Source: a virus. Taken from it: a stretch of 32,331 nucleotides of DNA. Made by a program: the position numbers and the translations under genes. Under the pieces are notes generated by a model. The model worked only from the letters and a program-made list of their open reading frames with translations, did no database searches and was not told where the DNA came from. Shown one piece after another: positions 1-32,331 of this stretch (its first letter is position 1; the number at the start of each line of letters is the position of its first letter). Where the stretch lies: IMG/VR virus record IMGVR_UViG_3300008114_000275, positions 1 to 32,331 of that record. The stretch is one strand, 5' to 3'.

Positions 1-2
1 CG

Positions 3-713
3 GTAACGCCGGGAGAAACATTATATTTTACCCATGGCGCTGGAGGTCAAGGAGCTACTCTAGTAGGATCTTGTGCTACTTTATGGAGAGGTTCACCTTT
101 TCAAGCAGGATCAACTTTAATTTGTGGCGCTTATGGTGGATATGGCCGAAGCGCAGAGGGTGATGATGGTATACCTAATGCAATCGGTGGAAATGGAGGA
201 GCAAGATTAACACATAATTCAAGTATTCCAGCTTCACCTAATATAGTTAGTGGTAGTGGTGCTGTGTCTGGGTCGGATGGTGGCGGCCAAGGCGGCCGAG
301 GAGGAACTGCAACAGGAAATACAAGAGCTGCCGGTGGCGGCGGTGCTGCTGGATATGCTGGCACTGGTGGCAACGGAGGTTCTTCGGGTGATGGTTTAAA
401 CGGAGCAGGCGGCGGTGGAGGCGGCGGAGGATCAGGAACTTCAAGTGCTGGTGGTGGAGGAGGAACTTTACCTACAGGACAAAGTTCAAATGGTACAGGA
501 GGAACAGGAGGAACTACCGGCGGCAATGGCGGTGGAGGAACTACTATCTATAATTTTGCTCAAAGAGGTAGAGCTTATGGCGGCGGCGGCGGTTCAATAG
601 TTGGATCCTATTCTAATACATTTCAAAATGGTGTTGGCGAAATGGGGTGTCTCAGAATCATTTGGCCAGGTGATACGAGACAGTTCCCTTCTACAAGAAC
701 CACTGACGAATAA
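3..713 (+). CDS. Glycine-rich tail fibre / adhesin, 3' part
   Basis: The reading frame is already open at base 3 and runs to the TAA at 711-713, so this is the C-terminal 236 residues of a longer protein that starts upstream of the window. From about residue 85 onward it is dominated by Gly, Ala, Ser and Thr, with long Gly runs. This resembles the polyglycine-sandwich tip domains of T4-like adhesins (gp38 type) and the glycine-rich fibres of aquatic T4-like phages. The end (RIIWPGDTRQFPSTRTTDE) matches a C-terminal motif I recall from such fibre proteins. The likely role is host-receptor contact at the fibre tip. The first 80 residues are less biased and contain two Cys. The exact fibre gene number cannot be assigned. 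Confidence 0.8.
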   Translation, partial: VTPGETLYFTHGAGGQGATLVGSCATLWRGSPFQAGSTLICGAYGGYGRSAEGDDGIPNAIGGNGGARLTHNSSIPASPNIVSGSGAVSGSDGGGQGGRGGTATGNTRAAGGGGAAGYAGTGGNGGSSGDGLNGAGGGGGGGGSGTSSAGGGGGTLPTGQSSNGTGGTGGTTGGNGGGGTTIYNFAQRGRAYGGGGGSIVGSYSNTFQNGVGEMGCLRIIWPGDTRQFPSTRTTDE

Positions 714-716
714 ATA
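710..716 (+). promoter_or_regulatory. Putative late promoter motif ATAAATA
   Basis: ATAAATA overlaps the stop codon of the fibre gene, 22 bases before the Dps-like start. It matches seven of the eight bases of the T4 late promoter TATAAATA recognised by gp55. The motif is common by chance in AT-rich DNA; its position before a gene supports it. Confidence 0.5.
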
Positions 717-737
717 AACACTTTAAAGGAAATAAAA

Positions 738-1172
738 ATGGAAACATTAGTAGAGATGATGAAAAAAGTATTAGCAGATACTTTTGCTATGTACTTAAAA
801 TCACACAACTATCATTGGAATGTAGAAGGTTCTAACTTCCCACAATATCATGATTTTTTTGGTAATTTATATCAAGAACTTCATGGTGCAGTAGATCCTA
901 TTGCAGAACAAATTCGTGCGTTAGATGCTTATGCGCCAGGTTCTTTTAGTAGATTTATGGAATTAACAGACATTCAAGATGAAATGAATGTTCCTCTTGG
1001 TACAGACATGGCAAGAAAATTGATGACGGATAATCAAATGGTATTAAATACTTTGAATATGGCTTTAAAATTAGCTGAACAGTTTGATCAACAAGGTCTA
1101 ATGGACTTTCTTGCAGGTAGAATCGACACTCACAACAAACACGCTTGGATGTTACGTAGTATCTCTAAGTAA
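738..1172 (+). CDS. Dps-like ferritin (DNA protection during starvation family)
   Basis: The 144-residue protein has the Dps signature HWNVEG at residues 26-31. His26, His38, Asp53 and Glu57 fall at the spacing of the inter-subunit ferroxidase ligands of the Dps family (E. coli H51, H63, D78, E82). The position of the fifth ligand (E. coli D67) is Gly42. Family members form 12-subunit shells that oxidise and store iron using peroxide and may coat DNA. The N-terminus is about 25 residues shorter than in E. coli Dps and lacks its lysine-rich DNA-binding tail, so iron or peroxide detoxification seems more likely than DNA compaction. A Shine-Dalgarno-like AAAGGA lies upstream. The stop overlaps the terminase start by one base (TAATG), so it is probably made late with the packaging genes. 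Confidence 0.88.
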   Translation: METLVEMMKKVLADTFAMYLKSHNYHWNVEGSNFPQYHDFFGNLYQELHGAVDPIAEQIRALDAYAPGSFSRFMELTDIQDEMNVPLGTDMARKLMTDNQMVLNTLNMALKLAEQFDQQGLMDFLAGRIDTHNKHAWMLRSISK

Positions 1173-2806
1173 TGAATGACGGTTATCTTGGTAATGAACG
1201 CTTAAAGAAAGTTGGCGTTGAACTCACATACACTGAAGAACAAGCTGTTGAAATTGTTAAGTGTATGGAAGACCCCGTTTATTTCATTAGAACATATGTT
1301 AAGATTGTCAACGTAGACCGTGGTTTAGTTCCTTTTGATATGTGGCCATTTCAAGAAGAAATGGTTAAGTCTTTTCATAACAATCGATTTTCAATTGCAA
1401 AAATGCCTCGACAGGTTGGTAAAACAACCACAACGGTTGGTTATATGTTGTGGTGTGTTTTATTTCAAGAAGAATATTCAATTGCAATCTTGGCCAATAA
1501 AGGTCAACTAGCACAAGAAATTCTTTCGAGAATACAGAAGGCCTATGAGTATTTACCTATTTGGTTGCAACAAGGTATTATAGTTTGGAATAAAAGAAAT
1601 ATTGAACTTGAAAATGGTTCTAAAATTTATGCTTATGCAACCTCAGCAGCTGGTGTTCGAGGTGGTTCGTATAATTTAATTTTCTTAGATGAATTTGCTT
1701 TCGTTCAACATAATATGGCACTTGATTTCTTCCAGTCAACGTATCCTGTTATTTCTTCTGGACAAACATCAAAGGTAATTATTGTTTCTACTCCAAATGG
1801 ATTGAATCTGTTCTACAAAATGTGGACAGATGCAATTGAAAATCGTTCGACTTATGTTCCGGTTGAAGTTCATTGGTCTATGGTACCAGGTAGAGATCAA
1901 AAGTGGAAAGAAGAAACGATACGCAATACCTCTGAAGAACAATTTAGAGTCGAGTTTGAAACTGAATTTATTGGTTCCTCAGCAACATTAGTTTCTGGTG
2001 TAAAATTAAGATCGTTGGCTTTCTTCAATCCAATACACTCAGAAGAAGGTCTGGACATTTATGAACAACCACAGAAAGATCGATTGTATATCTGCACAGT
2101 AGATTGTTCTGAGGGTGTTGATAGAGATTATTCGACAATTAATGTAATAGATGTTTCTCAGGTACCTTACAGACAGGTTGCCAAATATAGAAATAATAAG
2201 TTACCATTATTGTTTTTCCCAACAATAATTTATTCTTTGGCAAACAAATATAATGAAGCCTTCGTATTGATTGAAACAAATAATGTGGGTCAACAAGTTG
2301 TGGACATTTTACATTATGATCTAGAATACGAAAACGTCTACAAGATTGACCACCATCATATTAAAGGTCAGACGATTTCTGGTGGATTTAAACGATCTGC
2401 AAACTTTGGTGTTAAAACTACTAAAACTGTTAAAAAGATTGGCTGTGCTAACTTGAAAACGTTGGTAGAAAATGATAAATTAATCATTAATGACTTTGAT
2501 ACAATTGCAGAATTAAATACTTTTGTACGTCAGAAAGATAGTTATGCAGCCGAAGAAGGTAATAATGATGATTTGGTTATGGGTCTTGTATTGTTTTCGT
2601 GGTTATCTGCACAATCGTATTTCAAAGAAGCCACAAATATAGATATAAGGAAGGTTCTTTTAGAAGAAAATGACATGTTGGGTGACGAACAATTGACACC
2701 TTTTGGTATCATAGATGATGGTAGAGAAGAACCTATCGTAGATTCATCTGGAGACCACTGGTCAACTTCATTTGCAAGTAAGGGTTATACACCCTCAACT
2801 TTCTAA
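1172..2806 (+). CDS. 17: Terminase large subunit (gp17)
   Basis: This ATPase-nuclease motor packages concatemeric DNA into proheads through the portal. Walker A is PRQVGKTTT (79-87), Walker B with catalytic Glu is LIFLDE (169-174), and the coupling motif is VSTPNG (205-210). The C-terminal RNase-H-like nuclease has Asp311 (VDCSEG), Glu368 (VLIETN) and Asp466/467 (NNDDLVMG) as expected metal ligands. The length of 544 is shorter than T4 gp17 (about 610). The start overlaps the Dps stop. No recognisable small terminase (gp16) precedes it here; the usual position is taken by the Dps-like gene. Confidence 0.97.
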   Translation: MNDGYLGNERLKKVGVELTYTEEQAVEIVKCMEDPVYFIRTYVKIVNVDRGLVPFDMWPFQEEMVKSFHNNRFSIAKMPRQVGKTTTTVGYMLWCVLFQEEYSIAILANKGQLAQEILSRIQKAYEYLPIWLQQGIIVWNKRNIELENGSKIYAYATSAAGVRGGSYNLIFLDEFAFVQHNMALDFFQSTYPVISSGQTSKVIIVSTPNGLNLFYKMWTDAIENRSTYVPVEVHWSMVPGRDQKWKEETIRNTSEEQFRVEFETEFIGSSATLVSGVKLRSLAFFNPIHSEEGLDIYEQPQKDRLYICTVDCSEGVDRDYSTINVIDVSQVPYRQVAKYRNNKLPLLFFPTIIYSLANKYNEAFVLIETNNVGQQVVDILHYDLEYENVYKIDHHHIKGQTISGGFKRSANFGVKTTKTVKKIGCANLKTLVENDKLIINDFDTIAELNTFVRQKDSYAAEEGNNDDLVMGLVLFSWLSAQSYFKEATNIDIRKVLLEENDMLGDEQLTPFGIIDDGREEPIVDSSGDHWSTSFASKGYTPSTF

Positions 2807-2810
2807 AAAC

Positions 2811-2817
2811 ATAAATA
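2811..2817 (+). promoter_or_regulatory. Late promoter motif ATAAATA before the sheath gene
   Basis: ATAAATA lies just after the terminase stop and about 45 bases before the sheath start. A strong ribosome-binding site (AAAGGAGA) follows at about 2846-2853. Placement in an intergenic gap upstream of a highly expressed virion gene supports a gp55-dependent late promoter. Confidence 0.65.
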
Positions 2818-2861
2818 GACAATAAAAGAATTTATTCAGCCTGAAAAAAGGAGATTTAAAA

Positions 2862-4568
2862 ATGGCTTTTCAACTATCACCAGGTGTGAATGTCTCAGAA
2901 GTTGATTTAACTACCGTCGTACCTTCTGTGGCAACTACTGTTGGTGGTTTTGCCGGTAATTTCAACTGGGGACCTGTGAATGAAATTGTAACTATTAATA
3001 ATGAAGTTCAACTAGTAGAAAGATTTGGTAAACCAGACAGTAACACATACACCTCTTTCTTCACCGCAGCAAACTTCTTGTCATATGCAAATGACCTCCG
3101 TGTTGTTCGTTCTGTAGGTGCAGCTGCAAATAACGCCACAGTTGATGGAGTTGGTACTAGAATATTAAATAGAACTGATTATGAAGAACAATATCCAATA
3201 AGTGCTAATACTCAAGTTGGAAGTTATCCTAAAATTTTTGCAAGTAAGTATCCAGGATCTTTAGGAAATGCAATTAAAGTTTCTATGTGTGATGCAAACA
3301 CCACTTTGTTAGCTACATGGGAGTACAGAAATGAATTTAGTGCTAATGCAAACACATCTTCTTTTGCAACTTCAAAAAACCTTACCGATGATGAAATTCA
3401 CATTGTTGTTGTAGATAACACTGGTGTAATATCTGGAACTAAAGGAACAGTTTTAGAAAAATATGGTTTCTTATCAAAAATAAGAAATGCTAAAAACGAT
3501 GATGGTACTTCAAATTACTATGTTGAGGTTCTAAACAGTAGGTCAAAATATGTTTGGTGGGCAAGTCATCCTTTGGCAGATAGTAATTGGGGTGGTACAA
3601 GTGATTTTTTAATATCTCAAAATGATTTAACTTTAGACTCATTAGTTTTAACTGATTATGTTTTAAGCGGTGGAGTAGATGCTGCACCTACAGATGGTAA
3701 CAGAAACTTGTCTTATGATTTGTTTGATAACCCAGATTCGGTTGATGTTTCTTTATTGATGGCGGGTGCAACCACATCAGATACGACTCCAGATCACTTG
3801 ATTTCAATGGCAGAAAGTAGAAAAGATGTTTTAGTTTTCTTATCTCCAGAACAAGACGATTGTGTAAACAATTCTGGTAATGAAGTTACTGATATAAAGG
3901 CTTTAAGAAATACTATAACACCATCTTCTTTTGCTGTAATGGATTCAGGATGGAAATATCAATACGATAAGTATACTGATGTTTACCGTTGGATTCCTTT
4001 AAATGGAGATATTGCTGGACTATGTGCTAGAACTGATATCGAAAGAGATCCTTGGTTCTCACCAGCCGGATTCAACAGAGGTCAAATTAAAAATGTTGTT
4101 AAACTTTCTTGGAATCCAACCAAAGCTGAGCGTGATGAATTGTATAAATTAGGTATTAATCCTGTAGTTACATTCCCTGGTGAAGGCACCGTATTATATG
4201 GTGATAAGACTTTATTGTCAAGACCTAATGCGTTTGATCGTATCAATGTTCGCCGTCTATTCATTGTTTTAGAGAAATCCATTGCTAGAGCAGCACGTTC
4301 ATCATTGTTTGAATTTAATGATGAATTTACAAGAGCTCAATTCGTAAATCTTGTAGAACCATTCTTACGTGATGTACAAGGTCGCCGTGGTATTTACGAC
4401 TACCGTGTTGTATGTGATACTACAAATAATACACCAGAAGTTATTGATCGTAACGAGTTTGTTGGTGATATCTATATTAAACCTGCACGTTCAATCAACT
4501 TTATTCAACTTAACTTTGTTGCTGTACGCACAGGCGTATCGTTCAATGAAGTCGTTGGATCGTTTTAA
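2862..4568 (+). CDS. 18: Contractile tail sheath protein (gp18)
   Basis: The 568-residue protein begins with FQLSPGVNVSEVDL, the typical sheath N-terminus that forms the inter-subunit handshake strand. It also has the conserved C-terminal region (FVGDIYIKPARSINFIQLNFVAV in two parts), which is the most conserved part of phage sheath proteins. It polymerises around the gp19 tube and contracts on infection. It is shorter than T4 gp18 (659), with the difference in the surface-exposed middle domains, as in aquatic relatives. AAGGAG precedes the ATG. It is followed directly by the tube gene, the standard T4 order. Confidence 0.96.
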   Translation: MAFQLSPGVNVSEVDLTTVVPSVATTVGGFAGNFNWGPVNEIVTINNEVQLVERFGKPDSNTYTSFFTAANFLSYANDLRVVRSVGAAANNATVDGVGTRILNRTDYEEQYPISANTQVGSYPKIFASKYPGSLGNAIKVSMCDANTTLLATWEYRNEFSANANTSSFATSKNLTDDEIHIVVVDNTGVISGTKGTVLEKYGFLSKIRNAKNDDGTSNYYVEVLNSRSKYVWWASHPLADSNWGGTSDFLISQNDLTLDSLVLTDYVLSGGVDAAPTDGNRNLSYDLFDNPDSVDVSLLMAGATTSDTTPDHLISMAESRKDVLVFLSPEQDDCVNNSGNEVTDIKALRNTITPSSFAVMDSGWKYQYDKYTDVYRWIPLNGDIAGLCARTDIERDPWFSPAGFNRGQIKNVVKLSWNPTKAERDELYKLGINPVVTFPGEGTVLYGDKTLLSRPNAFDRINVRRLFIVLEKSIARAARSSLFEFNDEFTRAQFVNLVEPFLRDVQGRRGIYDYRVVCDTTNNTPEVIDRNEFVGDIYIKPARSINFIQLNFVAVRTGVSFNEVVGSF

Positions 4569-4574
4569 TAAATA
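4568..4574 (+). promoter_or_regulatory. Late promoter motif ATAAATA before the tail tube gene
   Basis: ATAAATA overlaps the last base of the sheath stop codon, 22 bases before the gp19 start, and is followed by TAGGAGAA as ribosome-binding site. It could give the tube protein its own late transcript. Confidence 0.55.
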
Positions 4575-4595
4575 GAGAGATAGGAGAATAATTAA

Positions 4596-5141
4596 ATGGC
4601 TTTCAACATTAACGAATTCCGCTCTCAAATGCAAGGAGACGGCGCACGCCCAAATTTATTTGAGGTTAGCATGCCGTTCCCTTCGTTTTCATTGCCAGGA
4701 AACGCACAAACAAAATTAACATTCATGTGTAAAACTGCACAATTACCAGGGTCAACTCTTGGTATTGTGCCTGTTCAATATTTTGGCCGTGAATTAAAAT
4801 TTGTAGGCAATAGAACATTTGCAGACTGGACAATCACAGTTATTAACGATGAAGATTTTATCATTCGTAATGCTTTTGAACGTTGGATGAATGGCATTAA
4901 CAGCCATAGTCTAAACGTGAGAACACCTTTAGCACAATCACCATTAGGATATACTGTAGATGGAGAAGTTACACAGTATGCTAAAAATGGTGATTCATTA
5001 AAGAAATATAAATTTATCGGTCTTTTTCCGACAGATATTACTCCAATTGATGTTGACTGGGGTGCTAATGATACGATTGAGGAGTTTTCGGTGACCCTTA
5101 CCTATCAATGGTGGGAGTCAGTTGCAGACAACGTGGTTTGA
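4596..5141 (+). CDS. 19: Tail tube protein (gp19)
   Basis: The 181-residue protein has the T4 tube signature: RPNLFEVSMPFP near the N-terminus, FMCKTAQLPGSTLG at about 43-56, and FERWMNGINSH in the middle. It stacks as hexameric rings inside the sheath and carries DNA at ejection. It is slightly longer than T4 gp19 (163). The gene sits between sheath and portal, and a strong terminator follows immediately, so sheath and tube can form a bounded transcription unit. The protein encoded at 12241-12771 appears to share its fold. Confidence 0.95.
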   Translation: MAFNINEFRSQMQGDGARPNLFEVSMPFPSFSLPGNAQTKLTFMCKTAQLPGSTLGIVPVQYFGRELKFVGNRTFADWTITVINDEDFIIRNAFERWMNGINSHSLNVRTPLAQSPLGYTVDGEVTQYAKNGDSLKKYKFIGLFPTDITPIDVDWGANDTIEEFSVTLTYQWWESVADNVV

Positions 5142-5143
5142 TA

Positions 5144-5172
5144 GAGAAAGAGCTCTTGCTCTTTCTCCTTTT
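5144..5172 (+). terminator. Rho-independent terminator after gp19
   Basis: A perfect 10-bp stem (GAGAAAGAGC / GCTCTTTCTC) with a 4-base loop TCTT spans 5144-5167 and is followed by CTTTT. It begins two bases after the gp19 stop and ends before the portal ribosome-binding site. Confidence 0.85.
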
Positions 5173-5188
5173 ATAGGATTAATATATT

Positions 5189-6847
5189 TTGGCAATTAAA
5201 CTATTCGGATTTACTATCGGTAGAAAGGATATTGTTCAGGTTGAAAAACCTGAACAAGCTTCCTTCGCTCTCCCAACTCAGGCCATCGATGATGGTGCTG
5301 TCACTATTACTTCAAATGCTTATTACGGTACATATGTAGACTTAGAAGGTTCTGTTCGTAATGAATTAGAACTTATTACACGTTATCGTGAAATGGCAAA
5401 TCATCCAGAATTAGAAATGGCGATTGATGAAATTGTAAATGAAGCCATTACATATTCTACTGATAAGAGAGTTGTTGATGTAAATACAGATAATTTGAAA
5501 ACAACAGATTCCATCAAAAAGAAAATTACTGAGGAATTTGAAACAGTATTGCGTCTTTTAAATTTTTCAAATTTAGCTTCTGATTTATTTAAAAGATGGT
5601 ACATAGATGGTAGAATGTACTATCATATTGTAGTAAACGAGAAAAATTCAAAAGAAGGTATACAAGAATTACGTTACATTGATCCAAGAAAAATAAGAAA
5701 GGTTCGTGAAGTAAAAACTGGTAGAGATCCAAAAACTGGAGCTACTGTTATTCTTTCAACGGCTGAATATTATGTTTATAGTGATAGAGGTACAACCACT
5801 CAAAATTACACTTCATCAACTAATTCGGGTTTAAGAATATCACCAGATTCGGTTATTAATATCAATTCTGGTCTGATGGATGCAAAGAATACTTTTGTAA
5901 TTTCTTTTCTACACAAAGTAATCAAACCACTTAATCAATTACGAATGATTGAAGATGCGGTTGTTATTTACCGTATTTCAAGAGCACCAGAACGTAGAAT
6001 TTTTTATATTGATGTAGGTAATTTACCAAAAGGTAAAGCTGAACAATATCTACGTGATGTCATGGTTAAATATCGTAACAAAATGGTTTATGATGCATCC
6101 ACAGGCGAATTGCGTGATGACCGTAAACACATGTCGATGCTTGAAGATTTCTGGTTACCTCGCCGTGAAGGTGGTAAAGGAACAGAAATTACAACATTGC
6201 CAGCAGGACAAAATCTTGGCGAATTAGAAGATGTTAAGTATTTTCAAAAGAAACTTCTTAATGCACTAAATGTTCCACTTTCTAGACTGGATGAACAAGG
6301 TGGAGGTGGTTTTGCAGGTCTAGGTCGTAGTCAAGAGATCACAAGAGATGAATTAAAATTTGCGAAGTTTATTCAAAGACTTCGTAATAAATTCTCAATC
6401 ATTTTTACTGAAGCATTAGGTACACAATTAATACTTAAGGGTATTTGTACTTCGGAAGAATGGAAAGAATGGAAAGAAGTTATTACTTATGACTATAAAA
6501 AAGATAATAATTTTACAGAACTAAGAGAAGCAGAATTACTACAAAACCGATTGCAGATGGTGGGTCTTGTCGATCCATATATTGGCAAATACTTCTCACA
6601 TGAATTTGTAAAGAAGAAGATTCTTCAAATGACAGATGATGAAATTGAAGAAATGCAAGAACAAATTGAGTCCGAACAAGAGCAAGGATTGGGTGGTCCC
6701 ACTTTAGGTCAACAACAAGAACCACCGGTATCACCAGATGAATACCCACCTGTTGACAATACTGTAGATGATAGAAATTCTGAGTCACCTACACCAGAAT
6801 TAGATGCACAGACAGATAGGTATACATCAATACTAAATAGACGATAA
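5189..6847 (+). CDS. 20: Portal protein (gp20)
   Basis: The 552-residue T4-type portal forms the dodecameric ring at the head vertex where the terminase docks and the neck attaches. Recognisable parts are MAIKLFGF at the N-terminus, the helical region with ELELITRYREMANHPE (about 57-72) and the core segment MSMLEDFWLPRREGGKGTEI. The C-terminus is acidic and Gln/Pro-rich. The best start is TTG at 5189-5191, as it gives the conserved N-terminus and has AGGA about ten bases upstream; no ATG lies nearby in frame. It overlaps the next start by one base (TAATGG). Length is close to T4 gp20 (524). Confidence 0.96.
   Translation: MAIKLFGFTIGRKDIVQVEKPEQASFALPTQAIDDGAVTITSNAYYGTYVDLEGSVRNELELITRYREMANHPELEMAIDEIVNEAITYSTDKRVVDVNTDNLKTTDSIKKKITEEFETVLRLLNFSNLASDLFKRWYIDGRMYYHIVVNEKNSKEGIQELRYIDPRKIRKVREVKTGRDPKTGATVILSTAEYYVYSDRGTTTQNYTSSTNSGLRISPDSVININSGLMDAKNTFVISFLHKVIKPLNQLRMIEDAVVIYRISRAPERRIFYIDVGNLPKGKAEQYLRDVMVKYRNKMVYDASTGELRDDRKHMSMLEDFWLPRREGGKGTEITTLPAGQNLGELEDVKYFQKKLLNALNVPLSRLDEQGGGGFAGLGRSQEITRDELKFAKFIQRLRNKFSIIFTEALGTQLILKGICTSEEWKEWKEVITYDYKKDNNFTELREAELLQNRLQMVGLVDPYIGKYFSHEFVKKKILQMTDDEIEEMQEQIESEQEQGLGGPTLGQQQEPPVSPDEYPPVDNTVDDRNSESPTPELDAQTDRYTSILNRR
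6833..6839 (+). promoter_or_regulatory. Putative late promoter CTAAATA
   Basis: CTAAATA, the variant known from T4-like cyanophages, lies inside the last codons of the portal gene, 8 bases before the next start. The same heptamer stands before the gene at 12241. Confidence 0.4.
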
Positions 6848-7308
6848 TGGAGAAAAACATGGATATTTCACAATTTATTGATAATGTTGTAGCTGGTAAT
6901 GCAGCCGCTGCAAAAGAAAACTTGAATAATATTTTATCCGCAAGAGCTTTTGAAGCAATAGACGGTCAGAAAAAAGAATTGGCTAAAAGTTTGTTTGGCG
7001 GCAATTCTGGAGAATCTGAAGTAGAAGTTCAGAATACGGAAGAAGTTACCGACGATGAAGAAGCCTACGCAGAAGAAGTAGAGCATGACGGTGAACAACT
7101 TGATGAAGTTTCTTTTAAGACGGCTACTAACGCATATAAAGCAAGAAGAAGTAAAGAACAGGATTATCATCCTGGAGGACCTACAGGTCCTGAAAACGTA
7201 ACAAAATCAGGTAAATATAAATCATCTCAAACTGCAAATCGTATGGTTAAAAAATTTGGCGATAGAGCGGTTAATAGAATAGATAGACTTGAAAAAACTT
7301 ATGGGTGA
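6847..7308 (+). CDS. Putative prohead core protein with gp67-like N-terminal module
   Basis: The 153-residue protein lies between portal and protease, where T4 has the core genes 67 and 68. Residues 6-51 form a predicted helical module (FIDNVVAGN, then AKENLNNIL, then KSLFGG) that aligns without gaps to the N-terminus of the protein at 8176-8622 and resembles what I recall of T4 gp67. A strongly acidic middle (about 55-88) follows, then a basic, Gly/Lys-rich C-terminus. Codon 1 overlaps the portal stop. An alternative start is the ATG four codons later. Function as a head-core component is inferred from position and the module, not from a clear family match. Confidence 0.7.
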   Translation: MEKNMDISQFIDNVVAGNAAAAKENLNNILSARAFEAIDGQKKELAKSLFGGNSGESEVEVQNTEEVTDDEEAYAEEVEHDGEQLDEVSFKTATNAYKARRSKEQDYHPGGPTGPENVTKSGKYKSSQTANRMVKKFGDRAVNRIDRLEKTYG

Positions 7309-7333
7309 TCAATAAACAAAATTAAAGATATAA

Positions 7334-8179
7334 ATGAAATCCTTACTTGAATTTAAATCTATCGTAGAAGAAGAAAAATCGGACTATACAAAGTTCGACA
7401 TGTTAGTACGAGCTGGTCTAGCAAATAAAGCACAGTTGCAAAGAATTCACAGAATTCTTGATAAGATGCAAGAAGAAAGACCACAGTTTAATAATGCTGA
7501 CAAAATGATTCTTCAAAATCTATTCAATAAAATGGTAAATTTGATTAGTAACAATAAACAAATATTTCAAAGAACTCGCCAAGCTGTTCGTGAACAAAAT
7601 GAAATCGAAGAAGGTGTAATTGATACTTCTGATAGAAAAATGACATTATCTACAGATCCAGAAACTGGTAAACCAAAATTTATAAAAACAACAGCTCACA
7701 GAATTGTGATGACCAAGAATGCTCAACCAGTTGCAGATGTAAAAGAGGAAAACATTATCGAAGCAGATTCTTCTAAGATTACACAAGAAGATCCTCCTGT
7801 AGTGTTAATGTTAAAAAGAAAAGCTATTCGTATTTACCCAGATAAAACAAAAGTAGCTTTATATTACAATTCAAAATTAGATAAACATTTTACAGTACCA
7901 TATGGTACTGCTATTGATTCTGCAATTCAGTCTGAGGAAGTTGAATTGGAAGAAGCAGTAATGGATACATTACATAAAATTGTTACGGGTAAACAAGCAC
8001 AGTCTGTAAAATTTGCTAATGGCCAAACTAGAAAAGTGGATCACTACACAGCTTCGGCTATTACACAAGTACACAAGGCTGTCAATGATGAGAATAAAAA
8101 GAAATTGTCAGACATGGTACATAAATCACCTGCACACTTTGAAAAAGTTGCAAGTTTTGCTTTTAGTAAAGTAAAATGA
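7334..8179 (+). CDS. Conserved phage protein in the head-core cluster, function unknown
   Basis: The 281-residue protein has three visible parts. An N-terminal helical domain (about 17-90) contains FDMLVRAGLANKAQLQRIH. A middle segment carries charged linkers and a short beta-rich stretch (IRIYPDKTKVALYYNSK). A C-terminal domain (about 208-281) contains VKFANGQTRKVDHYTASAI and ends in FAFSKVK. The C-terminal pattern looks like a module I have seen in structural proteins of aquatic T4-like phages. It lies between two genes with gp67-like N-termini, so a role in the prohead core or as an internal head protein is likely but inferred. Its stop overlaps the next start (ATGA). Confidence 0.65.
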   Translation: MKSLLEFKSIVEEEKSDYTKFDMLVRAGLANKAQLQRIHRILDKMQEERPQFNNADKMILQNLFNKMVNLISNNKQIFQRTRQAVREQNEIEEGVIDTSDRKMTLSTDPETGKPKFIKTTAHRIVMTKNAQPVADVKEENIIEADSSKITQEDPPVVLMLKRKAIRIYPDKTKVALYYNSKLDKHFTVPYGTAIDSAIQSEEVELEEAVMDTLHKIVTGKQAQSVKFANGQTRKVDHYTASAITQVHKAVNDENKKKLSDMVHKSPAHFEKVASFAFSKVK

Positions 8180-8622
8180 GATTAGTTGATTTAATTTTAG
8201 AAGGCAATGTTGTTGAAGCAAAAAAATGCTTTGACAATTTAATGTCTGAGAAGATACAACAGAAACTAGAAGAAGAAAGAACAGAAGTAGTTGATTCTTT
8301 TTTTGAAGGTGAAGATTTAGTTGAAGCTGTAAAGAGAAGAAACCCAAACATTATTCGTATGGGTCGAGTTCAAAAAATTCGCCGTAGAATTCGTAGAAAT
8401 GCAAAAGGTAGAATCGTCGTACAGAAAAATGTAAGACGTTCTGGTATTAAAGGTTATAGAGTATCAGGTAATACAGTAAAACGTATACCTGCAATAGAAA
8501 GATTAAGAAAAGCGCGTTTATTAAAACGCTCATGGAAAACAACAAGAAGAGCTAAATTACGCCGTACTTTATTGAAAAGAAAAATGTCAATGCGTAGGCG
8601 TGCATCAATGGGACTAAGATAA
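8176..8622 (+). CDS. Putative prohead core protein, gp67-like module fused to a very basic tail
   Basis: The 148-residue protein has two contrasting halves. Residues 1-43 (LVDLILEGN, AKKCFDNLMSEK, DSFFEG) are acidic and helical and align to the N-terminal module of the protein at 6847-7308. Residues 52-148 are extremely rich in Arg and Lys, ending RRRASMGLR, and contain almost no acidic residues. Such a tail would bind DNA or the acidic scaffold gp22. Position next to the protease suggests a core or internal head protein, possibly cleaved by gp21 so that the basic part stays with the DNA. T4 gp68 is the positional counterpart. The start overlaps the preceding stop. Confidence 0.7.
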   Translation: MRLVDLILEGNVVEAKKCFDNLMSEKIQQKLEEERTEVVDSFFEGEDLVEAVKRRNPNIIRMGRVQKIRRRIRRNAKGRIVVQKNVRRSGIKGYRVSGNTVKRIPAIERLRKARLLKRSWKTTRRAKLRRTLLKRKMSMRRRASMGLR

Positions 8623-8623
8623 A

Positions 8624-8995
8624 ATGCCATACGAAATCGTAAATAATAAAAGAAGCAAATCAGTAATTCGTGTAGTTGGAAATACTGCTACAACAATTTC
8701 ACTTGGAAGTTTGTCTGCAAGTGCAGATGAAACTATTACAGATGCTTCTATTTCACATGTAATGTCACAATCCGATGGTGCATGGAAAGTTTATAGAGGT
8801 AATAATACTAGTGGAGAATTAGTATTAGATTTAACTGGTGGTGGAAATTGCGATTGGCCTTTAGCTCAATATGATATTGCTATTGCTAATAGTTCATCAT
8901 CAAATATACACGTAACAAATTCAGGTGCAGGTGGTACACTTATTCTTGTAGTAAGTAAAGTCGCTACCTATAACCCTGCTTTAACAGGAATGTAA
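8624..8995 (+). CDS. Small conserved virion protein, function unknown
   Basis: The 123-residue protein is predicted all-beta and rich in Ser, Thr, Asn and Gly. Notable segments are YEIVNNKRSKSVIRVVG at the N-terminus, DGAWKVYRGNN at about 51-61 and TNSGAGGTLILVVSKVATY near the end. I recall similar small proteins at this place, before gene 21, in T4-like cyanophages. The fold suggestion and the position among head genes point to a capsid-associated or decoration protein. No catalytic motif or signal peptide is visible. It is separated by one base from both neighbours' coding limits, so it is co-translated with them. Confidence 0.65.
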   Translation: MPYEIVNNKRSKSVIRVVGNTATTISLGSLSASADETITDASISHVMSQSDGAWKVYRGNNTSGELVLDLTGGGNCDWPLAQYDIAIANSSSSNIHVTNSGAGGTLILVVSKVATYNPALTGM

Positions 8996-8996
8996 A

Positions 8997-9647
8997 ATGA
9001 AACTTATAAGAGAAACAGTAGAAAATGTAAAGTATATTAATGAAGCTGCTGAAAACGGCAGTAAAAAACTTTACATTGAAGGTACATTTTTGGTTGGTGA
9101 AGCTGTCAACAAAAATAATAGAATGTATAAAATGGACACGTTAAGAAATGAAGTTCAAAGGTATAACGATGAATTCATTTCTCAGAATCGTGCGTTAGGT
9201 GAACTTGGTCATCCGGACACTCCAACAATTAATTTAGAAAGAGTAAGTCATAAAATTCTTTCTCTAGTTGAAGATGGAAATACCTTTTATGGTAAAGCTT
9301 TGATTCTTGACACACCTTATGGTCAAATCGTTAAGAACTTTATAGAAAATGATGTTACTTGTGGTGTTTCTTCAAGAGCTTTAGGATCTTTAGTACAGAC
9401 TAAAGAGGGTTACAATTTGGTACAAGACGATCTAAGACTTGCAACTGCGGCCGACATTGTTGCAGACCCTTCTGCTCCAGGTGCTTTTGTAAATGGTATT
9501 ATGGAGAATAAAGAATGGATGTTCGTTGACGGAATCTTCATGGAGAAACAATTTGACCAAGCCAAAAAACAGATCAAAAAAGCGTCTAAAAAAGAAATCG
9601 AACAAGTTGCACTAAAACTATTTGAAAATTATATTAGAAAACTTTAA
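8997..9647 (+). CDS. 21: Prohead core protease (gp21)
   Basis: This serine protease of the T4 gp21 (herpesvirus assemblin-like) family matures the prohead by cutting scaffold and capsid proteins after the Glu of Leu/Ile-x-Glu sites. His72 in ALGELGHPDTP and Ser125/126 in CGVSSRALG sit at the family's catalytic His and Ser motifs. Length 216 is close to T4 gp21 (212). It is followed by its substrates gp22 and gp23. A likely target, LTE followed by Ala, is visible at residues 53-55 of the capsid protein. Confidence 0.95.
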   Translation: MKLIRETVENVKYINEAAENGSKKLYIEGTFLVGEAVNKNNRMYKMDTLRNEVQRYNDEFISQNRALGELGHPDTPTINLERVSHKILSLVEDGNTFYGKALILDTPYGQIVKNFIENDVTCGVSSRALGSLVQTKEGYNLVQDDLRLATAADIVADPSAPGAFVNGIMENKEWMFVDGIFMEKQFDQAKKQIKKASKKEIEQVALKLFENYIRKL

Positions 9648-9650
9648 ATT

Positions 9651-9658
9651 TATAAATA
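9651..9658 (+). promoter_or_regulatory. Late promoter TATAAATA before scaffold and capsid genes
   Basis: This is an exact match to the eight-base T4 late consensus, placed in the short gap after gene 21 and 23 bases before the gp22 start, with ATAAGGAG as ribosome-binding site. It is the best late promoter in the window and is well placed to drive gp22 and gp23. Confidence 0.8.
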
Positions 9659-9680
9659 AAGAATCATAAGGAGAATCCAA

Positions 9681-10769
9681 ATGGCATCAAACAAACTTAT
9701 GGAAGCAGCTGCTGAAATTCTTGCGAATAGCAAGAAATCTGCAACAGCTATGCCTCCACAAAAATTAGAAGGTGAAGTACAAGACCTTGGTGGTCCAACT
9801 CCACAGAATGCTAAACCAGATGACAATTCGCACAAAATTCATGCGGGCGAAAAAGCACCTGACAATTCTGGAAAGAATAAGAGTACAATTACCACTAAGC
9901 CTTCAGATGCTTCCCCTGATACCCAGAACAAAGCTGGTAAGACCATGAAAGAGGAAGAAGAAGTTGCTGAGGAAGAAGTTATTGCTGAAGAAGAAGCTTT
10001 AGACGAAACTTCTCATAAAGAAGAAATGAAAAAGAAAATGAAAGAGGATATCGATGCGTTATTTTCTGACGATTCTACCATTTCCGAAGATTTTAGAAAT
10101 AAAGCAGCTACTATTTTTGAAGCTCGTGTTCTTGACAGAGTTACTCAAATCGAAGAAGAAATGGAAGTCAAATATGCTGGTATGTTAGAAGAAGCTATCG
10201 ATTCTATCAAAGCTGATCTAACAGAAAAAGTTGATGACTATCTAAACTACGTTGTAGAACAGTGGATGGAAGAAAATCAAATTGCTGTCCAATCTGGTCT
10301 ACGTTCAGAAATTACAGAAGAATTCATTGTTGGTCTACGTAATCTATTTGCTGAACACTACATCGACGTACCTGAAGATAAAGTTGATCTAGTTGATGAA
10401 CTTGCAGGTAAAGTTGAAGAGCTAGAAGATCAGTTAGATGAAGAAATCAAAACTAACATTGAATACAAAAAAGCAATTCTTGAGGCTGTAAAAAGAGAAA
10501 CAGTTTATGAAGTTTGCAAAGGACTTACCGAAACTCAAGTTGAAAAAATGAAATCACTCGCAGAGAGCGTAGATTTTTCCACAGAGGAAGAATTAAAAGA
10601 AAAACTTGAGACAATTCGTGAAAACTATTTCCCATCAAACATCAAAAAAGCTGATGAGACTCAATTACACGAGCAAGTGTCTGACGAAGCAGATGAGAAA
10701 AAAGCAAAAGTATCTTTTGATCCAATCATTAATGCTGTCGTTCAATCGATTTCAAAAACAAAAATTTAA
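9681..10769 (+). CDS. 22: Prohead scaffold protein (gp22)
   Basis: The 362-residue protein is very acidic and mostly predicted helix and coiled coil after about residue 95. It starts with NKLMEAAAEILANS, followed by a Pro/Gly/Lys-rich linker (about 25-90) and a Glu-rich stretch. The C-terminus (FDPIINAVVQSISKTKI) is the most hydrophobic part. The family forms the transient core around which gp23 assembles, and is then degraded by gp21. Position between gp21 and gp23 is the fixed T4 order. It is longer than T4 gp22 (269), as in aquatic relatives. Confidence 0.93.
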   Translation: MASNKLMEAAAEILANSKKSATAMPPQKLEGEVQDLGGPTPQNAKPDDNSHKIHAGEKAPDNSGKNKSTITTKPSDASPDTQNKAGKTMKEEEEVAEEEVIAEEEALDETSHKEEMKKKMKEDIDALFSDDSTISEDFRNKAATIFEARVLDRVTQIEEEMEVKYAGMLEEAIDSIKADLTEKVDDYLNYVVEQWMEENQIAVQSGLRSEITEEFIVGLRNLFAEHYIDVPEDKVDLVDELAGKVEELEDQLDEEIKTNIEYKKAILEAVKRETVYEVCKGLTETQVEKMKSLAESVDFSTEEELKEKLETIRENYFPSNIKKADETQLHEQVSDEADEKKAKVSFDPIINAVVQSISKTKI

Positions 10770-10787
10770 TAAACTAAGGAGTTAAAA

Positions 10788-12134
10788 ATGTATTTAACCG
10801 AAGAACTACAAAAGAAATGGGAAGCAGTGCTAGAGCACCCAGCGCTACCTGCTATTAAAGACCCATATCGTAAGGCAGTTACCGCTCTTGTTCTTGAAAA
10901 CCAAGCACAAGAAATGGTAAAAGCTGGCGGCAACGTACAGCAACTTACAGAAGCAACACCAACTAACGCTGCTGGTACAGGTGGTTTTAGTGGCGGCTCA
11001 ACTGCAACAGGTCCTGTTGCTGGTTTCGATCCAATCCTTATCAGTTTGGTTCGTCGTTCATTACCTAACCTTATTGCATATGATATCTGCGGCGTTCAGC
11101 CAATGACTGGTCCTACAGGACTTATCTTCGCAATGAGAACCATGTATGGTACTGACCGTGTTCCATCAACTGGTGCAGAAGCATTCTACAATGAAGCTAA
11201 TACAGTTCATGCCGGTGATAGAACTGGTTCACACACCTCTCTATCGCTTGCTGCTAATACAGCACTTGGTAACGGTAACGTATTTGCTTCATCTGTTGCA
11301 ACTGGTACTGCTATGAACACAGCAACTGCTGAAGATTTAACTTTTGCAGAAATGGGTTTCTCAATTGAGAAAGTATCTGTAACTGCTAAGACCCGTGCTC
11401 TAAAAGCAGAGTACACAATGGAATTAGCACAAGACTTGAAAGCAGTTCATGGTCTTGACGCTGAAACCGAATTAGCAAACATTCTTTCAACAGAAATTCT
11501 TGCTGAAATTAACCGTGAAGTTGTTCGTACTGTTTATTCGTCAGCTAAAGTTGGCGCACAAGTAGGTACAACCACTGCTGGTACTTTTGACCTAGACACC
11601 GATTCAAACGGTCGTTGGATGGTTGAAAAGATCAAAGGTCTTGCTTTCCAAGTTGAACGTGAAGCTAACACCATCGCAAAAACTACCCGTCGTGGTAAAG
11701 GTAACATCATGATCTGCTCGTCAGATGTCGCTTCTGCTCTTGCAATGGCTGGTATTCTTGACTACAACTCAGCACTACAAGGTCAAGTTAACCTAACCGT
11801 TGATGACACTGGTAATACTTTTGCTGGTACAATCTTCGGTCGTATCAAGGTTTACATTGACCCATACTTCCCAGCATCAGCATCTTCAGAGTTTGCTGTA
11901 GTTGGTTATAAGGGTGCAAACGCTTATGACGCAGGCCTATTCTACTGCCCATACGTTCCTTTACAAATGGTTCGTGCAGTTGATACAGGTAACTTCCAGC
12001 CAAAGATTGGCTTCAAGACACGTTATGGTCTAGTTGCTAACCCATTCGCTGAAGGTACAACTCAAGGTTCAGGTGTTATCACTGCTAGAACTAACTTGTA
12101 CTACCGTGCGTTCAAGATTGCAAACTTAATGTAA
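10788..12134 (+). CDS. 23: Major capsid protein (gp23)
   Basis: The 448-residue HK97-fold capsid protein of T4 type is recognisable by LISLVRRSLPNLIAYDICGVQPMTGPTGLIFAMR (about 85-118, given here only as identification) and the C-terminal RYGLVANPFAEG. An N-terminal region of 55 residues ends in QQLTE followed by A, matching the Leu-x-Glu cleavage rule of gp21, so the mature protein probably begins at Ala56. AAGGAG precedes the ATG. A strong terminator follows. Length is near that of other aquatic T4-like capsids and below T4 gp23 (521). Codons look more GC-rich than in the surroundings, as expected of a highly expressed gene. Confidence 0.97.
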   Translation: MYLTEELQKKWEAVLEHPALPAIKDPYRKAVTALVLENQAQEMVKAGGNVQQLTEATPTNAAGTGGFSGGSTATGPVAGFDPILISLVRRSLPNLIAYDICGVQPMTGPTGLIFAMRTMYGTDRVPSTGAEAFYNEANTVHAGDRTGSHTSLSLAANTALGNGNVFASSVATGTAMNTATAEDLTFAEMGFSIEKVSVTAKTRALKAEYTMELAQDLKAVHGLDAETELANILSTEILAEINREVVRTVYSSAKVGAQVGTTTAGTFDLDTDSNGRWMVEKIKGLAFQVEREANTIAKTTRRGKGNIMICSSDVASALAMAGILDYNSALQGQVNLTVDDTGNTFAGTIFGRIKVYIDPYFPASASSEFAVVGYKGANAYDAGLFYCPYVPLQMVRAVDTGNFQPKIGFKTRYGLVANPFAEGTTQGSGVITARTNLYYRAFKIANLM

Positions 12135-12174
12135 TCTTTAAAACACAAAAGATAATAATTATAATAATGTGTTT

Positions 12175-12206
12175 AAGAGGGACTGTAAAAAGTCCCTCTT
12201 TTTTTT
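12175..12206 (+). terminator. Rho-independent terminator after gp23
   Basis: A perfect 10-bp stem (AAGAGGGACT / AGTCCCTCTT) with the 6-base loop GTAAAA runs directly into eight T residues (12199-12206). It lies 40 bases after the capsid stop and closes the head block. Confidence 0.93.
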
Positions 12207-12210
12207 CGAC

Positions 12211-12217
12211 CTAAATA
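12211..12217 (+). promoter_or_regulatory. Late promoter motif CTAAATA
   Basis: CTAAATA sits four bases beyond the gp23 terminator and 23 bases before the next start, with ACGGAG as ribosome-binding site. A promoter is needed here because of the terminator just upstream, which strengthens the call. Confidence 0.65.
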
Positions 12218-12240
12218 GTACATAACGGAGAAATGATTTT

Positions 12241-12771
12241 ATGACCGCGATTACTAGAAACCCTTCAAACCCAAATTTTTTACAACCTAACAAGTTTATA
12301 TTAACTTTTAGTAGGTTGCCAAATATACAATATTTTTGCCAAACGGTTACTGTGCCTGGTATTTCAATGGCAGAAATACCACAATTTACGCCGTTCGTTG
12401 ATGCTTATTTACCTGGCGAAAAAGCTATATACGATTTATTAAATGTAACATTTATGGTAGATGAAAATTTAACTTCTTGGAAAGAAGTACATGATTGGAT
12501 TCGTGCAATGACTTTCCCAGAAAACTTCGATGAGTATAAAAATTTGGCAAATTTAAATCCAAATAGAGCTCAAAGATTAAAACCACAATACTCTGATGCT
12601 AAAATAGTTTTATTATCTTCTTCTAATAACCCCGTAGTTGAGTTTGTTTTTTATGATGTTTTTCCTACATCAGTGAGTACCATCATACTCTCATCACAAG
12701 AAACTCCAGATAGTCCAGTCACTTCAGACGCAACATTTAGGTACACTTATTATGATATAAAATATGTTTGA
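12241..12771 (+). CDS. Tail-tube-fold protein, probable tail completion or baseplate component
   Basis: The 176-residue protein shows a gp19-like layout: NKFILTFSRLPNIQYFCQTVTVPGIS (about 17-42) corresponds to the tube protein's strand plus CxT-x-x-x-PG motif, and a central helical FMVDENLTSWKEVHDWI follows. It is thus probably a paralogue of the tube protein that caps or initiates the tube. In related aquatic phages the gene between 23 and uvsY is often named gp3 (tail terminator). T4 gp3 has a similar length, but I cannot distinguish gp3 from a gp54-like initiator by eye. Its stop overlaps the -35 box of the uvsY promoter. Confidence 0.7.
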   Translation: MTAITRNPSNPNFLQPNKFILTFSRLPNIQYFCQTVTVPGISMAEIPQFTPFVDAYLPGEKAIYDLLNVTFMVDENLTSWKEVHDWIRAMTFPENFDEYKNLANLNPNRAQRLKPQYSDAKIVLLSSSNNPVVEFVFYDVFPTSVSTIILSSQETPDSPVTSDATFRYTYYDIKYV

Positions 12772-12796
12772 CATTTACTAATACCTATAGTATAAT
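12768..12796 (+). promoter_or_regulatory. Consensus host-type promoter for uvsY
   Basis: TTGACA (12768-12773), a 17-base spacer and TATAAT (12791-12796) match the bacterial sigma-70 consensus at all twelve positions. Transcription should start near 12803, right at the AGGAGG ribosome-binding site, giving a leader of only about 11 bases. TTGACAT is repeated inverted as ATGTCAA at 12795-12801, which could be an operator. Confidence 0.88.
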
Positions 12797-12813
12797 GTCA
12801 ATAGGAGGATATT

Positions 12814-13248
12814 ATGAAACAATTGGAAGAACTACTAGAGATGTGGCGGCAAGATTCTGATATTGATCGTACCGAGCCAGACAAAGAACTTTTAAATATA
12901 CCTAAACTTCACAGCAAGTATTTGAATATACTTTCTAGGCACCGTTTACTTTCTAAAGAATCTGAGTTTAAGTATAATAAAATGAAAAAAATAAAGTGGG
13001 AATATTATACAGGTAAATTAGATGATGATGAATTGAAAGAAAGAGGATGGGAGCCTTTTCCTTACGTACTCAAATCCGAGATTAATACATACTTAGAGAG
13101 TGATGAAGATTTAAACAAATACTTAGCAAACAAACTAATGCATGATGAGATTGTTGATCTGTGTACATCAATAATGAAAGAGTTGAATAGTAGAACCTTT
13201 CAACTTAGAGATTACATAGGTTGGCAAAAATTTATACAAGGTATATAA
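12814..13248 (+). CDS. uvsY: Recombination mediator UvsY
   Basis: The 144-residue protein matches T4 UvsY (137) in length and layout, with the recognisable segment IKWEYYTGKLDDDE and a charged helical N-terminus. UvsY loads the UvsX recombinase on ssDNA covered by gp32. It lies directly before uvsW, as in T4 and its aquatic relatives, and has its own perfect sigma-70 promoter and AGGAGG site, so it is probably expressed early. UvsX itself is not in the window. Confidence 0.88.
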   Translation: MKQLEELLEMWRQDSDIDRTEPDKELLNIPKLHSKYLNILSRHRLLSKESEFKYNKMKKIKWEYYTGKLDDDELKERGWEPFPYVLKSEINTYLESDEDLNKYLANKLMHDEIVDLCTSIMKELNSRTFQLRDYIGWQKFIQGI

Positions 13249-14712
13249 TTGACTGATACTATTATTCTTCGTAAGAAAAACGAATCGTTTATACATTTTG
13301 AATGTGAAAAAAGTGTAGCACAGGAACTATCAGAGTATTTTACTTTTTATGTTCCTGGTTATCAATTTACTCCCGCTTATAAAAACAAAATTTGGGATGG
13401 TAAAATTCGATTGGCTGATCTTCGAACTTTTACTATGTATCATGGACTTGTTCCTTACATTGATAAGTTTTGTAAAGAACGTGAGTATAATCTAGAAATA
13501 GATTCAGATGTGGTAAATACGGAGAATTTTTCTCTTGTTGAAGCAGTAGACTTTGTAAAGACTTTAAATCTTCCTTTTGAAATACGTGACTATCAATTAC
13601 AGGCATTTGTACATGCTATAAGAAATAAAAGAATATTATTATTATCACCAACAGCATCAGGTAAGTCTTTAATTTTATATTGTATAGTAAGTTACTTACA
13701 AGCGTCAGATTTTAAAAAAGGTTTGTTAATTGTTCCAACAACATCCCTTGTTGAACAAATGTATAAGGACTTTCAAGATTATGGGTACGATTCTGATTCT
13801 TTTTGCCATCGTCAGTATTCTGGTAAGGAAAAGACAACTGAAAAATTCTTAACAATCACAACATGGCAATCTATCTATAAAAATGACCTGGAGTATTTTG
13901 AACAGTTTGATTTTGTACTAGGTGATGAAGCTCATCAATTCAAAGCTAAATCTTTAACGACTATTTTATCTGGCTGTGTAAATGCCAAATATAGAATAGG
14001 TACTACAGGTACATTAGATGGTACACAAACTCATAGATTAGTTTTAGAAGGTTTGTTTGGTCCAGTTTACAAGGCTACATCTACATCAGAATTGATTGCC
14101 TCTAAACAACTCGCTGACTTTAAAATTAAATGTCTCATACTAAAACATCCAGAAAATGTATGTCAAGCCGCAAGAAAATGGGATTATAATTCCGAGATAG
14201 AATACATAGTATTAAATGAAGCCAGAAATAAATTTATAAAAAATCTAGTGTTATCGTTAGAAGGTAACACTCTAATACTTTTTCAGTTTGTAGAAAAACA
14301 TGGTAAAGAACTTTACAAAATTATTAAAGAATCTACTAAAAATAGACATGTATTTTTTGTTTTCGGTGGAACAGATGTTGAAGTACGGGAGTCAGTTCGT
14401 GAGATTACTGAAAAACAAAGAGATGCAATCATTGTTGCTAGTTACGGGACTTTCTCTACTGGGGTTAATATCCGCAATCTTCATAATATTGTTTTCGCCT
14501 CACCTTCTAAATCAAGGGTTCGAAATTTACAGTCAATAGGAAGAGGACTAAGAAAGGGAGATAATAAGGAACAAGCCGTGTTGTTTGATATTGTCGATGA
14601 TATGAGAATAGGCAAATTTACTAATTTTACCTTGAATCATTTCATAGAACGTGTTAAAATATACGATGATGAAAAATTCAATTACAAGTTTTACAACATA
14701 GAGCTCAAATGA
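13249..14712 (+). CDS. uvsW: ATP-dependent helicase UvsW
   Basis: The 487-residue superfamily 2 helicase aligns along its length with T4 UvsW (503). The N-terminal domain (about 1-105) includes YQFTPAYKNKIWDGKIRL. The helicase core has Walker A SPTASGKS (133-140), DEAH (226-229), GTTGTL (251-256) and motif VI QSIGRGLRKG (428-437). UvsW unwinds branched DNA and R-loops and helps switch from origin- to recombination-driven replication. The start TTG follows the uvsY stop without a gap. It overlaps the next gene by four bases (ATGA). Confidence 0.95.
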   Translation: MTDTIILRKKNESFIHFECEKSVAQELSEYFTFYVPGYQFTPAYKNKIWDGKIRLADLRTFTMYHGLVPYIDKFCKEREYNLEIDSDVVNTENFSLVEAVDFVKTLNLPFEIRDYQLQAFVHAIRNKRILLLSPTASGKSLILYCIVSYLQASDFKKGLLIVPTTSLVEQMYKDFQDYGYDSDSFCHRQYSGKEKTTEKFLTITTWQSIYKNDLEYFEQFDFVLGDEAHQFKAKSLTTILSGCVNAKYRIGTTGTLDGTQTHRLVLEGLFGPVYKATSTSELIASKQLADFKIKCLILKHPENVCQAARKWDYNSEIEYIVLNEARNKFIKNLVLSLEGNTLILFQFVEKHGKELYKIIKESTKNRHVFFVFGGTDVEVRESVREITEKQRDAIIVASYGTFSTGVNIRNLHNIVFASPSKSRVRNLQSIGRGLRKGDNKEQAVLFDIVDDMRIGKFTNFTLNHFIERVKIYDDEKFNYKFYNIELK

Positions 14713-15131
14713 ATAATCAACCAACAATAAAAATAGTTCGACTTCAAACTGGTGAAGATATTATTTCTAAGATAATCGAAGATGATGAAAGTGATATGGT
14801 ATTATTAAGTAATCCAATGAGAATGATTGTAAAAAGAGTTGAAACAGGACAATCTATTTTTATGATGATGCCTTGGTTACCAATAGAGGTAATCAAAGAA
14901 GATTCTGCTATCATCTATAATTCAGATATCATTACCATGTTTGAACCAAAAGATTCTCTTGTTGAGTATTATCAAAGTATGGTAAATGAATCTATTCTAT
15001 CCATCTTGAAAAATGAAGAACTTTCTTTTGATGATGAAACAGAAGAAGATGAATACAATGAGGAATATGAACTAACTGAGGAAGAACTTAAGGAAATAGA
15101 AGAATACAGGAAGAACAAGAAACTTCATTAA
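14709..15131 (+). CDS. Conserved small phage protein, possibly Sm-like
   Basis: The 140-residue protein has a beta-rich N-terminal half (IKIVRLQTGEDIISKIIEDD, then MVLLSNPMRMIV, then an MMPWLP turn) that resembles the strand pattern of Sm-like small barrels. The very acidic C-terminal tail (about 105-140) is probably helical. It lies between uvsW and the late sigma factor, where T4-like aquatic phages often have such a protein. A role in RNA or DNA metabolism is only an inference from the possible fold and the neighbours. The start overlaps the uvsW stop. Confidence 0.65.
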   Translation: MNNQPTIKIVRLQTGEDIISKIIEDDESDMVLLSNPMRMIVKRVETGQSIFMMMPWLPIEVIKEDSAIIYNSDIITMFEPKDSLVEYYQSMVNESILSILKNEELSFDDETEEDEYNEEYELTEEELKEIEEYRKNKKLH

Positions 15132-15161
15132 TCTTCATACGGAACACCGCTAGTTTAACAC

Positions 15162-15190
15162 TTGTCAAGCACTATGTCAACACTTTTATA
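15162..15190 (+). promoter_or_regulatory. Weak candidate promoter before gp55
   Basis: In the 68-base gap before gp55, TTGTCA (15162-15167) and TTTATA (15185-15190) are 17 bases apart. The hexamer TGTCAA occurs twice here as a direct repeat (15163 and 15175). The -10 match is poor, so this is tentative. Confidence 0.3.
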
Positions 15191-15199
15191 GGTAATAAT

Positions 15200-15730
15200 A
15201 TGGCTAAATCGAATCACTATATCAATAACGCAGATTTTCTTGCAGCACTAGTACAATATCACAAAGATTGTAAAGATGCCAAAAAGAATAAAACGGAAGA
15301 ACCTCCGGTACCAAATTATATTGGAGAATGTTTCCTTAAAATTGCAGAACACCTCTCAAGGAAGCCTAACTTTATTTCTTATACTTTCCGTGATGAGATG
15401 ATTGCTGACGGTATTGAAAACTGCCTAATGTATTTCCGTAACTTTGATCCGGCAAAGAGTAATAATCCATTTGCTTATTTTACTCAAATCATATATTATG
15501 CTTTCTTACGCCGAATCATGAAAGAGAAAAAACAACTCTATGTGAAGTATAAGGCAACTCAACAGTTTGGTTTACTTGATGAGGGTGAAATGTATGAGGA
15601 TGAAAACGGCAACATGAAGCAGTTTGAACTATATGATAATATTTCGGAATTCATACACAACTTTGAAGAAAATAAAAGAAAGAAAAAAGAAAGTAAGACT
15701 AAAGGTATAGACAACTTTGTAGAAGAATAA
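15200..15730 (+). CDS. 55: Late-transcription sigma factor gp55
   Basis: The 176-residue protein matches T4 gp55 (185) in length and in the sigma region 2-like helix ADGIENCLMYFRNFDPAKSNNPFAYFTQIIYYAFLRRI (about 74-111, identification only). This minimal sigma factor binds host RNA polymerase core and recognises the TATAAATA -10 element, consistent with such elements before genes 18, 19, 22 and the 12241 gene in this window. The C-terminus is basic and Lys-rich. It is followed three bases later by gene 47. Confidence 0.93.
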   Translation: MAKSNHYINNADFLAALVQYHKDCKDAKKNKTEEPPVPNYIGECFLKIAEHLSRKPNFISYTFRDEMIADGIENCLMYFRNFDPAKSNNPFAYFTQIIYYAFLRRIMKEKKQLYVKYKATQQFGLLDEGEMYEDENGNMKQFELYDNISEFIHNFEENKRKKKESKTKGIDNFVEE

Positions 15731-15733
15731 CTT

Positions 15734-16745
15734 ATGAAATTATGTATATTGGGTGATACACATTTTGGTGCTCGAGGTGATTCTTTAGATTTTCACACGT
15801 ACTTCAAAAAATTTTATGATGATGTATTTTTTCCTTATTTGGTAGAAAATAAAATCAACGTAGTCGTTCAGATGGGCGATCTATTCGATAGGAGAAAATT
15901 TATCAATTTCAATTCACTCTACCTATCTCGAAAATATTTTTTCAATAAACTTAAAGAACATGAAATCAACTTATATACATTAGTTGGTAATCATGATGTT
16001 GCATTTAAAAATACACTTGAAGTAAACTCACCATCATTGTTATTAAACGAATATGATAATGTATTTTTAGTAGAAAATTTTTCTACAGAAAATTTTGACG
16101 GTGTAGATATTGATATAGTGCCTTGGATTTGTTCTGATAATGAAGAAGAAATATTTGAAAAAATAAAAAATAGTAAATCACAAATTTGTTTTGGGCATTT
16201 TGAAATAGATGGATTCGAAATGGATCGTGGCAATGTTCATCAAGGTGGGCTTGACAGAAAGACATTATCAAAGTATGATATAGTGTTGAGTGGACACTTT
16301 CACCATAAATCTTCTTCGGATAATATTTCATATCTTTGATACTGAAAAAAGAGAACTGGAATTTGTAAAAAATCCATATTCGATATTTCATAAAATAATG
16401 TATGATGATACGAATCATGATTTTGAATATTGGAAATCTTATGATTTTTCTAAGTACAAAGAAACTTATATAAAATTGGTTGTCTTAAACAAACAAAATC
16501 CTTTTCTATTTGAACATGTATTAGACAACTTGTATAAAATTGGTGTAAGTGATTTATCAATAGTCGAAGATTTTACCGACAACTTAATTGGTGATGATCA
16601 AGATATTATCGATCAGGCTGAAGATACGATGACAATCTTATCTAAGTATATTGATAATCTAGAATTAGATGTTGAGAGTGACAAACTAAAAACCGTTATG
16701 CGTGAACTTTATGTTGAAGCATTGAATACTGAGGTATCTGATTAG
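15734..16745 (+). pseudogene. 47: Recombination nuclease subunit gp47, frame-disrupted
   Basis: The first 201 codons (15734-16339) carry all Mre11-type phosphoesterase motifs: GDTH (7-10), GDLFDRR (48-54), GNHD (85-88), GHFE (154-157) and SGHFHH (186-191). They end at TGA right after NISYL. The rest of gp47 continues in the +1 frame from about 16326 (FHIFDTEKRELEF onward) to the TAG at 16743-16745. Compared with T4 gp47, about 16 residues normally found between these segments (the GTPW...RGF region) are absent. An 11-base string, TTTCATATCTT (16326-16336), encodes both flanks in the two frames, suggesting loss between short direct repeats. The ATG at 16290 is not the true start of the second half. 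Gp47 normally works with gp46, which is intact next door. Cause may be mutation, assembly error or, less likely, frameshifting at CTT TGA. Confidence 0.85.
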
Positions 16746-18457
16746 TGATAATTTTTCGTAATATTAAATGGAAAAATTTATTAAGTACTGGTAATAGTTT
16801 TACAGAAATTAAGTTAGACAATACCAGTAATACTTTAATCGTAGGAGAAAATGGCTCAGGTAAGTCAACCTTACTTGATGCTCTTTGTTTTGCTCTTTTT
16901 GGTAAAGCATTTAGAAATATTAATAAACCTAATCTTGTAAATTCAATCAATGGTAAAGAAACTGTGGTTGAGGTTGAGTTTAGTACAAACAATAAAACGT
17001 ATAAAATTGTACGGGGTATCAAACCAAACATCTTTGAAATCTATTGTAATAATGAACTTATAAACCAAGAAGCTGCATCAAGAGATTATCAGGATTACTT
17101 AGAAAGATTTGTTTTGAAAATGAACTATAAATCTTTCACACAGATTGTTATTCTAGGTTCAGCATCTTTTACACCGTTCATGCAACTGTCGGCTTCCGAT
17201 AGAAGAACTATTATTGAAGATTTATTGGATATACAAATCTTCAGTACAATGAATGGTATTGTTAAACAAAGAATTTCAACGAATAAAGAAAATGTTTCTG
17301 TAAAGAAAAATGAAATTGAATTGCAGACACAAGAATATAAATTGAAGAAAGAACATCTTGATAAATTAAATCAAGATGTTGAATCTAAGGTGAAAGAATA
17401 TGAAACCGAAATACAAATCAATAATGATGCCCTTGAATCACTACACACAGAAATTCAAGGATATGCAAATACAATTTCAGAATTACAAGTCACCGTGGAA
17501 CAAAAGATCGAACTCGAAAACAAAGTTAAGAAAATCACTAAACTTGAGTCGCAGATTGAAAACAATATATCCAAATTCAACAAAGATATTGATTTTTTCC
17601 GAGTTCATGATGATTGTCCAACGTGTAGACAAGCCATTGCCATGGAGATTAAAGAAAGAGAAATCGAAGCACTTACTGGAAAAGTCGAACAATCTCAGCA
17701 AGGTCTTAATGATCTCGAATCTAAACTCAATGAAGAACAAACAAAGTTAAATGATATTTTAGAAAAACAAAAAGAAATACAAAAACTTCAAGTTGAACTC
17801 GCAACAAAAACAGCATCAATTACTGGTATAAACAAATATTTACAGAAGTTAAACACACTTATCAACGATCTAAAAACATCGAAGGTAAATACACACAAAG
17901 ATGAACTGTCACTTAAAACATTAAAAGAATCTTTAAGTAATTTAGAAAATGAACTGAAGGAACTCATCAATGAAAAAACTTATTATGAAGCTGCTTCTAA
18001 TTTGTTGAAAGATACTGGCATCAAAACAAAGATTATAAAACAATATCTACCAATTATCAATAAATTAGTTAATAAGTATTTGTCATCATTAGATTTCTTT
18101 GTCAATTTCAATCTTGACGAATCCTTTAAAGAAACAATTAAGTCTAGACATCGTGATGATTTTAGTTATCATAATTTTTCTGAAGGTGAGAAACAACGTA
18201 TTGACATGGCACTCATGTTGACTTGGCGTGCTGTAGCTAAACTAAAAAATTCTTCTAATACAAATTTATTAATACTAGATGAAACTTTTGATTCTAGTCT
18301 TGATTCAAATGGTACTGAAGAACTTATGAAACTGTTGCAGATGTTAGAAGATGTAAACCTGTTTGTTATCTCGCATAAAGGAGATATACTACAGGATAAA
18401 TTTATGAACGTAATTAAATTTACAAAAGAAAAGAATTTTTCGAGGATAGTCAAATGA
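16745..18457 (+). CDS. 46: Recombination nuclease subunit gp46 (SMC/Rad50-like ATPase)
   Basis: The 570-residue protein has Walker A GENGSGKST (34-42), a long coiled coil broken by the zinc-hook CPTC (291-294), the ABC signature FSEGEKQR (478-485) and Walker B LLILDETFD (508-516). It equals T4 gp46 (560) in length. With gp47 it forms the complex that resects DNA ends for recombination-dependent replication. The start GTG overlaps the last base of gene 47 (TAGTG). Its intactness suggests that selection still acts on the pair or that the gp47 lesion is recent. Its stop overlaps the next start (ATGA). Confidence 0.96.
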   Translation: MIIFRNIKWKNLLSTGNSFTEIKLDNTSNTLIVGENGSGKSTLLDALCFALFGKAFRNINKPNLVNSINGKETVVEVEFSTNNKTYKIVRGIKPNIFEIYCNNELINQEAASRDYQDYLERFVLKMNYKSFTQIVILGSASFTPFMQLSASDRRTIIEDLLDIQIFSTMNGIVKQRISTNKENVSVKKNEIELQTQEYKLKKEHLDKLNQDVESKVKEYETEIQINNDALESLHTEIQGYANTISELQVTVEQKIELENKVKKITKLESQIENNISKFNKDIDFFRVHDDCPTCRQAIAMEIKEREIEALTGKVEQSQQGLNDLESKLNEEQTKLNDILEKQKEIQKLQVELATKTASITGINKYLQKLNTLINDLKTSKVNTHKDELSLKTLKESLSNLENELKELINEKTYYEAASNLLKDTGIKTKIIKQYLPIINKLVNKYLSSLDFFVNFNLDESFKETIKSRHRDDFSYHNFSEGEKQRIDMALMLTWRAVAKLKNSSNTNLLILDETFDSSLDSNGTEELMKLLQMLEDVNLFVISHKGDILQDKFMNVIKFTKEKNFSRIVK

Positions 18458-19227
18458 ATTTTAAAGAATATTTGACCTGGTACAGGGATGTTGTTGACAA
18501 AGAAGTTGAGGGATGGTTTTATCCAATTGATGTTGTTGTTATGTATGGTATACTAAAAGAATTACAGAAAGATATACCTGGAGATATTTGTGAAATAGGT
18601 GTAGCTTATGGTAAAAGTGCTATCGCAATTTCTAATTTTAAAGAGCGAAATGATAAACTTTACTTATATGATATTTTTCCAGATGAAGTATATAAAAAAT
18701 CTTTGGAAAATATAAAAAAGTTTGGCACACCAGAAAATCTTATTTGGAGAATACAAGATACTACCGAATTGAAACACGGTATAAAATTCTTTGATAGGCC
18801 TTTAAGATTTTTACACATAGATGGTTGTCATGAACACTCCGCTGTTTTAGGCGATCTTCAATTTTTTAGTCAATATATGGTAGACCGAGGCATAATAGTG
18901 CTTGACGATTTTAATGATTACGAGTATCCTGGTGTCAACAGTGCTGCCATAGAATTTAGTTTGGCAAAATATAATGAAAAAAATTGGAGAGTTTTTGCAA
19001 TAGGTGATAATAAAGCTTACATGTGTCAGAAAAAATATGTATTTACTTACCAGAGTTTACTGGCCATGTTCATGAAAGAAGCGCAGAAAAAACTTGAAGT
19101 TCCTTTTCCTTTACCACTAGGATTAAGAGAAATGATGGACATAAATGTTTTGATGTGTGATTCGAGGGAAGATTGGGATTTGAATAAACTTATTGAAAAA
19201 ATTTATGATAAACCAAGAATAGGATAA
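18454..19227 (+). CDS. Class I SAM-dependent methyltransferase (Methyltransf_24 / TylF-like)
   Basis: The 257-residue protein has the SAM-binding motif DICEIGVAYGKSA (44-56), an acidic residue after strand 2 (LYLYDIF), and the family's HIDGCHEH (121-128) and VLDDFND (149-155) motifs, which may bind a metal. Enzymes of this family methylate hydroxyls of sugars and small molecules. The substrate is unknown here. The phage also encodes a glycosyltransferase at 25300, so glycan modification is a possible link but unproven. It overlaps gene 46 by four bases and precedes the deformylase by three, so it is co-transcribed. Confidence 0.8.
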   Translation: MNFKEYLTWYRDVVDKEVEGWFYPIDVVVMYGILKELQKDIPGDICEIGVAYGKSAIAISNFKERNDKLYLYDIFPDEVYKKSLENIKKFGTPENLIWRIQDTTELKHGIKFFDRPLRFLHIDGCHEHSAVLGDLQFFSQYMVDRGIIVLDDFNDYEYPGVNSAAIEFSLAKYNEKNWRVFAIGDNKAYMCQKKYVFTYQSLLAMFMKEAQKKLEVPFPLPLGLREMMDINVLMCDSREDWDLNKLIEKIYDKPRIG

Positions 19228-19230
19228 ACT

Positions 19231-19809
19231 ATGAGTGAAGTATTAACGATCAATACTGAAAGTGGTATTGTACAAGATGAAAAGGTTGAACCATTAACTG
19301 TATTTGATGATAAGCACCCATTTTTAAATATTGAACTACCAGAATATACAGAACAATTGCCAAATAAACGTATGTCACATTTAATTAAAAGATTGAAGAT
19401 GACAATGAAACTTTATGGTGGTATAGGTCTTTCTGCTAATCAGTGTGGATTAAAAGATCGGGTGTTTGTTATGGGTACAGATCAATTTCAAATTGCATGT
19501 ATTAATCCTAAAGTGTTAGAAGTTTCTGAAGAAATAATTAAAGATATGGAAGGGTGTCTTTCTTTTCCAGCAATGTTTATGAAAGTTGAAAGACCGAAAT
19601 CTGTTCTTGCTGAGTTTACGGATGAAAATGGCCAAAGGCATCAAGAAACATTTTATGGATTAACAGCAAGATGCTTTCTACACGAAACAGATCATATGAA
19701 TGGTGTTAAGTACACCAAATATGTTGGACCTGTTACAATAAAAATGGCGAAACAAAAACAACTAAAAAAAATTAAAAACGTGAAAAGAAGATTAAAAAAT
19801 GCCGTATAG
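19231..19809 (+). CDS. Peptide deformylase
   Basis: All three deformylase motifs are present: GIGLSANQCG (64-73), EGCLSFP (107-113) with the metal-binding Cys109, and HETDH (151-155) with the two metal His and catalytic Glu152. The enzyme removes the formyl group from new proteins. Phage versions are common in T4-like cyanophages and are thought to support synthesis of host or phage membrane proteins. Length 192 is complete; the N-terminus carries about 25 extra residues and the C-terminus is a short Lys-rich tail. It overlaps the next gene by 11 bases. Confidence 0.96.
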   Translation: MSEVLTINTESGIVQDEKVEPLTVFDDKHPFLNIELPEYTEQLPNKRMSHLIKRLKMTMKLYGGIGLSANQCGLKDRVFVMGTDQFQIACINPKVLEVSEEIIKDMEGCLSFPAMFMKVERPKSVLAEFTDENGQRHQETFYGLTARCFLHETDHMNGVKYTKYVGPVTIKMAKQKQLKKIKNVKRRLKNAV

Positions 19810-21082
19810 TTTTGATCCAAAAGATGATGTAGAAACTCAGTGGAAAAAATGGCAGGAACATAATCCACCAGAATCTTTTACACACATAGATGAAAAAGAA
19901 TTATGTGAGAAAACGATTGAAGAACTCACATATGTTTCTGCTATGGATGTAAAAGAATATACTTTGTTTCAAAAGTGGTGTGAAGTACAAGAAAAATATC
20001 CAACCGAAATTGTAAATGATTTGTGGGAAGGAGAAAAGAAAGTACTCAAAGATGATAAACAAAGGCGAATGATTGATAATATCAAATCTAACTTCTGGGT
20101 ACCAGAATCGCCAGAAGATTATCTATCATTAGAACCTGAACTTCTTTACACCAATAAAGAAGATGATTTACCTGAATTGTGGAATACAATAAGAACTTTT
20201 TCTTCCACGATGAAAAATAATTCTAATATTGGTCGCAATCTTAATTTTGTTGTTCGAGACAAAGTAACAAAGAAATATTTGGGTGTAATGTGTATTAGTT
20301 CAGACTTTTTAGATTTAACACCTAGAGATAACTTCATTGGTTGGTCAAGAGAATTAAAAACTCAAGGTGGTATGATTAATCATACTGCAATTGGTTCTAC
20401 GATTGTTCCTTTACAACCTTTAGGTTATAACTATGTGGGCGGTAAATTACTTGCCTTACTTTGTTTGTCTGATCCTGTACAAGAATTATGGGAGAAACTG
20501 TACAAAGATAAATTAGTTTCTGTTACTACCACATCTTTATATGGTAAAACAAAAGCAAATGGTCTTTCTCAATATGATAATTTAGATCATTGGCTTCCTA
20601 TGGGTTTTACGGCTGGTTCAGTTTCATTTGAACCTTTATCAAACACACGATATAAAATTCGTGAGTGGTTAAAAGAAAACCATACACGAAAATATTTTGA
20701 ATGGTATGTTGCAAAGAAACCTTCTGGTCAACCACATAAACGTGATCACAAAAATCGTTCACTAACTTTTACTTATAGTCAACTGAATATACCAAAAGAA
20801 TTAATTAAGTCTGAACATGCAAGAGGAATTTATTTTTCACCTCTGTATGATAAGACTTGCGAGTTTCTCCGCGGCGAACATGATGGCAAAGATATGAAAA
20901 AACTCTTTGATACGAGCGTAGAGAGCCTAAGTAATCTATGGAAACAGAAACATGCTAAGCCAAGAATCAAACAATTGGTGAAGAAAGATAAAGTTTCCTA
21001 TGATACCCTATTTTATGACGATCTTATTTACTTAACTTGGCAAGAAACAAAAGATAAATATTTGCCGCAAGTGGGTCGATAA
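19799..21082 (+). CDS. DUF4338-like protein, function unknown
   Basis: The 427-residue protein has a charged helical N-terminal region (1-105) and a core resembling the DUF4338 pattern: VVRDKVTKKYLGVMCISSDF, then RDNFIGW, a STIVPLQPLGYNYVGGKLLALL helix, a W-x-x-LY element, and VTTTSLYGK ahead of W-x-x-x-GFTAGS. DUF4338 includes DruA of the Druantia defence system, but phages also carry stand-alone relatives of unknown role. No nuclease motif is obvious. The C-terminal third (about 290-427) is basic and may be a separate domain. It ends right before the intergenic RNA-like region. The family call is by pattern only. Confidence 0.6.
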   Translation: MPYSFDPKDDVETQWKKWQEHNPPESFTHIDEKELCEKTIEELTYVSAMDVKEYTLFQKWCEVQEKYPTEIVNDLWEGEKKVLKDDKQRRMIDNIKSNFWVPESPEDYLSLEPELLYTNKEDDLPELWNTIRTFSSTMKNNSNIGRNLNFVVRDKVTKKYLGVMCISSDFLDLTPRDNFIGWSRELKTQGGMINHTAIGSTIVPLQPLGYNYVGGKLLALLCLSDPVQELWEKLYKDKLVSVTTTSLYGKTKANGLSQYDNLDHWLPMGFTAGSVSFEPLSNTRYKIREWLKENHTRKYFEWYVAKKPSGQPHKRDHKNRSLTFTYSQLNIPKELIKSEHARGIYFSPLYDKTCEFLRGEHDGKDMKKLFDTSVESLSNLWKQKHAKPRIKQLVKKDKVSYDTLFYDDLIYLTWQETKDKYLPQVGR

Positions 21083-21093
21083 TCTGTTATAAT
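21083..21093 (+). promoter_or_regulatory. Extended -10 promoter for an intergenic transcript
   Basis: TGTTATAAT (21085-21093) is a perfect extended -10 (TG, one base, TATAAT), starting three bases after the DUF4338-like stop codon. A TTGCCG lies upstream at 21062-21067 with an overlong 20-base spacing. Transcription would begin near 21100. Confidence 0.6.
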
Positions 21094-21099
21094 GTCTTT

Positions 21100-21165
21100 A
21101 ATGCGGTGAGTCCGAGACAACCTTCCCCCGAAGGCAGACAGGTTTAACTCCTGTAAACCGCTCCA
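21100..21165 (+). ncRNA. Candidate structured RNA with a tRNA-like 3' half
   Basis: Starting just downstream of an extended -10, the sequence can form a closing stem GCGGT/ACCGC (21103-21107 with 21157-21161), a hairpin CCTTC/GAAGG (21121-21134) with loop CCCC, and a hairpin ACAGG/CCTGT (21138-21154) with a 7-base loop TTTAACT. The last hairpin is followed by AAACCGC, T, CCA: exactly a T arm, 7-base acceptor strand, discriminator and CCA, resembling the end of glycine tRNAs. At 63 bases it is too short for a tRNA, has no acceptable D arm or 7-base anticodon loop, and the last two acceptor pairs fail. An alternative fold, GGTTTA/TAAACC, exposes ACTCCTG, an anti-Shine-Dalgarno-like loop. It may be a decayed tRNA, a small RNA or the 5' leader of the next gene. 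Confidence 0.4.
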
Positions 21166-21181
21166 GTTACTAATTTGACAA

Positions 21182-21202
21182 CAGTTGTTATAATGACAAC
21201 TG
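21182..21202 (+). repeat. Inverted repeat upstream of the CobT-like gene
   Basis: CAGTTGT (21182-21188) and ACAACTG (21196-21202) are perfect inverted repeats around TATAATG, and pairing extends outward by CAA/TTG if one C is bulged. There is no T-run after it, so it is not a classic terminator. It abuts the promoter at 21204 and may be an operator or RNA hairpin. Confidence 0.45.
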
Positions 21203-21203
21203 G

Positions 21204-21232
21204 TTGCCATTTCCTCAAATCTGTGTTACAAT
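21204..21232 (+). promoter_or_regulatory. Promoter for the CobT-like gene
   Basis: TTGCCA (21204-21209), a 17-base spacer and TACAAT (21227-21232), preceded by the extended -10 TG, form a good host-type promoter. The transcript would start near 21239, about 22 bases before the ATG, with CAGGAT as ribosome-binding site. The CobS-like gene has a near-identical promoter. Confidence 0.75.
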
Positions 21233-21260
21233 ATACATATACTGATAACAGGATGTCTAA

Positions 21261-23543
21261 ATGACAACATTTACTGCCGAATCAAAATCTCAGCTGGCGA
21301 AACTCCTAGCTACCGAGAATCTACGTATTGAACACCAAAAGATTAGAACCGCTCGATTCGATCCAAAGAATCGGGTTTTGTATTGCCCTATTTGGAAAAA
21401 TATGAGTGGTGTGCTTTATGATCTTTTGATGGGTCATGAAGTTGGTCACGCTCTGTACACTCCTGCTCAAGGTTGGCATGATGCCGTTTGCGACAAAGGC
21501 CGAAACTATAAAGGCTTTTTGAATGTTGTTGAAGATGCCCGTATTGAGAAAAAAATCAAACGCAAATATCCTGGTATTCGTAAGTCTTTTGTTGAAGCTT
21601 ACAATGACTTGATGCAGCGTGATTTCTTTGAATTGAAAGGTCGTGATATTAATCAAATGTCCTTCATTAATCGTTTGAATCTTTTTACTAAGTCAAGCGG
21701 TACTATGGATATTAAATTCACCGCCTTTGAAGAAAAGTTGGTTGAAGAAGTAATGCGTTGTGAAACTTGGGATGATGTTTTGCGTGTTACTGGACTTGTT
21801 TGGGATTATTCTAAAGATGAACAATTTCAAATGGTTGAAGAAGAATTTACTTTTGAATTAGATTCTTTTGGTGAAGATGGTGATTTTGACGATTCGTCCG
21901 ATTCTGATTTTGATTATGATTTTAGTGATGAGACCACAGAACAGGAGGACAATCAATCTGATTCTGAAGGTTCAGAAGAATCTGATGATTCTAAAAAGAT
22001 GCAGGGTACTCCTAATAATGAAGATGAAACGGAAGATGGTGAAGAAACCTTCACACAGATAAACCGTTTTAAACAATCTACATTATCTAAGGAAGATCAA
22101 TTCATTGTTTTCGAACCTACATGTGAAACTGATAATGCATTTCGTAAAAAAGAAAATGAACTTCTTGATGAAAAATGCAAAGATTATGTTTACATAACAA
22201 CGCCTGAACCTAATTTGAAAAGTATTATTACTCCTGCAAAGCGAGTGAATCAATTATTATCAGAATTCTATACTAATGAGTCTGAGAAAACTACGCTTTA
22301 TAATAGTTTCAAAAGTCGTAATGAAAGATACATTTCTTTACTCGCAAAAGAATTTGAAATGAAAAAAGCTGCATCATGTTATGCTAAAGCTAAAACTTCA
22401 AATACTGGTGATATTGATGTATCAAAATTGTACAAGTATCAAATTGATGATACTATCTTTAAGAAAATGATGCGTATACCAAAAGGTAAATCGCATGGTC
22501 TTATTTTACTTTTGGATAAATCTGGGTCTATGTCAAATAATCTGAAAGGTTCTATTGAACAGATTTTGATACTGACTTCATTTTGCCGTAAAGTGAATAT
22601 TCCTTTTGTCGTTTATGGTTTTGGTAATAACACTACAGCTTTCTTTGAAGATCATGGTGGTTACAATGAAACACTAAATCAAAAACTACGCGAATCTTTT
22701 TCTAAAGAAGAAGGTGAACTTTGTTTAGATGGTGTGTTTTTGCGCGAGTATCTAAACTCAAAAATGTCCAATTCTGAATTTACTAAATCGACTAAAAATT
22801 TGGTTTCATTGATGAATGGTTTTACTGGCGGTCGATATAGTCGGCATTATCCTGTCTCTGAAGGTCTTTCAAACACACCAATGGTTGAAGCTATTGTTGC
22901 TGTTGAAAAGATTACACAAGAATTTAGAAAAGTAAATAATCTAGATATTGTAAATTTGGTTATTGTTCACGATGGTGATGCTGATACGATTAATACTTAT
23001 CACTCATATGCTGGTGATAACTACAAAAATTATAAACACATGAGTTCTACGTACAATAATGTTTATTTACGTGATAAGAAAACCAAATTTGAAACGAAAG
23101 TTGAACATAACGATTTTCTAAGTCAAAATATTTTGAAATGGTATTCATATCGAACTGGTGCTAAAGTTTTTGGTTTCTTTCTGACTGACGGAAGCAATAG
23201 TTCTGCTGAAAGTGCGGCTATGATGCATCATTATGAAAAAACCGATTCTAAAAACATTTATGATAATGAGTCTATTCAGTGGCATGAAAAACGATACAGA
23301 GCAAAAGAGTTGGCAAAAAAACTAAAGAAAGAAAAACTTTTGGTTTCTAAAAAGCCAGGATATGAAAGTTTCTTCATTATTCCTGGTGGCAGTGAACTTC
23401 AAGTAAATGATGGTGAACTAGAAATTGATACCACCAAAAAAGTTACGGCAAGTAAACTTGCCAATGCGTTTATGAAATTTAACAAAAAACGCCAAGTGAA
23501 TCGGGTACTTGTTTCTAAATTTATTGATGGTATTGCAGTTTGA
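21261..23543 (+). CDS. CobT-like protein: metallopeptidase-like N-terminus plus VWA domain
   Basis: The 760-residue protein begins with a zinc-peptidase-like region: HEVGH at 59-63 and a possible third ligand in NVVEDARIEKKI (88-99). A very acidic Asp/Glu/Ser region (about 200-270) follows. The C-terminal von Willebrand A domain carries the MIDAS motif DKSGS (419-423), preceded by GLILLL. This layout matches the CobT-like VWA partners of MoxR/CobS AAA+ ATPases. True CobT belongs to the aerobic cobaltochelatase of B12 synthesis, but no chelatase CobN or other B12 gene is here, so a chaperone or protein-remodelling role with the downstream ATPase is as likely. It has its own promoter. Confidence 0.85.
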   Translation: MTTFTAESKSQLAKLLATENLRIEHQKIRTARFDPKNRVLYCPIWKNMSGVLYDLLMGHEVGHALYTPAQGWHDAVCDKGRNYKGFLNVVEDARIEKKIKRKYPGIRKSFVEAYNDLMQRDFFELKGRDINQMSFINRLNLFTKSSGTMDIKFTAFEEKLVEEVMRCETWDDVLRVTGLVWDYSKDEQFQMVEEEFTFELDSFGEDGDFDDSSDSDFDYDFSDETTEQEDNQSDSEGSEESDDSKKMQGTPNNEDETEDGEETFTQINRFKQSTLSKEDQFIVFEPTCETDNAFRKKENELLDEKCKDYVYITTPEPNLKSIITPAKRVNQLLSEFYTNESEKTTLYNSFKSRNERYISLLAKEFEMKKAASCYAKAKTSNTGDIDVSKLYKYQIDDTIFKKMMRIPKGKSHGLILLLDKSGSMSNNLKGSIEQILILTSFCRKVNIPFVVYGFGNNTTAFFEDHGGYNETLNQKLRESFSKEEGELCLDGVFLREYLNSKMSNSEFTKSTKNLVSLMNGFTGGRYSRHYPVSEGLSNTPMVEAIVAVEKITQEFRKVNNLDIVNLVIVHDGDADTINTYHSYAGDNYKNYKHMSSTYNNVYLRDKKTKFETKVEHNDFLSQNILKWYSYRTGAKVFGFFLTDGSNSSAESAAMMHHYEKTDSKNIYDNESIQWHEKRYRAKELAKKLKKEKLLVSKKPGYESFFIIPGGSELQVNDGELEIDTTKKVTASKLANAFMKFNKKRQVNRVLVSKFIDGIAV

Positions 23544-23560
23544 TATGTTGTTTTTATGCG

Positions 23561-23592
23561 ACAGACCTATTGCCAAGGTATCAATAGTCTGT
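23561..23592 (+). repeat. Imperfect inverted repeat around the CobS-like gene -35 box
   Basis: ACAGACCTATTG (23561-23572) and CAATAGTCTGT (23582-23592) are inverted repeats of 11 pairs with one bulged C and a 9-base loop. The -35 box TTGCCA starts in the left arm and ends in the loop. It could be an operator, or an RNA hairpin ending the upstream transcript, though no T-run follows. Confidence 0.5.
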
Positions 23593-23598
23593 TATAAT
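23570..23598 (+). promoter_or_regulatory. Promoter for the CobS-like gene
   Basis: TTGCCA (23570-23575), 17 bases, then TATAAT (23593-23598) with the extended TG at 23590-23591. Transcription would start near 23605, with CTTGGAGA as ribosome-binding site before the ATG at 23636. Confidence 0.8.
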
Positions 23599-23635
23599 TG
23601 TGGTATAGTGAACAATCCTTCTTGGAGAATATATA

Positions 23636-24823
23636 ATGGCAAGTCGTAATGAAAAGCGTCAAAAGTTTCTGAATGCTCTTATCGCTACTGGTAAGAACAC
23701 TGTAACGCTTGATGAAATTAAAGCTATTGCACAAAAACTTAATATTGGTCAACCTTACTGGTTTACAAATGATGATGTTAATCGTGTAAAGCGCGGCACA
23801 TACAAAGTGCCTGGTGTTACAGAGAAACAAAATGTGCAAACTGTTGATATGCAGGCGCAAGTAATTCCTATGCAAAAAGTTGAAAACAAATCGAGCAATA
23901 GAATTTCTTCAATCGTTACTGATCTGGAAATTGAGAATTTGGTACCAACCAAATACAAAAATTATGTTCCGTTTGGAAACTTTGAAGATATCGTTTCTAT
24001 CATCGAATCAAGAACTTTCTTTCCTATTTTCATCACTGGTCAATCAGGTAATGGTAAAACCATGTCCGTTGAACAAGCTTGCGCTAAACTAAATCGTAAG
24101 TTTGTTTGCGTTTCAATGACACCTGAAACCGATGAAAGTGATTTGTTTGGTAACTTTATTCTGATTAATGGTCAAATGGAATGGCGTGATGGTCCTGTAA
24201 CCGTTGCGGCTCGTCAAGGTGCCGTACTCTGTATCGATGAAGTCGATTATGGCGCACAGAATCTTTCCTCACTTCAGCGTGTGCTTGAAGGTAAACCGTT
24301 TCTTCTGAAAAAGAAAAATGAATTGATTGTACCTGCTGAAGGATTTACCGTTATTGCTACTGCAAATACTAAAGGTAAAGGTTCTGAAGATGGTCGTTAT
24401 ATGTTTACGAATGTATTGAATGAAGCGTTTCTTGAGCGTTTCCCCAATACAATGGAACAAGATTGGCCTCCTGTTAAAGTTGAGCGTAAGATTGTCGAGA
24501 AAGAACTTGCTTCTGCTGGTCGTTCTGATAATGAATTCGCTGAAAAACTTGTTACATGGGCTGATGTTATTCGTAAAACCTTTGATGAAGGCGGATGTGA
24601 TGAAGTGATTTCCACTCGCCGTTTGGTACATATTGCACGTACTTACGGTGTGTTTGGTGATAAGATGAAATCAATCGGTCTTTGCTTGAATCGTTTTGAT
24701 GAAGATACCAAAATTTCTTTTACTGATTTGTATACCAAAGTGGATGCTGGTGCTAATACCGAAACCATTATGGCAAAAACAGTTGAAGAAACAATTTCGG
24801 TAAATGAAGAAGTTCCTTTCTAA
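23636..24823 (+). CDS. cobS: CobS-like AAA+ ATPase (MoxR clade)
   Basis: The 395-residue protein has a small N-terminal domain (about 1-60) containing YWFTNDDVNRVKRGTYKVP, seen in CobS proteins, a linker, and an AAA+ core with Walker A GQSGNGKT (135-142) and Walker B CIDEVD (199-204), then TANTKG at sensor 1. CobS genes are widespread in T4-like cyanophages, usually named for the cobaltochelatase small subunit. Together with the upstream CobT-like VWA protein it forms a MoxR/VWA pair; both have separate but matching promoters. Whether it acts on cobalamin or on protein complexes cannot be told from sequence. Confidence 0.9.
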   Translation: MASRNEKRQKFLNALIATGKNTVTLDEIKAIAQKLNIGQPYWFTNDDVNRVKRGTYKVPGVTEKQNVQTVDMQAQVIPMQKVENKSSNRISSIVTDLEIENLVPTKYKNYVPFGNFEDIVSIIESRTFFPIFITGQSGNGKTMSVEQACAKLNRKFVCVSMTPETDESDLFGNFILINGQMEWRDGPVTVAARQGAVLCIDEVDYGAQNLSSLQRVLEGKPFLLKKKNELIVPAEGFTVIATANTKGKGSEDGRYMFTNVLNEAFLERFPNTMEQDWPPVKVERKIVEKELASAGRSDNEFAEKLVTWADVIRKTFDEGGCDEVISTRRLVHIARTYGVFGDKMKSIGLCLNRFDEDTKISFTDLYTKVDAGANTETIMAKTVEETISVNEEVPF

Positions 24824-24839
24824 TTTACCTGAAAAACGC

Positions 24840-24868
24840 TTGACAACCTGTCAATAACCTAGTATAAT
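24840..24868 (+). promoter_or_regulatory. Consensus promoter for the winged-helix gene
   Basis: TTGACA (24840-24845), 17 bases, TATAAT (24863-24868): all twelve consensus positions match. TTGACA plus TGTCAA (24849-24854) forms a palindrome with a 3-base centre over the -35 box, a possible operator, perhaps for the protein it drives. Transcription should begin near 24875, just before the predicted pseudoknot. Confidence 0.9.
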
Positions 24869-24877
24869 ATACACATA

Positions 24878-24922
24878 ATTTGAGAGAACGGTTGCCTCTC
24901 AAATGACTTAAACTAAGCAACC
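24878..24922 (+). promoter_or_regulatory. Predicted H-type pseudoknot in a 5' leader
   Basis: Stem 1 pairs ATTTGAGAG (24878-24886) with CTCTCAAAT (24896-24904), nine pairs. Its 9-base loop AACGGTTGC contains GGTTGC (24890-24895), which is fully complementary to GCAACC (24917-24922), six pairs. The two stems abut with no gap, loop 1 is AAC and loop 3 is 12 bases. Six T residues follow, then the ACGGAG ribosome-binding site and the ATG at 24944. GGTTGC/GCAACC plus the T-run could instead act as a terminator if stem 1 does not form. A role in translation or attenuation control is inferred. Confidence 0.65.
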
Positions 24923-24943
24923 TTTTTTACGGAGTATTTTGTT

Positions 24944-25216
24944 ATGTCAGTTAAATCTAAAGTCCTTGCTTACCTTTCTAAAGAAGATGGTTACAACACC
25001 CTAACTCCTGCTAAAATGCAGAGCATGTTTGGTGTTTCAAATCCTTCCGCAACAATCAACGATCTTCGCAATGAAGGTTACGCTATTTACTTGAATAGCC
25101 GCTACAACAACAACGGTGAGAAGGTTTTCTTCTACCGTCTCGGCACTCCAACTAAGCGTATGGTTGCTGAAGGTATTGCAGCTATTCGTGCTCAAGGAGA
25201 GCGCGCTTTTGCTTAA
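24944..25216 (+). CDS. Small winged-helix / helix-turn-helix DNA-binding protein
   Basis: The 90-residue protein has the layout of the HTH_39 family: a first helix KSKVLAYLSKE, then LTPAKMQSMFGVSNPSATINDLRNEGYAIYL as the helix-turn-helix (about 19-50), then a YNNNGEKVFFYRLG beta wing. The C-terminal 20 residues are basic. It has the strongest promoter in the window, a structured leader and its own terminator, so it is an independently controlled and probably abundant early protein. It may be a transcription regulator or a small chromatin-like protein; its target is unknown. Confidence 0.8.
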   Translation: MSVKSKVLAYLSKEDGYNTLTPAKMQSMFGVSNPSATINDLRNEGYAIYLNSRYNNNGEKVFFYRLGTPTKRMVAEGIAAIRAQGERAFA

Positions 25217-25234
25217 GATTACCTCTTAAGTTTT
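25212..25234 (+). terminator. Short hairpin at the winged-helix stop codon
   Basis: CTTAAGA (25212-25218) and TCTTAAG (25224-25230) form a perfect 7-bp stem with loop TTACC, followed by TTTT. It overlaps the stop codon and probably assists the stronger terminator downstream. Confidence 0.5.
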
Positions 25235-25245
25235 AAAAACGCTGC

Positions 25246-25280
25246 AAAGAGAGGATATATACTAGTATCCTCTCTTTTTT
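25246..25280 (+). terminator. Rho-independent terminator after the winged-helix gene
   Basis: AAAGAGAGGATA (25246-25257) pairs perfectly with TATCCTCTCTTT (25266-25277), 12 pairs with an 8-base loop, and runs into a T tract. It isolates the winged-helix transcript from the glycosyltransferase operon. Confidence 0.92.
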
Positions 25281-25299
25281 ATTATACAATGGATAAACT

Positions 25300-26115
25300 A
25301 TGGAAATACAAATCAAACTTGATGAATTGAAAAAAAATAAACTTTTCGTAGCTACACCAATGTATGGCGGCATGAATCATGGCCTCTATGCAAAATCTTG
25401 TCTCGACCTTCAAACCTTGATGATTAGATATGGTGTTGACATTAAATTTTCTTTTCTTTTCAACGAATCTCTAATTACAAGAGCAAGAAACTATTTGACG
25501 GATGAATTTCTCCGTTCAGATTGCACACACATGTTGTTTATCGACTCCGACATTCACTTCAATCCGCAAGATGTTTTAGCACTTATGGCTCTTGATAAGG
25601 ATTTAATTGGCGGTCCTTATCCTAAAAAATCTATTAATTGGGGCAATATCGCTCACGCTGCAAGAAAACATCCTGAATTGGAACCAAAAGAACTCGAAGG
25701 TGTTGTGGGTGAATATGTCTTTAATGTTGTTAAAGGTACACAACAATTTTCTGTAACAGAACCACTTCAAGTTTTAGAAATTGGAACTGGATTCATGATG
25801 ATTAAGCGTAATGTTTTTGAAAGACTCGAAAAAGCTTATCCTCAGTTACGTTATAAACCAGATCATATTGGCCAAGCACACTTTGATGGTTCACGTTATA
25901 TTCATGCATACTTTGACACTATCATTGATACTGTAGATTCTGCCACTGGTGGCGGTTCTGATCGTTATCTAAGTGAAGATTACATGTTCTGCCAGTTGTG
26001 GCGTAAAATTGGCGGAGAAATTTATCTATGTCCTTGGATGAAAACGCAACATATTGGCACTTATGCATTTACTGGTAACATGCCAAAAGTTGCTGAACTT
26101 ACGGGTAGATTGTAA
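25300..26115 (+). CDS. GT-A-type glycosyltransferase
   Basis: The 271-residue protein has a glycosyltransferase A-fold layout: FVATPMYGGMNHGLYA at the N-terminus, the metal/nucleotide-sugar motif FIDSDIHF (80-87) with DSD at 82-84, LIGGPYPKK, and GTGFMMIKR at about 163-171 before an acceptor-side YLSEDYMFC motif. Such enzymes transfer sugar from a nucleotide sugar. Possible targets are phage DNA bases, capsid or tail proteins, or host surface glycans. No signal peptide or membrane segment is seen, so it is cytoplasmic. The 1-base overlap (TAATGG) couples it to the nucleotide hydrolase. Confidence 0.8.
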   Translation: MEIQIKLDELKKNKLFVATPMYGGMNHGLYAKSCLDLQTLMIRYGVDIKFSFLFNESLITRARNYLTDEFLRSDCTHMLFIDSDIHFNPQDVLALMALDKDLIGGPYPKKSINWGNIAHAARKHPELEPKELEGVVGEYVFNVVKGTQQFSVTEPLQVLEIGTGFMMIKRNVFERLEKAYPQLRYKPDHIGQAHFDGSRYIHAYFDTIIDTVDSATGGGSDRYLSEDYMFCQLWRKIGGEIYLCPWMKTQHIGTYAFTGNMPKVAELTGRL

Positions 26116-26438
26116 TGGAAAGTGTTGGTCGAAAATTCGATAACAATAAACTAGAATATGGTTTGTTACCTCCTCATGCTCTTGAAGCTACTGTCGATGT
26201 ACTTACATTCGGTGCTCAAAAGTATGAGAGAGATAATTGGAAAAAAGTACCTGATTCCAAGCGCAGATATTTCGATGCATTAGAACGTCATATTTGGGCT
26301 TGGAAAAAAGGTGAGAAGTTGGATCCTGAATCTGGTAAACATCACTTAGCTCATGCGCTTTGTTGCCTCATGTTTCTATATGAACATGATATACTTTATT
26401 CTGTTGATGAAAAAATTAATTATGGAGTAGAAAAATGA
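26115..26438 (+). CDS. dATP/dGTP pyrophosphohydrolase-like protein (DUF5664 type)
   Basis: The 107-residue helical protein matches the pattern of the small dATP/dGTP diphosphohydrolase N-terminal family: GAQKYERDNW (33-42), ERH at 57-59 and the signature DPESGKHHLAHA (70-81). Family members are related to all-alpha NTP pyrophosphatases (MazG type) and are frequent in phages, where they may balance or purge nucleotides. The catalytic assignment is from family resemblance only. It sits directly before the sliding clamp with a 4-base overlap (ATGA), consistent with a replication-linked role. Confidence 0.78.
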   Translation: MESVGRKFDNNKLEYGLLPPHALEATVDVLTFGAQKYERDNWKKVPDSKRRYFDALERHIWAWKKGEKLDPESGKHHLAHALCCLMFLYEHDILYSVDEKINYGVEK

Positions 26439-27118
26439 AACTATCTTCCGATACAATAAATCTTTTGAAGAACTTTGCTTCAATCAATCAAGGGATTTAT
26501 TTTAAACAAGGTAAAACAATTAAAACTGTTTCACCACAAAAAAATATTATGGCAGAAGTAACTGTTGACGAAAGTTTTCCAGTTGACTTTGGTGTTTATG
26601 ACTTGAATAACTTCCTTTCAGTTATCTCCTTACATAAGGATGATCCAACTCTAAACTTTGAAGATAAGAATATTCTTATTTCTGGTTTGAAAGGCCGCAG
26701 TAAAATTAAATATCGTTTCTGTGAACCTAGTATGATTGTGGTTCCACCAGAAAAGAATATTGTAATGCCCGATCCTGAAATTCGATTCACACTTAATGCT
26801 GAAGATTTTGATTGGGTACTACGTGCTGCAGCAGTTCTTTCCTCACCACATATTGCAATTGAATCTGATGGTGAGAAAGTGTTTATTAGTACACTCGATC
26901 TGCAAAATGATTCTGCACATACAGATTCGATTGAAATTGCAGAAGGTAATGGTGATAAGTACAAAATGATTTTTAAGACTGAGAATCTTAAAATGATTTC
27001 TGGTACATATGAAGTATCTTTGTCATCTAAAGGTATTTCACATTTCAAAAATAAGAACAAGAATCTTCAGTATTGGATTACTACTGAAGCTGGTTCTAAG
27101 TTTGAAAAAGCTAAATAA
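26435..27118 (+). CDS. 45: DNA polymerase sliding clamp (gp45)
   Basis: The 227-residue protein equals T4 gp45 (228) in length. It starts with MKLSSDTINLLKNFASIN, nearly the T4 start, has VYDLNNFLSVISL at about 51-63, and shows the two-fold repeated clamp layout. Three copies form the ring that holds the polymerase on DNA; in T4 the ring also activates late transcription with gp33 and gp55. It overlaps the pyrophosphohydrolase gene by four bases. Next comes an unusual ParB-like gene instead of gene 44. Confidence 0.95.
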   Translation: MKLSSDTINLLKNFASINQGIYFKQGKTIKTVSPQKNIMAEVTVDESFPVDFGVYDLNNFLSVISLHKDDPTLNFEDKNILISGLKGRSKIKYRFCEPSMIVVPPEKNIVMPDPEIRFTLNAEDFDWVLRAAAVLSSPHIAIESDGEKVFISTLDLQNDSAHTDSIEIAEGNGDKYKMIFKTENLKMISGTYEVSLSSKGISHFKNKNKNLQYWITTEAGSKFEKAK

Positions 27119-27142
27119 TTTTTTGTAATTTTCGTAGTAAAA

Positions 27143-27159
27143 GAAATATTTTATATTTC
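27143..27159 (+). promoter_or_regulatory. Small AT-rich hairpin between gp45 and the ParB-like gene
   Basis: GAAATAT (27143-27149) and ATATTTC (27153-27159) form a 7-bp stem with a TTT loop in the 77-base gap. It may end some gp45 transcripts or be a control site; in AT-rich DNA it could be chance. AAAGGAGA precedes the next start. Confidence 0.3.
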
Positions 27160-27195
27160 AAAATATCAAACTTTAAAATTTAAAGGAGAATAAAA

Positions 27196-28179
27196 ATGCA
27201 ATTGCAAGAAGCCGCTAGCATTCTAGCTAGTCTCGACAATAGAGACTATAACTTAAAAGACCTCGTTGATATTGCAAAAAAAGTCACGAATTCGAAAAAG
27301 TATAAAATTCCAAATTCTACACCTTATGATGCGAACAACTTTCTTGTTGATTTGAATAATGCAAAGGTTTGTATCACATATCAAAGAAAGATGAGACTTT
27401 TAAAACTCTTAAAAAAATTAAACTCCACTGGAGGATTTGATAAGAGAGCAGCCGGTCACATCGATGTTGCAGTTAGACCAAATGGAGACATTTTTATTTG
27501 GGATGGATTTAGAAGAGCTTTCATGGCTCTTTTTTGTGGAATTGATCATATGCCCGCTTCATGGTTGAATCACAGTCATGGAATGACTGTAACGGAATGC
27601 GAGAAACAAGAAGCTAGAATGTTCAAGATTCGTAACTCTGATATTGAACAAATGAAACCTGAAGAAATTTTTAGAGCTAAAGTTGTTTATGATGAACCTG
27701 AAGCACTGAAGTTTTTGTCTTTTTTAAAGGACTGTAGATTGGATGTTGAAAACTTGTTACCAGGTTTTGTTTCATTAGGAGGTATAAAACAATTGTTCAA
27801 TACTTGGAAACATGAACATGTTTCGCACGATAATCTAATACTTTCTTCCAACATTATACAAAATGCTTGGGTAAAAGATACAGTAATTTCTTCATATTTA
27901 CTGTGTGGTCTTGGAAAGTTTTTAGATATTAATGAACATATGAATAAGTCTTTTGATGAAGAATATATTTTAAAACATTTTAAAAATTTTATTAATGTTA
28001 GACCTCCAAGAAAACAAGAAGAATTGACTGGTCGTCGATTGAATAAAACACCAAACGATTCTATCGCTTATTGTATTGCTAAACATGTTTTAGGTGAAGA
28101 TGAAAAGTACATGCAAGAATTTCTAAACAATTCTAAATTAAAACATGATGATATTGATGTTTTAGATGACGATGTTTAG
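27196..28179 (+). CDS. ParB/sulfiredoxin-fold-like protein
   Basis: The 327-residue protein has a central segment HIDVAVRPNGDIFIWDGFRRAFMALFCGIDHMPASWL (88-124, identification only). Its G-x-I-x-I-x-DG-x-x-R pattern (IWDGFRR, 101-107) is the signature of ParB/Srx-like domains, known to bind nucleotides and in some members to cut or modify DNA or ADP-ribose. The N-terminal 80 residues are helical and basic. The C-terminal part (about 150-327) is helical and ends in an acidic stretch. It has its own gap and AAAGGAGA site. Function is unknown; the place inside the replication-clamp cluster suggests a link to replication or repair. Confidence 0.65.
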   Translation: MQLQEAASILASLDNRDYNLKDLVDIAKKVTNSKKYKIPNSTPYDANNFLVDLNNAKVCITYQRKMRLLKLLKKLNSTGGFDKRAAGHIDVAVRPNGDIFIWDGFRRAFMALFCGIDHMPASWLNHSHGMTVTECEKQEARMFKIRNSDIEQMKPEEIFRAKVVYDEPEALKFLSFLKDCRLDVENLLPGFVSLGGIKQLFNTWKHEHVSHDNLILSSNIIQNAWVKDTVISSYLLCGLGKFLDINEHMNKSFDEEYILKHFKNFINVRPPRKQEELTGRRLNKTPNDSIAYCIAKHVLGEDEKYMQEFLNNSKLKHDDIDVLDDDV

Positions 28180-28218
28180 ACAATTTTTTTATTTTCTCCG
28201 TGAGAAAGGCTTATTATT

Positions 28219-29154
28219 ATGGAACAACTTTTGTGGACTGAAAAATATCGGCCCCAAAATATAGAAAGTTGTATATTACCTGAAAGGCTCAAAAAGCCTT
28301 TTCAGGAATATGTCAATCAAAAAACAATACCCAATCTACTGCTGAGTGGTGGCGCAGGCGTAGGCAAGACGACCGTAGCCAAAGCAATGTGCAACGAAAT
28401 CGGTTGCGACTTCATGATCATCAATGGTTCTGATGAAAGTGGTATTGATACATTTAGAACCAAGATAAAGAATTATGCTTCATCAATGTCGTTTGCTGGC
28501 GGTCGTAAAGTCATCATCATCGACGAAGCAGATTATCTGAATCCAAATTCAACTCAACCAGCTTTACGTAATGCGATTGAAGAATTTGCAGGTAACTGTT
28601 CGTTCATTTTTACTTGTAATTACAAAAACCGAATCATTGAACCACTTCATAGTCGTTGTGCGGTGATTGAATTTGGTTTGAAGAATGGTGAGAAGGTCAA
28701 GATGGCATCTCAGTTTCACAAGAGAATTGAGATGGTTTTGCAAAGTGAAAATATCGACTACGATAAGACTGTTGTTGCTGAACTTATCAAGAAACACTTT
28801 CCAGATTTTCGCCGTGTAATAAATGAACTACAAAGATATTCTCAATTTGGTAAGATCGACACTGGTATTCTCGCACAAATTGGCGATGTTTCTCTCAAAG
28901 AGATTGTAAAGAATATTACAGAGAAAGACTTTACATCTATTCGTAAGTGGGTTGCGACAACTGAAATTGATGGTAATACCTTATATCGTAAACTATATGA
29001 TGCACTCTATGATGTAATGAAACCAACTTCAATACCTAAAGCCGTTTTAATTCTTGCAGATTATCAGTATAAACAAGCTTTTGTTGCTGATCAAGAAATC
29101 AATATGGTTGCTTGTTTAACTGAACTTATGGTAGAGTGTGAATTCACCAAGTGA
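28219..29154 (+). CDS. 44: Clamp loader large subunit (gp44)
   Basis: The 311-residue AAA+ protein starts with LWTEKYRPQNIESCILP, the classical clamp-loader N-terminus. It has Walker A GAGVGKT (45-51), Walker B IIIDEAD (99-105) and the SRC arginine-finger motif (145-147). Four copies with one gp62 load gp45 onto primer-template junctions. Length is near T4 gp44 (319). The AT-rich leader ending TTATTATTATGG could be a RegA target, as T4 gene 44 mRNA is, but this is inference. The stop overlaps the next start (GTGA). Confidence 0.96.
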   Translation: MEQLLWTEKYRPQNIESCILPERLKKPFQEYVNQKTIPNLLLSGGAGVGKTTVAKAMCNEIGCDFMIINGSDESGIDTFRTKIKNYASSMSFAGGRKVIIIDEADYLNPNSTQPALRNAIEEFAGNCSFIFTCNYKNRIIEPLHSRCAVIEFGLKNGEKVKMASQFHKRIEMVLQSENIDYDKTVVAELIKKHFPDFRRVINELQRYSQFGKIDTGILAQIGDVSLKEIVKNITEKDFTSIRKWVATTEIDGNTLYRKLYDALYDVMKPTSIPKAVLILADYQYKQAFVADQEINMVACLTELMVECEFTK

Positions 29155-29438
29155 ACGATTTATTTTTCGATATATGGAAGTGGATAAAAAATGACTTTAA
29201 CTCATATCCTTTTCGCTTTGCTGCCGAGCTTTTTGCTTGGGCTATCAGTATTGGGTGTAGTATTATCATGGCATTTACCGTACCAGATCCTCCCCTTATG
29301 GTTTTATATCCTATGTGGATCGTTGCTTGTGCTGTTTATGCTTGGGCTGCTTATACTCGCAAATCATTTGGTATGCTCGCAAACTACACTTTGTTAACCA
29401 CAATTGATATTATTGGTTTAACTAGAATGGTTTTTTGA
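29151..29438 (+). CDS. Small membrane protein, three predicted transmembrane helices
   Basis: The 95-residue protein starts with GTG overlapping the gp44 stop. Hydrophobic segments at about 22-41 (FRFAAELFAWAISIGCSIIM), 48-66 (PLMVLYPMWIVACAVYAWA) and 75-94 (MLANYTLLTTIDIIGLTRMV) are likely membrane helices, with short basic loops such as YTRK. No family is recognised. It overlaps the AAA+ ATPase gene by four bases (TTGA), so the two are translationally coupled. Some aquatic phages carry nicotinamide-transporter-like small proteins of similar layout, but that cannot be established here. Confidence 0.75.
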   Translation: MNDLFFDIWKWIKNDFNSYPFRFAAELFAWAISIGCSIIMAFTVPDPPLMVLYPMWIVACAVYAWAAYTRKSFGMLANYTLLTTIDIIGLTRMVF

Positions 29439-30625
29439 AAGTAAATATGTCTGATATTTTTGATAGTGATGGAATTGTTCCTCTGCGAGCTAGATTCAAT
29501 AGACTTTCTAGAAAATTTAGAAATCGCCGCGAAAAAAGAAAATATGATCATGAAAGGAAAAGTGAAGTGGGTAGAAAATATAATGATGGTTTAGTTTTTA
29601 CAAATGATGAGGATACTGATTTCTCAGCAGTAGATCAGCGTCCAGAATTTTTCTTGAGTGGTGTTTCACTAAATGATCACTACATATCTAAAATTGTTGA
29701 CGAGAGAACTCGTCTTGGTAAAAAAACAATTTCTGATAAACAAATTTATGTGGCTGACTATAAGTCGTGGATTTCTTTTTCGAGAAAGGCCTATAATGAT
29801 TTACAAATCGTTGAGTTTAGTAAAGATGCTGGTCTTATTATAGATAGAAAAGAAGTTGCTTTTATAGACTATTCGGTTAATTCTAACTCTGTTGAAATTA
29901 AAATCTGTGGTAGTTTAGAATTTGTTGAGTTTCATAAAAAACTTATTTCAAAAAATTTCGATACTGCTACGTGCCACATCGAATGGATTTATTCGGGTGA
30001 TGGAAGTTCAGTTCAAATTCCTCTGACAGCGGATCGCTTACCCATCGCAGAGATGTATCCTTTTTTGAAAGAAGAATCTATCGAAGATTACTATGATCGA
30101 TTTATGAAATCTTCAGCGTCAATTCTTCTTCTGATTGGTCCACCAGGAACAGGTAAGACAACTTTTATTCGTGGTCTATTACATCATCTAAAGAAAAATG
30201 CTGTTGTAACTTATGATGAAAAAATTCTGGAAAGAGATTTCGTCTTTGCTCGTTTTCTTGAAGATGATGCAAGTGTGATGGTCATTGAAGATGCGGATAA
30301 TTTTCTAATGTCTCGCAAAGAAGGTAACACAATGATGCATCGTTTTCTAAATGTGGGTGATGGTCTTGTGGGTATTCAAGGTAAGAAATTAATTTTCTCG
30401 ACCAATCTACCATCAGTAAAAGATATTGATCCTGCTTTGATTCGTGCTGGTCGTTGTTTTGATATTCTTCATTTCGAAAACTATAATGAAGAACAGGCTA
30501 AGAAAATTGCTAAGAAGTTTAAAGTTCAATTTAACAAAAAAACTGAAGGTGACTATTCTCTTGCAGAAATTTTTCATTCTCAAAACAAGACACCGAAGGT
30601 TGAAACTAAAATTGGATTTTACTGA
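29435..30625 (+). CDS. BCS1-like AAA+ ATPase
   Basis: The 396-residue protein has an Arg/Lys-rich N-terminus (about 20-48), a middle beta-rich domain (100-200), then an AAA+ core: Walker A GPPGTGKT (235-242), Walker B VMVIEDAD (281-288), sensor 1 FSTNLP (321-326) and LIRAGRCFD (335-343) with the arginine finger. The order and the DPALIRAGR string resemble BCS1/FtsH-type ATPases rather than clamp loaders. Start choice is uncertain: TTG at 29435 or ATG at 29447 (residue 5), the latter giving MSDIFDSDG and having no clear ribosome-binding site either. It sits between gp44 and gp62, coupled to the membrane protein. Role unknown. Confidence 0.78.
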   Translation: MKVNMSDIFDSDGIVPLRARFNRLSRKFRNRREKRKYDHERKSEVGRKYNDGLVFTNDEDTDFSAVDQRPEFFLSGVSLNDHYISKIVDERTRLGKKTISDKQIYVADYKSWISFSRKAYNDLQIVEFSKDAGLIIDRKEVAFIDYSVNSNSVEIKICGSLEFVEFHKKLISKNFDTATCHIEWIYSGDGSSVQIPLTADRLPIAEMYPFLKEESIEDYYDRFMKSSASILLLIGPPGTGKTTFIRGLLHHLKKNAVVTYDEKILERDFVFARFLEDDASVMVIEDADNFLMSRKEGNTMMHRFLNVGDGLVGIQGKKLIFSTNLPSVKDIDPALIRAGRCFDILHFENYNEEQAKKIAKKFKVQFNKKTEGDYSLAEIFHSQNKTPKVETKIGFY

Positions 30626-31008
30626 TGAGTCCCTTCGATTATGTAAATCAGATTCTACAGGGTAAAAAGAATCTAATTGTTGATGAATTGACAGAGAAGG
30701 AATATTCTCCGTTTCTGACAAATCGCAGTCTATCCTACCATATGGACTGCTTAATGTTTGCAAATGAGATGAATTCTAGACACTTCATCGACAAAAAGAT
30801 GCAGAATGATTTTTTACTAAATACCATAAGGTCAAGAAAGAGGCCTTTTGCGAAGTGGGCTAAGTCTGAGAAAAGTGAAGATATAGAATGTATTCAACAA
30901 GTCTATAACCTTTCATCTTCAAAAGCCAGAGAAGTTCTACGTCTACTGAGTAAAGAACAAATTCAATTCCTAAAACAAAAAATAGAAACTGGTGGATTGA
31001 GGAAATAA
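30625..31008 (+). CDS. 62: Clamp loader small subunit (gp62)
   Basis: The 127-residue protein has the gp62 features SPFDYVNQI at the N-terminus, a YSPFLTNRSLSYHMDCLMFANEMN block (about 27-50, named for identification) and a helical C-terminus with VYNLSSSKAREVLRLLS. It is shorter than T4 gp62 (187), like versions in aquatic relatives. It completes the gp44/62 complex. The start overlaps the upstream AAA+ stop (TGATG), and regA follows after one base. Confidence 0.88.
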   Translation: MSPFDYVNQILQGKKNLIVDELTEKEYSPFLTNRSLSYHMDCLMFANEMNSRHFIDKKMQNDFLLNTIRSRKRPFAKWAKSEKSEDIECIQQVYNLSSSKAREVLRLLSKEQIQFLKQKIETGGLRK

Positions 31009-31009
31009 A

Positions 31010-31411
31010 ATGGTAGATATTAATAAATTTGTAGAAGTACAATTACAGGAACAAGATGACTTTTTGAAGGTACGTGAAACTCTCACTAGAATAGGTGTTT
31101 CATCCAGAAAAGAAAAAGTATTGTATCAGTCTTGCCATATATTACACAAGCAAGCTAAATATTATATCGTACACTTTAAAGAACTTTTTGCTCTAGATGG
31201 AAAACCATCAAACATAACAGAGAATGATATACAAAGACGTAACGCTATTGCCAATTTACTTGAAGAATGGGGTTTAGTTAAGATTTTAAATAGAAAAGTG
31301 ATCGAAGGAAATTTAGCTCCAATACATCAAATTAAAATTATCTCTTTCAAAGAGAAGGATGGTTGGGAACTTATACCTAAGTATAACATAGGTAAAAAAG
31401 AAAAAGACTAA
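31010..31411 (+). CDS. regA: Translational repressor RegA
   Basis: The 133-residue protein is very close to T4 RegA (122) over most of its length: DDFLKVRETLTRIG, KVLYQSCHILHK, YYIVHFKELFALDG, ANLLEEWGL and ISFKEKDGWELIPKYNIG. RegA binds AU-rich sites over start codons of early mRNAs and blocks their translation; in T4 the targets include genes 44, 45 and 62, all beside it here. It ends the clamp operon; a new promoter follows within ten bases. Confidence 0.96.
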   Translation: MVDINKFVEVQLQEQDDFLKVRETLTRIGVSSRKEKVLYQSCHILHKQAKYYIVHFKELFALDGKPSNITENDIQRRNAIANLLEEWGLVKILNRKVIEGNLAPIHQIKIISFKEKDGWELIPKYNIGKKEKD

Positions 31412-31417
31412 AACAAC

Positions 31418-31446
31418 TTGACTTTTTTGAAAAATTACTATATAAT
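31418..31446 (+). promoter_or_regulatory. Host-type promoter after regA
   Basis: TTGACT (31418-31423), 17 bases, TATAAT (31441-31446): eleven of twelve consensus positions. Transcription would start near 31453, only about five bases before the ATG of the small gene. Confidence 0.82.
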
Positions 31447-31457
31447 ATGGTGGCAAA

Positions 31458-31637
31458 ATGAAAGAAAAAATTACACGTTTGGTTAATAAATATACTAAAG
31501 AAGAAGTATATACCAGGAATTACGATGATGTGATTGTAGAAGGCACTAATGAATTTATTCGTGTCTTTCAACAATCAAATCCTCAAAGAACTTTTTTGGT
31601 GAATCGACAAGCATTTGTGGTCGCCAAAGAGTCGTGA
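31458..31637 (+). CDS. Small protein of 59 residues, unknown
   Basis: An open frame of 59 codons runs from ATG 31458 to TGA 31635-31637, between a strong promoter and a terminator-like hairpin, so it is probably a real gene. The product begins MKEKITRLVNKYTKEEV, with a mixed-charge helix, followed by a likely beta segment (DDVIVEGTNEFIRVFQQ) and FLVNRQAFVVAKES. No family is recognised and no signal peptide or membrane helix is seen. The predicted mRNA is nearly leaderless and has only a weak GGTGG as ribosome-binding site, which is odd. It may be a small regulator. Confidence 0.6.
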   Translation: MKEKITRLVNKYTKEEVYTRNYDDVIVEGTNEFIRVFQQSNPQRTFLVNRQAFVVAKES

Positions 31638-31658
31638 TGCCTAACGGATCACGTTTTT
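31633..31658 (+). terminator. Terminator-like hairpin after the 59-codon gene
   Basis: CGTGAT (31633-31638) pairs with ATCACG (31648-31653), and CC/GG pairs inside past one bulged G; TTTTTAT follows. It overlaps the stop codon and separates the small gene from hsp20, though read-through may supply hsp20, which lacks an obvious promoter of its own. Confidence 0.65.
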
Positions 31659-31686
31659 ATTAACTTGCTTATTTAAGGAGAAAACT

Positions 31687-32178
31687 ATGACAGTAGGACG
31701 TATTGCTTTTGGACCTTTGTTCCATCAAACTCTTGGCTTTGAAAATTTTCTACGTGATGTCGAAAAAATGTTAGGTGAAGAAGTAAAACCTTCCAATTTT
31801 CCACACCATAATATTATTAAAGTTGATGATAATCGTTATATTGTTGAACTAGCTGTAGCTGGTTTTTCAAAAGACGAAATTGAAATCACAAGACAAGAAG
31901 GTTCATTAAAGATTGTAGGAATGAAACAGAATGAAGATATGGGACAAGCTACATATCTACATCGTGGAATTGCTACACGTTCATTTACTAAAAACATTAC
32001 CATTGCTGATACTGTAGAAGTACACAGTTCAGAAATTAAAGATGGCATTTTACGTATTGGTCTTATCAATGTTATTCCAGAACATAAAAAACCAAAACGT
32101 ATTGAAATTGGTAGTGAATTAAAGTTCTTTGAGCCAACACTTCTTCAAGAAAATAAAAAAGAAGTAAAAGCAGCTTAA
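31687..32178 (+). CDS. hsp20: Small heat-shock protein (Hsp20/IbpA-like)
   Basis: The 163-residue protein has a short N-terminal arm, an alpha-crystallin domain (about 37-138) with NRYIVELAVAGFSKDEIEI, ATRSFTKNI, and the DGILRIGL strand, and a C-terminal extension carrying an I-x-I-type motif (RIEIG). These ATP-independent chaperones hold unfolding proteins. Hsp20 genes are near-universal in T4-like cyanophages and may aid virion folding or protect the host late in infection. AAGGAG precedes the ATG. A GC-rich hairpin follows the stop. Confidence 0.95.
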   Translation: MTVGRIAFGPLFHQTLGFENFLRDVEKMLGEEVKPSNFPHHNIIKVDDNRYIVELAVAGFSKDEIEITRQEGSLKIVGMKQNEDMGQATYLHRGIATRSFTKNITIADTVEVHSSEIKDGILRIGLINVIPEHKKPKRIEIGSELKFFEPTLLQENKKEVKAA

Positions 32179-32181
32179 AAC

Positions 32182-32203
32182 ATGGGGCCTTTGGCCCCAT
32201 TTA
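32182..32203 (+). terminator. Hairpin after hsp20
   Basis: ATGGGGCC (32182-32189) and GGCCCCAT (32193-32200) form a perfect, GC-rich 8-bp stem with a TTT loop, followed by TTAT. The T tail is short, so termination may be partial. Confidence 0.65.
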
Positions 32204-32217
32204 TGGAGAAAATCTAT

Positions 32218-32331
32218 ATGATGAAAAAAGATCGAAGCTTTCGTTTACCGAAAGAAACAAAACGCTTACTCGCTACAATACCAAAAGATCGGCGTAGCGA
32301 ATTCAAAAACCTAATGATAAGTGGTATTATC
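32218..32331 (+). CDS. Start of an unknown small protein, cut by the window edge
   Basis: An open frame begins at ATG 32218 (or the next codon, ATG 32221) after TGGAGA and is still open at the last base, giving 38 residues. They are very basic (MMKKDRSFRLPKETKR, then PKDRRSEF) and probably helical. Similar short basic proteins next to hsp20 occur in T4-like cyanophages as I recall, with no known function. Nothing can be said about the rest. Confidence 0.6.
   Translation, partial: MMKKDRSFRLPKETKRLLATIPKDRRSEFKNLMISGII

Follow-up and report, generated by a model that had tools for sequence, protein, structure and literature searches.

The question raised by this locus is whether the break in gene 47 belongs to the phage or to the public record of it. 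The window (the whole 32,331-base stretch of DNA analysed, an IMG/VR record) comes from a T4-like phage, with genes in the order terminase, sheath, portal, protease, capsid, late sigma factor, gp47, gp46, clamp and clamp-loader. Gene 47 as a whole occupies 15734–16745, and no single uninterrupted reading frame runs through this interval. Its parts are as follows.

15734–16339, plus strand: gene 47 5′ part, Mre11/SbcD-like nuclease subunit, 201 amino acids, ending at a premature TGA (16337–16339)
16324–16325, no strand: gene 47 junction, at which 59 nt of all close relatives are absent
16343–16745, plus strand: gene 47 3′ part in the +1 frame, inside an open reading frame at 16290–16745, the same as in the A-type contigs described below

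The break is genuinely present in the sequence as given, and all coordinates of an earlier note on this DNA were confirmed. Open reading frames and translations agreed with its description of a Mre11-like half that stops at the TGA and a remainder that continues in the +1 frame, and gp46, which adjoins gene 47 at 16745–18457, was found to be intact as that note had said. Both halves of gene 47 matched PHROG 100 (SbcD-like endonuclease subunit), at profile positions 29–229 and then 246–380, with E values of 5.8e-72 for residues 1–201 and 6.8e-20 for the C-terminal part. The 16 profile positions left uncovered between them correspond to the 16 residues that had been counted as missing between the flanks. 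The 5′ part also matched Pfam Metallophos, and by profile both fragments are placed in the Mre11/SbcD (T4 gp47) family.

Relatives of the window were collected by searching IMG/VR with each gene 47 half. Four contigs of the window's own strain, hereafter A-type, were obtained in this way, from four metagenomes.

3300005527_003220: A-type contig L156 (also L002 and L082)
3300008110_002406: A-type contig L003
3300008339_005481: A-type contig L161 (also L083)
3300008450_002007: A-type contig L159 (also L084)

Searches for more A-type contigs, and through them for other chimeric joins, were made with the tail sheath part at the left of the window and the P0005 part at its right, and turned up none. 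The four are 99.8–100% identical to the window, at 6–9 kb each; from 16325 rightward, L156 and L161 are 100% identical to it over 7,632 and 6,984 nt, respectively. All four carry 59 extra bases at the junction and have gene 47 whole, so that the loss of about 59 bases with a change of frame, as postulated in the earlier note, was matched to the base. The gene is also intact in contigs of a second strain, B (L004, L005, L086, L160 and others), which is ~10% diverged from A. In all, gene 47 was unsplit in 76 of 76 distinct DNA versions of this portion, every short open reading frame being one that runs off a contig end. The window junction was absent from every other IMG/VR contig and every GTDB genome contig, and a deletion common to a lineage was rejected on these grounds. 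It had been proposed that close relatives with the same split would speak against a recent deletion; the outcome was the opposite, all close relatives being intact, and the lesion is therefore private to the window contig.

Relative to intact gp47, the sequence absent at the junction comprises residues 198–217 (20 residues), of which nine positions are invariant among 37 homologues. They sit just after the GHxH motif and, in an AlphaFold model, include a strand that follows it; loss of gp47 function is expected from their absence. The model was made for the intact L003 gp47 (356 amino acids, mean pLDDT 77.5), and a fold search with it matched Mre11/Rad50 and SbcCD entries (best E = 2.2e-13); the intact homologue is accordingly predicted to have the Mre11/SbcD fold. 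A PDB sequence search with intact gp47 gave no match, and among annotated phage genomes there was no close relative, the best showing ~45% protein identity and 66–74% DNA identity over short pieces. The locus resembles T4 gene 47, SbcD and Mre11 in that both window fragments match the family, and T4 in that the intact A-type gp47 adjoins gp46 (SbcC/Rad50), but it differs in its broken frame and in the loss of 20 residues after GHxH, in the window contig only.

Two further genes of the window were recorded. A 427-amino acid protein encoded at 19799–21082 matches DruA (Pfam PF14236, E = 1.5e-20; PADLOC DruA, E = 1.2e-17), and its gene sits, in this T4-like phage, between those for peptide deformylase and a PHROG 459 "peptidase"; DruA is normally linked with the Druantia anti-phage system. 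Adjoining the clamp-loader gene, 27196–28179 encodes a 327-amino acid protein for which there was no Pfam match and no relative in an IMG/VR pattern scan.

For the origin of the bases around the junction, the window was compared with the A-type contigs over 12 kb (11902–23956). With one L159-only site set aside, private window differences were found at 15619, 16297, 16318 and 16321. Three of these four (16297, 16318 and 16321) lie within 28 nt to the left of the junction, an arrangement with a chance probability of ~5e-8, and at each of the three the window carries the B allele. The features concerned are as follows.

16217–16296, no strand: 80-nt block common to both strains without a mismatch, containing the switch from A to B
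16297–16327, no strand: B-type patch, in which C at 16297, G at 16318, T at 16321 and ATT at 16325–16327 match B and differ from all four A-type contigs
16326–16336, plus strand: the right-hand (Phe-His-Ile-Phe) sequence TTTCATATCTT, joined here to the B-type flank on its left

At 16325–16327 the window reads ATT as in B, where A has GTG, so that the alleles switch to the second strain at the junction in three single bases and in this triplet, all of them B and not A. From 16343 the window again follows A, and 14 sites within 43 nt distinguish the two strains here. The 80-nt block is among the longest exact A/B matches in the aligned region, and it is inside this block that contig L033 ends and contig L158 begins. 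At the second join, ATTACATATGT in B stands against ATTTCATATCT in A, the two being alike at 9 of 11 positions, and the exact match at the B-to-A join is 3 nt. Read from left to right, the window is A, then B for at least 28 nt, then A again after a loss of 59 nt. As a separate observation, L159 contains, at window-equivalent 11379–11656, a 278-nt stretch identical to B within an otherwise A-type contig, which represents either real A/B recombination or another assembly strain switch.

From these comparisons the gene 47 break is probably a chimeric join, formed in assembly or carried by a library molecule, of two co-occurring T4-like lake phage strains, and we would put the probability of this reading at roughly three in four. 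An artefact is favored because gene 47 is whole in four near-identical contigs and the bases at the junction are those of the other strain, because the lesion is seen in one contig only and in a conserved gene, because A and B contigs co-occur in samples 3300008110 and 3300008339, the setting that yields chimeric contigs, and because the sibling contigs L004 and L158 show the same class of clean private deletions. The assembled path would follow strain A up to the 80-nt block, leave it along strain B for ~30 nt and be joined to A again 59 nt too far downstream, over the short imperfect overlap, dropping 59 nt and shifting the frame. A scaffolding, gap-closing or chimeric-read step would be needed for the B-to-A join, since a pure de Bruijn-graph walk cannot bridge a 3-nt exact or a 9/11 match. 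Short-read assembly and scaffolding have been documented to join related viral strains into chimeric contigs (PMC4247695, PMC7299287). The window is like them in its strain switch inside a long common block, in a lesion private to one contig and in having sibling contigs with similar clean deletions; it is unlike them in its second join, a short imperfect overlap with no common k-mer. We infer an origin of the join in assembly or library preparation, not in a phage genome. The artefact is the most likely verdict on the evidence of alleles and sibling contigs, rather than of read mapping.

An all-against-all comparison of the collected loci was carried out for clean deletions between near-identical contigs. 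Such deletions were few (31 pair events, representing six distinct lesions) and were concentrated in L004 and the window. L004, a B-type contig (IMGVR 3300008110_002223, sample 3300008110), lacks 87 nt of the major capsid gene, 114 nt of a tail tube-like gene and 160 nt of gp46, the last with a broken frame, all relative to ~100% identical siblings without the lesions. Its deletion sites are at 721, 2002/2003 and 7179/7180. A phage bearing all three deletions is implausible, and they are probably misassemblies in the public record; the L004 joins share 0–2 nt of sequence and may reflect another process than the window join. In L158, a contig of a third strain (IMGVR 3300008259_004103), a loss of ~128 nt on the reverse strand at about 463–490 joins the gp47 end to gp46 without a change of frame, producing one open frame of 707 residues. 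This fusion, curious if real, is probably an assembly join as well. Comparison of near-identical contigs from related phages revealed further clean deletions in L107 (~179 nt, at about 2732–2738) and in L143 (~33 nt, at 756/757).

A real and very recent phage deletion, made by inter-strain template switching during co-infection, is the main alternative, though an unlikely one. In such an event a strain A end would pair in the 80-nt block, copy about 30–100 nt of B and then return to A at the 9/11 repeat, having skipped 59 nt; the resulting gp47 would end after its nuclease core, depriving gp46 of its partner. This course of events accords with the A-B-A mosaic, its 59-nt loss and the imperfect junction repeat, and the same 9/11 repeat would also be consistent with slipped synthesis in a genuine genome, but two independent events within ~110 nt would be needed. 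T4 recombination is highly active, and Gp46/Gp47 are regarded as the main enzymes of end resection in it (PMC3016280); for gp47, a protein critical for T4 recombination, the loss of 20 conserved residues, nine of them invariant, speaks against a real lesion of this kind. Exchange between A and B may be real in the population, as the B-identical patch of L159 would allow, yet the lesion itself is confined to a single contig among intact relatives, and the several clean deletions of sibling contigs point to an artefactual origin of lesions of this kind in these data. With the chimeric join as the preferred reading, gene 47 of the real phage would most likely be intact.

In the earlier note the break was attributed to a deletion between 11-base direct repeats, one copy of which was thought to remain as TTTCATATCTT. 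Two elements of this proposal stood, namely the 59-nt size of the loss and the right-hand Phe-His-Ile-Phe sequence as the source of the remaining copy. The exact left copy did not: it was present in 0 of 76 distinct relatives, in which identity to the right copy was 3–9 of 11 and mostly 6–8. The left counterpart is alike at 8 of 11 positions in strain B and, in register, at ~6 of 11 in strain A. Elsewhere in the window there is one copy of TTTCATATCTT only, on the minus strand at 20889–20899, against 0.15 copies expected by chance. The left flank (16297–16327) comes, moreover, from another strain than the rest of the window, contrary to a deletion between exact repeats, which leaves the three B-type bases beside the junction unexplained. 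Slippage or recombination between two exact 11-base direct repeats in a strain A genome, with loss of one copy, is therefore very improbable, and the exact-repeat mechanism is already largely refuted. Assembly collapse of the repeat had been offered as an alternative. An assembly error is indeed live, but repeat collapse was rejected because none of the sequences compared has two exact copies that could collapse, and the term should be replaced by a chimeric join between two co-occurring strains.

The frame change coincides with a sequence reminiscent of the programmed +1 frameshift of prfB (RF2).

16334–16339, plus strand: CTT TGA, an out-of-frame reading of ATC TTT GAT (Ile-Phe-Asp)

In prfB, an SD-like AGGGGG lies three nt upstream of CTTTGA, which is followed by C (PMC12421855). 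The window shares CTT TGA at the point of frame change and differs in the rest: upstream stands CTTCGGATAATATTTCATAT, with no SD-like AGGGGG element, the stop reads TGAT rather than TGAC, with T as the +4 base, and the signal is not conserved. Relatives are in frame here and the hexamer follows their codon choice: 32 of the 76, all intact, have CTT TGA out of frame, and the others carry synonymous or conservative ATT, ATA, GTG or TTC codons in its place. The possibility already voiced that the hexamer is coincidental, with AGGGGG absent, is supported by these ordinary Ile-Phe-Asp codons, and on the comparison with relatives CTT TGA is a coincidence and not a programmed frameshift site. Expression of gene 47 through an RF2-like +1 frameshift at TAT CTT TGA, for which the location of the hexamer at the frame change speaks, has next to no likelihood given the free variation of the hexamer and the missing upstream element, and a product so made would still omit ~20 conserved residues.

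On the preferred reading, a chimeric join, the gene 47 break is not a real feature, and the window illustrates clearly how co-occurring phage strains can make an "essential gene" look falsely broken in a public viral record, and can leave an inviting frameshift motif at the break. Other apparent pseudogenes in metagenomic contigs can be tested simply by the same allele check, which asks whether differences private to a contig cluster at a junction and carry the alleles of a second strain. Were the lesion real, it would represent an inter-strain copying error that disables a recombination gene in nature, a snapshot of a template switch in a natural T4-like population with the Mre11-like subunit knocked out and gp46 intact.

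Follow-up and report, generated by a model that had tools for sequence, protein, structure and literature searches.

What is the role of the leader which precedes a small winged-helix gene in the IMG/VR virus record IMGVR_UViG_3300008114_000275? The window, by which we mean the whole stretch of 32,331 nucleotides that was analysed, carries this leader between a consensus promoter and a ribosome-binding site. A preliminary description, made from the letters alone, proposed that it folds into an H-type pseudoknot and is a control element, either a site of autoregulation by the encoded protein, a ligand sensor or a transcription attenuator. The features in question are the following.

24826-24829, plus strand: conserved TRCC element, read here as TACC and placed 11-14 nt before the -35 box
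24840-24845, plus strand: -35 box TTGACA, by direct read; the promoter is present in nearly all freshwater relatives
24863-24868, plus strand: -10 box TATAAT, by direct read, with a 17-bp spacer from the -35 box
24878-24886, plus strand: 5' strand of stem 1, ATTTGAGAG; 9 of 9 stem 1 pairs with two-sided changes, 93% of cells paired (65 preselected leaders)
24887-24889, plus strand: loop 1, AAC, crossing stem 2; 83 of 121 leaders have 3 nt here, with varying letters
24890-24895, plus strand: 5' strand of stem 2, GGTTGC; 100% of cells paired (same 65 leaders), two-sided changes in 6 of 7 pairs
24896-24904, plus strand: 3' strand of stem 1, CTCTCAAAT, abutting stem 2; loop 2 has length 0 in 117 of 121 leaders
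24905-24916, plus strand: loop 3, gacttaaactaa, 12 nt, crossing stem 1; 9-17 nt with a mode of 12, low information content
24917-24922, plus strand: 3' strand of stem 2, GCAACC, ending 21 nt before the ATG
24923-24928, plus strand: T6, directly after GCAACC
24931-24934, plus strand: Shine-Dalgarno sequence GGAG, starting 8 nt from the pseudoknot; in relatives the gap is usually 7-12 nt
24944-25216, plus strand: 90-aa winged-helix gene (HTH_39 / phrog_4973), the only gene accompanied by the element

A direct read of the sequence confirmed both the perfect TTGACA-17-TATAAT at 24840-24868 and the H-type pseudoknot at 24878-24922, whose stems of 9 bp and 6 bp abut each other and are followed by T6 and GGAG. 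The order of the leader is ATTTGAGAG-AAC-GGTTGC-CTCTCAAAT-gacttaaactaa-GCAACC, then T6, GGAG and the ATG at 24944. This is the geometry of a classical H-type pseudoknot, with a stem 1 of 9 bp, a loop 1 of 3 nt, a stem 2 of 6 bp, a loop 2 of 0 nt and a loop 3 of 12 nt, and the Shine-Dalgarno sequence lies outside its base pairing. A leader mini-ORF (ATG-ACT-TAA at 24903) was dropped as a candidate, as it is not kept in the relatives inspected.

The pseudoknot of the window reaches a score of 37, while dinucleotide-preserving shuffles of the leaders score at least 28 in 0.9% and at least 34 in 0.08% of cases. Single-sequence folding, the model of which excludes pseudoknots, finds stem 1 (about -9.3 kcal/mol), and the nested fold is unremarkable against shuffles (z of -0.12). 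Since the total of the single-sequence fold is ordinary, the case therefore rests on comparison. The Rfam covariance models gave no family at the gathering threshold, and at E up to 10 only matches at chance level.

For this comparison IMG/VR was searched with the 90-aa protein and with family alignments, which yielded 440 loci with 240 distinct leaders. A pseudoknot score of at least 28 is found in 139 of 241 distinct homologous leaders versus 0.9% of the shuffled leaders. Every complete leader of the 80 closest loci contains the element with differing letters, stem 2 occurring as GGTTGC/GCAACC, GGTCGC/GCGACC, GGTCTC/GAGACC, GACTGC/GCAGTC, AGTCGC/GCGACT, GATCAC/GTGATC and GAATCGC/GCGATTC. A MAFFT alignment of 45 distinct leaders has 97.7% of its cells paired and two-sided changes in 12 of 17 pairs. 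In 65 more diverse freshwater leaders stem 2 is paired in 100% of the cells, a percentage inflated by their preselection with the pseudoknot scan, so that the evidence lies in the two-sided changes, which affect 15 of 16 pairs. The C-G pair at the stem 2 junction is invariant in this set. Double-changed cells number 188 there, against 47.6 +/- 8.6 in shuffles (0 of 500 shuffles as high), and the covariation score of 0.565 falls to 0.144 or less when the partners are slid by 1-3 columns.

The preliminary description had named a lack of compensatory changes in relatives as evidence against the pseudoknot; the relatives carry such changes in both stems, and these strongly support its view of the leader as a folded control element. 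Judged from the alignments, the pseudoknot appears to be a genuinely conserved RNA structure, the pairing of which was kept while the letters changed.

Marine relatives with about 30% protein identity have a pseudoknot of unrelated sequence ahead of the same winged-helix gene, for example TTGATATG-AATAA-GTTGCC-CATATCAA...GGCAAC or TATGAGATATT-TTAA-GTTGTT-AATATCTCGTA...AACAAC. Stem 2 is paired in 17 of 17 distinct marine leaders and shows compensatory changes at two pairs, with 15 double-changed cells versus 5.5 in shuffles. Of the two crossing helices, both show compensatory change in the freshwater leaders and stem 2 does in the marine ones. The marine pseudoknot is situated between the genes for S21 and the winged-helix protein, 3-10 nt after the S21 stop codon, and a promoter scan at these sites gave scores no better than in shuffles. 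The distance from the end of stem 2 to the ATG of the winged-helix gene is 17-30 nt in freshwater leaders (mode 20-21) and 21-27 nt in marine ones. It is this distance (17-30 nt overall) which is fixed, and not the one to a promoter or a 5' end. As both groups have a similar distance to the ATG and the marine group has no promoter that outscores shuffles, the conserved relation is therefore that to the translation start of the winged-helix gene.

In one marine group (L286, about 376-425) the first stem overlaps the S21 stop codon, and it is possible that terminating ribosomes open the stem there and thereby couple translation. Several marine relatives contain neither a pseudoknot nor a hairpin.

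Four records of 120-214 kb were scanned for further copies. Each contains one pseudoknot ahead of a gene, which is always the winged-helix gene, although weaker or differently shaped copies could escape the scan. A strong second match in one record (G001, 143081) was rejected, because it lies inside a peptidase coding sequence, and the remaining matches in these long records are chance-like. The winged-helix gene itself is present in a single copy in each of six long records searched. S21 was also considered as common partner of the element and rejected, since no S21 gene was found in the freshwater records searched, some of which are possibly fragments. The only gene common to the freshwater and marine elements is that for the winged-helix protein.

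The usual locus order is peptidase, CobS-like ATPase, promoter with pseudoknot and winged-helix gene, glycosyltransferase-like gene, dATP/dGTP diphosphohydrolase-like gene, gp45 clamp and gp44 loader. Further upstream in the window a tRNA-like element (21103-21175, plus strand) is located downstream of a TATAAT promoter and ahead of the peptidase gene. It has a GCGG...CCGC end stem with TCCA, a T-arm-like ACAGGTTTAACTCCTGT and a shortened anticodon-like arm CCTTCCCCCGAAGG; neither ARAGORN nor Rfam gave a call on it, and a copy with compensatory changes is found in record G001 (L308, about 3523).

A DNA search of cultured phages gave no match. The cultured phages found in the protein search are only DLP_6, HTVC008M, Mosig and Melnitz, none of which has the pseudoknot, and a search of the genome-contig database gave no relatives. 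A survey of pelagimyophages reported no riboswitches in those phages (PMC7029224), and no description of this element was found in open-access papers.

The encoded protein is predicted to adopt a winged-helix fold (AlphaFold2 pLDDT 90, from an alignment of 36 sequences). Matches to Pfam HTH_39 (PF14090) at E up to 0.1 are seen for 35 of 36 family members, the best with 1.8e-11, and the protein of the window reaches 16.8 bits against a curated cut-off of 21.3. The best structural neighbours of the model are archaeal and bacterial DNA-binding winged helices with Z near 8, a level which may reflect merely a common fold. The fold resembles DNA-binding regulators, and an RNA-specific feature was not seen in it.

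The leader types are strongly clustered on the protein tree, which is built on few informative columns, with 4 changes compared to 55 in shuffles; the label 'PKfresh' of L289 on this tree is a scanner artefact with a chance-level score. In a sister clade (L336-L415) with the same gene, a short 5' hairpin (CTTGC-loop-GCAAG) replaces the pseudoknot. In 34 of 38 cases 7 nt separate this hairpin from the -10 box, and the spacer to the ATG is longer, mostly 31-39 nt. This clade forms one branch (support 99) beside pseudoknot-bearing rows. It is derived within the winged-helix gene family, and the pseudoknot is dispensable in some lineages. Lineages with neither structure separate the marine from the freshwater pseudoknots on the tree, and the two groups may go back either to common descent with losses or to independent origins.

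The pseudoknot was observed to covary, to keep its place before the start codon, to occur once in each genome scanned and to accompany the gene in two operon contexts; it is read here as a cis-acting translational operator of the 90-aa winged-helix gene, most likely an autogenous one, and we give this reading a probability of about 45%. We infer that the element acts at translation initiation because its distance to the start is kept in two transcript contexts. Autogenous repression by the winged-helix protein is suggested less strongly, by the facts that this gene is the only constant partner and that the element is single. The first approximately 45 nt of the mRNA would fold into the H-type pseudoknot, the 3' edge of which, 8 nt from the Shine-Dalgarno sequence, would lie at the border of the ribosome footprint. 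A protein sitting on the pseudoknot could then block loading of the 30S subunit; the likeliest partner would be the winged-helix protein itself, and a strongly transcribed gene would in this way cease to be translated when its product has become sufficient, as described for T4 gp32. As the Shine-Dalgarno sequence lies outside the pseudoknot, the fold alone need not repress.

An alternative, which we regard as unlikely, is that the pseudoknot is a stabiliser at the 5' terminus of the mRNA, which shields it from RppH and RNase E and raises the yield of an abundant small protein with no regulator involved. In freshwater leaders the commonest distance from the -10 box to stem 1 is 8 nt, so that stem 1 is predicted to begin at or next to the +1 in these phages. 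Unrelated simple hairpins occupy this place in the sister clade and in the cultured phage Melnitz, and the loops of the pseudoknot are little conserved, all of which would suit such a role. It requires, however, neither a pseudoknot rather than a hairpin nor a similar ATG distance in both groups, and in the marine group the pseudoknot lies between two cistrons, after S21, where promoter scores do not exceed those of shuffles. As sole role 5'-end protection fails for the marine cases; it may still apply in the freshwater phages and in the hairpin clade.

Somewhat less probable still is an operator for another RNA-binding protein of phage or host, such as a homologue of the single-stranded DNA-binding protein gp32, a RegA-like protein or a ribosomal protein, which would exert control in trans. 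Ribosomal proteins bind pseudoknots, and the marine element adjoins S21. In T4, gp32 recognises a pseudoknot in the mRNA of its own gene (PMC535899). Yet no S21 gene turned up in the freshwater phages that carry the element, and such a protein would be expected to have further sites, while the scans of four records revealed one per genome.

The ligand sensor, that is, a small-molecule riboswitch at the Shine-Dalgarno sequence like the preQ1 or SAM-II class pseudoknots, finds no support beyond the compact H-type fold just 5' of the Shine-Dalgarno sequence and is very improbable: a strongly conserved unpaired core is missing, with means of 0.64 bits at unpaired and 1.12 bits at paired positions, loop lengths and letters vary, there is no match in Rfam, and the linked gene is of a regulator type and not metabolic. 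The least probable proposal is the attenuator, in which GGTTGC/GCAACC and T6 would form an intrinsic terminator, because, although T6 directly follows GCAACC in the window, a T-run of at least 5 within 8 nt after stem 2 occurs in only 33 of 122 leaders, the 6-bp stem with its 21-nt loop is weak (-5.6 kcal/mol), stems 1 and 2 are compatible and not alternative, and the closest large relative has TGTATT in place of the T-run.

For the translational operator it follows from the wide differences in stem sequence between the groups that any binding partner would need to recognise the shape or only a handful of letters. We tentatively suggest, as a possible though somewhat doubtful extension, that a winged-helix protein with a DNA-binding fold reads an RNA pseudoknot by its shape and represses its own translation. 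Freshwater and marine T4-like phages alike would then have retained this circuit, although nearly all of the RNA sequence was replaced and the gene switched between a promoter of its own and an S21 operon.

The promoter region was inspected as well. Perfect TTGACA-17-TATAAT matches occur three times in the window, compared to 0.03 expected; the other two are at 12768-12796 (plus strand) and 4193-4221 (minus strand), the latter antisense within a coding region. The TRCC element is conserved with 92% for T, 91% for C and 97% for C in 91 freshwater pseudoknot promoters and with 90/85/80% in the promoters of the hairpin clade. The motif is almost as conserved as the -35 box over two leader clades and about 130 related promoters, and is possibly an activator site. 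A minus-strand promoter near 15180 likewise has TRCC, 14 nt upstream of it.

The palindrome which the preliminary description had noticed at the -35 box is present (TTGAC/GTCAA, arms of 5 bp), but its suggested role as a second layer of control found no support. A 5-bp inverted repeat is found in about 35% of shuffled promoter segments and the one of the window is missing from near relatives such as L003, so that it was rejected as a conserved operator. Longer inverted repeats with arms of at least 7 bp are seen in 21 of 103 freshwater promoters versus 3% in shuffles, with varying sequence, and the proportion among the promoters of relatives is 20-48% versus the same 3%. They span the -35 box or the spacer upstream of the winged-helix gene, e.g. 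in L447, L059, L043, L050, L441 and L450, and another long one is present in L486 (about 1429-1444). These palindromes of the relatives are real in the sense of being above chance, but have no conserved operator sequence.

The element very probably adds an undescribed cis-regulatory RNA with strong covariation to common aquatic phages, the gene control of which is almost unknown. It provides a compact test case for a protein and an RNA operator staying together through sequence turnover, and for whether phage winged-helix proteins control translation. A contrast between pseudoknot, simple 5' hairpin and no structure is available inside one gene family.

Among known systems, the operator pseudoknots of S15 and of S4 in the alpha operon overlap the Shine-Dalgarno sequence or the start codon. 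They resemble the present element in that a pseudoknot lies where translation of the regulated gene starts and in that no small molecule is involved, whereas the element described here ends most often 7-12 nt before the Shine-Dalgarno sequence. The SAM-II, SAM-SAH and preQ1-I riboswitches likewise consist of a small H-type pseudoknot that precedes the Shine-Dalgarno sequence, but differ by their conserved aptamer core and their Rfam families, to which nothing corresponds here. T4 gene 43, a self-controlling phage gene, also has a structured operator upstream of its ribosome-binding site (PMC3014915); this is a hairpin on a DNA polymerase gene and not a pseudoknot. The operator of T4 gene 32 begins with a 5' pseudoknot of about 28 nt, followed by more than 40 nt that are less structured and contain UUAAA repeats (PMC535899; T4 operators are reviewed in PMC3014915). 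In both, a single gene carries an H-type pseudoknot ahead of its ribosome-binding site, and the control is autogenous and translational, which in our case is a proposal. T4-like gene content is shared as well, since the window contains genes for the gp45 clamp and the gp44 loader. In contrast to gene 32, the gene here encodes a 90-aa winged helix and not a single-stranded DNA-binding protein, the distance to the AUG is 21 nt with no UUAAA repeat in between (17-30 nt in relatives), and the pseudoknot is located at or next to the 5' end of the transcript or behind S21. By its gene and its downstream tract the leader is thus not a member of the T4 gene 32 operators, but it may work in a similar way.
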